In this document: positions 1 through 64,000 of the stretch, piece after piece
Layout of the letters: every line of letters starts with the position of its first letter
How positions within the stretch are numbered: the first letter of the stretch is position 1
Assembly (NCBI GenBank): GCA_020852925.1
Contig: JADYZU010000020.1
Location: 124,001 to 188,000 of the forward strand
Direction of reading: 5' to 3'
Length of the DNA: 64,000 nucleotides
DNA from: Rubellimicrobium sp.
GTDB taxonomy: Bacteria > Pseudomonadota > Alphaproteobacteria > Rhodobacterales > Rhodobacteraceae
Translations under genes and position numbers: made by a program
Notes under the pieces: model-generated
Databases searched by the model: none
The model's input: the letters and a program-made list of their open reading frames with translations, nothing else
Told to the model about the DNA's origin: nothing

Positions 1-110
1 TTCATGAGGTCGTAACGCGACGCGACCGAGGTGAAGACCCCCTGTACCTTGCCGGCCTTTTCGTCCTCGGGCACGGTCTGAAACCCGAAATGCGTGGTGG
101 TCCCGGTCAT
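1..110 (-). CDS. ubiE: UbiE/MenG methyltransferase, N-terminal part (runs off window)
   Basis: Minus-strand translation [36 protein letters not shown] matches the UbiE N-terminus. Confidence 0.85.
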
Positions 111-170
111 TCTGCGCTTCCCCTGATCCGGCACCGGGCTTACACGCAGACGCGAGGCGAAGGAAGGACC

Positions 171-1022
171 ATGCCGGAACTGCCCGAGGTCGAGACCGTG
201 CGCCGGGGACTCTTGCCGGTGATGGAGGGGCGGCGCATCGGCGCGGTGCGTGTCAACCGTCCCGATCTGCGCTTTGCCCTGCCCGAACGTCTGGCCGAAC
301 GCCTGACCGGCGCGACGGTAAACGCGCTGCGGCGGCGGTCGAAATACCTGCTGGCCGACCTTTCGACGGATGAGACCCTGATGATCCATCTGGGCATGTC
401 GGGGCGGATGCTGGTTTCGGGGGCACTGATCGGGCAGTTCCACCATGATCACCCGGCGCCCGGCCGGCATGACCATGTGGTGCTGGACATGGATGGCGGC
501 GCGCGCATCACCTACAACGACGCGCGCCGGTTCGGGATGATGGATCTGGCCCCGACCGCATCGGTCGAACGGCACCCGCTGCTGGCCGGCCTCGGGCCGG
601 AGCCTCTGGGCAACGGATTTCACGAGGGCCACCTTGCCGCGCGCTTCATGGGGCGGGCGACTTCGGTCAAGGCCGCGCTGCTGGACCAGCGCAACGTGGC
701 CGGACTGGGCAACATCTATGTCTGCGAGGCGCTGCATCGTGCCGGAATCCACCCGGCCCGCGCTGCCGGTGCGGTCCGGGCCGGAGAGATCGCCCTTCTG
801 GTGCCGGCGATCCGCGCCACTCTCGAGGAGGCGATCGCCGCCGGCGGCTCGAGCCTGCGCGATTACCGGCGCGCCGATGGCGAGCTGGGCTATTTCCAGC
901 ACGCCTTTCGTGTCTATGGCCGCGAAGGCGAATCCTGCCTTGCCCCGGGCTGTGCGGGTCGGATTGAACGCATCGCGCAGGGCGGCAGGTCAAGCTGGTT
1001 CTGCCCGCAATGCCAGCCTTGA
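171..1022 (+). CDS. mutM: Formamidopyrimidine-DNA glycosylase
   Basis: [15 protein letters not shown]-terminus and C-terminal zinc finger CLAPGC...CPQCQP. Confidence 0.97.
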
Positions 1023-1182
1023 CGCCGCAGATGCGAGATTCCTGTTTCCTTCTGCCCCGGATTCGACTATCGAGCGCCCCGACATGCGCGTGGGCCCGCT
1101 GAGGCGATTATTGCACCGGATTTGCTCCGGTCGCGGGTCTGTGCTGCATCGAGCTGAACAGTGAGATCCGGAAGAGACCCAG

Positions 1183-1458
1183 ATGGCCAATTCGACCCAA
1201 TCCGCCAAGCGCGCCCGTCAGTCTGAAAAGCGTCAGGAAATCAACAAGATGCGCAAGTCGCGCATCCGCACCTTCTTGCGCCGTGTCGAAGAGGCGATCG
1301 CCTCTGGCAACCCCGAGAGCGCCGGCACCGCCCTGCGCGCCGCCCAGCCCGAACTGATGCGTGGCGTCTCGAAGGGCCTGTTCCACAAGAATACCGCCTC
1401 GCGCAAGATGTCGCGCCTGGCCGCCCGGGTGAAGGCGCTGGGCAACACCCAGGCCTGA
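1183..1458 (+). CDS. rpsT: 30S ribosomal protein S20
   Basis: [40 protein letters not shown]20 family. Confidence 0.97.
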
Positions 1459-1475
1459 TTCGGTCACAGCGACGC

Positions 1476-1514
1476 AAAAAGGGGGGGCGTGCCGCGGGGC
1501 GCGCCCCCTTTTTC
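1476..1514 (+). terminator. Rho-independent terminator after rpsT
   Basis: AAAAAGGGGGGGCG...CGCCCCCTTTTT inverted repeat ending in a T-run, 18 nt after the rpsT stop. Confidence 0.85.
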
Positions 1515-2101
1515 GTTGTCCGGCCATGCCTTGGACCGCGCCCTTACGGGAGGTGCGCCGGGCGACTCGGGCACGGGTTCGCAGGGGGCTGTGTCAAGGC
1601 CCCTGACGGCACGAAGGCATCGAATCGCCCGGGCCTTTGCAGGGGGGCCACAGCCGCACCCGCAAGGCAGCCGGATTCAACGGGGGCAGGGGATTCGCGG
1701 GTGCCCTCGTCCCAGTCAAGCAGGTTGTTCGGTTGAACCCGCGGCCTAGGCATTGCTAGCTTGAGCCAGCGATTCACGTCGGCCCTCGGGTGCGGCGGAC
1801 AGGACCGGCAAGGCCGTGACCCGTTGCAGGGGTCCAGGCAGGGGTAGCCGGTCAACCGGTTCGGGCAGGCCTTTTGGGGAGGCCGCCGGACCGGAGGGGC
1901 GGGGCGATTGCCCGGCCGCGTCCGCCGCATGTGCCTGAGGCCCGGGACTGCGGGGGATGCCGTCAGCCCGACCGTGCCAGACTGCGCGTCCGGAAGCGAT
2001 TCCGGGGGTGTCTCTGGTCATGTCGACAGGATTCGTCGGGGTCGGATCCTTTGGGGGGTCCGCAAAGGGTCGGGACTTGGGGCAGGGGATCTGGGGCAGA
2101 T

Positions 2102-3466
2102 ATGACAAGCGAGTTGTGGGGAACCGTCAGGGACGAGTTGCGGGCATCGGTCGGCGCGAACAACTGGCGCCACTGGATCGAGCCCATCGGGTTCCAGTCG
2201 GTCGAAGACCAGGTGCTGAACCTGCGCGCGCCCACGCATTTCATCGGCACCTATGTCACGCAGAATTATGGCGAGCAGATCCTGTACCGCATGACCCGCG
2301 CCGGTCGTCCGGTGCAGCGCCTCAGCTTTGTCGTCGGGGCGGGCACGGCCCAGGCCCAGCCGGCCACCGCCGCCGATCCGGCCGAGGGTGCCGTCCCCGC
2401 CGAGGCGGGCCCCGTCGTTCCCGCGGAAACGGGCGGCGGGCTTGACCCGCGCTTCACCTTCGATCGTTTCGTGGTGGGCAAGCCCAACGAACTCGCCCAT
2501 GCCGCCGCGCGCCGCGTGGCCGAGGGTGGCCCGGTCAGTTTCAACCCGCTGTTCCTTTATGGCGGCGTCGGTCTGGGCAAGACCCATCTGATGCATGCGA
2601 TCGCCCACGAACTGCGCGCCGGCCGGCCCGAGCTGAAGGTGCTCTACCTGTCGGCCGAACAGTTCATGTATCGCTTCGTCACCGCGATCCGTGACCGCAA
2701 GATGATGGATTTCAAGCAGATTTTCCGCGCGGTCGATGTGCTCATGGTCGACGACGTGCAATTCATCGCCGGCAAGGATTCCACGCAAGAGGAATTCTTT
2801 CACACCTTCAACGCGCTGGTGGATGCGCGCAAGCAGGTGATCCTGTCCGCCGACCGCGCCCCCGGCGAAATCCGCGACCTCGAGGAGCGGATCCGTTCGC
2901 GGCTGCAATCCGGCCTCGTGGTCGATGTCCACCCGACCGATTACGAACTGCGCCTCGGCGTGCTTCAGGCCAAGGCCGCCATCCATGCCGCGGAACATGG
3001 CGACGTGGTGATCGCGCCCGGCGTGCTCGAGTTTCTGGCGCATCGCATCTCCACGAACGTGCGCGTTCTCGAGGGGGCGCTGACCCGGCTCTTTGCCTTT
3101 GCCAGCCTCGTGCGGCGCGACATCACCCTCGAGATGACGCAGGATTGCCTTGCCGACATGCTGCGCAGCCAGGACCGCAAGATCTCGATCGAGGAGATCC
3201 AGCGCCGCGTGTCCGAACATTTCAACATCCGCCTGTCCGATCTGATCGGGCCCAAGCGGCTGCGCAGCTATGCCCGGCCGCGCCAGATCGCCATGTATCT
3301 GGCCAAGACCCTCACCAACCGGTCGCTGCCGGAGATCGGCCGCCGTTTCGGCGGGCGCGACCATACCACGATCATGCATGGCGTGCGCCGGATCGAGGAT
3401 CTGATGACGGCCGATGGCCAGATCGCCGACGATATCGAACTCCTGCGCCGCAGTCTCGAGGGCTGA
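2102..3466 (+). CDS. dnaA: Chromosomal replication initiator DnaA
   Basis: Walker A GGVGLGKTHL, Walker B VLMVDDVQF, C-terminal GGRDHTTIMHGVRRIE signature. Confidence 0.98.
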   Translation: MTSELWGTVRDELRASVGANNWRHWIEPIGFQSVEDQVLNLRAPTHFIGTYVTQNYGEQILYRMTRAGRPVQRLSFVVGAGTAQAQPATAADPAEGAVPAEAGPVVPAETGGGLDPRFTFDRFVVGKPNELAHAAARRVAEGGPVSFNPLFLYGGVGLGKTHLMHAIAHELRAGRPELKVLYLSAEQFMYRFVTAIRDRKMMDFKQIFRAVDVLMVDDVQFIAGKDSTQEEFFHTFNALVDARKQVILSADRAPGEIRDLEERIRSRLQSGLVVDVHPTDYELRLGVLQAKAAIHAAEHGDVVIAPGVLEFLAHRISTNVRVLEGALTRLFAFASLVRRDITLEMTQDCLADMLRSQDRKISIEEIQRRVSEHFNIRLSDLIGPKRLRSYARPRQIAMYLAKTLTNRSLPEIGRRFGGRDHTTIMHGVRRIEDLMTADGQIADDIELLRRSLEG

Positions 3467-3544
3467 CGGCCCCCCTTGAGCAGCGGCTGAAATCCGCTAG
3501 GGTTCGCGTCCCGGCCGGGCCGGGTCAGGTCCATGGAGTGTGTC

Positions 3545-4663
3545 ATGAAATTCAGCATCGAACGCGGCGCGCTCCTGCGGGCGGTGGCCCAGGCGCAATC
3601 GGTGGTCGAGCGGCGCAACACGATTCCCATCCTCGCCAACGTCCTGATCGAGGCCGAAGGCGATCACGTCAGCTTTCGCGCCACCGACCTTGACATCGAG
3701 GTGATCGACCGGGCACCCGCCATGGTCGAGAGGGCGGGCGCCACCACGGTTGCCGCCGTCCTTCTCAATGAAATCGTGCGCAAGCTGCCCGACGGCGCGT
3801 TGATCCAGCTGTCGGACGGGGCGCAGCCGGGGCGGCTCTCGATTTCGGCGGGGCGATCGAACTTCACCCTCGCGACCCTGCCACGCGAGGATTTCCCGCT
3901 CATGGCCTCGCCCGACTACACCACGAACTTCAGCGCCCGCGCCAGCGATCTGCGCCGGCTGTTCGACAAGTCGAAATTCGCCATCTCGACCGAGGAAACC
4001 CGCTATTACCTGAACGGCGTCTACATGCATGTCGCGCAGGGGGATGGCGGGCCGGTGCTGCGCTGTGTCGCGACCGACGGTCACCGCCTTGCCCGGATCG
4101 ATTCCGACCTGCCCCCCGGGGCCGAGGGAATGCCCGGCATCATCGTCCCGCGCAAGACCGTGGGCGAATTGCGCAAGCTGCTCGACGATGACGACGCGCC
4201 CATTGCCGTTTCGGTCAGCGAGACCAAGGTGCGCTTTGCCACGGCGACCATCACCCTCACTTCCAAGGTGATCGACGGCACGTTCCCCGACTACACCCGC
4301 GTGATCCCGACCGGGAACACAAGGCGGCTCGAGGTGGACGCCGCCGATTTCGCCCGCGCGGTGGATCGGGTCGCCACGGTGTCGTCGGAACGGTCGCGGG
4401 CCGTGAAGCTGGTTCTGGACGAGGACCGGCTGGTGCTGTCCGTCAACGCCCCCGACAGCGGCGCCGCCGAAGAGGAACTGGCCGTGGCCTATGGCGACGA
4501 TCATCTCGAGATCGGGTTCAACGCCAAATATCTCCTCGAGATCGCAAGCCAGGTCGACCGCGAGAACGCGGTGTTCCTGTTCAACACTCCCGGCGATCCG
4601 ACGCTGATGCGCGAGGGCAACGACACCAGCGCGGTCTATGTCGTGATGCCGATGCGGGTGTGA
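3545..4663 (+). CDS. dnaN: DNA polymerase III beta subunit (sliding clamp)
   Basis: MKFSIERGALLRAVAQAQSVVERRNTIPILAN and C-terminal VYVVMPMRV. Confidence 0.98.
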   Translation: MKFSIERGALLRAVAQAQSVVERRNTIPILANVLIEAEGDHVSFRATDLDIEVIDRAPAMVERAGATTVAAVLLNEIVRKLPDGALIQLSDGAQPGRLSISAGRSNFTLATLPREDFPLMASPDYTTNFSARASDLRRLFDKSKFAISTEETRYYLNGVYMHVAQGDGGPVLRCVATDGHRLARIDSDLPPGAEGMPGIIVPRKTVGELRKLLDDDDAPIAVSVSETKVRFATATITLTSKVIDGTFPDYTRVIPTGNTRRLEVDAADFARAVDRVATVSSERSRAVKLVLDEDRLVLSVNAPDSGAAEEELAVAYGDDHLEIGFNAKYLLEIASQVDRENAVFLFNTPGDPTLMREGNDTSAVYVVMPMRV

Positions 4664-4707
4664 GGGATCTTGTTCCGGGCCGTGACGTTCGGCCGGCCGG
4701 TCGCGCG

Positions 4708-5802
4708 ATGAGCGCGATCACCCATCTGGTTCTGTCGCATTTCCGGTCGCATCGGGCGCAGCGGCTGGTGTTCGACGGGCGGCCGGTGGTGCTGACCGGG
4801 CCGAACGGCGCGGGCAAGACCAACCTGATCGAGGCGATTTCCCTGCTGTCGCCGGGACGCGGGTTGCGCGGCGCCGGTGCCGAGGATCTTGCGCGCCGCC
4901 CCGAAGCGATCGGCTGGAAGATCGCGGCGGATCTTTTTGGCCACGAGGTCGAGACAAGGGCCGAACCGGGCGAGGGGCGCGGGGTCCGCATCGACGGCAA
5001 GGCGGCGCCGCAGGTGGCGCTGGCGCGGCTGGGTGCGGTGCAGTGGCTGGTGCCGGCGATGGACCGGCTCTGGATCGAGGGGGCCGAAGGGCGCCGCCGC
5101 CTGCTTGACCGCATGACGATGGGGCTGATCCCGGATCACGCCGAGGCCGTTCTCGACTACGACCGGGCGATGCGCGACAGGAACCGCCTCTTGCGCGACA
5201 TGGTGCGCGACGGCCACTGGCATGGCGCGCTCGAGGCGCAGATGGCGCGCACAGGCGTGGCGATCACCGCGAACCGGCGTCAGGCCCTTGGCGCCCTCGT
5301 GGCGGCGCAGGCGGATGCCGGGTCGGTCTTTCCCGCGGCCGATCTGACCCTGACCCATGCCGAAGGCGATCCGCCCGCCGACGAGGCCGCGCTGGCCGAG
5401 GCGTTCGCCCGCGGCCGGGCCCGTGACATGGCGGCGGGGCGCACGCTCATCGGGCCGCATCGGGCCGATCTTGCCGCGGTCTGGGCCGAAAAGGGCATGG
5501 CGGCGGCGGTCTGTTCGACCGGGGAACAGAAGGCGCTGCTGATCTCGCTCATCCTTGCCAATGCCCGGGCCATCGCCCGGCACGCGGGCCGGCCGCCGGT
5601 GCTTCTGCTGGACGAGGTGGCCGCCCATCTCGATGAAGGGCGCCGCGCCGCGCTTTATGACGAAATCTGCGCGCTGGGAGGGCAGGCGTTCATGACCGGG
5701 ACCGAACCCGACCTGTTTGCAGGGCTGGGCCAGAGGGCGCAGCACTGGACCCTGAGCGAATCCCCCAATGGCAGCGTCATGCACGAAAGGCCCGCCCCAT
5801 GA
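4708..5802 (+). CDS. recF: DNA replication and repair protein RecF
   Basis: GPNGAGKTNLIEAISLLSPGRGLR, LLLDEVAAHLDEGRR; follows dnaN. Confidence 0.96.
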   Translation: MSAITHLVLSHFRSHRAQRLVFDGRPVVLTGPNGAGKTNLIEAISLLSPGRGLRGAGAEDLARRPEAIGWKIAADLFGHEVETRAEPGEGRGVRIDGKAAPQVALARLGAVQWLVPAMDRLWIEGAEGRRRLLDRMTMGLIPDHAEAVLDYDRAMRDRNRLLRDMVRDGHWHGALEAQMARTGVAITANRRQALGALVAAQADAGSVFPAADLTLTHAEGDPPADEAALAEAFARGRARDMAAGRTLIGPHRADLAAVWAEKGMAAAVCSTGEQKALLISLILANARAIARHAGRPPVLLLDEVAAHLDEGRRAALYDEICALGGQAFMTGTEPDLFAGLGQRAQHWTLSESPNGSVMHERPAP

Positions 5803-6419
5803 CCGTGACCGCAGGCGAACTCGGGCTCTATGCCCTTGCCATGCTGGGCCTCTGGTCCGTGCCCGGTCCAGTCTGGGTCGCCCTCATCGCGCGGTCGATG
5901 GCCGGCGGGTTCCGCGCGGCATGGCCGCTTGCCGTGGGCGTGGCGATCGGGGATCTGGTCTGGCCCCTCGTCGCGGTGCTGGGGCTGGGCTGGGCGGTCG
6001 GCCTCTTTGGGGATTTCCTGGTGGCGCTGCGCTGGGTGGCGGCCGCGATCTTTCTGGTCATGGGGGTGCTTCTGCTGCGGGCGCCGGGCAGGGTTCCGGG
6101 CGCCGACAGCCGCCTGACCCGGCCGGGGCTGGTGGCGGGTTTCAGCGTGGGCCTGGCGGCGGTGATCGGCAATCCGAAGGCCATGCTCTTCTACATGGGG
6201 GCGCTGCCCGGCTTCTTTCGCCTCGAGGCGATCGGCCCGGCCGATGTGCTGGCGATCGGGCTGATCTCGGCACTGGTGCCGATGGCGGGAAACCTGGCGC
6301 TCGCGCTGTTTCTGGACCGCGCGCGCAGGCTCCTGTCGAGCCCCGCGGCGATGCGGCGGATCAACATCGGGGCGGGGGCGCTGCTCATCGCGGTTGCGGG
6401 GGCGATTCCCTTTCTCTGA
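5799..6419 (+). CDS. LysE/RhtB-family amino-acid exporter
   Basis: LysE-like topology with PGPVWVALIARS and VIGNPKAMLFYMGALPGFF; ATGA overlap with recF. Confidence 0.85.
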   Translation: MTVTAGELGLYALAMLGLWSVPGPVWVALIARSMAGGFRAAWPLAVGVAIGDLVWPLVAVLGLGWAVGLFGDFLVALRWVAAAIFLVMGVLLLRAPGRVPGADSRLTRPGLVAGFSVGLAAVIGNPKAMLFYMGALPGFFRLEAIGPADVLAIGLISALVPMAGNLALALFLDRARRLLSSPAAMRRINIGAGALLIAVAGAIPFL

Positions 6420-6453
6420 ACAGGCGGAAGGCTACAAAATCAGGGGGGAAAGC

Positions 6454-8962
<2,509 letters not shown>

Positions 8963-8987
8963 GGGCCCGCCGGGCCGGAGGCTGACC

Positions 8988-9593
8988 ATGAATCCCGCAA
9001 ATCATGCCCTGATCGTGGTCGATGTGCAGAACGATTTCTGCCCCGGCGGCCGGCTGGCCGTGGCCGGCGGGGATGCGATCGTTCCCGGCATCAACGCCCT
9101 GATGGACGATTTCGCCACGGTAGTGCTGACGCAGGACTGGCACCCGGCGGGGCATTCGTCCTTTGCCTCGTCGCATCCCGGCGCCGCGCCGTTCTCGGTG
9201 ATCGACATGCCCTACGGGCGACAGACGCTCTGGCCCGATCACTGTGTTCAGGGCAGCGATGGCGCCGCCTTTCGCCCAGACCTGCGCACCGATCCGGCCG
9301 CCCTTGTCATCCGCAAGGGGATGAACCCGGCTCTCGACAGCTATTCCGCCTTTTTCGAGAACGACCGCGTGACGCCGACCGGCCTTGACGGTTTCCTGAA
9401 AAGCCGCGGGATCACGGCGGTGACGCTGGCCGGGCTTGCCACCGATTTCTGCGTGGCCTTCTCGGCCATCGACGCGGCGCGGCTGGGCCTTGCGGTCACG
9501 GTCCGCGGCGACCTCAGCCGGGCGATCGACCTTGACGGATCGCTTGGCGCGGCGATTTCGCACATGCGCGCGGCCGGCGTCAGCGTGGTCTGA
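8988..9593 (+). CDS. pncA: Nicotinamidase (isochorismatase fold)
   Basis: [45 protein letters not shown] catalytic motifs. Confidence 0.93.
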
Positions 9594-9648
9594 ACGCTGG
9601 ACAAGGGACAGGTGTCCGCCTAACCCTCGATCCCCGGGAGGGCCGCCC

Positions 9649-10941
9649 ATGGTCGACATCGCCACGCGCGTCTGGAACCACCAGTGGAAGATCGACCCGG
9701 TGGTCCGGTCCCTGATCGACACCGATTTCTACAAGCTGCTGATGTGCCAGTCGATCCGGCGCAATCACCCCGGAACGCGGGTGACCTTCAGCCTCATCAA
9801 CCGGGCCCGGCACATCCGCCTTGCCGACCTGATCGACGAAGGCGAATTGCGCGAACAACTCGATCATGTGCGCTCGCTCTCGCTTTCGCGCGGGGAAAGC
9901 ACATGGCTGCGCGGCAACACCTTCTACGGCAAGCGGCAGATGTTCCGTCCCGACTTCATGGAATGGTTCGAGGGGCTGCGCCTGCCGCCCTACCACCTCG
10001 AGCGGCGCGACGGGCAATACGAACTCACCTTCGAGGGCGACTGGCCCGAGGTGATGCTGTGGGAAAGTCCCGCGCTTTCCATCCTGATGGAATTGCGCTC
10101 GCGCGCGGTGCTGCGCGGCATGGGCAAGTTCGAGCTTGAGGTGCTCTATGCGCGGGCGATGGCGCGGCTGTGGGAAAAGGTCGAGAGGCTGCGCCAGATC
10201 CCCAACCTCACCCTTGCCGATTTCGGGACAAGGCGGCGACACGGGTTTCTCTGGCAGGACTGGTGCGTGCAGGCCATGACCGAAGGACTGGGATCGCGGT
10301 TCATCGGCACGTCGAACTGCCTTATTGCCAAGGGCCGCGACCTCGAGGCCATCGGCACCAATGCCCACGAGATGCCGATGGTCTATGCCGCGCTGGCCCG
10401 CAACGACGATGAGCTGCGCGAATCCCCCTATCGCGTGCTGGCGGAATGGCAGGAAGAACATGACGGCAACCTGCGCATCATCCTGCCGGATACGTTCACC
10501 ACGAAATCCTTTCTCGACAACGCGCCTGCCTGGCTTGCCGGGTGGACCGGGATGCGCATCGACTCGGGCGACCCGGCCGAGGCCGCCGAACGCGCGATCG
10601 CCTGGTGGCAGGCGCAGGGCGAGGATCCGCGCGACAAGCTGCTGATCTTTTCGGACGGGCTGGATGTCGATGTGATCGCCGCGCTTCAGACGCGCTTTGG
10701 CGGGCGGGTGAAGGTGTCGTTCGGCTGGGGCACGATGCTGACCAATGATTTCACCGGCCTGACCGCGGGCGATTCGCTCGCCCCGTTCAGCCTTGTGTGC
10801 AAGGCGGTCACGGCGGACGGGCGCCCGACGGTGAAACTCTCGGACAATCCGCTGAAGGCGATGGGCCCCGCCGATGAAATCGCCCGTTACAAGCGCGTCT
10901 TCGGCGTGGGCACGCAAGAGGCGCGGCCGGTCGCGGTCTGA
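9649..10941 (+). CDS. pncB: Nicotinate phosphoribosyltransferase
   Basis: [44 protein letters not shown]. Confidence 0.96.
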
Positions 10942-11039
10942 AAGTCAGGCCCACCCGGTCCGGCTGTCGCCGGCGATGCCGTTTCCCGGCAGCCCGCGGC
11001 CCTTGCGGCCGGCCGGAACCACCGGCGCGCAACCAGCGG

Positions 11040-11073
11040 GGGCCCGGGATTGCAGTTTGACAATCCCGGGCCC
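11040..11073. terminator. Strong hairpin between pncB and nucleoside hydrolase (terminator or attenuator candidate)
   Basis: Perfect 13-bp stem GGGCCCGGGATTG/CAATCCCGGGCCC, 8-nt loop; no T-run. Confidence 0.45.
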
Positions 11074-11123
11074 GTGCGGGTTATCCGGGGACTCTGCCCG
11101 CAGATGAATGAAGGACCGTGACC

Positions 11124-12077
11124 ATGGCGAACCCCCTGATCCTCGATACCGACGGCGGCGTGGACGATGCGCAGGCGCTTTACATGCTCATCGCTGCGGG
11201 TCGTGTGCCGATGGCGGTGACGACGGTGTTCGGCAATGTCACGCTGGAACATGCGACGGCGAACATGGTCGCGCTGCTTGACCTTGCCGGGGTCGATGTG
11301 CCGGTCCATGCCGGGGCGGCGCGGCCGCTGAACGGGGCGGTGATCGACGCGCGCCATGTCCATGGCGACGAGGGCCTTGGCACCGCGCGCCGCCCCGCCA
11401 CCCGGCGCAAGGCGGCAGGCCAGGATGCCGTGTCCTTCCTGCGCGACACCTTCCGCGCCGCCGCCGCTGCCGGGCGCAGGGTCGATATCCTGATGATCGG
11501 CCCCTTCACCAACCTCGCGCTGGCGCTGCGGCAGGAACCGGGGATCGTCGCGGGGATCGGGCAGCTGGCGATCATGGGCGGCACGATCCATGGGCGCGGC
11601 AACACCACCCCCGCGGCCGAGTTCAACGTCTTTGCCGATCCCGAAGCGGCGCAGATCGTCATGACCTGCGGGGCCGAGACCCTCATCGCCCCGTGGGAGT
11701 CCTGCCTTGCCCACGCCATGAGCGGCGAGCGGATGGAGGCCCTGTTCGACGGCCTGCCCGAGACCCCCCTGCGCAGCCTGAGCCGCGATCTGGCCCGCCA
11801 TGCCCGAAAGGTCGCGGCCGGGTTCGGTCGCGGTGACAGCTTTGCCTTCGTGGATCCCCTTGCCGCCGCCGCGGTGATCGACCCCGGCGTGGTGACGAAA
11901 TCCGTCACCGCCTCGGTCGATGTGGCGCTGGCGCCGGGGATCACGCGGGGAATGCTGGTGGTCGATCCGTCGGGGCGGCTGGGCACGCCCAGGGTCACCT
12001 TGATCGAAGAGGCGCGGATCGAGCGGCTGATCGCGATCTATGCGGATTCGGTCGCGCTGGAACCCGGCCCCGTCTGA
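11124..12077 (+). CDS. Inosine/uridine-preferring nucleoside hydrolase family protein
   Basis: ILDTDGGVDDAQALYML metal-binding motif, NLALALRQEP, IMGGTIHGRGNTTPAAEFNVFADPEAA. Confidence 0.92.
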   Translation: MANPLILDTDGGVDDAQALYMLIAAGRVPMAVTTVFGNVTLEHATANMVALLDLAGVDVPVHAGAARPLNGAVIDARHVHGDEGLGTARRPATRRKAAGQDAVSFLRDTFRAAAAAGRRVDILMIGPFTNLALALRQEPGIVAGIGQLAIMGGTIHGRGNTTPAAEFNVFADPEAAQIVMTCGAETLIAPWESCLAHAMSGERMEALFDGLPETPLRSLSRDLARHARKVAAGFGRGDSFAFVDPLAAAAVIDPGVVTKSVTASVDVALAPGITRGMLVVDPSGRLGTPRVTLIEEARIERLIAIYADSVALEPGPV

Positions 12078-12081
12078 GGCG

Positions 12082-12780
12082 TCAGCCCAGCGCGTATCCC
12101 GCCCCGCGCACCGTGCGCACGGGATTGTCGCCCCCGCCGGCCATGAGCGCCTTGCGCAGCCGTCCCATGTGCACGTCCACGGTGCGGCTGTCCACATGGA
12201 TGCCGCGCCCCCAGACCCGGTCAAGCAGGGCCTCCCTGCTCCAGACCCTGCCGGGGCGTTCCATCAGCGTGGCCAGCAGCCGGACCTCGGTCGGGCCCAG
12301 CCGGAGCTGAACCCCCGCGCGGGTGACGCGGTGGGTTTCTGGATCAAGCAGGATATCCCCATGGCCCAGCGCCGCGCCGGTGGCTGCGGCGCGGCTGCGG
12401 CGCAGTTGCGCACGGATGCGGGCCACCAGTTCGCCCATCGACCAGGGCTTGACCATGTAATCGTCGGCGCCGGCCTCGAGGCCGCGCACCTTGTCCTCGT
12501 CCTCGCCGCGGGCGGACAGCAGGATGACCGGCAGATCGCGCGTGGCGGCGCGTGCGCGCAGGCGGCGGCAGGTCTCGATTCCCGACAGGCGCGGCAACAT
12601 CCAGTCGAGCAGCACCAGATCCGGCGGATCCCCGGCGATCGCCTCGAGCGCGGCCTCGCCGTCGGCGGCCTCGCTGGTGCGGAAACCCTCGGCGGAAAGG
12701 TTGTAGGCCAGAAGCGCGCGCTGGGCCGGTTCGTCCTCGACGATGAGGACATGCGCCCGGACCAGGCCGCTGCCGGTCAC
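12082..12780 (-). CDS. phoB: Phosphate regulon response regulator PhoB
   Basis: Receiver domain HVLIVEDEPAQRALL plus OmpR-type wHTH; linked to pst-phoU. Confidence 0.92.
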   Translation of the reverse strand: MTGSGLVRAHVLIVEDEPAQRALLAYNLSAEGFRTSEAADGEAALEAIAGDPPDLVLLDWMLPRLSGIETCRRLRARAATRDLPVILLSARGEDEDKVRGLEAGADDYMVKPWSMGELVARIRAQLRRSRAAATGAALGHGDILLDPETHRVTRAGVQLRLGPTEVRLLATLMERPGRVWSREALLDRVWGRGIHVDSRTVDVHMGRLRKALMAGGGDNPVRTVRGAGYALG

Positions 12781-13487
12781 TTCGGCGCACTCATGAACGC
12801 GGTCACGTCGCCCTTGTGGCGTTCCTCGATCGGCCGCGCCCCGGTAACGAGATAGATCACCTGTTCGGCCATGTTGGTGATGAGATCGCCCATCCGTTCA
12901 AGGTTCTTGGCGATGAAATGCAAATGCATCGCCGGGGTGATGGCGCGCGGATCCTCCATCATGAAGGTCAGGAGTTCGCGGAAGAGAGAGTTGTAGATCT
13001 GGTCCACGTCCTCGTCGCGCGTGATCACGGCCCCGGCCCGGTCCACGTCGCGCATGATGAAGGCATCCAGCGTGTCGTGCAGCATCGACTGCACTTCGGC
13101 AGCCATGCGGCGCAGCATGATGTCGGTGCCCTCGATCGGTCGCGCACCGGCCAGGACGGTGGTGCGCTTGGCGATGTTCTTGGCGTAGTCGCCCACCCGC
13201 TCAAGGCCCGATGCCAGCCGCATCACCGTCAGCACCATGCGCAGGTCCACCGACACCGGAGAGCGCAGTGCGATCACGCGCGCCGCCTCGTCCTGGATCT
13301 GCTGCTCCAGAAGATCAAGCGCGCGGTCGCCCCTGCGCACGGTTTCGGCAAGGTCGGTGTCGCGTTCGGCCAGGGCCCTGACCCCGTCGAGAATGGCCTG
13401 TTCGGCCAGCCCGCCCATGCGCATGATCATGGCCTGGACCGCCTCGAGGTCGCGGTCGAAGGCCGAGGAGATGTGTTGGTCGCTCAT
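12777..13487 (-). CDS. phoU: Phosphate transport system accessory protein PhoU
   Basis: PhoU helical repeats with R/DxxL-type motifs (LRMVLTVMRLASGLERVGDYAKNIAKR, KNLERMGDLITNMAE); follows pstB. Confidence 0.96.
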   Translation of the reverse strand: MSDQHISSAFDRDLEAVQAMIMRMGGLAEQAILDGVRALAERDTDLAETVRRGDRALDLLEQQIQDEAARVIALRSPVSVDLRMVLTVMRLASGLERVGDYAKNIAKRTTVLAGARPIEGTDIMLRRMAAEVQSMLHDTLDAFIMRDVDRAGAVITRDEDVDQIYNSLFRELLTFMMEDPRAITPAMHLHFIAKNLERMGDLITNMAEQVIYLVTGARPIEERHKGDVTAFMSAPK

Positions 13488-13496
13488 TCTGCCCTC

Positions 13497-14294
13497 TCAG
13501 CCGATCCGCCCGGAAATGTAGCTTTCGGTGCGCGGATCGTGCGGGTTGGTGAAAATCCGGCCGGTCTCGTCGTATTCTACCAGATGGCCCAGATGGAAAA
13601 AGGCGGTGCGGTGACTGACGCGCGCGGCCTGCTGCATGGAATGCGTGACGATCACCACCGCGACCGAACCGGACAGTTCGTCGATCAGTTCCTCGACCTG
13701 TGCGGTGGCGATCGGATCGAGGGCCGAACACGGTTCGTCCATGAGCAGTACCTCGGGCTGGGTCGCCACGGCGCGGGCGATGCACAGGCGCTGCTGCTGC
13801 CCGCCGGAAAGGCCGGTGCCGGGCGCGGCCAGCCGGTCCTTCACCTCGTCCCAGAGCGCGGCGCGGCGCAGGGCCCGTTCCACGATGGCATCCAGATCGG
13901 CCCGCGACCGGGCAAGGCCATGGATGCGCGGCCCGTAGGCCACGTTGTCGTAGATCGACTTGGGAAAGGGATTCGGCTTCTGGAACACCATGCCGACGCG
14001 CGCGCGCAACTGCACCGGATCGACGCGCGGATCGTAGATGTCCTCGCCGTCAAGCAGGATCCGCCCGCCCACCCGCGCGGTGGCGATGGTGTCGTTCATG
14101 CGGTTGAGGCAGCGCAGGAAGGTCGACTTGCCACAGCCCGAGGGGCCGATGAAGGCGGTCACGCTGCGGTCGGCGATGTCGATGGCGACATCGTGAAGCG
14201 CGTGCCGGTCGCCGTAATGGACGTTCACCGCCTGCGCGGCGATCTTCGGATCGGCGATGGCGGGCATGGCCGCGGGGGAAAGCATGTCGTTCAT
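13497..14294 (-). CDS. pstB: Phosphate ABC transporter ATP-binding protein
   Basis: [46 protein letters not shown]. Confidence 0.97.
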
Positions 14295-14302
14295 GGTCTG
14301 AC

Positions 14303-15673
14303 CTACCAGCGGCGTTCGAACCGGCGCCGCAGGATCACCGCGCCAAGGTTCATGATGAGAAGGAAGAACAGCAGCACGATGATCGCGCCCGAGGCCCGTT
14401 CGACAAAGGCCGGGTCCGATCGCTGCACCCAGGAATAGACCTGCACCGGCAGCGCCGTCGCCGGGTCGAGGAACCCGGCCACCGGCGCGTCGGGCATGTT
14501 GTGGACAAAGGCCACCATGCCGATGAGAAGAAGGGGCGCGGTTTCGCCCAGCGAGGTGGCCAGACCCAGGATCGCCCCGGTCAGGATGCCCGGCATCGCC
14601 AGCGGCAGCACATGATGGAACACCGCCTGCATCCGCGACGCCCCGACCCCGAGCGCCGCATCCCGGATCGACGGCGGCACCGCCCGGATTGCGGCGCGGG
14701 TGGCGATGATCACCGTGGGCAGCGTCATCAGCGTCAGCACCAGCGCGCCGACCACGGGCGAAGATTGCGGCAGCCCGACCAGATTGATGAAGATCGCAAG
14801 GCCAAGGATGCCGAACACGATCGACGGCACCGCCGCAAGATTGGCGATGTTCACCTCGATCAGGTCGGTCAGGCGGTTTCGGGGCGCGAATTCCTCGAGA
14901 TAGATCGACGCGGCCACGCCGGTCGGCAGCGCGAGCGCGACCACCAGCACCATCATGTAGAGCGATCCCACGATGGCCACGCCCAGACCCGCCGCCTCGG
15001 GCCGCTGGTCCGAGGCATCGGGGGCGGTCAGGAACTCCGGGTTGAAGGCACTGAACAGTTCGCCCCGCGCCATCAGCGCATCGGCAAGGTCGAGTTGCGC
15101 CCCACTCAGCCGCAGGTCGCGGGCCGCGCTCTCGCGGGTTTCGCGCCCCTTCAGATAACCGTCGATCCGCCCCGAGGCGAGGACGCGCAGCGTGATCGTC
15201 TGCCCGAGCAGCGCCGGATCGCCCAGCATCCGGTCGCGCAGCACCGCCGGCGCCCGGCGCGAGATCATCGCCCCGACCGCGGCCTCGTCCATGCCGTCGG
15301 GCAGGATGCCCGCCTGCGCGGCATGGGCGGTCAGCGCGGCCGCAAGGAACCGTCCGTAGCCAAGCGTCGTCACCCGCGCCAGCGAGTCGCGCGTGCCCCC
15401 GCCGCCCGGATCGAGGACCGCCGGATCGAGCGTCACCGGAAACTCGATCCGGGCCTGCCGGAACGCGGACACGCCGTCGCCCAGGATCGTCACCAGCATC
15501 ACGCCAAGCATGGCCAGGCTGAGGGCGACCGACGCGATCCCCCACAGGCGGAACCGTCGTTCGGCGGCACGCCGGCACCGGGTCAGCGGGCTGACCATGT
15601 GCAGCGACCGGCGCGACCGCGCGGGGGGGGCGATATCGGGGGCAGGATCGCGGGCTGCTTCGGGCTGGGTCAT
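14303..15673 (-). CDS. pstA: Phosphate ABC transporter permease PstA (long form with N-terminal extension)
   Basis: Permease motif [20 protein letters not shown]; between pstB and pstC. Confidence 0.94.
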
Positions 15674-17121
15674 TCGTATTGCTCCCGGTAGCGGCGCACG
15701 ATCCACAGCGCGACGATGTTCAGCCCCAGCGTGATCACGAACAGCGTGAAGCCCAGGGCAAAGGCCACCAGCGTCTCGGGGCTGTCAAAGGCGGTGTCGC
15801 CGGTCAACTGGCCCACGATCTTGACCGTGATCGTGGTCATCGCCTCGAACGGGTTCATGCTCATCCGCGCGGCGGCGCCGGCGCCCAGCGTGACGATCAT
15901 CGTTTCGCCGATGGCGCGCGACCCGGCCATGAGCACCGCGCCGACGATCCCCGGCAGCGCCGCGGGCAGGACCACCTGACGGATCGTTTCGCTGCGGGTG
16001 GCGCCAAGGCCGTAAGAGCCGTCGCGCAGCGCCTGCGGCACGGCGTTGATGATGTCGTCGGCCAGCGACGAGATGAAGGGGATGTTCAGGATGCCGATGG
16101 CGATGCCCGCCGTCATCACCGAGGCCGCCGATGTGCCAAGGCCCATCGGCGCCGCGAACCAGTCGCGCAGCGCCGGCCCGAGCGTGACTAGCGCGAACAG
16201 CCCGAAGACGATGGTGGGGATCCCGGCGATCACCTCGATCGCGGGCTTGACGATGGCGCGCTGGCGCGGCCCGGCATATTCCGCCAGATGGATCGCGGTG
16301 AACAGCCCGACCGGCACCGCCACCAGCATCGAGATCAGGCTGATATAGAGCGTCCCCCACAGCAGCGGCAGCAGGCCGAAGGACGACCCGCCCCCGAATT
16401 GCGGCGACCAGACGGTTCCGAACAGGAAATCCGTGACCGGATGCAGGGAAAGAAACCGCCCCGCCTCGGTCACGAGTGACAGGACGATGCCGGCGGTGGT
16501 CAGGATCGCGATTCCCGCCGCCAGAAGAAGCAGCACGAGCACCACCCGCTCGACCCCGTTGCGCGCCCGCAACGCCGGTCGCGCCAGGACCAGCCCCGCG
16601 ATCAGCCCCGCCCCCGCCAACCCCAGCGTGGCCAGCGCGCGCAGCAATGCCCCGCGCCCGGCCAGGGCCCGCGCCTCTTGTGCCGCGGCCAGGACCGGGG
16701 CCGAGACCTCGCCGCCCAGGGGCACGCCCGCGCTGCGCAGGATCGCGGCCAGATCCGCCCCCCCGGCGCCGGGCAGGGCCGCCTCGTCGGCACCGATCGC
16801 GCCACGCGCCACCGCGGCATCCAGACCCGCCGCCAGCCGGTGCGCATCGGCCAGGAACAGCGCGCGCGCGCCGGCATCACCCGCAGGCGCAAGGCCGCGC
16901 AGATGCCGTTCGATCACCACCGGCTCCGCCGCGCTCCAGACCAGGGCAAGCGCGAGCGCGGGCAGCACCGACAGCAGAAACCCGAGCCAGCCGTAATGCC
17001 CGGGCAGGGAATGAAGCCTGCGGCGGTCCCCCCCGGCAAGGGTCAGCACACGGGCGCGCGTCAGGACAAGGGCTGCGATCCCGATGGCAAGGACAAGGGC
17101 GATGAGGGGCACAAGGGGCAT
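15670..17121 (-). CDS. pstC: Phosphate ABC transporter permease PstC (long form)
   Basis: [34 protein letters not shown] overlap with pstA. Confidence 0.94.
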
Positions 17122-17186
17122 GGCCGGGCCTTTGGATCAGTGCGGGTCAGGTCGCGCTCTGCGCGGCCGGTCGGGGGCATCCATCG

Positions 17187-18227
17187 TCATTCCCGCAACT
17201 CCACCGCCACCCGCCGCGCCACCGCATCGCGCGTGGCGGCCAGCGCGGGATCGGGGACAAGCCCGTATTCGGACAGAAGCCCGCCCGGACCCGCCACCTC
17301 GTCCGAGAGGAGGAAATCGAGGAAGGCGCGCAGCCCGGGGATCACGTCCAGATGCGCGATCTTCACATACATGTAAAGCGGCCGCGCCACCGGATATTCC
17401 CCGCTGGCGATGGTCGCGACCGAGGGCATCACCCCGTCGACGCTGGCCAGGCGCAGCCGCCCGGTATTGTTGAGGTAGAACGAAAGCCCGAAGGCGCCGA
17501 TCGCGTCGTGGTCCGCCTGAAGGCGGGCCAGGGCTTCGGTATAGTCGCCGTCGATATCGACGGCGCTGCCGTCCTTGCGCAGGGTCAGGCAGGCGGCATC
17601 GGCGCCCCGCGCATCAAGCCCGCGCGCGGCCAGGGCATCGCGCGCGCCGGTGGCGGCGCATCCCTCAAGGATCAGCCGGTGGTCAAAGGTCTCGCGGCTG
17701 CCATGGCGGGTGCCGGGGATGAAGGCGAGGATGCGTTGCGCGGGCAGGGAGGGGTTCACCTCGGACCAGAGGCGGCGCCTGTTCGGCACAAGGGCGCCGT
17801 CCTCGATCACCTCGGCGGCTAGCGCCCCGAAAAGGTCGGCGGGGGTGAGCGCGAATGCCGGCCCGTCCGCTGCCGAGGCCAGCACGATGCCGTCATGGCC
17901 GATCACCACCTCGATCACGCCGCCCACGCCGTTGCGCGCGCAGGTATCCAGATCGCTTTGCCGGATCCGGGACGAGGAATCGGCGATGTCGATGGTCGTC
18001 TCGCCCAGCCCGGCACACAGCCGCGCCCGCCCGGTGCCTGATCCGCCGCCCTCGACCACCGGGGTCGGGAAGTCGAAGTTCTCGCCAAAGGCTTCGGCCG
18101 CGATCATCGCATAGGGAAGGACGGTCGAGGATCCGGCGATCTGGATCTGGTCGCGCGCCATCGCCCCCCCGGCCGCAAGGGCGATCAGGCCGGCAAGAGC
18201 AAGGGCCGCGCCCCCCGGGAATGTCAT
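17187..18227 (-). CDS. pstS: Phosphate ABC transporter substrate-binding protein
   Basis: Signal peptide then QIQIAGSSTVLPYAMIAAEAF, VEGGGSGTGRARLC. Confidence 0.94.
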   Translation of the reverse strand: MTFPGGAALALAGLIALAAGGAMARDQIQIAGSSTVLPYAMIAAEAFGENFDFPTPVVEGGGSGTGRARLCAGLGETTIDIADSSSRIRQSDLDTCARNGVGGVIEVVIGHDGIVLASAADGPAFALTPADLFGALAAEVIEDGALVPNRRRLWSEVNPSLPAQRILAFIPGTRHGSRETFDHRLILEGCAATGARDALAARGLDARGADAACLTLRKDGSAVDIDGDYTEALARLQADHDAIGAFGLSFYLNNTGRLRLASVDGVMPSVATIASGEYPVARPLYMYVKIAHLDVIPGLRAFLDFLLSDEVAGPGGLLSEYGLVPDPALAATRDAVARRVAVELRE

Positions 18228-18292
18228 CGCGTTCTCCTCCCTGTGGCAGATGCCGGGATCAGTCCCGCTCTATCGGCCAAGTGCAAAGCGCG

Positions 18293-18321
18293 TGTGACAG
18301 TCATGTAAAGGTTTCATGACA
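18293..18321 (-). promoter_or_regulatory. Putative Pho box array upstream of pstS
   Basis: Minus strand TGTCATGAAAC-CTTTACATGAC-TGTCACA: repeats on an 11-bp period, resembling CTGTCAT-N4-CTGTCAT. Confidence 0.75.
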
Positions 18322-18393
18322 ATCCCCGCCCCGCCCCGCGCGAGGTTGCCTTGCCCCCGGTCCGCGGTCAGATTGACGCCAAGGGGGTGCGGC

Positions 18394-19119
18394 GTGCGGG
18401 TTCTCTCGGTCCGGCCGCTGGCCGACAATGCGGTGACGCTCGAACTCGCGTCCGGTCCGGGCGATGAGGCCGCGCGCCTTGTCGCCGCTGCCACCGGCGC
18501 GATTGCCGCCGCCATCGCCCGGGGCGATCTGCCCGGCGCCGAAGAGGTGGCCGGCGCCTTCTGTTCGGTGACGGTGCCCTATGATTGCCTTGTCGTGCGG
18601 CAGGAGGATCTTGTCACCCGCCTCATGGGCATCCTTGCCGGGGTCGGGCCCGTCACGGACAAGGGCGGCCGGCTGTGGCATCTGCCCTGCGCCTATGAAG
18701 ACGGGATCGACCTGCCGGATCTTGCCGCCCATTTCGGCCTGACCGAAGGCGCAATCGTCCGCCGTCACGCGGCGACCGTGTTCAGGGTCGATACCCTGGG
18801 GTTCCTGCCGGGGCTGCCGTTTCTGGGCGGATTGCCCGCCGACCTGGCCCGCCCGCGCCGGTCAGAGCCGCGCCTTGCCGTGCCCGGGGGCGCGGTGGCG
18901 ATCGCCAACCGCATGTGCGTCATCTACCCTTGGGTCAGCCCCGGCGGCTGGCATATCGTCGGCTCCTGCCCGGTGCCCCTCTTTGACATCGCCCGCGATC
19001 CGCCCGCCCTTCTGGCGCCGGGCGACCGGGTGCAGTTCCACGCGGTCACGCAGGCCGAGGCGCGGGCGATTGCCGCCGCCCCGCCCGATCCGCGCCGCTG
19101 GCTGGCGGAGGGCGGGTGA
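18394..19119 (+). CDS. pxpB: 5-oxoprolinase subunit PxpB (KipI-like)
   Basis: GFLPGLPFLGGLP, CVIYPWVSPGGWHIVG; GTG start inferred; adjacent to pxpC/pxpA. Confidence 0.92.
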   Translation: MRVLSVRPLADNAVTLELASGPGDEAARLVAAATGAIAAAIARGDLPGAEEVAGAFCSVTVPYDCLVVRQEDLVTRLMGILAGVGPVTDKGGRLWHLPCAYEDGIDLPDLAAHFGLTEGAIVRRHAATVFRVDTLGFLPGLPFLGGLPADLARPRRSEPRLAVPGGAVAIANRMCVIYPWVSPGGWHIVGSCPVPLFDIARDPPALLAPGDRVQFHAVTQAEARAIAAAPPDPRRWLAEGG

Positions 19120-20183
19120 TGGCGCTGCTTGTCGTCCTGAATGCCGGGCCGCGCCTGATCGTGGTCGATCGCGGGTTTCGCGGCGCGCGCGGGCAGGGGG
19201 TGCCGCCTTGCGGCGCGCTTGACCTGCGGGCGCTTGCCCTTGTCAACGGGATTCTGGGCAACGAGGCCGGGACAGCGGCCCTCGAATGGGGGCTGGTGCC
19301 GCCCCGCCTGCGCGCCCAGGGCGGTGCGGTGCGCCTTGCCCTGGGCGGGGGTGATGGCGGGCAGGTGACCGGCACCGCGGGCGACGCGCGCCGGATCGCG
19401 CCCTGGCAGGCATTCACGCTGCACGAGGGCGAGACCCTTGTTGCCGAAGGTGCGGGGGGGCTGATCGGGATCGGCGGCGGGCCGGATCTGGCCCCGGTCC
19501 TGCACAGCCGCACCACAATGCTGCGCGCGGGCTTCGGCGGGTTTCACGGACGTGCCCTGACCGGGGGCGACCGGATCGCCTGTGCCGGTCTGCCGCTGCC
19601 CGTGCCCGGCCAGCCCGACCTGATCCTGACGCCGCCCCCGGTGCCTGTGGGGCCGATCCGTCTGGTCGCGGGGCCGCAGGACGATGCCTTTGCCCCGGAG
19701 GCGTTCGACCTGCTGACTTCTGCCCTGTGGGTGGTCAGCCCGCGGGCAGACCGCATGGGCCTGCGCCTTGAAGGGCCGGGCCTGCCCTTTGCCGAAGGGC
19801 GTGGGCCGGACATCGTCTCGGACGGGATCGTGCCGGGGGCGGTGCAGGTGCCGGGCACGGGGCGGCCGATCGTTCTTCTGGCCGATGCGCAGACCACCGG
19901 CGGCTATGCCAAGATCGCCTGCGTGATCCGTGCCGATCTGTGGCGTCTGGCCGCGCTTCGCCCCGGCGACCGGCTGCGCTTCGAACTGGTCACGGTCCGC
20001 GCCGCCGAATCCGCCGCCCGCGCCGAGGCGGCAGCGGTGGCGCGGGCCATTGCCGGTGCGCGCCCGGTCGGCGGGGTTTCGGCCACGGCGCTGCAGGCGG
20101 GCAACCTTGCCGGGGCGGCGGTCGATGCAGCCCGCCCCGATCATTTCCCCGGTCATGTCGAAGGAGGGTCTCCATGCGGCTGA
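19119..20183 (+). CDS. pxpC: 5-oxoprolinase subunit PxpC (KipA-like)
   Basis: PRLIVVDRGFRGARGQGVPPCGALD, LLADAQTTGGYAKIACV; GTGATG junction with pxpB. Confidence 0.92.
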   Translation: MALLVVLNAGPRLIVVDRGFRGARGQGVPPCGALDLRALALVNGILGNEAGTAALEWGLVPPRLRAQGGAVRLALGGGDGGQVTGTAGDARRIAPWQAFTLHEGETLVAEGAGGLIGIGGGPDLAPVLHSRTTMLRAGFGGFHGRALTGGDRIACAGLPLPVPGQPDLILTPPPVPVGPIRLVAGPQDDAFAPEAFDLLTSALWVVSPRADRMGLRLEGPGLPFAEGRGPDIVSDGIVPGAVQVPGTGRPIVLLADAQTTGGYAKIACVIRADLWRLAALRPGDRLRFELVTVRAAESAARAEAAAVARAIAGARPVGGVSATALQAGNLAGAAVDAARPDHFPGHVEGGSPCG

Positions 20184-20938
20184 ACATCAATGCCGATCTC
20201 GGCGAAAGCTGGGGCGCCTTCCGGATGGGCGAGGACGAGGCCCTGCTCGGGATCGTCCAGAGTGCGAACCTTGCCTGCGGCATGCATGGCGGGGATCCGT
20301 TGGTGATGGCCCGCACCGTCGCCGCCGCGCGGGCGCGCGGGGTCAGCATCGGCGCCCATCCCGGCTATGCCGACCTGCACGGTTTTGGCCGCAGGGCGAT
20401 GGATCTCGGGGAGGAGGAACTTGCGGCCCTGATCACCTATCAGTTGGGCGCGCTGGCGGCGATCGCCCGGGCCGGTGGCGCGACGATGACCCATGTGAAG
20501 CCGCATGGCGCCATGAGCAACCGCGCCTGCGCCGATCCGGAAATGGCGGGGCTGATCGCGCGCACCGTGGCGGCCTTCGATCCCGGCCTGATCCTGCTTG
20601 CGCCGGCGCTGTCGGATCTGGCGCGCGCCGGGGCGGTGGTGGGCCTGCGCGTCGCGGCCGAGGTCTTTGCCGACCGCACCTACGAGGAGGACGGCCAGTT
20701 GACCCCGCGCCGGATGCCGGGGGCGGTGCTGCACGAGGCCGGGATGATGCGCGACCATGTTCTGACGATGGTCGATGCCGGCGGGATCGTCACGCGCGGG
20801 GGGGTCGTCCTGGATGTGCCGTTCCAGTCGATCTGCGTGCATGGCGACGGGCCGGCGGCGGTCGCGGGGGCGCGCGCGGTAGCCGGTGCATTGGCGGCGG
20901 CCGGGCATGACCTTGTGCCGCTGCCCCTGCTCGTGTGA
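20174..20938 (+). CDS. pxpA: 5-oxoprolinase subunit PxpA (LamB/YcsF)
   Basis: LNINADLGESWGAFRMGEDEALL, SANLACGMHGGDP, GAHPGYADLHGFGRR, THVKPHGAMSN. Confidence 0.96.
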   Translation: MRLNINADLGESWGAFRMGEDEALLGIVQSANLACGMHGGDPLVMARTVAAARARGVSIGAHPGYADLHGFGRRAMDLGEEELAALITYQLGALAAIARAGGATMTHVKPHGAMSNRACADPEMAGLIARTVAAFDPGLILLAPALSDLARAGAVVGLRVAAEVFADRTYEEDGQLTPRRMPGAVLHEAGMMRDHVLTMVDAGGIVTRGGVVLDVPFQSICVHGDGPAAVAGARAVAGALAAAGHDLVPLPLLV

Positions 20939-21020
20939 CCGCGATTGCCCGCGCGGGGCGATCCGGCTAGCCCTGGGTCACGCCCCGCGCGTCCGGCGGG
21001 GCCGGACCGGGAGAGTGAGC

Positions 21021-21365
21021 ATGCGCCGCCTGACCCTTGCCACCCTGGCCGCGATTGCGGCCGTCGCCACCCTTTCCGCCTGCCTGCCGCCCGGAGAGGC
21101 GGGGGCCGATGACGGCCCTGTGATGCCCGAAGCTGACCGCGCCGCCTGCCTTGCTGCCGGTGGCCGGATCGGCACCGGCGGGCTGTTTCCGGGCGAGCTG
21201 TGCTTTCGCCCGATGCCGGATGCCGGGCAGTCCTGCACCCGCGCGGGCGATTGCGAGGGTCTGTGCCTGGCCGAGACCCGCACCTGCGCGCCGGTCTCGC
21301 CGATGTTCGGCTGCATTGCCCAACTTGACGCCGAGGGGCGCGAGGTGGTCATCTGCATGGACTGA
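21021..21365 (+). CDS. Small cysteine-rich putative lipoprotein
   Basis: Signal/lipobox LATLSAC; mature part carries about nine further Cys (CTRAGDCEGLCLAETRTC...GC). Confidence 0.7.
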   Translation: MRRLTLATLAAIAAVATLSACLPPGEAGADDGPVMPEADRAACLAAGGRIGTGGLFPGELCFRPMPDAGQSCTRAGDCEGLCLAETRTCAPVSPMFGCIAQLDAEGREVVICMD

Positions 21366-21374
21366 GGTGCCGCC

Positions 21375-22463
21375 TCAGGCCCGGTGCGCGTCGCGCGGCA
21401 GGCCCGAGAGCACTTCGGGCCCGTCCTCCTGGAGGATCACCACCTCTTCGAGGCGCACGCCGAAGCGGCCGGGCAGATAGATGCCGGGTTCGATCGAGAA
21501 GACCATGCCGGTTTCCAGAATGGTCTGCGAGGTATCGGTGATCCAGGGCGGCTCGTGCCCCTCAAGGCCCATGCCGTGGCCGGTGCGATGGACGAAATAT
21601 TCGCCATAACCCGCGGCCTCGATCACCGAACGGGCGGCACGGTCCACCTCGCAGGCGCGCACGCCGGGACGGGCGGCGGCCAGCGCGGCCTGCACCGCGG
21701 CCTCGACCGTGGCATGGACCCGGTCATAGTCGGCGGGGGGCGTGCCGACCACCGCCATGCGGGTGATGTCGGACGAGAAATTTCCCTTGCGCGCGCCAAG
21801 GTCGATGACCACGGCATCGCCGTCGCGGATCACCGTCTCTCCGGTGGAGTGATGCGGGTAGGAGCCGTTCGCCCCGGCGCCGACGATGGTGAAGAGCGCG
21901 CTTGCGCCGTTGTCCTTGAAGACCTGGATGGCGATCGCCGCCAGTTCGCGTTCGGTCATGCCGGGCCGGATCGCGGCAAGGACCGCGCGCACCGCCGCAT
22001 CGTCGATGGCGGCGTTCATGCGCAACTCGTCCTGTTCGCCCGCGTCCTTGCGCAGCCGCAGCGCGCCCAGCGTATCCTGGGCGAGGGCGTGGCCGGCCTG
22101 CGGCAGCGCGTCGAGGAGCAGGAGGGCGAAATCGGCGCGCATGGTTTCGTCCACGGCGACCTTGCGGGCGGTGGTGGCGCGCAGATCGGCCAGCGCCTGC
22201 GCCAGCGCTTCCCCGGGCCCGTCGGCATCGGCCCAGGTCCACATCGGCAGGTCCGCGCGCGCGCGCGAGTCGGCCGCGTTCAGCGCCGGCATGAGAAAGC
22301 CTGCGCCATCCGCGGTGACGAGGAGAAGGCAGGGCCGTTCGTCGGGATGGGGAAAGAAGCCCGCCAGCCAGAGCATGTTCGGCCCCGGCCCGAGGGCGAG
22401 AAGATCGGTTCCGGTTTCCTGCATGCGGGCGCGCAGGGCGGCAAGGCGGGTCTGGTCTGACAT
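21375..22463 (-). CDS. M24-family (Xaa-Pro) aminopeptidase
   Basis: VVIDLGARKGNFSSDITR, HRTGHGMGLEGHEPP, VFSIEPGIYLPGRFGVRLEEVV metal-binding motifs. Confidence 0.92.
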   Translation of the reverse strand: MSDQTRLAALRARMQETGTDLLALGPGPNMLWLAGFFPHPDERPCLLLVTADGAGFLMPALNAADSRARADLPMWTWADADGPGEALAQALADLRATTARKVAVDETMRADFALLLLDALPQAGHALAQDTLGALRLRKDAGEQDELRMNAAIDDAAVRAVLAAIRPGMTERELAAIAIQVFKDNGASALFTIVGAGANGSYPHHSTGETVIRDGDAVVIDLGARKGNFSSDITRMAVVGTPPADYDRVHATVEAAVQAALAAARPGVRACEVDRAARSVIEAAGYGEYFVHRTGHGMGLEGHEPPWITDTSQTILETGMVFSIEPGIYLPGRFGVRLEEVVILQEDGPEVLSGLPRDAHRA

Positions 22464-22487
22464 CGGGTTCCTCGGGTTTGCCGCGGG

Positions 22488-22541
22488 CCGGGGGCTTCGC
22501 GCCCCCGGACCCCCGCGGGGTATTTGGGCAAAGATGAAGGG
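22488..22541 (+). repeat. Dispersed intergenic repeat, copy A
   Basis: CCGGGGGCttcgcGCCCCCGG hairpin then ACCCCCGCGGGGTATTTGGGCAAAGATGAAGG; related to 35.6 kb and 48.3 kb copies. Confidence 0.8.
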
Positions 22542-22557
22542 GGTTCAGGTCTGGGGG

Positions 22558-22597
22558 CGGCCGGTCAGGGTGCGGGCGATAGCGCCCTGACCGGCCG
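22558..22597 (-). terminator. Candidate hairpin terminator downstream of hyuB
   Basis: Perfect 13-bp stem CGGCCGGTCAGGG/CCCTGACCGGCCG, 14-nt loop, about 20 nt after the hyuB stop; no U-run. Confidence 0.5.
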
Positions 22598-22617
22598 TCA
22601 CGATGGTTCGTGCGGTG

Positions 22618-24270
22618 TCATCCCTCCCAGCCATAGACTTCGCGGGCGCGTTCGGGGGTGATGAGGCCGTTCTTCACGTCCATCGCCACCCGGTCGCGGG
22701 CGCGCTTGCGCGGGTCGCCATAGCCGCCGCCGTTGCCGGTGATGACGCGGATCACGTCGTCCGGTTTCGTGGCAAGGCCCGAGACGAAGGAATAGCGCCG
22801 CGGTTCTCCGGCGAGGGGGCGGAACTCGATCAGGTTCGAGGAACCCTCGTGCCCGCCGGCCATGGCCCAGGCCGGGAATTTCGACCGGGTGTAGCCTGCG
22901 GTGAGATAGCCGTTCTGCGCCCGCACGCGGTAGTCCATGACGATGCCGCGGCCGCCGATGAATTCGCCTTCGCCGCCCGGTGCGGTGTTCAGTTCCATCC
23001 GGTCGACCCAGACGCCGTTGCGGGCCTCGTTGATTTCGGCCGGGCAGTTGAAGGTTTCGCCGTGGAAGCCCGAGAACATCGCCGAATTGCCGTCGGCGCC
23101 GGGGCGGGCGCCCCAGCCGCCGATCTGCGGCTCGATGATGGTGTACTGGCGCCCGGTGTCGGGATGGGTGCCGCCGATGAAGGTTCCGCAGACCGAGGCG
23201 AAATGCCCCGAGGCGAGGCGGTCCGGCATGTGCGGGGCAAGGCAGCGCCACATCAGGTCATGCACGCGCAGTTCGATCTCGTAGTAGAAGCCGATCGGTG
23301 CCGGCTCGGCCGCGTCGAATACCGAGCCGGGTCGGGTCAGCAGCGTGATCGGCCGGAAGGATCCGCCGTTCGCCGGGGAATGCGGATCGGTCATGTTCTT
23401 GAAGATCATCTGCGCGGCGATCATCACCCCGTCGCGCACGCAGTTCACCGGGCCGGTGGACTGATCGGGGTTGTCGCGCAGGTCGACGATGAATTCGTCA
23501 TCGGTGATGGTGATCTTCACGTTGTAGATCGTGCCGTCATCCTGTTCTTCGGAGAGTTCGAACGTGCCCCGCGGCAGGCCTGCCATCGCGGCGCGGCTGG
23601 TCCTTTCGCCGTAGTCCATGAAGCTGCGCATGGCGCGCTGGAAGGTGGCGGTGCCGTATTTGCGCGCGAGTTCCTGAAGCCGGCGCGCCCCGATCCGGGC
23701 CGAGGCGATCGCGGCCCAGACATCGCCCTCGAGCACGTCGGGCATGCGGCTGTTCACCTTGATGATGTCCATGACCGGGCCGATCGGCGTGCCGCGGTCG
23801 ATGATCCGGATCGCCGGAAGGCGCAGCCCCTCCTGGAAGATCTCGGTGGCCTCGCCCGAGAGCGATCCGGGCGCCATGCCGCCCACATCGGAATTGTGGG
23901 CGATGTTCGCGGTCCAGGCGATCAGTGTCCCGTCCACGAACACCGGCATGACGATGATGATGTCGTTCAGATGGGTGACGCCGCCGTAATAGGGATCGTT
24001 GGTGGCAAAGACATCGCCCTCGTGGATGTCTTCGGGGCGGTGGCGGGCGATGATGACCTTGGCCGCCTTGTCGAGCACGCCGATGAAGGCGGGGATGCCG
24101 GCGCCGGAGCAGGCGTTCTCGCCGTCGGCATCAAGGATGCCGGTGCCCATGTCGAGCACCTCGTAGATGATCGAGGACATCGCCGTCTTGCGGAAGGCGG
24201 CGAACATCTCGTCCGCGGCGGCCTGAAGCGAGTTCTGGATGATTTCCTGGGTGATCGGATCGTTGTCCAT
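22618..24270 (-). CDS. Hydantoinase B/oxoprolinase family protein (HyuB)
   Basis: DPITQEIIQNSLQAAADEMFAAFRKTAMSSIIYE, HRPEDIHEGDVFATNDPYYGG. Confidence 0.93.
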   Translation of the reverse strand: MDNDPITQEIIQNSLQAAADEMFAAFRKTAMSSIIYEVLDMGTGILDADGENACSGAGIPAFIGVLDKAAKVIIARHRPEDIHEGDVFATNDPYYGGVTHLNDIIIVMPVFVDGTLIAWTANIAHNSDVGGMAPGSLSGEATEIFQEGLRLPAIRIIDRGTPIGPVMDIIKVNSRMPDVLEGDVWAAIASARIGARRLQELARKYGTATFQRAMRSFMDYGERTSRAAMAGLPRGTFELSEEQDDGTIYNVKITITDDEFIVDLRDNPDQSTGPVNCVRDGVMIAAQMIFKNMTDPHSPANGGSFRPITLLTRPGSVFDAAEPAPIGFYYEIELRVHDLMWRCLAPHMPDRLASGHFASVCGTFIGGTHPDTGRQYTIIEPQIGGWGARPGADGNSAMFSGFHGETFNCPAEINEARNGVWVDRMELNTAPGGEGEFIGGRGIVMDYRVRAQNGYLTAGYTRSKFPAWAMAGGHEGSSNLIEFRPLAGEPRRYSFVSGLATKPDDVIRVITGNGGGYGDPRKRARDRVAMDVKNGLITPERAREVYGWEG

Positions 24271-24279
24271 GACCGTCCC

Positions 24280-26334
24280 TCAGAGCGTGATGTGCAGGTT
24301 GCCGAACCCGTCCATGCGGGCGCGGTTTCCGGGGTGGATGACCGTTGTGGTGCCGGAATCCTCGACGATGGCGGGGCCGGCGAACTCCATGCCCGGGGTC
24401 AGGCGGGCGCCGTCGTAGATCGCGGCCTCGTGCACCCCCTCGAGGGCATAGTCCACCTTGCGCCGCCCCTTGAGCGCGGGCGAGGCGTCGGGCGGGCCTT
24501 CGGGCCGGGCGGTCATGGTCAGCTTGCCCACCTCGGCCGTGGCGATGAGGTGGAGGCCCACCATCTCGACCGGGGCGGACAGGCGGTAGGTATACTCGCG
24601 TTCGTAGGTGGTGTGGAAATCGGCGGCGATCCGTTCGAGCCCGGCATCGGTGACGGTTCCGGCAAGGGGCACCTCGACCGTGTGCTCCTGGTTCTGGTAG
24701 CGGAACTTGGCCAGCCGGGTCAGGCCGACCCGATCGGCCGGGATGCCCTCGGCGGCGAACTGGGCGCGGGCCTGGTCCTCGGCGGCGGCAAAGGCGGCCT
24801 CGATCCCGTCGGCGGCGCCCTTCTCGAGCGTGGCGAGGCGGGTCACGAAGTAGTCGCGCCGCAGGTCGGACATCATCATGCCCCAGGCGCTGAACACCGC
24901 GGCACCGGCGGGGACCACCACCTTCTTCACGCCCAGTTCCTGGCCAAGGGCGACCGCATGCATGGCACCGCCGCCGCCAAAGGCCACAAGGGTGAAGTCG
25001 CGCGGATCGTGGCCGCGGTTCAGGCTGACCAGCTTGAGCGCGTTCACCATGTTGTTGTTGGCGATGCGGATGACGCCGCGCGCGGCCTCGTCCGTCGAAA
25101 TGCCAAGACGCCGGCCAAGATCGCTCAGCGCCGCCTCGGTTGCGGCGATATCGGCCACCACCTCGCCCCCGCAGAAATAGTCGCGGTTGATGCGGCCAAG
25201 CCAGAGGTTGGCGTCGGTCGTCGTGGCACTGGTGCCGCCCCGGCCATAGGCGGCCGGGCCGGGGTTGGCGCCCGCCGATTGCGGACCCACGCGCAACTTG
25301 CCGAAATCATCGACCCACGCGATCGACCCGCCGCCGTTGCCGATCTCGACCAGATCGACCACGGGAACCATGATCGGATAGCCGGACGAACGCCCGTCGC
25401 GTTCGATCCAGTAATCGGTCATGATGCGGACCTGCCCGTTCTCGATCAGCGAGCAGTTCGCCGTCGTTCCGCCGATGTCGAGGGCGAGGACGTTCCTTTC
25501 GCCGATGAGCCGGCCAAGTTCGGCCGCCCCCCAGAACCCCGAGGCCGGGCCGGATTCCACCATGGTGATGGGCACGCGCGCGGTGGCGTCCAGGCTGTCC
25601 ACGCCGCAGTTCGACTGCATGATGTAGGGCGCGGAGCCAAGGCCGCGGCTTCTCAGCCCGGACTCGAGCCGGCGCAGGTAGCGTTCGGCGGCGGGCTGCA
25701 CATAGGCCGACAGGACCGCGGTATTGGTGCGTTCGTATTCGCGCCATTCGCGCGCGATCTGATGCGCCGCCACCGCCGAGACCCCGGGCCAGAGCCGGCG
25801 GATCTCCTCGAGGGCGGCGATTTCGTGCGCGGGGTTGGCATAGGCATGCAGGAAGGAGATGGCGACCGCCTCGACGCCTTCGGCCTGAAAATCGGCGACG
25901 ATCCCGGCAAGCGGCGCCAGGTCGAGGGGGGCCACCTCGTTGCCGTGGTAGTCCATCCGCCCCGGCAGTTCGCGGCGCAGGTGGCGCGGCACGAAGGGCT
26001 TGGGCTTTTCATAGGCGAGGTTGAAGAAATCCGGCCGGTTGCCGCGCGCGATCTCGAGGCTGTCGCGGAACCCCTCGGTGGTGACAAGGCCGACCTTCAC
26101 GCCCTTCCTTTCGGTCAGGGCGTTGATGACCACGGTGGTGCCATGGGCCAGGAAATCGACCGTCGCCGGGTCGATGCCGCCCTTGTCGAGAACATTGAGC
26201 ACTCCCTTCTCGAAATCCGGCGGCGTGGTGTCGGATTTCGCGGTGGTGATGCGGGTCGTGCCGTCGGGCAGGGTCTCGAAGGCGACGAGATCGGTGAAGG
26301 TGCCCCCGACATCGGTGGCGACACGCAGGGTCAT
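24280..26334 (-). CDS. Hydantoinase A/oxoprolinase family protein (HyuA)
   Basis: VATDVGGTFTDLVAF, LAHGTTVVINALTERKG, VLALDIGGTTANCSLI. Confidence 0.94.
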   Translation of the reverse strand: MTLRVATDVGGTFTDLVAFETLPDGTTRITTAKSDTTPPDFEKGVLNVLDKGGIDPATVDFLAHGTTVVINALTERKGVKVGLVTTEGFRDSLEIARGNRPDFFNLAYEKPKPFVPRHLRRELPGRMDYHGNEVAPLDLAPLAGIVADFQAEGVEAVAISFLHAYANPAHEIAALEEIRRLWPGVSAVAAHQIAREWREYERTNTAVLSAYVQPAAERYLRRLESGLRSRGLGSAPYIMQSNCGVDSLDATARVPITMVESGPASGFWGAAELGRLIGERNVLALDIGGTTANCSLIENGQVRIMTDYWIERDGRSSGYPIMVPVVDLVEIGNGGGSIAWVDDFGKLRVGPQSAGANPGPAAYGRGGTSATTTDANLWLGRINRDYFCGGEVVADIAATEAALSDLGRRLGISTDEAARGVIRIANNNMVNALKLVSLNRGHDPRDFTLVAFGGGGAMHAVALGQELGVKKVVVPAGAAVFSAWGMMMSDLRRDYFVTRLATLEKGAADGIEAAFAAAEDQARAQFAAEGIPADRVGLTRLAKFRYQNQEHTVEVPLAGTVTDAGLERIAADFHTTYEREYTYRLSAPVEMVGLHLIATAEVGKLTMTARPEGPPDASPALKGRRKVDYALEGVHEAAIYDGARLTPGMEFAGPAIVEDSGTTTVIHPGNRARMDGFGNLHITL

Positions 26335-26816
26335 TCGCGAGACTCCTTGGCGATCAGGCTGTGGAACATGAGAGCGGCCGCACCGGGCAGGCGCAGCGCC
26401 TCGGCATCGGCCAGGCGCGCGTCGGTCCAGTAACCGGCGGCATCAAGGCAGTTGATGGTGCCGATGACCTGACCGGCGATGATCACCGGCAGGTTCAGCA
26501 CCGATTCGCAGCCCAGGCTGCGGATCAGTTCGTGGTCGGGAAAGACTTCGGCGATTTCCTCGATGGTGTTGGCGACAAAGGACTCTCTGCTGCCGAATAC
26601 CTGATCGGACCAGCGCGTGGGGTTAATCGGCTTGCGCCCCGAGACCGGATAGGCCCCCGGCATGCTGGACCATTCGCGCCCGGCGCTGCCGTCCGAAGGG
26701 TCGAACACCATCACGGTGACAAGCCGGGCACCGGTCACCTCTGAGGCAAGGCGGCCCAGTGCCTCCATGGCGGCGGCGCCGTCGCCGGCGGCGATGGCGC
26801 GGGCAAGATCGGTCAT
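26331..26816 (-). CDS. GAF-domain protein
   Basis: SVLNLPVIIAGQVIGTINCLDAAGYWTDARL GAF-like; overlaps hyuA and the XRE gene by 4 bp each. Confidence 0.75.
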   Translation of the reverse strand: MTDLARAIAAGDGAAAMEALGRLASEVTGARLVTVMVFDPSDGSAGREWSSMPGAYPVSGRKPINPTRWSDQVFGSRESFVANTIEEIAEVFPDHELIRSLGCESVLNLPVIIAGQVIGTINCLDAAGYWTDARLADAEALRLPGAAALMFHSLIAKESRE

Positions 26817-27439
26817 GGCAGATCCCCTCCGGGCGCGTGGCCTTCGGTGCGCCGGGCATCGCCAAGGGCGTCCACCGTGCTGACGTGGAAATAGGTCGTG
26901 GTTCCGGTGGTGTGGTTCCAGGTGGAATGGACCTTGGTCGAGGGGAAGTGCAGCGAATCGCCGGCCTCGAGCACATGCGCCGTGCCGTCCAGATCGACGG
27001 TCAGCCCGCCCGACAGGATGAAGAACATCTCCTCGCCCTCATGCTCGACCGGGATCGAGCGGTGGCCCGGCGCCTCGTGGATCAGGACCGCGCGCAGCAC
27101 ATTGCCCGGAAAGACCGAGGACAGGCGCTCATACCCCATCTTCTCGGGCACGAGGCCCCAGACCGGACGCAGGCCGTGCCGGGTGGCGGTGCCGGGAATC
27201 GGCGGCTGCGACAGGAAGGCGGCCGGATCGAGGTCAAGCACCTTGGCCACCCGGTTGAGCGAAGTGATCGAGGGGGTGGCCAGGTCGCGCTCGATCTGGC
27301 TGATGAAGCCGGGAGTCAGCCCCGCAGCCTCGGCCACGTCGCGCAAGGTCAGGCCCAGGGCCTTGCGCCGGTCACGCAGCCTCTCGCCCAGCGACGGGAC
27401 ATACCCGGCATTGACGGCGGCAGACTGGGAAAATGGCAT
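26813..27439 (-). CDS. XRE-family regulator with C-terminal cupin domain
   Basis: HTH GLTLRDVAEAAGLTPGFISQIERDLATPSI and cupin PVEHEGEEMFFILSGGLTVDLDG. Confidence 0.9.
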   Translation of the reverse strand: MPFSQSAAVNAGYVPSLGERLRDRRKALGLTLRDVAEAAGLTPGFISQIERDLATPSITSLNRVAKVLDLDPAAFLSQPPIPGTATRHGLRPVWGLVPEKMGYERLSSVFPGNVLRAVLIHEAPGHRSIPVEHEGEEMFFILSGGLTVDLDGTAHVLEAGDSLHFPSTKVHSTWNHTTGTTTYFHVSTVDALGDARRTEGHAPGGDLP

Positions 27440-27453
27440 GGGAGCAACTCGCC

Positions 27454-27470
27454 TTTTAACTGCACTAAAA
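27454..27470. promoter_or_regulatory. Candidate operator of the XRE/cupin regulator
   Basis: TTTTA-ACTGCAC-TAAAA inverted repeat 15 nt upstream of the XRE start. Confidence 0.4.
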
Positions 27471-27607
27471 CTCTAGACCGCTTCCGACCAAAGTGCAACC
27501 ATGGGTCGTGAGGCCGGCACCCGCCGGCGGTGCAAGAGGCATTGACCCCGCGCGCGACGGGTGCAAAGCCGGCTTTCGCATTCCCCCCGCCGAACGAGAG
27601 GTCCGCC

Positions 27608-29449
27608 ATGCCCGCCCACAGATCCCGCACCACCACTCATGGCCGCAACATGGCAGGCGCGCGCGGCCTGTGGCGCGCGACCGGCATGAAGGACGGCGAC
27701 TTTGGCAAGCCGATCATCGCCGTGGTCAACAGCTTTACCCAGTTCGTGCCAGGGCATGTGCATCTCAAGGACGTGGGTCAGCTTGTCGCGCGCGAGATCG
27801 AGGCGGCGGGCGGTGTCGCCAAGGAATTCAACACCATCGCCGTTGATGACGGCATCGCCATGGGCCATGACGGGATGCTCTATTCCCTGCCCTCGCGCGA
27901 GGTGATCGCCGATTCCGTCGAATACATGGTGAACGCGCATTGCGCCGATGCCATGGTCTGCATTTCGAACTGCGACAAGATCACGCCCGGCATGCTCATG
28001 GCGGCGATGCGGCTGAACATTCCGGCGATCTTTGTTTCCGGCGGGCCGATGGAGGCCGGCAAGGCCACGCTGCATGACGGACGCAAGGTGGTGATCGACC
28101 TTGTGGACGCCATGGTGGCCGCCGCCGATGACAGCATCAGCGATGCCGACCTGTCCGCGATCGAGGACAGCGCCTGCCCGACCTGCGGATCCTGTTCGGG
28201 CATGTTCACCGCCAATTCGATGAACTGCCTGACCGAGGCGCTGGGCCTGTCGCTGCCCGGAAACGGCACCACGCTGGCCACCCACAGTTTCCGGCGCGAC
28301 CTGTTCCTCGAGGCCGGGCGCCGCATCGTCGATCTGTGCCGGCGCCATTACGACCAGGGCGACGACAGCGTGCTGCCGCGCGCCATCGCCACGCGGGCCG
28401 CGTTCGAGAATGCCATGGCCCTCGACATCGCCATGGGCGGATCGACCAACACCGTGCTGCACATCCTGGCGGCCGCGCATGAGGGCGGGGTCGATTTCAC
28501 CATGGACGACATCGACGCGCTGTCGCGGCGTGTGCCCTGTCTGTGCAAGGTCGCGCCGAACGCCGCCGACGTGCATGTCGAGGACGTGCACCGCGCCGGC
28601 GGCATCATGGCGATCCTCGGCGAACTCGACCGGGCCGGGCTGCTCGACCGGTCCTGCGGCACGGTCCATGCGCCGACCCTGGGCGCCGCCATCGACCGAT
28701 GGGACATAGCCCGGTCGAACGATGCGGCGGCGCGCGAACTGTTCCTGGCCGCGCCGGGCGGGGTGAAGACGCAGGTGGCGTTCTCGCAATCGTCGCTGTG
28801 GCCCTCGCTCGATACCGACCGGGCAAAGGGGGTGATCCGTTCGGCGCGCACGCCCTTCACGCAGGACGGTGGCCTTGCCATCCTCAAGGGCAACATCGCG
28901 CTGGACGGCTGCATCGTGAAGACCGCCGGCGTGGACGAGAACATCCTTGTCTTTTCCGGCCCTGCGCGGGTCTATGAATCGCAGAATGCCGCGGTGGCGG
29001 GCATCCTCAACAACGACGTGAAGGCCGGCGACGTGGTGGTGATCCGCTACGAAGGGCCCAAGGGCGGGCCGGGGATGCAGGAAATGCTCTATCCGACCAG
29101 CTACCTGAAGTCCAAGGGCCTGGGCAAGGTCTGTGCCCTGCTGACGGACGGCCGGTTCTCGGGCGGGACATCGGGCCTGTCGATCGGCCACGCCAGCCCC
29201 GAGGCCGCGGCCGGCGGTGCGATCGGCCTCATTCGCGACGGCGACATCGTCGATATCGACATCCCCGGTCGTTCGATCTCGCTTCGGGTGCCCGAAGGCG
29301 AACTTGCCCGGCGCCGGGCCGAGCAGGACGCGCGGGGCTGGAAACCTGCGGCCCCGCGGTCGCGCAAGGTCAGTCAGGCGCTCAGGGCCTATGCGCTTCT
29401 GGCCTCGTCGGCGGACAAGGGCGCGGTGCGCGTCCTGCCGGTGGAATGA
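27608..29449 (+). CDS. ilvD: Dihydroxy-acid dehydratase
   Basis: [69 protein letters not shown]. Confidence 0.96.
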
Positions 29450-29509
29450 AAGGCGGCGCCCATGCACGGACCGCCCATGCCATCACGTTGAACAAGGTTC
29501 CTGTCTGCC

Positions 29510-30748
29510 ATGATGCGCTTGAACACGCTTCTTCCGGTGCTGATCGGCAGTTCGGTCATCATGCTGGTCAACTTCGGCATCCGGTCCTCGTTCGGCGTGT
29601 TCCAACTGCCGGTGGCAAGCGAGTTCGGCTGGCCCCGGGCCGAGTTCAGCATGGCCATCGCCATCCAGAACCTTGGCTGGGGTATCGGACAGCCGATCTT
29701 CGGCGCCATCGCCGACCGGTTCGGAGACAGGAAGGCGATCTTGCTGGGCGCACTGGCCTATGCGGGGGGCCTGCTCCTGTCGGCGGGGGCGACGCAGCCA
29801 TTCGCGCTTCAGGCCTACGAGATGATCGTCGGCTTCGGCATTGCCGGAACCGGGTTCGGGGTGCTTCTGGCCGTGGTCGGCCGCGCCGCACCCGAGGAAA
29901 GTCGAGCCCTGGCCCTGGCCGTGGCCAGTGCGGCGGGATCGGCGGGGCAGGTGCTTGGCCCGCCGGTGGCCGAGGGGCTTCTGGCGCTCATGCCGTGGCA
30001 GGGGGTGTTTGTCACCTTCGCCGGGATCGTCCTTGGCTCGATGCTGTTCCTGCCGCTGCTGCCCGCCCCGACGCGACAGGAACGGCAGGCTGTTGCCGAT
30101 GAGGGCATGGTCACGATCCTGCGCCGCGCCTTGCGCGATCCGTCCTATGCCATGATCTTCATGGGTTTCTTTTCCTGCGGCTATCAGCTTGCCTTCATCA
30201 CCGCGCATTTCCCGGCCTTCGTCACCGAATCCTGTTCCCCGATCGAGGCGGGATCGCTGCTGGCCAGTCTCGGGATCGGCTCCACCGGCGCACTCGGGGC
30301 GGTGGCGATCTCGGTCATCGGGGTGGCGAATGTGATCGGAACGCTGGGCATCACCGCGCTGGCGGCGTGGTGGCCGCGCAAGTTCGTCCTGGCCGGCATC
30401 TATGCGATGCGCACGGTCGTGGCGGCGTGGTTCATCCTGTCGCCGATGTCGCCGGCGACGGTGCTCCTGTTCTCGGCGCTGATGGGGGCGCTCTGGCTGC
30501 CCACGGTGCCGCTGACCTCGGGGCTGATCGCACATCTGTGGGGGCCGCGCTACATGGCCACACTCTATGGCCTGGTGTTCTTCAGCCATCAGCTTGGCGG
30601 ATTCCTGGGTGTCTGGCTGGGCGGGCGGCTTTATGACATGAACGGATCCTACCATCTGGTCTGGTGGGTCGGGATCGGCGTCGGCGCCTTCAGCGCGCTC
30701 ATCCACCTGCCGATCCGCGAAAACCGCGCCACCCCTGTGCCGGCCTGA
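29510..30748 (+). CDS. MFS transporter
   Basis: About 12 hydrophobic segments; GAIADRFGDRKAILLGAL motif A-like. Confidence 0.88.
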   Translation: MMRLNTLLPVLIGSSVIMLVNFGIRSSFGVFQLPVASEFGWPRAEFSMAIAIQNLGWGIGQPIFGAIADRFGDRKAILLGALAYAGGLLLSAGATQPFALQAYEMIVGFGIAGTGFGVLLAVVGRAAPEESRALALAVASAAGSAGQVLGPPVAEGLLALMPWQGVFVTFAGIVLGSMLFLPLLPAPTRQERQAVADEGMVTILRRALRDPSYAMIFMGFFSCGYQLAFITAHFPAFVTESCSPIEAGSLLASLGIGSTGALGAVAISVIGVANVIGTLGITALAAWWPRKFVLAGIYAMRTVVAAWFILSPMSPATVLLFSALMGALWLPTVPLTSGLIAHLWGPRYMATLYGLVFFSHQLGGFLGVWLGGRLYDMNGSYHLVWWVGIGVGAFSALIHLPIRENRATPVPA

Positions 30749-30751
30749 GAC

Positions 30752-31660
30752 CTATTCCCAGTCCTCGCGCAGCACATCGCGCAAGAGGGTCGCCACCCCT
30801 TCGGCATGGGTGACGGGCAGGAAGTGCCCGGCGCCCTCGACCATCTCCTGCTTGGCCGAACGGTTCCACGCGGCCAGCGTGCCCGGCGCACGGCGTGAGA
30901 CCGTGCTGTCGTCGCTGCCCCAGATCGCCACCACCGGCACCCCGCCGGCGGCCAGACTGCGGTGTTCGGCCTCTTGCCGCGCCTGTCCCATGTGGCGCAG
31001 CGACGACAGCATGGCGGGCACGAACCCGCGCCGCCGCATCTCGCCCGCGGCGCAGGGGGCAAGGGTGGGGGCCTCGGCCACGGCGGCGCGCAGGATGGCC
31101 GGGGCGGCCATGCCGAACAGCCAGTCGCCGGGGCCCCGCCTTTCGACCATCAGGCGCAGCGCCGCCGGCACCTCCATCTCGACCCCGGTCGCGGCCAGCA
31201 GGACCAGGCGCTTGACCCGTTCAGGCCGCGCGGCGGCCCAGGCGGTGGCGATGGCGCCGCCCATCGAATGCCCGACAAGGGTGATGTCCTCGCGGATCCC
31301 GTAGTGATCAAGCAGGCCGTCAAGCTGCCGGATGAAGAAGGCGGCGTCCTGATCGCCGGCCACGTTGTCGGAATAGCCGCGCCCCCACAGGTCATAGGTG
31401 AGCACCCGATAGCCCAGCGCGCCCAGCATCGGCGCCAGGGCATCCCACATCGGCAGCGGCGTGGCCAGGCCATGGATGGCGACGATCACCGGCCCGCGCG
31501 CCGGCCCGTGCCACCGCGCATGCGTGGCGCCGTCGGGCAGGGCGACCATCTCGCCGGGCGCGCGGCGCTGGTCCGGCAGGCCGCGGCGTCCCTCGGCGAT
31601 GGCGGGCCAGACCGCCAGCCCGGCAAGGACGGCCAGAAATGCGACGACGAACCAGACCAT
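30752..31660 (-). CDS. Alpha/beta hydrolase
   Basis: VIVAIHGLATPLPMWD, nucleophile elbow GHSMGGA, catalytic GAGHFLPVTH. Confidence 0.9.
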   Translation of the reverse strand: MVWFVVAFLAVLAGLAVWPAIAEGRRGLPDQRRAPGEMVALPDGATHARWHGPARGPVIVAIHGLATPLPMWDALAPMLGALGYRVLTYDLWGRGYSDNVAGDQDAAFFIRQLDGLLDHYGIREDITLVGHSMGGAIATAWAAARPERVKRLVLLAATGVEMEVPAALRLMVERRGPGDWLFGMAAPAILRAAVAEAPTLAPCAAGEMRRRGFVPAMLSSLRHMGQARQEAEHRSLAAGGVPVVAIWGSDDSTVSRRAPGTLAAWNRSAKQEMVEGAGHFLPVTHAEGVATLLRDVLREDWE

Positions 31661-31677
31661 TCCTGACTCCCTGTCCC

Positions 31678-32598
31678 CTATCCGTGGCGGCGCTGCCAGA
31701 CACCAAGGATGTAGCGGCTGACCATCAGATCAAGATGCGCGCCGCCGCCGTTCTTGAACACGGTGATGTCGTCGCCGCTCTTGCGGCGGAACGAAGCGAG
31801 GTCATAGTAGTCGGCGATGATGTGGTCCGCCGTGATCGCGCCCGAGGCGATGGGCGCCATGATCTCGCCGATGTGATTCACCGTGGTGGCGCGCGAATCG
31901 ACGAACAGCCGCCCGCGCGCGATCGCGCGATCGTCCGCCTCGCGCATCGCGGGCGTGTAGGCCCCCACCAGATCGAGATGCTGCCCCGGCCCAAGCCAGT
32001 CGCCTCGGATCAGCGGCTCCTGCGCCATCGTCGCGCAGGTGATGATGTCGGCCGCGCGCACCGCCTGTTCCAGATCCCCGGCGATCGCGGTTCCGGGCCG
32101 GTCGGCGGCAAAGCGTTCGGCCCCGGCGCGGCTGCGGTTCCAGACGGTAAAGCGCGCCTGCGGAAAGGCCGCACGATAGGCATCGAGCAGGTTGCGCCCC
32201 TGCGCCCCGGCGCCGACGATCAGGATGTTCCGGCTGTCGGGCCGCGCAAGAAGGGTTGCGGCCAGCAGGCTGTCACCTGCGGTCTTCCATTTGGTGACGA
32301 GGTGGAAATCCAGCACCGCCTCAAGCTGTCCGTCGCGGTCCGAACACAGCACCACCGCGCCGCCCAGTGTCTCGCCCCCCTGCGCGGCATTGCCGGGAAA
32401 CACCGTCGCCACCTTCACGGCGATGCCCAGCCCCTCGATCCAGGCCGACCGGTTGAGCAGGGCGTCATTGCCCCGCCGCAACAGCACGTCATCCACCTGT
32501 GCGAGCGGCAGGTCGTGCCCGGCGGCAATGGCCCGCGTCAGGTCGAGCCAGTCAAGTCCCTCCTCCCCCGCATCGCGCGGAATGACAGGCGCGGTCAT
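31678..32598 (-). CDS. Ornithine cyclodeaminase/mu-crystallin family protein
   Basis: ILIVGAGAQGRNLLDAYRAAFP, VRAADIITCATMAQEPLIRGDWLGPGQHLDLVGAYTPAMREAD. Confidence 0.92.
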   Translation of the reverse strand: MTAPVIPRDAGEEGLDWLDLTRAIAAGHDLPLAQVDDVLLRRGNDALLNRSAWIEGLGIAVKVATVFPGNAAQGGETLGGAVVLCSDRDGQLEAVLDFHLVTKWKTAGDSLLAATLLARPDSRNILIVGAGAQGRNLLDAYRAAFPQARFTVWNRSRAGAERFAADRPGTAIAGDLEQAVRAADIITCATMAQEPLIRGDWLGPGQHLDLVGAYTPAMREADDRAIARGRLFVDSRATTVNHIGEIMAPIASGAITADHIIADYYDLASFRRKSGDDITVFKNGGGAHLDLMVSRYILGVWQRRHG

Positions 32599-33215
32599 GC
32601 GGCTTCCTCCTCGCTCAGCAGGCCCTCTTCCACCAGACGCGCGGCCCAGCCCTCGGGATGTTCGAACAGATGCGCGCGCCAGCCACGGGCACGGGCGGCG
32701 GCGATGTTGTCGGCATTGTCGTCCGCAAACAGCAGATCGGCGCCGGCCAGCCCCGACATTTCCTCGACCAGTTCGTAGATCCGCGCCTCGGGCTTCATCA
32801 CGCCATGTTCGCCCGAAACCACGGCGCCGTCGAACTCGTTGAAGAAATCGTAAAGCGTGCGGGCATGGGCAAAGCTCTCGCGGCCGAAGTTGGTCAGTGC
32901 AAAGACCGGCACGCCCCGCGCCCGCAACGCGCGCATGAGGCGCACCGAGCGGTCGATGGCGGGGCTGGCCATCTCGATCCAGCGATCGTGCCAGAGGCGG
33001 ATCGCATCGGCCCATCCGGGATGCGCCTCGGCGGTGGCATGGACCGTCTCGCGCCAGGGGCTGCCGTTGTCGACGCGGATGTTCATGCCGTCAAGATCGA
33101 CCTCGGCGAACAGGCGCGCGCGCGCCTCGGGGCCGATGACGCGATCGTAGAAACCGCGCGGATCCCAATGGATCAGCACCCGTCCGATGTCATAGACCAC
33201 TGCCTTCGGTTGCAT
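32595..33215 (-). CDS. HAD-family hydrolase
   Basis: AVVYDIGRVLIHWDPR, FALTNFGRESF, KPEARIYE, LFADDNADNIAAARA; ATGA overlap with the OCD gene. Confidence 0.9.
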   Translation of the reverse strand: MQPKAVVYDIGRVLIHWDPRGFYDRVIGPEARARLFAEVDLDGMNIRVDNGSPWRETVHATAEAHPGWADAIRLWHDRWIEMASPAIDRSVRLMRALRARGVPVFALTNFGRESFAHARTLYDFFNEFDGAVVSGEHGVMKPEARIYELVEEMSGLAGADLLFADDNADNIAAARARGWRAHLFEHPEGWAARLVEEGLLSEEEAA

Positions 33216-34209
33216 CGTCTCTCCTTCGCCTGACAGTCTCGCGCCAGAGCACATAGAGCCCTGCGCCGCAGATGAGGGCAATCCCGGTCCAGGCCGTCGC
33301 ATCGGGCCATTGCGCGAAAAAGACGACGCCCCACAGGATCGCGAAGGGTATCGCCGCATATTCGAAGGGCGCGACCAGCGCCGCCTCGCTCAGCCGATAG
33401 GCCTGCGTGACCATGAGCCCGCCGATGCCGATGGCAAGCCCGGTCACGATGAACCAGGGCCAGTCGGCCGGCGGCGGCATCACCCATGCGCGCAGCAGAA
33501 AGTCGATCGAGGGGCTGCCCGTCTGCGCAAAGCGCCCGTCACCAGCCACCAGCCACATGAGGCCCGAGGCGACGATGAATCCGATCTGGACGAAAAAGCT
33601 CATCGTCACCGCGCTTTCGGTGCCGCGCATGAGGCGCACGGTGATGTTGGCCCCGGCATAGGTCAGCGCCGAGAACAGCGCGAGCAACGCCATGGGCGAG
33701 ATCGTGCCCGCGCCGGGCCGCACCATGACCATCGTGCCGATCAGCCCCACCCCGACCGCGATCCAGCGGTGCCGCCCGACCCGTTCCCGCAACAGCGGGA
33801 TCGACAGCACCGTGACGAAGAGCGGCGCCACGAACGAGATCGCTACCGCATCGGCCAGCGGCAGCGCGGCCAGTGCGGCGAAATAGGTGATGTTCGACAA
33901 GAGGATGAGGCCGGTCCGCGCCAGATGAAGCCCCGGCTTTCCCGTGCGCATGAGGTGCAGCCCACCCCCGGTCCACCACATCAGAATGCCCAGGACGCAC
34001 AGCCCGACCAGCGACCGGACAAGGACCACCTCATGCAGCGGATAGACATCCGAGAGATGCTTGATCGCCAGATCGTTGGTGGACATGATCGCGCTTCCCC
34101 CAAGGGCGAGGAACACGCCGGCAAGCGCGGGGGAACCAAGGGCGGGACGGATGAGCAAGCGGGCCTCGCGCGGAAGAAGCAACGCCTGACTGCCCCGGAA
34201 CCGGGGCAA
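33190..34209 (-). CDS. EamA/DMT-family transporter
   Basis: Two EamA-like halves, about 10 TM segments; start may be internal (MSTNDLAIKHLSD). Confidence 0.88.
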   Translation of the reverse strand: MPRFRGSQALLLPREARLLIRPALGSPALAGVFLALGGSAIMSTNDLAIKHLSDVYPLHEVVLVRSLVGLCVLGILMWWTGGGLHLMRTGKPGLHLARTGLILLSNITYFAALAALPLADAVAISFVAPLFVTVLSIPLLRERVGRHRWIAVGVGLIGTMVMVRPGAGTISPMALLALFSALTYAGANITVRLMRGTESAVTMSFFVQIGFIVASGLMWLVAGDGRFAQTGSPSIDFLLRAWVMPPPADWPWFIVTGLAIGIGGLMVTQAYRLSEAALVAPFEYAAIPFAILWGVVFFAQWPDATAWTGIALICGAGLYVLWRETVRRRRDDATEGSGL

Positions 34210-34212
34210 AGG

Positions 34213-34665
34213 CTAGCCCCCTTGCGACATCGCCTGCCGCACCGCGCGTTCAAGCGCGTCGAGAAAGCGCGACCGGTCCTGCCGCGTGTAGGGCCGCCCG
34301 CCGCCCTGCCGGAACGGATCGGCCGACCGCAGCCCGGCCATCAGGTCGCGCAGGGCGACGGCGGCGCCGATGTTGCGGGTGTCATAGGTCTCGCCGTCAT
34401 GACGGACCACGCGGGCCCCCTTCGCGATCACCCGCGCGGCCAGCGGGATGTCGGCGGTCACGACCACATCCCCCACCCCCGCACGCCCGGCGATCCAGTC
34501 GTCGGCGGCATCCGGCCCCTCGGCCACGATCACCGTCTGCACCAGCGGGTTGCCCGAGGGCCGGATCCCGCCGTTCGACACGATGGCAAGCGGCAGTCGG
34601 TGCCGGGTGGCCACCGTTTCGGCCTCGGCGCGCACCGGGCAGGCGTCGGCATCGACCAGGATCAC
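34213..34665 (-). CDS. YaiI/YqxD (UPF0178/DUF188) family protein
   Basis: MILVDADACPVRAEAETVA, DVVVTADIPLAARVIAKGA, DPFRQGGGRPYTRQDRSRFLDALER. Confidence 0.93.
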   Translation of the reverse strand: MILVDADACPVRAEAETVATRHRLPLAIVSNGGIRPSGNPLVQTVIVAEGPDAADDWIAGRAGVGDVVVTADIPLAARVIAKGARVVRHDGETYDTRNIGAAVALRDLMAGLRSADPFRQGGGRPYTRQDRSRFLDALERAVRQAMSQGG

Positions 34666-35492
34666 GCCCAGAGCGCCTCGGCATGAAAGGCGATGTGATC
34701 CTCCATGAAGGACGAGACGAAGAAATAGCCGTGATCGTATCCGGGCTGAAGCCGCAGCGTCGCCGGCTGCCGCCGCTCGGCGATGGCAAGGGCCATGGCC
34801 GGGGTGCCCAGCTTTGCCGCATGTTCGTCGGCGGTGCCGGTGTCGATCAGCACCGGCCCCGCAAAATGCCGCGCGAACATGAGGACCGAGGCATCATGCG
34901 CGTGCCACCGGGCCTCGTCCGGGCCCAGATAGGCGGTGAACTGCTTGCGGCCCCAGTCGCTTTTCATCGGGTTGCAGATCGGCGCGAAGGCCGACACCGA
35001 CCGGAACCGCCCCGGCAGCGACAGCGCCAGCGTGAGCGCGCCATGTCCCCCCATCGAATGCCCGGTGATCGCCTGCCGTTCGCCATCGACGGCGAAGTTG
35101 CGGGTGACAAGTGCGGGAAGCTCGTCGGCGATGTAATCCCACATGCGGTAATGCTTCGCCCAGGGCGCCTCGGTTGCGTTGAGGTAGAACCCCGCGCCCT
35201 GCCCCAGGTCCCAGGCGGCATCGTCCGCGACCCCTTCGCCGCGTGGCGAGGTGTCGGGATAGACCACGGCGATGCCCTGCTCGGCCGCCCACTTCTGTGC
35301 CCCGGCCTTCACCATGGCGTTCTCGTGGGTGCAGGTCAGGCCCGACAGGAACCACAGCACCGGCACCGGACCCGCCGCGGCTTCCTCGGGCAGGAACAGG
35401 CCGAAGGTCATCTCGGTACCCGTCGCCTCCGAGGCATGGGCATAGACGCCCTGCACCCCGCCGAAACACTTGCTCTCGCTGATGGTTCGCAT
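34662..35492 (-). CDS. fghA: S-formylglutathione hydrolase
   Basis: LWFLSGLTCTHENAMVKAGAQKWAAE, ITGHSMGGHGALTLAL, QPGYDHGYFFVSSFMEDHIAFH. Confidence 0.95.
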   Translation of the reverse strand: MRTISESKCFGGVQGVYAHASEATGTEMTFGLFLPEEAAAGPVPVLWFLSGLTCTHENAMVKAGAQKWAAEQGIAVVYPDTSPRGEGVADDAAWDLGQGAGFYLNATEAPWAKHYRMWDYIADELPALVTRNFAVDGERQAITGHSMGGHGALTLALSLPGRFRSVSAFAPICNPMKSDWGRKQFTAYLGPDEARWHAHDASVLMFARHFAGPVLIDTGTADEHAAKLGTPAMALAIAERRQPATLRLQPGYDHGYFFVSSFMEDHIAFHAEALWA

Positions 35493-35587
35493 CACGCGCC
35501 TCCTGATCCTGCCACGCCGCCGCCATGCCATGCGACCGGCACCGGGGCAACCTGTGCCGACGCCGCGCCCGGTCCCTGTTGCCGGGC

Positions 35588-35704
35588 CGGGGCTCTGCCC
35601 CGGACCCCGGGATATTTGGGGACAGATGAAAGGGCGGCGCATTCATCTGTCCCCAAATATCCTGGGGGTGAGCCGCGCAAGCGGCGAGGGGGCAAAGCCC
35701 CCTA
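35588..35704. repeat. Dispersed intergenic repeat, head-to-head pair (copies B1/B2)
   Basis: Perfect 21-bp inverted arms GGATATTTGGGGACAGATGAA (35610-35630) and reverse complement (35642-35662), 11-nt loop, each flanked outside by a GC hairpin. Confidence 0.9.
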
Positions 35705-36679
35705 ACCCGCTCCGATCAGCACGCCCGCGGCAAAGACCAGCGCGCCGCCGACCACCACCTGAAAGACCGCGCGCAGGAACGGGGTTTCCATGAACCGGTT
35801 CTGGATCCAGGCGATGGCCCAGAGTTCGAGGAACACCACGGCGACGGCGATGGTGGTCGCGGTGCGGAAATCGGGGATCAGGTAAGGCAGCGCGTGACCA
35901 AGGCCGCCGAGCGTGGTCATGACCCCGCTGGCGATCCCGCGCTTGATCGGGCTGCCGCGACCCGAGATGACGCCGTCGTCGTGCGTGGCCTCGGTGAAGC
36001 CCATGGAGATCCCGGCGCCGACCGAGGCGGCAAGTCCCACGAGCAGCGTCGTATGCGTGTCCTGCGTGGCGAAGGCAGTGGCGAAGATCGGGGCAAGCGT
36101 GCTGACCGATCCGTCCATCAGGCCAGCCAGGCCCGGCTGCACCCAGGTCAGGATGAACTGACGCCGCGCGCGGTGTTCTTCGCCCTGTCCCTCGTCCCCG
36201 GCGGTGACGGAATCGCGCAGGTCCCCGGCACGGCTTTCGTGGCCGGATTCGGCGCGGGCGAGATCGCCCAGAAGCTTGCGCGTGGCGGCGTCCGTGGTCC
36301 GGGCCGCGGCGCGGGAATAGAAGGCGCCTGCCTGCCGCTCCATCTCGCGTGCCTCGTCGCGGATGCGGGCGAGGCTCAGGTTGCCGGTCAGCCAGATCGG
36401 GCGGCGGGCATAGAAGCCGGCGACATGTTCGCGCCGGATCAGGGGGATCACCTCTCCGAAGCGGATGCGGTGGAGCGCGATCAGTGCCTGGCGGTGGCTG
36501 TCCTCTTCCTCGGCCATGCCGTCGAAGATCGCGGCCGAGGCGGGGTAGGCCGCGCGCAGCTTTTCGGCCAGCGTGCGGTAGATGCGCGCGTCGTCCTCTT
36601 CGGAAGAGATGGCGAGCGCAAGGATCTCCTGCTCCGAAAGGTCACGAAAGCGGCGGCGCGCGGTCAGGGCCGAGAACAT
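35702..36679 (-). CDS. mbfA: Membrane-bound ferritin-like protein MbfA (rubrerythrin-like domain fused to VIT1/CCC1 domain)
   Basis: N-terminal Glu-rich ferritin-like repeats (SSEEDDARIYRTLAEKLR, GMAEEEDSHRQALIALH) then VIT1-type TM domain. Confidence 0.88.
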   Translation of the reverse strand: MFSALTARRRFRDLSEQEILALAISSEEDDARIYRTLAEKLRAAYPASAAIFDGMAEEEDSHRQALIALHRIRFGEVIPLIRREHVAGFYARRPIWLTGNLSLARIRDEAREMERQAGAFYSRAAARTTDAATRKLLGDLARAESGHESRAGDLRDSVTAGDEGQGEEHRARRQFILTWVQPGLAGLMDGSVSTLAPIFATAFATQDTHTTLLVGLAASVGAGISMGFTEATHDDGVISGRGSPIKRGIASGVMTTLGGLGHALPYLIPDFRTATTIAVAVVFLELWAIAWIQNRFMETPFLRAVFQVVVGGALVFAAGVLIGAG

Positions 36680-36693
36680 CCTGGCTCTCCATT

Positions 36694-36708
36694 TTGGAAT
36701 GATTCCAA
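36694..36708. promoter_or_regulatory. Irr-type iron control element-like palindrome upstream of mbfA
   Basis: TTGGAA-TGA-TTCCAA, perfect 6-bp arms, 15 nt before the mbfA start; resembles ICE TTTAGAA-N3-TTCTAAA. Confidence 0.7.
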
Positions 36709-36741
36709 CATGTGCCTCTCTCTGCGCGCCGGTTCAAGGGC

Positions 36742-37872
36742 CTAGAAGACCACGACCGACCGGATCGATTCCCCCGCATGCATCAGGTCGAATCCCCGGT
36801 TGATCTCGTCGAGCGCGAGCGTGTGGGTGATCATCGGGTCGATCTCGATCTTGCCGTCCATATACCAGTCCACGATCTTCGGCACATCGGTGCGCCCCCT
36901 GGCCCCGCCGAAAGCCGTTCCCTTCCACACCCGCCCGGTGACGAGCTGGAACGGCCGGGTGCTGATCTCGGCCCCGGCAGGCGCCACGCCGATCACCACC
37001 GATACGCCCCAGCCGCGATGCGCGCATTCGAGGGCGTCGCGCATCACCTTCACGTTGCCGGTGCAATCGAAGGTATAATCGGCGCCGCCGATCGTGTCGC
37101 CGCGCCGCTTTGTCATGTTGACGATATGGCTGATGACATCGCCGCCGATCTCAGTCGGGTTGACGAAATGCGTCATGCCGAAGCGTTCGCCCCATGCGCG
37201 TTTCGCGTTGTTCACATCGACGCCGATGATCATGTCGGCGCCGGCCAGGCGCAGGCCCTGGATGACGTTGAGGCCGATTCCCCCAAGGCCGAAGACCGCG
37301 GCGGTCGCGCCCACCTCGACCTTGGCGGTGTTGATCACCGCGCCGATCCCGGTGGTGACGCCGCAACCGATGTAGCAGACCTTGTCGAAGGGCGCGTCGG
37401 GGCGGATCTTCGCCAGCGCGATCTCGGGCAGGACAGTGTGGTTCGCGAAGGTCGAGCAGCCCATGTAGTGCAGGATCGGCGTGCCATCGAGCATCGAGAA
37501 CCGCGAGGTGCCGTCGGGCATGAGGCCCTTGCCCTGCGTGGCGCGGATCGAGGTGCACAGGTTGGTCTTGCCCGAGGTGCAGGACGGGCATTCGCGGCAT
37601 TCGGGCGTGTAGAGCGGGATGACATGATCGCCCGGCCTGAGCGAGGTCACCCCCGGCCCGACCTCGAGGACGACCCCCGCCCCCTCATGCCCGAGGATCG
37701 CGGGAAACAGCCCCTCGGGATCGGCGCCGGAAAGGGTGAATTCGTCGGTGTGGCAGATGCCGGTGGCCTTGATCTCGACCAGGACCTCGCCCGCCTTCGG
37801 GCCTTCGAGGTTCACCTCCATGATCTCGAGCGGCTTTCCCGCCTCGACGGCGACGGCGGCGCGGGTGCGCAT
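36742..37872 (-). CDS. frmA: S-(hydroxymethyl)glutathione dehydrogenase (class III alcohol dehydrogenase)
   Basis: [64 protein letters not shown]. Confidence 0.96.
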
Positions 37873-38041
37873 GGTGTCTCTCCCCTTCCGGAACTTCGGG
37901 CCAAGGCTGGCGGAAAGCGGGGCGGGTTTCAACCGCAAAGCCGGAGTGTCCGGGCGGGCGGACCGGCAATCTCCTGCCGGAGGACGGCGAGGGGCGCCGA
38001 TGGGCATTGCCCGAATCTGCCGGGCGGGGCAAAGAGCGGGT

Positions 38042-38344
38042 ATGAAACCGATCGTTCCCCTTCTTCTTGCCCTTTCGCTTTCCGCGCTGGCCGCCTGTTC
38101 CGCCGGTGGCCCGGGGGCGACGCCGCAGCAGCACAATGCCGACAACGACCTGTGCCTTGCCTCGACCTGGCGCGGGCGGTTCATCGGCACCACCCGCGAT
38201 CAGGCCCAGTTCGAGATCGGCCCCCTCATCCGCGAGGGCAAGGCCCGCATCATCGAATCGGGGCAGGGCCGGTCGGAGCGGCCGGACCGTCTGACCTTCG
38301 AGATGGGCCGCGACGGGCGCGTGGCGCGCATCTGGTGCGGCTGA
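38042..38344 (+). CDS. Small lipoprotein, divergent I78-inhibitor-like (array member 1)
   Basis: Lipobox LSALAAC; C-terminal [18 protein letters not shown] shared with neighbours. Confidence 0.65.
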
Positions 38345-38396
38345 TGCGGCGCATCTTCCCCTTGTCCGGGGGCGATGGGCGGCGCAGGATCTGCCC

Positions 38397-38690
38397 ATGA
38401 AACCGATCATCCCCGCGCTTGTCGCGGCCTTGGCCCTTTCGGCCTGCATGTTCATCCCGGTGCCGCTGCCCGGCCCCGCCCCATGGCAGGATCCGGCGGC
38501 GCCGCGCACCGGCATGTGCGGCGCGGCGAGTGTGCAGCAATTCGTCGGGCAACCCCTGGCCGTGCTGGCCTTTCCGGCCGGCACCCGGATCATCACCCCC
38601 GGCACCCCGGTGACCGAGGATTTTTCCGACGCCCGCCTCAATGTCGATGTCGATGCGACCGGCCTTGTCACCCGCATCTGGTGCGGCTGA
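38397..38690 (+). CDS. Small lipoprotein, I78 peptidase inhibitor-like (array member 2)
   Basis: CGAASVQQFVGQPLAVLAFPAGTRIITPGTPVTEDFSDARLNVDVDATGLVTRIWCG. Confidence 0.8.
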   Translation: MKPIIPALVAALALSACMFIPVPLPGPAPWQDPAAPRTGMCGAASVQQFVGQPLAVLAFPAGTRIITPGTPVTEDFSDARLNVDVDATGLVTRIWCG

Positions 38691-38718
38691 GTCCCTTGTC
38701 CCGTTCAGGAGTCATCTC

Positions 38719-39006
38719 ATGATCCGTCCCGCCCTTGCCCTTCTGGCCCCGCTTGCCCTGTCGGCCTGCATTGTCGTCGCCCCGGGCGCCGATGTGCCGG
38801 CGACCATGCCCGCCGCGGATGAATGCGGGGCTGCCGCGATCCTTCCGCTGGTCGGGCAGCCGGCATCCGTCCTCTCGGGCATGACCCTGCCCGCGGATAC
38901 CCGGGTCATCACGCCGGGCATGGCCGTGACCATGGATTTCCGCGCGAACCGGATGAACATCATGCTTGACGATGCCGGCATGATCGAGAGCGTCACTTGC
39001 GGTTGA
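38719..39006 (+). CDS. Small lipoprotein, I78 peptidase inhibitor-like (array member 3)
   Basis: CGAAAILPLVGQPASVLSGMTLPADTRVITPGMAVTMDFRANRMNIMLDDAGMIESVTCG. Confidence 0.82.
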   Translation: MIRPALALLAPLALSACIVVAPGADVPATMPAADECGAAAILPLVGQPASVLSGMTLPADTRVITPGMAVTMDFRANRMNIMLDDAGMIESVTCG

Positions 39007-39338
39007 GGACGGTCCTGCCGCTCTGCCTTGCCCTCGGGGCCTGTGGCGGGGCGGCGCCTGTGCCGCAGCAGTCGGCGGCGGTGCCCGCGCCTGCGCCTCT
39101 GCCCGTGGGCGCGGCGGATACCTGTGGCGCCGCGTCCCATGCCGGCCTGATCGGGCAAAGGGCGACCGCGCTTGAGCGGGTGCTGCTCATGCGGCCGGTG
39201 CGCCTAATCCGTGACGGGGCGGCGCCGGACGGTTTTCTGCCCGGGCGGATCGGCTTTCACATCGCCATCCCGCCCGGCACCCCGCCGGATCTGCCGGTCA
39301 CGCTAGCCGAACGGATCACCGCGATCTCCTGCGGCTGA
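39003..39338 (+). CDS. Small lipoprotein, I78 peptidase inhibitor-like (array member 4)
   Basis: Lipobox LCLALGAC; CGAASHAGLIGQRATALERVLLMRPVRLIRDG...ERITAISCG; TTG start overlaps the previous stop (an upstream TTG at 38997 is also possible). Confidence 0.7.
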   Translation: MRTVLPLCLALGACGGAAPVPQQSAAVPAPAPLPVGAADTCGAASHAGLIGQRATALERVLLMRPVRLIRDGAAPDGFLPGRIGFHIAIPPGTPPDLPVTLAERITAISCG

Positions 39339-39380
39339 TGGCGCTTGATTTGCCGGTGGCGCATCGCGCACACTCGGCCC

Positions 39381-39722
39381 ATGGCGCCCGTTCCCCCGAT
39401 CCCCTTCCCGCGCTCCTCGCCCGAGGTGACGGCCTTTCACCGCACGGAACTGGCGCCGATCCTGGGCATCTATGGCCGCATGGTTGCCGCAGGGGAATGG
39501 GGTGACTATGCGATCACGACCCTGCCCGGCCTGGCGGTCTTTGCGATCTTCCGGCGCAGCGCCGAAAGCCCGCTGTTCCGCGTCGAGAAACGCCCGGCCT
39601 TGCGGCTGCGGCAGGGGCAATATGCGGTGGTCGGCGCCGAGGGGCAGGTGCTGCGGCGGGGCAACGACCTGCCGCAGGTGCTGCGTGTGCTCGAAACCCG
39701 GCGATTGCGGGCGGTGGACTGA
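39381..39722 (+). CDS. Conserved DUF2794-like protein
   Basis: FHRTELAPILGIYGRMVAAGEWGDYAI...VFAIFRRSAESPLFRVEKRPALRLRQGQYAVVGAEGQVLRRG; resembles the alphaproteobacterial DUF2794 family from memory. Confidence 0.75.
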   Translation: MAPVPPIPFPRSSPEVTAFHRTELAPILGIYGRMVAAGEWGDYAITTLPGLAVFAIFRRSAESPLFRVEKRPALRLRQGQYAVVGAEGQVLRRGNDLPQVLRVLETRRLRAVD

Positions 39723-39729
39723 TCGCGGG

Positions 39730-40551
39730 CTACAGCCGCTTGCGCATCACCACCTCGCCGTCGCCCTGCGCGCGGATGCGCAGTTCGGCCGCCCCAAGCG
39801 GTTCATAGGCGACTGCCATGTGATGGGCATTGGCATGGATCAGCGTTTCCTCGTCCACGACCAGGGCGACATGGCCCTTCCAGAACCACAGGTCGCCGCG
39901 TTTCGGTGGCGCCCATGTCTCGTGCCCGAGTGCGGCGAGTTGCAGGTCGCTGTCGCCGGGGCAGGCGATGTCGCAGGCCAGATGCGCCGCCTGCACAAGG
40001 CCGGAACAGTCGATCCCGAGGATGGAATTGCCGCCCCACAGATAGGGCACCCCGAAAAAGAGCTGTGCCACCGTCACCGGATCGGCAAAGGGCCGGTCAA
40101 GCGGGCGCAGGTGCTTTTTCGGGATATAGCCATCGGCGGTTTCCCAGAAATGCCGGCATTCGGCGACGACGGCAATCCGTGCGCCAAAGGACAGATGCGC
40201 GCGATCGGGCGACTTGATGCTCTCGGCCTCGTAAAGATGCGTGGCCGGAACCGCGACCCGGTGGGTGGCGGGGCGCGGGGCGCCAAGGGCGGCGCTGCGC
40301 ATGTAGCCCACATAACCGTCCCGCACCGCGCGCACGAAAGCCCAGCCCTCCAGCCGCTCGTAGACCAGAACCTCTTCGCCCCACAAAAGCTGACGGTCGC
40401 GCATGGCGCCGGGGGCGGGGCGCAGATCCTCGAGCGGGGCGGTGACGCGGGCGGGGGCCCCCGCCACGAACCGCGCCGCCCTCACCTTGCCCTCAAGCGC
40501 CGGATCGGCGACGCGCCCGTTCGATGCGGTCAGGCGGCGGTCCATGGTCAT
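39730..40551 (-). CDS. NlpC/P60 (C40) family peptidase with SH3-like N-terminus
   Basis: VPYLWGGNSILGIDCSGLVQAAHLA; RGDLWFWKGHVALVVDEETLIHANAHHMAV. Confidence 0.92.
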   Translation of the reverse strand: MTMDRRLTASNGRVADPALEGKVRAARFVAGAPARVTAPLEDLRPAPGAMRDRQLLWGEEVLVYERLEGWAFVRAVRDGYVGYMRSAALGAPRPATHRVAVPATHLYEAESIKSPDRAHLSFGARIAVVAECRHFWETADGYIPKKHLRPLDRPFADPVTVAQLFFGVPYLWGGNSILGIDCSGLVQAAHLACDIACPGDSDLQLAALGHETWAPPKRGDLWFWKGHVALVVDEETLIHANAHHMAVAYEPLGAAELRIRAQGDGEVVMRKRL

Positions 40552-41927
40552 ATTCCCAAAAGCGCCGGCAGCGCCGCGAACAGCGCCCGCGCGCCCTGCC
40601 CCACCCCGCCCTTGGGACGTGCCGGGGCGGCCTTCGGCTGCCAGCCGTAGATGTCGAAATGCAGGTAGCGCGCCGGCGCAAAACGGCGCAGGAACAGTGC
40701 CGCCGTGATCGAACCGGCCATCCCCCCCGATGGCGCATTGTCCAGATCGGCGATCCCCGGTTCGATCAGCGCCTCGTAGGGGGCGTGAAAGGGCATCCGC
40801 CAGACCGGATCGCGCACCGTCGCGGCGGCGGCGGCAATGGCGGCGGCATCGGCATCGTCACTGGCATAGAAGGGCGCCAGATCGGCCCCGACCGCCACCC
40901 GCGCCGCGCCCGTCAGCGTCGCCATCGACAGCGTGAGATCGGCCGGATCCTCGCCCGCCAGAGCCAGCGCATCGGCCAGCACCAGCCGCCCCTCGGCATC
41001 GGTGTTGTTCACCTCGACCGAAAGGCCCTTGCGCGAGGTCAGGATGTCCTGCGGGCGGAAACTGTCGGGGCCGACGCTGTTCTCGACTGCCGGGATGATC
41101 ACCCGCAGCCGCAGCCCGAGTCCTTCGCCCATCACCATCGCCGCAAGGCCAAGCACGGTCGCGGCGCCGCCCATGTCCTTTTTCATCAGGCCCATCGACG
41201 CCGCCGGCTTGAGATCGAGGCCGCCGGTGTCAAAGCAGACGCCCTTGCCCACAAGGGTCAGGCTCGGGCCGGAGTGACCCCAGCGCAGGTCGATGAGGCG
41301 CGGCGCGCGCGCAGGTGATGCGGCGCGGCCGACTGCGTGGATCAGGGGAAATCCGGGCAGAAGATCGTCCCCGGTGACGACCTGGAGGCTGGCCCCGTGC
41401 CGGTCGGCAAGGGCACGCGCCGCCCCCTCGAGATCGGCCGGGCCCATGTCGGCGGCCGGCGTGTTGATGAGGTCGCGCGTCAGCGCCTCGGCATTGGCGA
41501 TCCGTTCGGTCCGGGCGTGGTCGATGCCCTCCGGCGCGCACAGCATGGCCTGGGCCGCATCGCTGCTGCGGTAGCGGGCGAAACGGTAGGATTCGAGCAG
41601 CCAGCCCAGCGCCGCCTCCTCGAGCGAGGCGCCGGACAGCCCCTCGAGCCGATAGGTGCCGGCGGGCAGGCGCCGCGCGGCCTGGGCGATCAGGAACCGC
41701 TCGCGCGCCTGCTCGGCCGCGCTGCCCGTGCCGACCAGCGCCACGGCAATCGCGCCCGTGCCGTCCGGAAGCACCGCCACCTCGCCGCCCCTGGCGCGAA
41801 ATCCGTTGGCCCGCGCCCATCCCGCCTGTGGCCCGGGCAGGCCATCGAGCACGGGGTCAAGATTGTCGGGCGCGACCGCGATCAGGCGGATCGCGGCGGA
41901 ATCGTCAGGAGCAAAGGCAAGGGTCAT
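40548..41927 (-). CDS. M17 leucyl aminopeptidase family protein
   Basis: VGKGVCFDTGGLDLKPAASMGLMKKDMGGAA, NNTDAEGRLVLADAL; ATGA overlap with the NlpC gene. Confidence 0.95.
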   Translation of the reverse strand: MTLAFAPDDSAAIRLIAVAPDNLDPVLDGLPGPQAGWARANGFRARGGEVAVLPDGTGAIAVALVGTGSAAEQARERFLIAQAARRLPAGTYRLEGLSGASLEEAALGWLLESYRFARYRSSDAAQAMLCAPEGIDHARTERIANAEALTRDLINTPAADMGPADLEGAARALADRHGASLQVVTGDDLLPGFPLIHAVGRAASPARAPRLIDLRWGHSGPSLTLVGKGVCFDTGGLDLKPAASMGLMKKDMGGAATVLGLAAMVMGEGLGLRLRVIIPAVENSVGPDSFRPQDILTSRKGLSVEVNNTDAEGRLVLADALALAGEDPADLTLSMATLTGAARVAVGADLAPFYASDDADAAAIAAAAATVRDPVWRMPFHAPYEALIEPGIADLDNAPSGGMAGSITAALFLRRFAPARYLHFDIYGWQPKAAPARPKGGVGQGARALFAALPALLGI

Positions 41928-41995
41928 GGCATGGGTCCGCTTCGTGCCGCGCCACACTATCCCGATGCGCCCCCGCCGCAAGGCGGTTCACCCCC

Positions 41996-42409
41996 TCAGG
42001 CGCCGGGCATCCGCAGGTTCGAGATGAGTTCGAGCGCCCGCCCCCCCAACCGCAGAAGCCGCGCCACCGTCGCGGCAAGGGCCGCGCCGTCCGCCCCGAT
42101 GGCGCAGGCGCCGGCCTGTTCGGCCGCGCGCACCAGTTCCGGCAGGCCCACGGTGCGGGCCATGGTGACGATGGCCTCCGCCTCGGCCGGGATCGAGAGG
42201 CAGGCGCCCTGACCGTAAAGCACCGCGATCCGGTCAAGGCGGAGCGCGAGATCCTCGGCCGAATGGGCCATCAGCGCCCGCGTCGCCTGCGTCCCGTCGC
42301 GCAGGTGCAACCGGCCCAGCGTATCGGGATCCAGGCACAGCGACAGGTGCGGGCGCAGGCGGGTGACGCGGGTAGGGCCGTGCGGCCCGGGGGGCAGGTG
42401 ATGCGACAT
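41996..42409 (-). CDS. Hypothetical protein
   Basis: 137-aa ORF filling a gap between supported genes, helical Ala/Leu-rich; no family recognised. Confidence 0.5.
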   Translation of the reverse strand: MSHHLPPGPHGPTRVTRLRPHLSLCLDPDTLGRLHLRDGTQATRALMAHSAEDLALRLDRIAVLYGQGACLSIPAEAEAIVTMARTVGLPELVRAAEQAGACAIGADGAALAATVARLLRLGGRALELISNLRMPGA

Positions 42410-42528
42410 GGCTGCATTCTCGTGCGGCGTGGTTCAGAACCCGTTGCCGCGTGCGCGAGAAAACCCCTCGAATTTCCTGATAATGCCGCCTATTCAGGGT
42501 CCGCATTGCATCGCGGAAGGATAGACGC

Positions 42529-43176
42529 ATGAGAACCGTGCGCCCGCTGCCGGAATATCTGGTTCGCCGCTATCATGGCTGGAAGGCCACCACCTATCAG
42601 GATAACGCCGCCTGGTTCCGACGTCTGGCCGAGGGCGGACAGCATCCGCGCGCCATGGTCATCGCCTGTTGCGATTCGCGGGTCTATGTCACCGGCATCT
42701 TCGGCGGCGATCAGGGAGAGTTCTTCATCCATCGCAACATCGCCAATCTCGTACCGCCGTTCACCGACGACGAGAACCACCACGGCACATCGGCCACGAT
42801 CGAATATGCGGTCAGGACGCTGAAGGTCGCGCATATCATCGTGCTGGGCCATTCCGGCTGTGGCGGGGTGCAGGGCTGCTATGACATGAGCCTTGGACAG
42901 GCGCCGGATCTCGAGCAATCGACCAGTTTCGTCGGCCGCTGGATGGACATCCTGACCCCAGCCTATGCCGATCTGCCTCCGGGCGATCGCGACACGCGGT
43001 TGCGCGCCTTCGAGAAGGCGGCGGTCGTGGCATCGCTGAACAATCTCATGACCTTCCCCTTCGTGCGCGAGGCGGTCGAGGGCGGGCGCATGACGCTGCA
43101 CGGGCTGTGGAACGACATCGGCGAGGGCGGCCTCGAATTCTGGGACGAGGAGCGCCGGGTGTTCCTGCCGGTCTGA
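42529..43176 (+). CDS. Beta-class carbonic anhydrase
   Basis: MVIACCDSRVYVTGIF, HRNIANLVPPF, IIVLGHSGCGGVQG zinc-site motifs. Confidence 0.95.
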   Translation: MRTVRPLPEYLVRRYHGWKATTYQDNAAWFRRLAEGGQHPRAMVIACCDSRVYVTGIFGGDQGEFFIHRNIANLVPPFTDDENHHGTSATIEYAVRTLKVAHIIVLGHSGCGGVQGCYDMSLGQAPDLEQSTSFVGRWMDILTPAYADLPPGDRDTRLRAFEKAAVVASLNNLMTFPFVREAVEGGRMTLHGLWNDIGEGGLEFWDEERRVFLPV

Positions 43177-43180
43177 CCCC

Positions 43181-44353
43181 TCAGCGCCGCCGGTGCCCCA
43201 GGGCGCCGGCGGTCAGCAGGCTGAGCAGCACCAGGGGCAGCCCCACGCCGAACGAGGCGCGGATGCCCCAGCGTTCCGCGATCAGGCCCAGAAGCGGCGG
43301 GCCAAGCAGGAACACCACGAACGAGAACTGCGCCAGCGCCGCGACATTGAGCGAGGCCGGCCGGTCGGTCCGTTGCGCCGCTGCCGACATGGCAAGCGGA
43401 AAGATCGCGGACGATCCGACCCCGATCAGGCCAAAGCCCACGAGCGACATGAGCCAGTGCGGCGAGAACACCACCGTCAGGCACCCGGCCAGAAGCAGAC
43501 CCAGCAACAGCCGCGACACGCGCACAGGCGAATAGCGGGTGATGAACCCGTCGGCGACGAACCGGGCCAGCGCCTGGCTGAGCGCGGCCACCGCCACCGC
43601 GAGGCCGGCGATGAAGGGCCCCGCAGCGAATTCGTTGCGCATGTAGATCGCGCCCCAGTCCATGCTCCCCCCCTCGAGCAGCATGGCCGAGAGCGTGACC
43701 GCGACCAGAATCAGGATCGCACCGGTCGGCAGGGCGAATTTCGGCGCCGCGGTGGCCACGATTTCATGACGTGCGGGCGCGGGCGTGAACTCCGACATGA
43801 ACAGCGCCAGCGCGAGGATCACCAGCGGCACGACCAGCGCCAGATGCATCTGCGGGCTGATGCCGGCCAGCGCCATGAGCGAGCCGAACAGCCCGGCCCC
43901 GAAAAAGCCGAAGGACCAGAAGGCATGCGCCCGGTTCATGATGCGGAATCCCGCAGCATGTTCGACCCGGTCCGCCTCGACGTTCAGGATGATCTCGATA
44001 CCGCCGATGACAAGGCCCACCGGGATCAGGAGGAGGAAGAACGCCAGCGGCGAGGTGGCGAAGGTGGCGATGGCATAGAACAGCGCCAGCGCCGGGATCA
44101 GGGCAAGGAGGGCCCGCCGATAGCCGATCCTGTCAAGAAACGGCGCCGCGAGGGTCAGCGAGATCATCGTGCCCACGGGCGCTCCGATCAGCGCGATGCC
44201 GAACGCCCCTTCCTGCACGCCCATCGCTTCCTGCACTGCGGGCAGGCGCGGAAAGATGTTGCCCATGGCAAAGGAATAGATCGCAAACCCGGCAAACACG
44301 CGCCGCGGCGCGGTCATGAAACGATCGACAAGCATGGAGGGGCCTTCGCGCAA
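43181..44353 (-). CDS. MFS transporter
   Basis: About 12 TM segments, LDRIGYRRALLALIPALALFYA; start may be MLVDRFMTAPRR. Confidence 0.87.
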   Translation of the reverse strand: MREGPSMLVDRFMTAPRRVFAGFAIYSFAMGNIFPRLPAVQEAMGVQEGAFGIALIGAPVGTMISLTLAAPFLDRIGYRRALLALIPALALFYAIATFATSPLAFFLLLIPVGLVIGGIEIILNVEADRVEHAAGFRIMNRAHAFWSFGFFGAGLFGSLMALAGISPQMHLALVVPLVILALALFMSEFTPAPARHEIVATAAPKFALPTGAILILVAVTLSAMLLEGGSMDWGAIYMRNEFAAGPFIAGLAVAVAALSQALARFVADGFITRYSPVRVSRLLLGLLLAGCLTVVFSPHWLMSLVGFGLIGVGSSAIFPLAMSAAAQRTDRPASLNVAALAQFSFVVFLLGPPLLGLIAERWGIRASFGVGLPLVLLSLLTAGALGHRRR

Positions 44354-44435
44354 TGTTCCCGTGACGGTTAGCGCGAACGCACCCCTTCGGCAATGGCCGC
44401 GCGACCGGCGCGCGCGGCCCCCGGTCAGTCCCGGC

Positions 44436-45458
44436 TCAGCCCTTTTTCAGGACGCGCTGGCCCAGCACTTCGGCGATCTGCACGGCATTGAGCGCGGCAC
44501 CCTTGCGCAGGTTGTCCGAGACGCACCACAGGTTGATGCCGTTCTCGATCGTTGGGTCCTGGCGGATGCGGCTGACATAGGTGGCATAGTCGCCCACGCA
44601 TTCGACCGGCGTGACATAGCCGCCCGCCTCGCGCTTGTCGACGACCAGGACACCAGGCGATTCGCGCAGGATCTCGCGGGCCTCGTCCTCGTCGAGGAAG
44701 TCCTCGAACTCGATGTTGATCGATTCCGAATGGCCGACGAACACCGGAACGCGCACGCAGGTCGCCGTCACCTTGATCGCGGGGTCGAGGATCTTCTTGG
44801 TCTCGGCCGACATCTTCCACTCTTCCTTGGTGTCGCCGGAATCGAGGAACACGTCGATATGGGGGATGACGTTGAAGGCGATCTGCCGCGGATAGACCTT
44901 GGGCGCCACCTCCTGCCCGGGCACATACATGCCCTTGGTCTGGTCCCACAACTCGTCGATGGCCTCCTTGCCGGTGCCCGAGACCGACTGATAGGTCGAA
45001 ACCACCACGCGGCGGATGCGCGCCCGGTCGTGCAGCGGCTTCAGCGCCACCACCATCTGCGCGGTCGAGCAGTTGGGGTTGGCGATGATGTTCTTCTTCG
45101 CATAGCCCATGACCGCGTCGGCGTTCACCTCGGGCACGACGAGGGGCACGTCGGGGTCGTAGCGATAGAGCGAGGAATTGTCGATGACGATGCAGCCTGC
45201 CGCCGCCGCCCGCGGGGCGTGAACCTTGGTCGCGTCCGAGCCGATGGCAAACAGCGCGATGTCCCAGCCAGCGAAATCGAACTGCTCGAGATCCTGGGTC
45301 TTCAGGGTGCGGTCGCCAAAGCTCACCTCGGTGCCGAGCGACCTGCGCGAAGCGAGAGCGGCGATCTCGTCCACCGGAAACTCGCGTTCGGCGAGGATGT
45401 TGAGCATTTCGCGGCCCACGTTGCCGGTGGCGCCAACGACGACGACCCTGTAGCCCAT
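44436..45458 (-). CDS. asd: Aspartate-semialdehyde dehydrogenase
   Basis: VVVVGATGNVGREMLNILAERE, IIANPNCSTAQMVVALKPLHD catalytic Cys motif, VPVFVGHSESINIEF. Confidence 0.97.
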   Translation of the reverse strand: MGYRVVVVGATGNVGREMLNILAEREFPVDEIAALASRRSLGTEVSFGDRTLKTQDLEQFDFAGWDIALFAIGSDATKVHAPRAAAAGCIVIDNSSLYRYDPDVPLVVPEVNADAVMGYAKKNIIANPNCSTAQMVVALKPLHDRARIRRVVVSTYQSVSGTGKEAIDELWDQTKGMYVPGQEVAPKVYPRQIAFNVIPHIDVFLDSGDTKEEWKMSAETKKILDPAIKVTATCVRVPVFVGHSESINIEFEDFLDEDEAREILRESPGVLVVDKREAGGYVTPVECVGDYATYVSRIRQDPTIENGINLWCVSDNLRKGAALNAVQIAEVLGQRVLKKG

Positions 45459-45527
45459 CGGGCATCTCCTTCGCATGAAACGCCGGCCGCTATAGCGCCG
45501 ATGCGCCGCAGGGGGAAGGGGTGCCCC

Positions 45528-46703
45528 TCAGCGCGCCGCCCTTCTGGTCACGAGAACCGGCACAAGCCCGGCAGCCTGCACCAGCGCGAAGAACAGGAAC
45601 AGCCGGCCAAAGGCATCGGCCCCCGCTCCGGCGCCGCCCGCCGCGGTCCAGACCGGGCTGCTGGCCTGCTGGATCAGGCCCACGCCACCGATCGACAGCA
45701 GGTTCATGAAGGTCATGCCCCGCGCCATCAGATGCGGGGGCAGGTGGCCCTTGCCCCAGGCGATGAGCAGCGGGAAATTCGCCCCGGCAAAGCCCACGAC
45801 CGCCAGAAGCACGGTCGAGAACAGGGCATCCGTCCCCGGCAGCAGCGCAAGGACCAGCAGCCCGCCCACAGAAACCGCCGTCGTGACCACCGATGCGACC
45901 CCGGCCCCGCCAAAGAGCCGCTCCATCGGGCCGCAGGCAAAGCTGCCGGCGATCAGGGCCGCGCTCATCAGCAGAAGCGAGCGCCCGATGGCCGTCGCAT
46001 CCGCCCCGAAGACGCCGGCGAAATAGGGCCCGCCCCAGCCGCCCGAAATCCCGGCCGCGGCGGCATAGCTCACGATCAGGACCGCAAACACCGGCCAGAG
46101 CGCCCGGATCCGCATCACCTCGCCGAAGGTGCCGCCCGAATGCCCCTGGGCCCGTTCGGGATCACGCACGAAGGCAAGGACCAGCGCCGCCGCCAGCAGC
46201 GTTACCCAGGCCAGCGCGAACATGGTCGGCCGCCAGCCAAAACCAGTGACCGCAGCGGCAAGGGGCGCGGTGCCGCCGATGTTGCCAAGGCCCCCCACCC
46301 CGATCGTCGCCCCGGCCAGCGTGGCAAAGATCGCGGGCGGATAGACCCGCGCGAAGATGAAATAGGACGAAATCAGGATCGGCCCGCAACCGATCCCGAT
46401 CAGCACCATGGCGACCTTCAGCTGCCAGACCGTCTGCGCCATCGCCACAAGGAAACCGCCGCCCGCTCCGCCGATCAGCAAAAGCACACCCACGGTGCGG
46501 CGCGGCCCGTAACGGTCAAGGCCGATCCCCACCGGAATCTGGCTCGCGGCGAAGGCCAGATACCAGAACCCCGTTGCCTCGGCGATATCGCCGCCGTCGG
46601 CGCCCAGGTCGATGGCCAGCGCGGGCGCAAGCACCGACAGGAACATGCGATAGAACTGCGACAACCCGTAGGCAAGGATGAGAATCGCAATCCCGACCCG
46701 CAC
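45528..46703 (-). CDS. MFS transporter
   Basis: About 12 TM segments; QIPVGIGLDRYGPRRTVGVLLL. Confidence 0.87.
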   Translation of the reverse strand: MRVGIAILILAYGLSQFYRMFLSVLAPALAIDLGADGGDIAEATGFWYLAFAASQIPVGIGLDRYGPRRTVGVLLLIGGAGGGFLVAMAQTVWQLKVAMVLIGIGCGPILISSYFIFARVYPPAIFATLAGATIGVGGLGNIGGTAPLAAAVTGFGWRPTMFALAWVTLLAAALVLAFVRDPERAQGHSGGTFGEVMRIRALWPVFAVLIVSYAAAAGISGGWGGPYFAGVFGADATAIGRSLLLMSAALIAGSFACGPMERLFGGAGVASVVTTAVSVGGLLVLALLPGTDALFSTVLLAVVGFAGANFPLLIAWGKGHLPPHLMARGMTFMNLLSIGGVGLIQQASSPVWTAAGGAGAGADAFGRLFLFFALVQAAGLVPVLVTRRAAR

Positions 46704-46709
46704 CCGACC

Positions 46710-48230
46710 TCAACCCCGCTCGCCAAAGAGGCCGGCATGCTGGCGGCGCAACTCGGCCTTCTGCACCTTGCCCATGGCATTGCGCGGCAGGGCATCGACC
46801 AGGACCACGCGCCGCGGCACCTTGAACCGAGCCAGCCTTGCCGTGCAGGCCTCGCGTACCAGATCCGCCGTCGGCGCCGCGCCCGGCCGGGGCACGACGA
46901 TGGCCACCACCCCCTCGCCCAGATCGTCGTGCGGCAGGCCGATCACCGCACTCTCGAGCACGCCCTCGACCGCGTCGATCACCGCCTCGACCTCGGCCGG
47001 GTAGATGTTGAACCCGCCCGAGATCACCAGATCCTTCGCGCGCCCGACGATGGTCACATAGCCGTCGGCCGATTGCGTGCCGATGTCGCCGGTGATGAAC
47101 CAGCCGTCCGGGCGCAACTCCTCGGCGGTCTTTTCCGGCATCCGCCAGTAGCCCTGAAACACGTTCGGCCCGCGCACCTCGATCATGCCGGGCGTGTCGG
47201 GCGGCAGGTCGCGGCCCGCGTCGTCGCGGATGCGCAGCTCCACCTCCGGCAGCGGCATCCCCACCGTGCCCGGTCGCCTCTCGCCGGCATAGGGGTTCGA
47301 TGTGGCCATGTTCAGCTCGGTCATCCCGTAGCGTTCAAGGATCATGTGCCCGGTCGCCGCCTGAAAATCCCGGTGCGTCTGCGCCAGAAGCGGCGCCGAC
47401 CCCGACACGAACAGCCGCATGTGCTCCACCGCCGCGCGCGTCAGCCGCGCATCGGCCACCAGCCGGGTGTAGAAGGTCGGCACCCCCATCATCGTCGTGG
47501 CCTGCGGCATGAGGCGGAACACCTCGTCCGCGTCGAACCGCGGCATGAGGATCATCGCCCCGCCCGCCACCAGCGTGACATTGGTGGCGACGAAAAGCCC
47601 GTGGGTATGGAACACCGGCAGCGCATGCAGCAGGACATCGCGCGCCGTGAACCGCCACGCCTCGGCAAGCACGAGCGCATTCGACAGCAGGTTCCCCTGG
47701 CTCAGCATCGCCCCCTTCGACCGTCCCGTGGTCCCCGAGGTATACAGCAGCGCCGCCAGGTCCCCCGCGCCGCGTGCCACCGGCAGCAGGGGCCCGCGCT
47801 CCTCCTTGTCGGCCAGCGCGGCCAGGCTGCCATCGCCCGCGGTGCCCAGCGTCACCATCCGCACCCCCGCCGCCTCGGCCACCGGCGCCAGACGCGCCGC
47901 AGCCGCCGGCGCGGCCACGAACAGCGCCGGTTCGGCATCGCGCAGGAAATAGTCGATCTCGTCGGGCACATAGGCGGTGTTCAGCGGCAGGAATACCGCG
48001 CCCGCCCCCACACAGGCCGCATAAAGCGCCAGCACATCCGCCGATTTCTCCGCCTGCACCGCCACCCGGTCCCCGGGCCGCACGCCCAGCACGCCCAGCG
48101 CCCGGGCAAACTGCGCGGCCCGCCCCCGGAACTGCGCATGGCTGATCCGCGCGCCGTCGGGCAGGATCAGGAACGTGCCGTCACGCCCGGAACGATGTCC
48201 GAACAGCGCCTCGTGAAATGGATTGGACAT
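46710..48230 (-). CDS. matB: Malonate--CoA ligase (malonyl-CoA synthetase)
   Basis: AMP-binding motif LLYTSGTTGRSKGAMLSQGNLLSNA; overall MatB-like; ends PRNAMGKVQKAELRRQH. Confidence 0.88.
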   Translation of the reverse strand: MSNPFHEALFGHRSGRDGTFLILPDGARISHAQFRGRAAQFARALGVLGVRPGDRVAVQAEKSADVLALYAACVGAGAVFLPLNTAYVPDEIDYFLRDAEPALFVAAPAAAARLAPVAEAAGVRMVTLGTAGDGSLAALADKEERGPLLPVARGAGDLAALLYTSGTTGRSKGAMLSQGNLLSNALVLAEAWRFTARDVLLHALPVFHTHGLFVATNVTLVAGGAMILMPRFDADEVFRLMPQATTMMGVPTFYTRLVADARLTRAAVEHMRLFVSGSAPLLAQTHRDFQAATGHMILERYGMTELNMATSNPYAGERRPGTVGMPLPEVELRIRDDAGRDLPPDTPGMIEVRGPNVFQGYWRMPEKTAEELRPDGWFITGDIGTQSADGYVTIVGRAKDLVISGGFNIYPAEVEAVIDAVEGVLESAVIGLPHDDLGEGVVAIVVPRPGAAPTADLVREACTARLARFKVPRRVVLVDALPRNAMGKVQKAELRRQHAGLFGERG

Positions 48231-48305
48231 CGCCTTCTCCGGATATCCCGCGCCCGAGCCTTGACCCAGGCTTCGCCCGACTGCAAGCACAGCCGGAACC
48301 GTGGC

Positions 48306-48368
48306 CTTTCATCTGTCCGCAAATATCCCGGGGGGAGGCCCGCAGGGCCGGGGGGCAGAGCCCCCCTA
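48306..48368 (-). repeat. Dispersed intergenic repeat, copy C
   Basis: Minus strand TAGGGGGGCTCTGCCCCCC-GGCCCTGCGGGCC-TCCCCCCGGGATATTTGCGGACAGATGAAAG; same architecture as 35.6 kb copies. Confidence 0.85.
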
Positions 48369-49721
48369 GAGCGCCTGCGAATGGCGCCCCTGCGGCATGT
48401 GATAGGCGTCGAGTTCCTGCGCCACCAGCCGCGCGATGAGGCGCGGCGAATCGGTGATCGACAGCAGGTCGCGCTCCAGCCGGACCGCATCCCCGAACCG
48501 CGCGAGGATCGGGGCCACCAGCGCGCGCAACCGGTCGATCTCCACGCCATGCGCCGCCGCAATCGCCGGCAGGTCAAGCGCGAACCGGCACATCAGCGCC
48601 TCGATCATGTCGGCGCGCAGCAGATCGTCCGCCGACAGGGCATGCCCGCGTTCGCTGGCCAGCCGCCCCTCCTCGATCTGGGTCGCATAAAGCGACGAGG
48701 ACGAGATGTTCTGCGCATATCCCTGCGGATAGCGCGAGATGGCCGAAGCGCCGATGCCGATCAGCGCCACGCTGTCGTCCACGGTATAGCCCTGGAAATT
48801 GCGCTTCAGCCGGGCGTCGCGGTCGGCGGCGGCCATGCTGTCGCCCTCGCGCGCGAAATGGTCGATGCCGATCTCGCGGTAGCCCTCCCAGACGAACAGG
48901 CGGCGGGCGGTGTCGAACAGGTCCAGCCGTTCCTCGGCGCCGGGCAGGGCCTCGGTCGGGATCAGCGCCTGGCGCTTGGCCATCCAGGGCACATGCGCAT
49001 AGCCGTAAAGCGCCACCCGGTCGGGCGCCAGCGACAGCACCTTCTGTACCGAATCGGTGATCCGCGCCCGGGTCTGGTGCGGCAGGCCATAGAGGATGTC
49101 CATGTTCAGGCTGTCCACCCCCACCGCCCGCAGCATGCCGACCACGTCGCGCGTGGTCTCGAAACTCTGCTCGCGGCCGATGGATTGCTGCACCAGCGGG
49201 TCGAAATCCTGCACCCCGATCGAGGCGCGGGTCATGCCCACTTCGCGCAGCGCCGCGATCCGGTCGGCGTCGACCTCGGTCGGGTCGATTTCGACCGAGA
49301 ATTGCAGGTCGGGCGCCAGCGGCCGGAACGACCGCAGCGCGGTGCCCAGTTCGGTCAGCATCTGCGGCGACAGGAGGGTGGGCGTCCCCCCGCCCAGATG
49401 GATCTGGCTGATGACCACACCCGGATCCAGATTCTTCGACACAAGGGCGAGTTCGTGGTGCAGGTAGTCGAGATAGGGGATGAGCGGCCGGTCCGTTGTC
49501 GTCCCCTGGGTGCGGCAGGCGCAGAACCAGCACAGGCGGCGGCAGAACGGGATATGGACATAGAGCGAGACCCGCGCCCCGGCGGGCAGCGCCTGCTGCC
49601 ACTGGGCGACGGTGCCCGGTCCCACGGCCTTGGAAAAGTGATTCGCAGGCGGGTAGCTCGTATATCGGGGCGCGCGCGCATCGAACAGGCCGAGTTCCCG
49701 CAGCCTCGCGGAAATAGTCAT
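48366..49721 (-). CDS. hemN: Oxygen-independent coproporphyrinogen III dehydrogenase
   Basis: Radical SAM YVHIPFCRRLCWFCACRT; RYTSYPPANHFS; GGGTPTLLSPQ. Confidence 0.96.
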   Translation of the reverse strand: MTISARLRELGLFDARAPRYTSYPPANHFSKAVGPGTVAQWQQALPAGARVSLYVHIPFCRRLCWFCACRTQGTTTDRPLIPYLDYLHHELALVSKNLDPGVVISQIHLGGGTPTLLSPQMLTELGTALRSFRPLAPDLQFSVEIDPTEVDADRIAALREVGMTRASIGVQDFDPLVQQSIGREQSFETTRDVVGMLRAVGVDSLNMDILYGLPHQTRARITDSVQKVLSLAPDRVALYGYAHVPWMAKRQALIPTEALPGAEERLDLFDTARRLFVWEGYREIGIDHFAREGDSMAAADRDARLKRNFQGYTVDDSVALIGIGASAISRYPQGYAQNISSSSLYATQIEEGRLASERGHALSADDLLRADMIEALMCRFALDLPAIAAAHGVEIDRLRALVAPILARFGDAVRLERDLLSITDSPRLIARLVAQELDAYHMPQGRHSQAL

Positions 49722-49761
49722 TTCACTTTCCTTGCGGTTTCAGGGTATGCTGGTGTCTGCC

Positions 49762-50523
49762 ATGACCAGCCAAAGCAAGAGCCTCATGTCCGAACCCGCC
49801 GTCGAGACCGAATGTGTCGAATGCCCGATCCGGCATCAGGCGGTGTGCGCACGCTGCGAGCCGGGCGAGCTGTCGACCCTCGAACAGATGAAATACTACC
49901 GCAACTACGAGGCGGGGCAGACCATCGTCTGGAACGGCGACGAGATGAACTTTGTCGGCACGGTGGTGCGCGGGGTCGCGACGCTGAGCCAGACGCTTCA
50001 GGACGGGCGCAAGCAGATGGTGGGCCTGCTCCTGCCGTCGGATTTCATCGGCCGCCCCGGCCGCCGGACCAGCGCCTATGACGTGACCGCGATCAGCGAC
50101 GTGACGCTGTGCTGCTTTCGCCGCAAGCCGTTCGAACAGATGATGGCCACGACGCCCAATGTGGCCGAACGCCTGCTGCACATGTCGCTCGACGAACTCG
50201 ATGCCGCGCGCGAGTGGATGCTGATTCTCGGCCGCAAGACCGCGCGCGAGAAGATCGCCAGTTTCATCACCATTCTCGGCCGCCGGGCCGCCATCCTGGG
50301 CGTGCCCGCACGGTCCGGGCCGATCACCATCGACCTGCCGCTCACGCGCGAGGCGATGGCCGACTACCTCGGCCTCACGCTCGAGACGGTCAGCCGGCAG
50401 ATTTCCGCGCTGCGTTCGGACGGGCTCATCTCGCTCGACGGCAAGCGCCGGGTGATCGTGCCCGACATCCGGCGCCTGATCGGCGAAACCGGCGACGACA
50501 TGGACGGCGGCCTCGTGGCCTGA
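49762..50523 (+). CDS. fnrL: FNR/CRP-family anaerobic regulator (FnrL/FnrP)
   Basis: CVECPIRHQAVCARCE Fe-S cysteines, cNMP-binding-like domain, HTH LTREAMADYLGLTLETVSRQISAL; start could also be 49747 or 49785. Confidence 0.94.
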   Translation: MTSQSKSLMSEPAVETECVECPIRHQAVCARCEPGELSTLEQMKYYRNYEAGQTIVWNGDEMNFVGTVVRGVATLSQTLQDGRKQMVGLLLPSDFIGRPGRRTSAYDVTAISDVTLCCFRRKPFEQMMATTPNVAERLLHMSLDELDAAREWMLILGRKTAREKIASFITILGRRAAILGVPARSGPITIDLPLTREAMADYLGLTLETVSRQISALRSDGLISLDGKRRVIVPDIRRLIGETGDDMDGGLVA

Positions 50524-50591
50524 CCCCCTTGCCGGAGCAGGGGTCGGCGCGCCCCCCCGCGCCCCCGTCCCGTTGTCGTCGCAGTCCCCCA

Positions 50592-51434
50592 TCAATGCGC
50601 CATGAGAAGCGGGAGCTGCGCCCCCTCGAGCATCTCGCGCGTCGCCCCGCCAAGGATCGCCTCACGAAAGCGCGAGTGGCCGTAGGCCCCCATCACGATC
50701 GCCTCCGCGCCATGGTCGCGGGCGAATCGCAGGATGATTTCCGAAACCTTGGGCAGGGTGCGGGCGAGGATCGACACCTCGCAGCGGATGCCGTGCCGTG
50801 CCAGCATGAGCGAGACCGCCCCGCCCGGATCCGAGCGTTCCGGCGAATGGCTGGGCGGATCGACCATGACCAGATCGACATGGTCCGCCGCCTTCAGGAT
50901 CGGCATCGCCGCACGGATGGCGGCAAAGCTGACATCGCTTTCGTTCCAGGCAACCATGACGCGGCCGAAGGGGCGCGACCAGTCGCGTTCGTCGTCGGGC
51001 ACGATCAGCACCGGCGCCCCGGTGGCAAAGAGCGCGGCCTCGACCAGCGTCACCTGAGTCGCATCGCGCCCCGGGCCATAGGGCCGGGCGGCCACGACCA
51101 GATCGCTGTAGCGTGCCACGCGCGAGACCGTGAAATCCAGGCCAAGCTGCGGCGAGACGATTTCCTGCACCGAAACGCGCGGCGTGCCCGGCGGGACGAT
51201 TCCCGCAACCCATGCCGCCAGCGAGGCGGCGCGGTTGCGCGCCTCGGTGATGGCGATCTCGACCGTGACGGCGATCGCGCCCACCGAGAGCGCGTCATAA
51301 TGCGCCGGGTCGATTCCCACGCAGAAGACCTCGAGATGCGCCTCTTCGCGCTGGGCGATCGCCAGCGCCGCCCGAAGCGCGGCACCGTCGGTAGCGGCAT
51401 TCGTCGCGATCAGGCTGATTGTCTTGTAGGCCAC
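50592..51434 (-). CDS. Universal stress protein (UspA family)
   Basis: GTG start; C-terminal VMGAYGHSRFREAILGGATREMLEGAQLPLLMAH. Confidence 0.92.
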   Translation of the reverse strand: MAYKTISLIATNAATDGAALRAALAIAQREEAHLEVFCVGIDPAHYDALSVGAIAVTVEIAITEARNRAASLAAWVAGIVPPGTPRVSVQEIVSPQLGLDFTVSRVARYSDLVVAARPYGPGRDATQVTLVEAALFATGAPVLIVPDDERDWSRPFGRVMVAWNESDVSFAAIRAAMPILKAADHVDLVMVDPPSHSPERSDPGGAVSLMLARHGIRCEVSILARTLPKVSEIILRFARDHGAEAIVMGAYGHSRFREAILGGATREMLEGAQLPLLMAH

Positions 51435-51529
51435 GGAGATCCTCCTCCCCCCTCTTCTGCAGGGCCCGTGATGATACAAACGCCGGCCCGGTGTAAAGGC
51501 GACACTAGCAGGGTCCGCCGCAGCGGATG

Positions 51530-51543
51530 TTGACATGAATCAA
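51530..51543. promoter_or_regulatory. FNR box upstream of ccoN
   Basis: TTGAC-ATGA-ATCAA, close to TTGAT-N4-ATCAA; candidate -10 TCTAAC at 51565-51570 fits class II spacing. Confidence 0.85.
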
Positions 51544-51647
51544 GGCGCATTCCTGCAGGCCGTCTCTAACGGCCGACAACAGGACTGATTGCCGCAGGGA
51601 CGCATGGCGCCCCGTGCGGACGGAATCGTAAAGAGGGACAATTACCC

Positions 51648-53243
51648 ATGTGGGACTGGATCAGGATCGTGGCATACGGGGCGATCGCCCTTTTCGCCGC
51701 GTATGCCGCGAGCCAGGCGCGCGACATCGCGTATCAGGTCAATGCCCTGATCGTGATGGCCATCGCGGCCGGGCTGTTCATCTGGCAGGTGCGTCATACC
51801 GACGAACCGCGCATCGCCCCCGAGGGCGAATACAATGACGCGGTGGTGCGCGCCGGTGTCATCGCCACCGCCTTCTGGGGGATCGTCGGCTTTCTCGTCG
51901 GCGTGATCATCGCCTTCCAGCTTGCCTTTCCCTCGCTGAACTGGGGCGGCTGGACCGACGGCGTCCTGAACTTCGGCCGCATGCGCCCGCTGCACACCAG
52001 CGCGGTGATCTTTGCCTTCGGCGGCACCGCCCTCATCACCACATCGTTCTACATCGTGCAGCGCACCTGCGCCGCGCGGCTGTGGGGCGGCAATCTGGCG
52101 TGGTTCGTGCTCTGGGGCTGGCAGATCCTCATCCCGCTCGCCGCGACGAGCTATGTCCTCGGCGGGTCGCAAAGCCGCGAATATGCCGAACCGGCCTGGT
52201 ATCTGGACATCTGGATCACGATCGTCTGGGTCGCCTACCTGCTGGTGTTCATGGGCACGCTCCTCAAGCGCAAGGAGCCGCACATCTACGTCGCCAACTG
52301 GTTCTACCTGGCCTTCATCATCACCATCGCCATGCTGCATGTGGTGAACAACCTGGCGGTCCCGGTGTCGATCTGGGGCTCGGTCTCGGTCTCGCTGTTC
52401 TCGGGCGTGCAGGACGCGATGACCCAGTGGTGGTATGGCCACAACGCGGTGGGCTTCTTCCTGACCGCGGGCTTCCTCGGCATGATGTACTACTTCGTGC
52501 CCAAGCAGGCCGGCCGCCCGGTCTACAGCTACAAGCTGTCGATCATCCACTTCTGGGCGCTGATCTTCCTCTATATCTGGGCCGGCCCGCACCATCTGCA
52601 CTATACCGCGCTGCCCGACTGGGCCGCGACGCTGGGCATGGTGTTCTCGGTCATCCTGTGGATGCCGTCCTGGGGCGGCATGATCAACGGCCTCATGACC
52701 CTCTCGGGCGCCTGGGACAAGCTGCGCACCGATCCGGTCATCCGCATCATGGTGATCTCGATCGGCTTCTACGGCATGTCGACCTTCGAAGGGCCGATGA
52801 TGTCGATCAAGGCGGTCAACTCGCTCTCGCACTACACGGACTGGACCATCGGCCACGTCCATTCGGGCGCGCTGGGCTGGAACGGCATGATCACCTTCGG
52901 CGCGCTCTACTTCCTCGTGCCGCGCCTGTGGAAGCGGGACGGGCTCTATTCCCTTGCCGCCGTCAACTGGCACTTCTGGCTCGCCACCATCGGGATCGTC
53001 CTCTATGCGGCCTCGATGTGGGTCTCGGGCATCATGGAAGGCCTGATGTGGCGTGAAGTGAACGCCTTCGGCGGCCTGGCCAATTCGTTCGCCGACACGG
53101 TCGAGGCCAAGTTCCTCATGAACGTGGTGCGCGGCATCGGCGGCACGCTCTATCTCACCGGGGCGATCATCATGGTGTGGAACCTCTGGATGACGGCCTA
53201 CGGGCGGCAGAAGCCCGCCACCCACGCCGTTGCGGCCGAATGA
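51648..53243 (+). CDS. ccoN: cbb3-type cytochrome c oxidase subunit I
   Basis: [48 protein letters not shown]. Confidence 0.98.
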
Positions 53244-53255
53244 GGAGCGGACATC

Positions 53256-53987
53256 ATGAGCCTGCTTGACCGCCACCACATCCTCGAGAAGAACGCGACG
53301 CTTCTTCTTGCCGGCAGCCTTGTCGTCGTGTCCATCGGCGGCATCGTCGAGATCGCACCCCTCTTCTACCTCGAGAACACCATCGAGAACGTCGAGGGGA
53401 TGCGGCCCTATTCGCCGCTGGAACTGATCGGGCGCGACATCTACATCCGCGAGGGCTGCTACGTCTGCCACAGCCAGATGATCCGCCCGATGCGCGACGA
53501 GGTCGAGCGTTACGGGCATTACAGCCTTGCCGCCGAATCGATGTTCGACCACCCGTTCCAGTGGGGGTCCAAGCGGACCGGGCCGGACCTTGCCCGCGTC
53601 GGCGGGCGCTATTCGGATGACTGGCATGTGCGCCACCTGATCAATCCGCAGTCGATGGTGCCCGAATCGATCATGCCGCCGTATTCCTTCCTGATGGATG
53701 CGACGCTGAGCGGCGAACATGTGGCCGAATCGCTGGCCACCCACCGCATCGTGGGCGTGCCCTACACCGACGAGATGATCGCCAGCGCACAGGCCGATTT
53801 CGTCGCGCAGGCCGATCCGCTGGGCGATCACGACATCGACGCGCTTGTGGAGCGCTATCCGGGGGCGCAGGTGCGCAACTTCGACGGCCGGCCGGGGGTG
53901 TCCGAGATGGACGCGCTCGTGGCCTATCTCCAGATGCTCGGGACGCTGGTCGACTTCTCGACCTTCATTCCCGACGCAAGCCGATAG
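53256..53987 (+). CDS. ccoO: cbb3-type cytochrome c oxidase subunit II
   Basis: [25 protein letters not shown] heme c motif. Confidence 0.98.
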
Positions 53988-53996
53988 GAGGGCAGG

Positions 53997-54194
53997 GTGG
54001 ACGATCTCTATTCGCTTCTGCGCGCCTTCGCCGATAGCTGGTTCCTGATTTTCATGTTCGCGCTGTTCGTCGGCGCGGGGATCTGGGCGTTCCGCCCGGG
54101 TTCCCGCCCGCTTCACGACGACGCCGCCATGGTGCCCTTCCGGCACGAGGACCGGCCCGACCCCCAGCGCCCCGAGAATGAGGCCCGGACATGA
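53997..54194 (+). CDS. ccoQ: cbb3-type oxidase subunit CcoQ (FixQ)
   Basis: Short single-TM protein (GTG start) between ccoO and ccoP. Confidence 0.88.
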   Translation: MDDLYSLLRAFADSWFLIFMFALFVGAGIWAFRPGSRPLHDDAAMVPFRHEDRPDPQRPENEART

Positions 54195-55084
54195 GCAGGA
54201 AACCGAACAGGACCGAAGGCCAGGTCGAGACGACGGGCCATGTCTGGGACGGAATCGAGGAACTGAACAACCCGCTGCCGCGCTGGTGGGTATGGGTGTT
54301 CTATGCCACGATCGTCTGGGGCATCTGGTATACCATCGCCTATCCGGCCTGGCCGCTGGTGAACGGCGCGACGCCCGGTTATCTGGGCCAGTCGACGCGC
54401 GCCGATGTCGCGGCCGAAATCGCCGCGGTGAACGAAAGGAACGCCAGCCTGAACGAGGCGCTGTCCACCGCCGACCTTGCGGCGCTGTCGGCCGACACCT
54501 CCTCGGAACTGCACGGCTACGCGGTGAGCCTTGGCGCATCGGTGTTCCGCGCCAACTGTTCGCAGTGCCACGGCGCGGGCGCGGCCGGACTTCAGTCCGC
54601 GGGCTATCCCAGCCTGCTGGATGACGACTGGCTCTGGGGCGGCACGGTCGAGGACATCGCCTTCACGGTGACGAACGGCATCCGCAACGAACAGTCGCCC
54701 GATACCCGCTGGGTCGAGATGCCGGCCTTCGGCGACATGCTCTCGCGCGAGGAGATCGCGGCGCTGGTCGCCCATGTGCGCGCCATCTCCGGGCAGGAGC
54801 ACGACGCCGCCCTGGTCGAAGAAGGGGCGCTGCTGTTCGCCGACAACTGCGCCTCGTGCCACGGCGAATCGGGCGAGGGCACCCGCGAGATGGGGGCACC
54901 CACCCTCAACGACGCGGTCTGGCTTTATGGCGGCACGCCCGAGCGGATCGAAGAGACGATCCGCAATGCCCGCTTCGGGGTCATGCCCGCCTGGGCCAGG
55001 GACTATCGCGGGGCCTCGGGCCTTGATCAGGCGCAGATCAACGCGGTCACGGTCTATGTCCACCAGCTTGGCGGTGGCGAATAG
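54191..55084 (+). CDS. ccoP: cbb3-type cytochrome c oxidase subunit III (diheme)
   Basis: WDGIEELNNPLPRWWVWVFYATIVWGIWYTIAYPAWPL; CSQCH and CASCH motifs. Confidence 0.98.
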   Translation: MSRKPNRTEGQVETTGHVWDGIEELNNPLPRWWVWVFYATIVWGIWYTIAYPAWPLVNGATPGYLGQSTRADVAAEIAAVNERNASLNEALSTADLAALSADTSSELHGYAVSLGASVFRANCSQCHGAGAAGLQSAGYPSLLDDDWLWGGTVEDIAFTVTNGIRNEQSPDTRWVEMPAFGDMLSREEIAALVAHVRAISGQEHDAALVEEGALLFADNCASCHGESGEGTREMGAPTLNDAVWLYGGTPERIEETIRNARFGVMPAWARDYRGASGLDQAQINAVTVYVHQLGGGE

Positions 55085-55111
55085 GCCGGGCAGCGATTTC
55101 CCGACCCGGAC

Positions 55112-55131
55112 GGCGGCCCTCAGGGGCCGCC
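55112..55131 (+). terminator. Hairpin after ccoP (terminator candidate)
   Basis: GGCGGCCC-tcag-GGGCCGCC, 28 nt after the ccoP stop; no T-run. Confidence 0.4.
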
Positions 55132-55223
55132 CTCCACGGGATTGCCGCCCATGCGGCCGAATGCCGCAGGGCCGTGAAAATGCATATGCGGCATGTGGAT
55201 TTCCGACGCCGCCGGCCCTGCGC

Positions 55224-55237
55224 TTGATCCACGTCAA
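55224..55237. promoter_or_regulatory. FNR box upstream of ccoG
   Basis: TTGAT-CCAC-GTCAA matches TTGAT-N4-ATCAA with one deviation. Confidence 0.85.
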
Positions 55238-55297
55238 GGCCCGCAGGGGGTCCGGGGCGGATGAACTGCCCAACTGTCCGATCCGCAGGAATTCGTG

Positions 55298-56710
55298 ATG
55301 TCAAACGACGCGCCCCCGTCCCTCTATTCCGCGCGCGAGCCGATCTTTCCGCGCCGCGTGAGCGGCAGGTTCCGCTCGCTCAAGTGGATCATCATGGCGG
55401 TGACGCTGGGCATCTACTATGTCACGCCCTGGATCCGCTGGGATCGCGGCCCCGAGATGCCCGATCAGGCGGTGCTGGTGGATCTTGCCGGACGGCGGTT
55501 CTTCTTCTTCTGGATCGAAATCTGGCCGCACGAATTCTACTTCGTCGCCGGCCTTCTGATCATGGCGGGCCTCGGGCTTTTCCTGTTCACCTCGGCGCTG
55601 GGCCGGGTCTGGTGCGGCTATGCCTGCCCGCAGACGGTCTGGACCGATCTCTACATCCTGACCGAACGCTGGATCGAGGGCGACCGCAACGCCCGGTTGC
55701 GCCTGCACCGGCAGAAGTGGGACGCCCGCAAGTGGCGCCTGCGGCTGACAAAATGGGCGGTCTGGCTGGTGATCGGCCTCGCCACCGGCGGTGCCTGGGT
55801 GTTCTATTTCGCCGACGCGCCCACGCTCATGCGCGATCTCGTCACCGGGCAGGCGCATCCCGTGGCCTACACGACCATGGCGGTGCTGACCGCCACCACC
55901 TTCTGGTTCGGCGGCTTTGCGCGCGAACAGATCTGCATCTACGCCTGCCCATGGCCGCGCATCCAGGCGGCGATGATGGATGAGGAGACGCTGGTCGTCG
56001 GCTATCGCGCCTGGCGCGGAGAGCCGCGCGGCAAGGCCAATGTCGCGGGCAACGGCGACTGCATCGACTGCATGGCCTGCGTGAACGTCTGCCCGATGGG
56101 CATCGACATCCGCGACGGCCAGCAACTTGAATGCATCACCTGCGCGCTGTGCATCGACGCCTGCGACGACGTGATGGACAAGATCGGCAAGCCGCGCGGC
56201 CTCATCGACTATTTCACCCTCAGCGACGAACGGATCGAGCGCGAGGGCGCCGCGCCGATCCCGGTCTGGCGCCATGTCCTGCGGCCGCGCACCATCCTTT
56301 ATACCGCGCTGTGGACGCTGTTCGGGGTGCTGCTGCTGGTCGCGCTGCTGGTGCGTTCGGATATCGACGTGACGGTGGCTCCGGTGCGCAACCCGCTGTT
56401 CATCACGCTGTCGGACGGCACGATCCGCAACGTCTATGAGGTGCGCATCCGCAACATGTCCGGCACCGCGCGCGATTTCCAGCTTGGCCTGACCACGTCC
56501 GGGGCCTTCGCCCTGTCGATCGAGGGCGAGGACGATCTGACCGTGACCGTGGCCCCCGACGAGATGGCGCAGATCCGCGTCTATGTCGATGCGGCCGCCG
56601 GCACCGAGGGCGCGCGCGCCGACGTGACCGGCATGAGCCTGTGGGTCGAGGACGATTCCGGCGCCCGCGCATCGGTCGACACACGTTTCAACGGCTCTGC
56701 CGCGCAGTAG
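55298..56710 (+). CDS. ccoG: cbb3 oxidase accessory protein CcoG (FixG/RdxA), polyferredoxin
   Basis: CIDCMACVNVCPMGIDIRDGQQLECITCALCIDACDDVM. Confidence 0.97.
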   Translation: MSNDAPPSLYSAREPIFPRRVSGRFRSLKWIIMAVTLGIYYVTPWIRWDRGPEMPDQAVLVDLAGRRFFFFWIEIWPHEFYFVAGLLIMAGLGLFLFTSALGRVWCGYACPQTVWTDLYILTERWIEGDRNARLRLHRQKWDARKWRLRLTKWAVWLVIGLATGGAWVFYFADAPTLMRDLVTGQAHPVAYTTMAVLTATTFWFGGFAREQICIYACPWPRIQAAMMDEETLVVGYRAWRGEPRGKANVAGNGDCIDCMACVNVCPMGIDIRDGQQLECITCALCIDACDDVMDKIGKPRGLIDYFTLSDERIEREGAAPIPVWRHVLRPRTILYTALWTLFGVLLLVALLVRSDIDVTVAPVRNPLFITLSDGTIRNVYEVRIRNMSGTARDFQLGLTTSGAFALSIEGEDDLTVTVAPDEMAQIRVYVDAAAGTEGARADVTGMSLWVEDDSGARASVDTRFNGSAAQ

Positions 56711-56757
56711 GGCCCCGTCCGGCCGGCCCCGCGATGGCCGGAACCAAGGAGAATGCC

Positions 56758-57222
56758 ATGACCCGCCTCTTTCGCGCGCCGCTGACCGGTCCCAAGGTCT
56801 TTGCGATGTTCGCGGCGTTCTTTGCGGTCATCATCGCGGTGAACGTGCTCATGGCCTGGCGGGCGATCGCCACCTTTCCGGGGGTCGAGGTCGCCAATTC
56901 CTATGTCGCCTCGCAGACCTTCGACCGCGACCGCGCCGCGCAGGAGGCGCTGGGCTGGACGGCCTCTGTCGCGGTCGAGGACGGCGAATTGCAGGTGGCG
57001 ATCACCGGTCGCGATGGGCAACCGGCGCAGATCGCCGGGATTTCCGCGATCTTCGGCCGCCCGACCGAGGCGCGCGACGATCAGGTGCCCGCCTTCGTCC
57101 GCGACGGCGGACTTTTCCGCGCGCCGGTTGTGGCGGGCCCCGGCAACTGGTATCTCCGGCTCGAGGTCACGGCCCCGGACGGCACGATGTTCCGCCAGCG
57201 TCTGACCGTCGCCGTGAACTGA
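56758..57222 (+). CDS. ccoH: FixH/CcoH family protein
   Basis: LTGPKVFAMFAAFFAVIIAVNVLMAWRAIATFPGVEVANSYVASQTFDRDRAAQEALGW; between ccoG and ccoI. Confidence 0.94.
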   Translation: MTRLFRAPLTGPKVFAMFAAFFAVIIAVNVLMAWRAIATFPGVEVANSYVASQTFDRDRAAQEALGWTASVAVEDGELQVAITGRDGQPAQIAGISAIFGRPTEARDDQVPAFVRDGGLFRAPVVAGPGNWYLRLEVTAPDGTMFRQRLTVAVN

Positions 57223-57235
57223 ACGGTGGTCTGAC

Positions 57236-59440
57236 ATGAGCATAGCCGATTTCGAGGGGGGCGCCGCCTGTCCGGGCTGTATCGCGGCCCCCGCGCGCGG
57301 CGGGGCGACGCGCGGTTCCGGCAGCGGCGCGGTCGAGACCGTCCTCGCGGTTCCCGGCGCCCATTGCGCGACCTGCATCACCACGCTCGAGGGCGGCCTC
57401 ATGGCGGGGGCCGACATTGCCGATGCGCGGGTGAACCTGTCGCTGCGCCGCCTGCGCATCCGCCATGACGGCACCGCCACGCCCGAGGATCTGATCGCAA
57501 GGGTGCAGTCGCTGGGATACGAGGCGTTGCCCCTCGACATGGTGGCGCTTTCCTCGACCGAGACCGACCGTCAGTCACGCGACCTGCTCATGCGTCTGGG
57601 CGTGGCGTTCTTTGCCATGATGAACATCATGCTTCTGTCGGTCGCGGTCTGGTCCGGGGCCGGGTCGGCCACGCGCGATCTGTTCCACATGGTTTCGGGC
57701 ATGATCGCCCTGCCCACGGTGGTGTTCTGCGGTCAGCCGTTCTTCCGTTCGGCCTGGGCCGGGCTCAGGGCGGGGCGGCTGGGGATGGATTTCCCGATCT
57801 CGCTTGCCATCGTCCTCGCGTCGTCGATTTCGGTCTACGAGACCTTTCACTCGGGCGAACACGCCTATTTCGACGCGGCGGTGATGCTGATCTTCTTCCT
57901 GCTTGGCGGGCGCTATCTTGATCACCGCACCCGTGCGGCGGCGCGCTCGGCGGCGCAGGAACTTGCCGCGCTCGAGGTGCCGCGAGCGATCCGGCTGACC
58001 GGCGGGGTCGAAGCGACGGTCGCGGTATCGGACCTGGCGCCCGGCGATCTGGTGATGATCCGCCCCGGCGCGCGCCTGCCGGTCGATGGCGTGGTCGAGA
58101 GTGGGGAAAGCGAACTCGACGCCTCGCTCCTGAGCGGCGAGACCCTGCCCCTTCCCGTCACTCCGGGCGCAAGGGTGAATGCCGGGGTGGTGAACCTGAC
58201 CGGGCCTCTTGTGGTGCGGGTGACGGCGGCCGGGCGCGATAGCTCGCTGGCACGGATGGCCGATCTGGTCGCCGTGGCCGAAGAGGCGCGCAACCGCTAC
58301 ACCAGCCTTGCCGACCGGGCCGCGCGCATCTATTCGCCGGCGGTTCATCTGCTTTCGTTCACGGCGTTCGGCGCCTGGATGTGGATCACCGGCGGCGACA
58401 TCCGCTTTGCCATCAACATCTCGGCCGCCGTCCTCATCATCACCTGCCCCTGTGCCCTTGGCCTTGCCGTGCCGGCGGTGGTGACGGCGGCTTCGGGGCG
58501 GCTCTATCGGCTTGGCCTGCTGATCAAGTCGGGCACCGCGCTTGAACGCATGGCCGAGGTCGATTGCGTGGTCTTTGACAAGACCGGCACCCTGACCATG
58601 GGCACGCCCGAACCAGTTGACATCGACCGTCACGATGCCGGCGATCTGGCCATTGCCGCCGCGCTGGCCGGGGGATCCGCGCATCCGCTGGCGCAGGCGC
58701 TGGCCGCCGCCGCCCGTGCCCGTGGCATCGCGCCCGCCACGGTTTCGGACCTGCGCGAAGTGCCGGGCCACGGGATCGAGGGCACGCTTGACGGCGTCCG
58801 CGTGCGGCTGGGCCGGGCCGGCTGGGTCGGGGTCGAACCGGGTGCCATGACGGCGACCTGGCTTGCCGTCGCGGGGCGGGCGCCGGTCGAATTCGCCTTT
58901 GCCGACCGGCTGCGCCCCGGTGCCGCGGAACTGGTCAGCACGCTTGGCGCGCGCGGGATTCCGGTGCATCTCGTCTCGGGCGACGTGCCGGCGCCGGTGG
59001 CCGATCTGGCAGGGCGCCTCGGGATCGCAAACTGGCAGGCGCAGGTCATGCCCGAGGGCAAGGCCGCCTTCGTCACCCGCCTTGCAGCCGAAGGGCGGCG
59101 GGTGCTCATGGTGGGGGACGGGCTGAACGATACGGCGGCACTCGCGGCGGCGCATGTCTCGATCTCGCCGGCGACCGCGCTCGATGCGGCGCGGGTGGCG
59201 TCGGATATCGTGCTCATGGGGCAGGACATCGCCCCCGTGGCCGAGGCCCTGACGGTCAGCCGTTCCGCCGTGCGCCGCATCGTCGAGAACTTTGCCATCT
59301 CGTTCGGCTACAACCTCATCGCGGTGCCGATCGCCCTGATCGGGATCGCCACCCCGCTTCATGCGGCGCTGGCAATGTCGCTTTCGTCCATCACGGTGAC
59401 GCTGAACGCGCTGCGCCTGACCCGGAAACGGCGGGCATGA
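57236..59440 (+). CDS. ccoI: P1B-type copper ATPase CcoI (FixI)
   Basis: GAHCATCITTLE, ITCPCALGLAVPAVV, FDKTGTLTMG, MVGDGLNDTAALAAAHVSI. Confidence 0.97.
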   Translation: MSIADFEGGAACPGCIAAPARGGATRGSGSGAVETVLAVPGAHCATCITTLEGGLMAGADIADARVNLSLRRLRIRHDGTATPEDLIARVQSLGYEALPLDMVALSSTETDRQSRDLLMRLGVAFFAMMNIMLLSVAVWSGAGSATRDLFHMVSGMIALPTVVFCGQPFFRSAWAGLRAGRLGMDFPISLAIVLASSISVYETFHSGEHAYFDAAVMLIFFLLGGRYLDHRTRAAARSAAQELAALEVPRAIRLTGGVEATVAVSDLAPGDLVMIRPGARLPVDGVVESGESELDASLLSGETLPLPVTPGARVNAGVVNLTGPLVVRVTAAGRDSSLARMADLVAVAEEARNRYTSLADRAARIYSPAVHLLSFTAFGAWMWITGGDIRFAINISAAVLIITCPCALGLAVPAVVTAASGRLYRLGLLIKSGTALERMAEVDCVVFDKTGTLTMGTPEPVDIDRHDAGDLAIAAALAGGSAHPLAQALAAAARARGIAPATVSDLREVPGHGIEGTLDGVRVRLGRAGWVGVEPGAMTATWLAVAGRAPVEFAFADRLRPGAAELVSTLGARGIPVHLVSGDVPAPVADLAGRLGIANWQAQVMPEGKAAFVTRLAAEGRRVLMVGDGLNDTAALAAAHVSISPATALDAARVASDIVLMGQDIAPVAEALTVSRSAVRRIVENFAISFGYNLIAVPIALIGIATPLHAALAMSLSSITVTLNALRLTRKRRA

Positions 59441-59595
59441 ACATCCTTGTCCTTCTCATCCCGATCTCGCTGTTCCTGGGCATCTTCGGGCTGGGTTTCT
59501 TCCTGTGGTCGATGAAGACCCGGCAGTATGACGACCCCGAGGGCGACGCCGCGCGCATCCTCGCCGATCGCTGGGACGATCATCCCGCGCCCTGA
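59437..59595 (+). CDS. ccoS: cbb3-type oxidase assembly protein CcoS
   Basis: MNILVLLIPISLFLGIFGLGFFLWSMKTRQYDDPEGDAARILADRWDDHPAP (52 aa, below the ORF-track cutoff); ATGA overlap with ccoI. Confidence 0.93.
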   Translation: MNILVLLIPISLFLGIFGLGFFLWSMKTRQYDDPEGDAARILADRWDDHPAP

Positions 59596-59702
59596 TCGCA
59601 CCCCTTGACGCGGCCCCTTGCCGAATCGGCTGACCGGGGGGATTCCTCGAACCTGCGCGGCGTTCCGGCCCGCGTGTCCGGCAGCGCCGAGAAAGGAACA
59701 CC

Positions 59703-60983
59703 ATGACCCGCATCACCGGCCTGCGCACCCTTGACGTGCGCTTCCCAACCAGCGCGCATCTGGACGGATCCGATGCGATGAACCCCGATCCCGATTATTC
59801 CGCCGCCTATGTCGTGCTGGAAACCGACGGCCCGCACGAGGGGCACGGCCTGACCTTCACCATCGGCCGCGGCAACGAGGTCTGCGTCGCCGCGATCCGC
59901 GCGATGCGGCATCTTGTGGTCGGGCTGGACCTGGACTGGATCACCGCCGACATGGGGCGGTTCTGGCGGCATGTCACCTCTGACAGCCAGTTGCGCTGGA
60001 TCGGGCCGGACAAGGGGGCGATCCATCTGGCGACCGGCGCCGTGGTCAATGCCGTCTGGGATCTCTGGGCACGGGTAGAGGGCAAGCCGGTCTGGCAGCT
60101 GGTGGCTGAAATGAGCCCGGCCGAACTCGTCCGGTGCATCGACTTCCGTTATCTGACCGATTGCATCACGCCGGAATGGGCGCTGGATTTCCTCACCCGG
60201 CAGGCCGAGGGCAAGGAGGACAGGATCGCCACGCTGCGGAGCGAGGGCTATCCCTGTTACACCACGTCGGCGGGTTGGCTGGGCTATGACGATGCCAAGC
60301 TGCGCCGCCTGTGCCGCGAGGCGGTCGATGCCGGTTTCCGCCACATCAAGATGAAGGTCGGCCGCGACCTTGAGGACGACATCCGCCGCCTGACCATCGC
60401 CCGCGACGAATGCGGTCCCGATGTGCGGCTGATGATCGACGCCAATCAGGTGTGGGAAGTGGATGAGGCCATCGACTGGGTGAACCGGCTGGCCTTCGTG
60501 AACCCCTGGTTCATCGAAGAGCCGACCTCGCCCGACGATATCGAGGGCCACCGCCGCATCCGCGAGGGCGTGGCCCCGGTCGAGGTCGCCACCGGCGAGA
60601 TGTGCCAGAACCGCATCATCTTCAAGCAGCTCATCATGCGCGGCGCCGTCGATGTGGTGCAGATCGACGCCTGCCGCATGGGCGGCCTGAACGAGGTGCT
60701 GGCCGTCATGCTCATGGCGGCGAAATACGGGCTCAAGGTCTGTCCGCATGCGGGCGGCGTGGGCCTGTGCGAATATGTGCAGCACATGTCGATGATCGAC
60801 TACCTGTGCATCTGTGGTACGCGCGAGGGGCGAGTGATCGAATATGTCGACCACCTGCACGAACATTTCCTTGATCCCTGCGTGATCGAGAACGCGGCCT
60901 ACATGCCGCCGGCCGCCCCCGGTTTTTCCGTCCGCATGAAAGAGGACAGCCTGCGCGACCACACTTTCCGCCCGCCCGCCTGA
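59703..60983 (+). CDS. Enolase-superfamily sugar-acid dehydratase, L-fuconate dehydratase-like
   Basis: RFPTSAHLDGSDAMNPDPDYSAAYVVLETD, GFRHIKMKVGRDLEDDIRR, CPHAGGVGLCEYVQHMSMIDY. Confidence 0.9.
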   Translation: MTRITGLRTLDVRFPTSAHLDGSDAMNPDPDYSAAYVVLETDGPHEGHGLTFTIGRGNEVCVAAIRAMRHLVVGLDLDWITADMGRFWRHVTSDSQLRWIGPDKGAIHLATGAVVNAVWDLWARVEGKPVWQLVAEMSPAELVRCIDFRYLTDCITPEWALDFLTRQAEGKEDRIATLRSEGYPCYTTSAGWLGYDDAKLRRLCREAVDAGFRHIKMKVGRDLEDDIRRLTIARDECGPDVRLMIDANQVWEVDEAIDWVNRLAFVNPWFIEEPTSPDDIEGHRRIREGVAPVEVATGEMCQNRIIFKQLIMRGAVDVVQIDACRMGGLNEVLAVMLMAAKYGLKVCPHAGGVGLCEYVQHMSMIDYLCICGTREGRVIEYVDHLHEHFLDPCVIENAAYMPPAAPGFSVRMKEDSLRDHTFRPPA

Positions 60984-60992
60984 CCTCCGGTT

Positions 60993-61622
60993 TCAGGGGC
61001 GGATGAAGGCGGTCGTCAGCCGCGAACAGACCAGAAGCACCTTTGCCACCTCGTCGCCCAGGTTGACAAAGGCATGGCCCATCCGGCTGTCGAAATAGCA
61101 CGAATCCCCCGGATGCAGTTCGGCCGGGGCGTAGAATTCGGAATGGAATTCGATCCTGCCATTCAGGACATGGACGAATTCCTCTCCGGGATGAGAGGTC
61201 AGCCCCTTGAAATCGTGCACCGAGCGGGACTTGATCTCGACCAGGAGCGGAACAAATCGGCGATTGGCGATGTCGGCACAAAGCAGTTCATAGTCGTAAT
61301 GCTCGCTCTGGTAGGTCAGGGACTCGCCCCGGCGCGCGATCGACCTGCGGCCGTTCACCGGCTTGCCCACAGAGCCGGAAACAAGGTCGGCGATATCCAC
61401 CCCGAGTCCCTCGGACAGCGCAAGGATCGTGTCGTAGGTCGGGGACATCTGGCCGTTTTCGATCTTGGACAGGGTCGATGTCGCAAGGCCGCAGCGTTCG
61501 GCCAGATCGGCAAGCGTCAGCCCCGCCGTCTTGCGCAGGGTCCGGACCGTCAGGGAAATCGACCGGACCGGACGCCGGTCCGATTGCCGGGGAGAGGCGG
61601 CAGAGTCATCGAGCGCGCTCAT
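60993..61622 (-). CDS. XRE-family regulator with C-terminal cupin domain
   Basis: HTH LTLADLAERCGLATSTLSKIENGQMSPTYDTIL; cupin HPGEEFVHVLNGRIEFHSEFYAPAELHPGDSCYFDSRMGHAFVN. Confidence 0.92.
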   Translation of the reverse strand: MSALDDSAASPRQSDRRPVRSISLTVRTLRKTAGLTLADLAERCGLATSTLSKIENGQMSPTYDTILALSEGLGVDIADLVSGSVGKPVNGRRSIARRGESLTYQSEHYDYELLCADIANRRFVPLLVEIKSRSVHDFKGLTSHPGEEFVHVLNGRIEFHSEFYAPAELHPGDSCYFDSRMGHAFVNLGDEVAKVLLVCSRLTTAFIRP

Positions 61623-61808
61623 CTTCGCCCTCCCTTCCGGGCCGGACCCGGATACCTGTCGCGATTATGGTCGCACCTTCCGGGCCTCGTATCAATTGCC
61701 CGATTCCGGAGGCCGGCACCGATTGCCGCTGCGTCAATTGGCGCGAATGGCGTCATGGCCATTCCGGCCGGCCAGAAACCGTGCCGGCCGGCAATCGTTT
61801 CTGCCCGC

Positions 61809-62756
61809 TCAGATCGCGATGGCCGCACAACGGGGCAGGAGTGCCTCGGCATCCTCGCGCCGACACAGGCGGGTGCCGTCGGTCATGACCGCCGCACTTG
61901 CCGCCGCAACTCCGCGCGCCAGCGCCTGCGACAGATCCTCCTGCATCGCGAGGCCAAGGGTGAACCCGCCCACGAAACTGTCGCCGGCCCCGACCTTGGA
62001 GCGCACCGGCACCTCGGGCGCGCGCGCATGCAGGCGGCGGTCGTGCGTGGCCAGAACCGATCCCTCGCTGCCACGGGCGACAATGACGATCCGCGCCGCC
62101 CCCCGTTCGACCAGCGCGGCGGCAAAGGCCGCGCTCTCGCCCAGATCGCGCAGCGGGCGGCCGGCGATCTCGGCGGCCTCCTCTTCGTTCATGCGCAGCA
62201 CATGCGCCACGCCTTCATCCGAGGCGGCCATGATGTGCAGCGCCTTGCCCGAGGTATCGACCACCACATCGACCCCCCGTGCGTTCAGTCCGCGCGACAG
62301 ATCCAGCAGGACGCTGTCCGGCACCCCCGGCGGGATCGACCCCGAGATGACGGCAAGCCCGCCCGGTTCGGCCGCTGCGATGATCGAGGCGCTGGCCGCC
62401 GTGATGTCGAGGGCGTTCCACTCGGGCCCCGGCAGCATGAAGCGAAACTGGTCGCCGGTGCGCTGGTCGATCACCGACAGCGAGGACCGCGTTTCCCCGC
62501 GCGAGGGATGCACGATGAGATCAAGCCCGGCCTCGCGCATCAGTTTGGCCATGTGATCGCCGTTGTGGCCGCCCAGCACGACGAAGGTGCGCGATTCGCC
62601 GCCGAGGATCCGGATCGCCCGGCTCACGTTGATGCCGCCGCCGCCCGGATCCAGATGCGCCGGTTCGCAGCGCAGTTTCACGTTGGGTACGATGGCGCCG
62701 ACCTGCGTTCCCAGATCGAGCGCCGGGTTGAGAGTGACGGTAAGAATGTCGCGCAT
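61809..62756 (-). CDS. PfkB-family sugar kinase (1-phosphofructokinase-like)
   Basis: ILTVTLNPALDLGTQV, GGGGINVSRAIRILGGES, KVGAGDSFVGGFTLGLA; start could be 62786. Confidence 0.92.
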   Translation of the reverse strand: MRDILTVTLNPALDLGTQVGAIVPNVKLRCEPAHLDPGGGGINVSRAIRILGGESRTFVVLGGHNGDHMAKLMREAGLDLIVHPSRGETRSSLSVIDQRTGDQFRFMLPGPEWNALDITAASASIIAAAEPGGLAVISGSIPPGVPDSVLLDLSRGLNARGVDVVVDTSGKALHIMAASDEGVAHVLRMNEEEAAEIAGRPLRDLGESAAFAAALVERGAARIVIVARGSEGSVLATHDRRLHARAPEVPVRSKVGAGDSFVGGFTLGLAMQEDLSQALARGVAAASAAVMTDGTRLCRREDAEALLPRCAAIAI

Positions 62757-62848
62757 CGGTCGCCCCCTGATGATCGGCGCGACCATTGCCCCGCCTGCCC
62801 CCGGGATGCAACGGAAATGTTAGCGGTAGCAGCCCGGGCGCCCGCTGC

Positions 62849-63241
62849 CTAGTGCCACCACTGGTCGATCGAGGCGATATCGTCGTCGGACCAGCCGAAA
62901 TGATGCGCGAATTCATGAATCGTCACATGCGCGACCAGTTCCGCGATGGTGACGTTGCCACGCTCGGCCCATTCGTCAAGGATCGGCCGGCGGAACAGCC
63001 ATACGGTATCCGGCCCCTGCGGCACGTCCCAGTTCGATTTCTCGGTCAGCGGGATACCGTCATAGAGCCCGGTCAGTTCGAACGGCTCCATCTCCATCTC
63101 CTCGAGCACGGCATCATCGGCGAAATCGAGAACGCGGATGGCGACGGCGCGCGCGAGGTCGCGAAACGCGAGCGGCAGGTTCTCGATCGTCTGACGGGCG
63201 AGTTCCTCGATATCGTCGGCGGAGGGGGCGATGTGATCCAT
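62849..63241 (-). CDS. Zincin-like metallopeptidase family protein
   Basis: ELVAHVTIHEFAHHFGWSDDDI (HExxH) with the conserved small zincin-like architecture. Confidence 0.9.
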   Translation of the reverse strand: MDHIAPSADDIEELARQTIENLPLAFRDLARAVAIRVLDFADDAVLEEMEMEPFELTGLYDGIPLTEKSNWDVPQGPDTVWLFRRPILDEWAERGNVTIAELVAHVTIHEFAHHFGWSDDDIASIDQWWH

Positions 63242-63317
63242 GGCGCCCATATGGACAAAACCGGGCCGCTGTGAAAGAGCCGTTGCGCCCGGCACGCCCG
63301 CGCCACGGAGATGCCCC

Positions 63318-64000
63318 ATGACCACGACCCGCTTTGCCCCCTCGCCCACCGGCTACATCCATATCGGCAACCTGCGCGCGGCGCTGTTCAACTATGCCAT
63401 CGCGCGACAGAACGGCGGCACCTTCATCCTGCGCATCGACGATACCGACCGCGAGCGTTCGAAAGAGGAATATGTCGAGGGGCTGAAGGACGATCTGACC
63501 TGGCTGGGCCTGACCTGGGACCGCATAGAACGGCAGTCGGCCCGGATCGACCGCTACGAATCCGCCCGGGCCCGGCTGATCGCCGAGGGCCGGATCTACG
63601 AATGTTTCGAGACCCCGACCGAGCTTGACCTCAAGCGCAAGAAACTGCTGAACATGGGGCGTCCGCCGGTCTATGACCGCGCCGCGCTCCTGCTTTCGCC
63701 CGAGGAGAAGGACCGCCTGCGCGCCGAACGTGGCAGCCACTGGCGATTCCGGCTCGATCATGAGCGGATCGAATGGCAGGACGGAATCCTGGGCGCGATC
63801 TCGATCGACGCGGCAAGTGTCTCGGATCCGGTGATCGTCAAGAACGACGGCCAGTATCTCTATTCCTTCGCCTCGGCCGTCGATGATGTCGAGATGGGCG
63901 TGACCGACATCGTGCGCGGCGCCGATCATGTCACCAACACCGCCACCCAGATCCAGATGATCGAGGCGCTGGGCGGCCGTCCGCCCCGTTTCGCGCATCA
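63318..64000 (+). CDS. gltX: Glutamate--tRNA ligase, N-terminal part (runs off window)
   Basis: MTTTRFAPSPTGYIHIGNLRAALFNYAIARQNGGTFILRIDDTDRERS, class I HIGH motif. Confidence 0.96.
   Translation, partial: MTTTRFAPSPTGYIHIGNLRAALFNYAIARQNGGTFILRIDDTDRERSKEEYVEGLKDDLTWLGLTWDRIERQSARIDRYESARARLIAEGRIYECFETPTELDLKRKKLLNMGRPPVYDRAALLLSPEEKDRLRAERGSHWRFRLDHERIEWQDGILGAISIDAASVSDPVIVKNDGQYLYSFASAVDDVEMGVTDIVRGADHVTNTATQIQMIEALGGRPPRFAH

Follow-up and report, generated by a model that had tools for sequence, protein, structure and literature searches.

Four tandem lipoproteins of Rubellimicrobium related to I78 peptidase inhibitors, two with and two without a canonical reactive loop

The window analysed here, a 64,000-nucleotide stretch of a Rubellimicrobium sp. 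contig, carries four small lipoprotein genes in tandem, which we refer to as M1 to M4. Their resemblance to I78 peptidase inhibitors raises the question of whether they encode protease inhibitors and, if so, against which enzymes.

Four tandem lipoprotein genes and their surroundings

On open reading frame analysis, M1 to M4 occupy positions 38042-39338 in tandem, all on the plus strand (Table 1), in agreement with the initial annotation, which had described four consecutive lipobox-bearing frames of roughly 100 aa. M1 and M2 are separated by 52 bases and M2 and M3 by 28 bases, and the stop of M3 overlaps the start of M4 by 4 bases (TTGA, 39003-39006), as also noted at that stage; because of these short gaps and the overlap, the arrangement is consistent with a single transcript. 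An alternative in-frame TTG start for M4 is possible at 38997. A scan for promoters and terminators yielded nothing useful.

The array is divergent from an adhC-like gene, which its sequence and neighbours suggest to be of the glutathione-dependent formaldehyde dehydrogenase type, and lies upstream of genes for a DUF2794 protein, an NlpC/P60 protein, and an M17 aminopeptidase. This conserved adhC neighbourhood also includes, at 35702-36679 of the window, a rubrerythrin domain (PF02915) fused to a VIT-family membrane domain (PF01988).

Table 1. Genes of the array and its immediate neighbours, with positions in the window.
Feature	Position	Strand	Remarks
Zinc alcohol dehydrogenase, adhC-like	36742-37872	-	Divergent neighbour conserved across the family, outside the array
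M1 lipoprotein gene	38042-38344	+	ATG start, 100 aa, from ORF translation
M2 lipoprotein gene	38397-38690	+	ATG start, 97 aa, from ORF translation
M3 lipoprotein gene	38719-39006	+	ATG start, 95 aa, from ORF translation
M4 lipoprotein gene	39003-39338	+	TTG start, 111 aa, from ORF translation
DUF2794 protein	39381-39722	+	PF10984; frequent downstream neighbour
SH3 + NlpC/P60 protein	39730-40551	-	Convergent neighbour

By inspection, the putative signal peptide of each of the four proteins ends in a lipobox cysteine (LAAC in M1, LSAC in M2 and M3, and LGAC in M4), and all share a layout in which a short hydrophobic stretch and the lipobox cysteine come first, then a linker, and then a domain of ~60-70 residues. 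In all four this domain is bounded by two cysteines, a predicted disulphide pair with one cysteine at each domain end, as is expected of I78 proteins. The motifs reported earlier were likewise found, namely CGA...GQ in M2, M3, and M4, R(V/I)ITPG..VT.DF...R(L/M)N in M2 and M3, and a terminal CG in all four proteins, which in M1 and M2 forms part of a common RIWCG ending. Across an alignment of 40 members, selected for the presence of a lipobox, the lipobox cysteine, the domain cysteine, a glycine, an arginine, and the last cysteine were invariant.

Family membership and predicted fold

The four proteins were searched against Pfam, in which the Inhibitor_I78 family (PF11720) has a curated cut-off of 23.6 bits. 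M2 (41.8 bits, E = 1e-10) and M3 (53.5 bits, E = 3e-14) each matched all 65 profile positions, while M4 scored 13.5 bits, under the cut-off, and M1 had no Pfam match. Judged by this profile, M2 and M3 are formal I78 members. An NCBIfam search of the array proteins returned no relevant match. M1 and M4, although not filed as formal members, are related to I78 by divergent homology because they were found by a clade-specific profile that did not contain them: built from eleven I78 domains of the window and relatives, with M2 and M3 included and M1 and M4 excluded, this profile recovered M4 at E = 8e-11 and M1 at E = 3.4e-5 among 12,616 frame segments. The I78 call of the initial annotation can be kept on this basis, formally for two members and as divergent homology for the other two, although in the HMM check it had proposed only the first pair scored above the cut-off.

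We also compared the array with inhibitors of known structure, above all the Aspergillus fumigatus elastase inhibitor AFUEI (PDB 3w0d), which is the type structure of MEROPS I78 and PF11720. A profile of M1 plus relatives (alignment A3) matched AFUEI at 5e-11, barley CI-2 and LUTI at ~2e-4 to 1e-3, and other potato inhibitor I proteins from ~2e-4, with the reactive loop of CI-2 aligned without gaps; M3 itself matched AFUEI at E = 0.0018 in a phmmer search. In AlphaFold (AF2) models of M1 and M4, which were built with an alignment containing I78 relatives and so depend in part on the sequence evidence, mean pLDDT was 81 for M1 (>90 over most of the domain) and 84 for M4, and the best Foldseek matches of M1 were CI-2, AFUEI, and eglin (E from 6.5e-4 upward), while for M4 AFUEI ranked first with a weak match (E = 0.26) and CI-2 was also among the first. 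Structural modelling, which had been suggested as a second check, favoured the expected fold for M1, and matched it weakly for M4.

Since M1 lacks a Pfam match, its first-pass match to the clade profile spans the C-terminal half only, and its branch in a tree of 49 domains is very long, one might argue that it is unrelated to I78 and resembles the family through a short C-terminal similarity. We regard this as very improbable given that M1 has the cysteine pair, lipobox, and RIWCG ending in common with M2, sits in this array in both species, and has a model that matches CI-2 and AFUEI, even if the alignment behind that model contained I78 relatives.

Counterparts in a congener and copy number among relatives

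In a congener (G001), the stretch between adhC and DUF2794 holds a counterpart of each of the four genes, arranged as in the window; those of M2, M3, and M4 scored 27.4, 53.7, and 15.6 bits against PF11720 and that of M1 had no match. Identity between the two genomes was 78% for M1, 59% for M2, 52% for M3 (a pair that is perhaps not strictly orthologous), and 61% for M4, with dN/dS ratios of 0.18, 0.48, 0.36, and 0.47, respectively, against 74-90% and 0.12-0.26 for neighbouring genes; the ratios were obtained by the Nei-Gojobori method with Jukes-Cantor correction from a single genome pair and, for the array, from short genes. With dN/dS below 0.5 in each pair, all four genes are under purifying selection on average. 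Because M2 and M3 match PF11720 with the E values given above, the congener has the same set in the same order, and dN/dS lies at 0.18-0.48, the four reading frames are more than chance.

In the 49-domain tree, the M1, M2, and M4 congener pairs were each joined with starred support; the M3 pair was not joined, and most of the tree lacked resolution. M4 fell near M4-type genes of relatives, with weak support beyond the congener pair. From this topology, M1, M2, and M4 are clearly orthologous to the congener genes at matching positions, and because they pair in this way the duplications that produced them are, on the tree's evidence, older than the split of the two genomes.

The initial annotation had proposed a recent duplication of M1 and M2 based on their identical start and similar upstream sequence. 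The start is indeed shared, with ATGAAACCGATC (12 bases) opening both genes and having only three copies in the genome of 2.99 Mb, but since the duplications predate the split it is no evidence of a recent copy. A recent duplication is not supported, as each gene pairs with the congener gene in the matching position; the mature parts of M1 and M2 are 34% identical to one another, compared with 81% and 62% to their respective congener counterparts, and the start is missing from the congener M2. The similarity upstream of the two genes is short and weak. The common start could be due to chance or to a locally exchanged leader.

Another 12-mer, CGGGGCAAAGAG, lies just before M1 in the window (38025-38036) and just before M3 in the congener (L032:8270-8281); it occurs once in the window, where the chance expectation with one mismatch is 0.45. 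The congener gaps before M1 (L032:7380-7480) and between M2 and M3 (L032:8100-8230) hold repeat-like sequence, e.g. GCGAGGCGAAGCCGAAGCAA, of a type not seen at the corresponding places in the window.

A family-wide search detected I78 matches in 159 of 298 genomes. The comparison of copy number called for by the initial annotation was made at loci picked from I78 or DUF2794 matches, with multi-copy genomes partly favoured, so that the proportions are not population estimates: 44 of 54 sampled loci with I78 genes in relatives were divergent from adhC, and these carried one (14 loci), two (23), three (5), or four (2) copies. Among named DUF2794-centred loci with I78, 21 of 25 were divergent from adhC. 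The four copies in the window are not unique because a locus outside the genus pair (L150, genome G249) also has four. Named relatives with the DUF2794 neighbourhood were mostly Rhodobacteraceae or Roseobacteraceae, and the family name used here rests on them. The DUF2794-NlpC-M17 arrangement was also seen in JAHVJD010000003.1, titled Nocardioides marinus strain DP1N28-1, with Rhodobacteraceae-like order and identity; this assembly is probably misnamed or contaminated.

Reactive loops, candidate targets, and proposed function

The Thr at P2, the P1 residue, the acid at P1', and the bracing Arg have established roles in potato inhibitor I proteins. We placed P1 by alignment to CI-2 and LUTI, using T58-M59-E60 of CI-2, in which P1 is Met59 and Arg65 lies six residues on (numbering taken from named CI-2 mutants). 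In this alignment M2 (PVTEDFSDAR, or PVTE-DF) and M3 (AVTMDFRANR, or AVTM-DF) have canonical loops with Thr(P2)-P1-Asp/Glu(P1') and the bracing Arg, and the predicted P1 is Glu in M2 and, as in CI-2, Met in M3. The loops of M1 and M4 (DGAAPD-GFLPGR in the latter) are shortened and lack the Thr-P1-acid motif in both genus genomes, with the Arg and the cysteine pair retained in both proteins here; M4 also has a proline-rich insertion ahead of its last strand. The congener M2 has APGG-DF, without the canonical motif, in place of PVTE-DF, while P1 of M3 is Met in both genomes (VTM-DF and MTM-DF).

We compared 139 non-identical domains, drawn from the window and from relatives: 138 have the Arg six residues past P1, and 114 combine it with [TS]-P1-[DE]. 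P1 was Met in 67 domains, Gln in 28, Glu in 12, and Ala in 7, with other residues in the remainder. When the domains of relatives were roughly sorted into two types according to the residue that follows RxN, P1 was Met in 46 of 76 domains of the first type and Gln in 22 and Met in 21 of 58 domains of the second, although the tree poorly resolves these groups.

Taken together, these observations favour, with a probability of roughly 0.7, a reading in which the M2 and M3 types are periplasmic or outer-membrane serine-protease inhibitors accompanied by diverged paralogues. All four proteins would be exported and lipid-anchored, with an I78/potato-inhibitor-I-like fold, and would reside in the periplasm, most likely at the outer membrane. 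Of these, M3 and, in this genome, M2 may act as standard-mechanism inhibitors: their exposed, Arg-braced Thr(P2)-P1-Asp(P1') loop would lodge in the active site of a target serine protease, from which it would not be readily released. A Met at P1 would fit chymotrypsin-, elastase-, or subtilisin-like enzymes, and a Glu would imply another specificity. The earlier suggestion of several inhibitors for several proteases is compatible with the differing P1 residues of M2 and M3, but it does not extend to M1 and M4, which lack a canonical loop. Having kept the scaffold and cysteine pair, these two may inhibit in another mode or have another binding partner. That M1 is the most conserved member despite loop loss suggests a changed function, and its present role probably matters because it is so strongly conserved. 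We tentatively propose, at less than even odds, that M1, and perhaps also M4, descends from a protease inhibitor whose scaffold persisted after loss of the reactive loop and now serves a different, strongly constrained envelope function in the genus.

The absence of the loop motif with its Arg from 25 of the 139 domains, the strong conservation of a loopless M1, the absence of a cognate protease gene from the locus, and the missing association with S8 proteases would also be expected if the I78 lipoproteins here had chiefly a structural or binding role in the envelope, with the fold kept, inhibition not their task, and the loop decaying in M1, M4, and some relatives. However, most domains retain the motif, and the conservation of Thr(P2), Asp/Glu(P1'), and Arg alongside a variable P1 is what inhibitors would be expected to exhibit, which makes this explanation unlikely.

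With regard to the targets of M2/M3-type inhibitors, no serine-protease gene adjoins the array. The genome has matches to trypsin-fold genes, whereas S8 subtilases had no match in it or in the congener. On these grounds the array could serve to shield the cell not from foreign enzymes but from periplasmic proteases of its own that have a trypsin fold (DegP/HtrA-type). We consider this rather improbable since no such gene is linked to the array and almost all genomes encode proteases of this kind (12 of 14 controls), unlike I78. Defence against proteases of competitors, predators, protists, or hosts, with P1 diversified between paralogues, is possible but doubtful: the P1 residues of M2 and M3 differ, relatives show further variation at this position, membrane anchoring would fit, and an S8 enzyme of the cell's own is absent, but dN/dS averages below 1, with no diversifying selection in that average, and ecological support is lacking. 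I78 and S8 were both present in 96 of the 298 genomes, I78 only in 63, S8 only in 74, and neither in 65, which represents no association (Fisher p = 0.24) in a test that is rough and weak, the genomes being related. The predatory proteases suggested as possible targets in the initial annotation found no particular support.

M2 and M3 resemble AFUEI in the match over the whole I78 profile, the common cysteine pair, and an RLNI-like strand, and M3 shares its Met at the aligned P1 position; the window proteins differ in their predicted lipid anchor and tandem arrangement, and M1 and M4 in their short loops and scores below the cut-off. With potato inhibitor I (I13: barley CI-2, eglin c, LUTI) they have in common the fold predicted by the M1 model and a loop that aligns at Thr-P1-Asp/Glu and at the Arg six positions further on, but a terminal cysteine pair is characteristic of I78 and the matches of M2 and M3 to PF00280 are under its cut-off.

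AFUEI is a 68-residue elastase inhibitor (PMC8954713). A Bordetella pertussis protein, WP_003812179.1, likened here by label only, carries the I78 label, is predicted to be extracytoplasmic, and has been termed uncharacterised (PMC12106433); it was the one bacterial I78 protein that a published screen was meant to test, but expression failed (PMC12620975). In a limited search of open-access papers, the literature bearing on bacterial I78 function consisted of in silico papers, fungal papers, and this one failed expression, and no bacterial I78 member with measured inhibition was found.

What is new here, and its novelty is modest, is a conserved I78 locus of variable copy number that includes members without a reactive loop. 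In annotations, bacterial I78 proteins are called peptidase inhibitors, and a conserved locus with one to four paralogues, varied P1 residues, and loopless members offers a natural series for testing that annotation.
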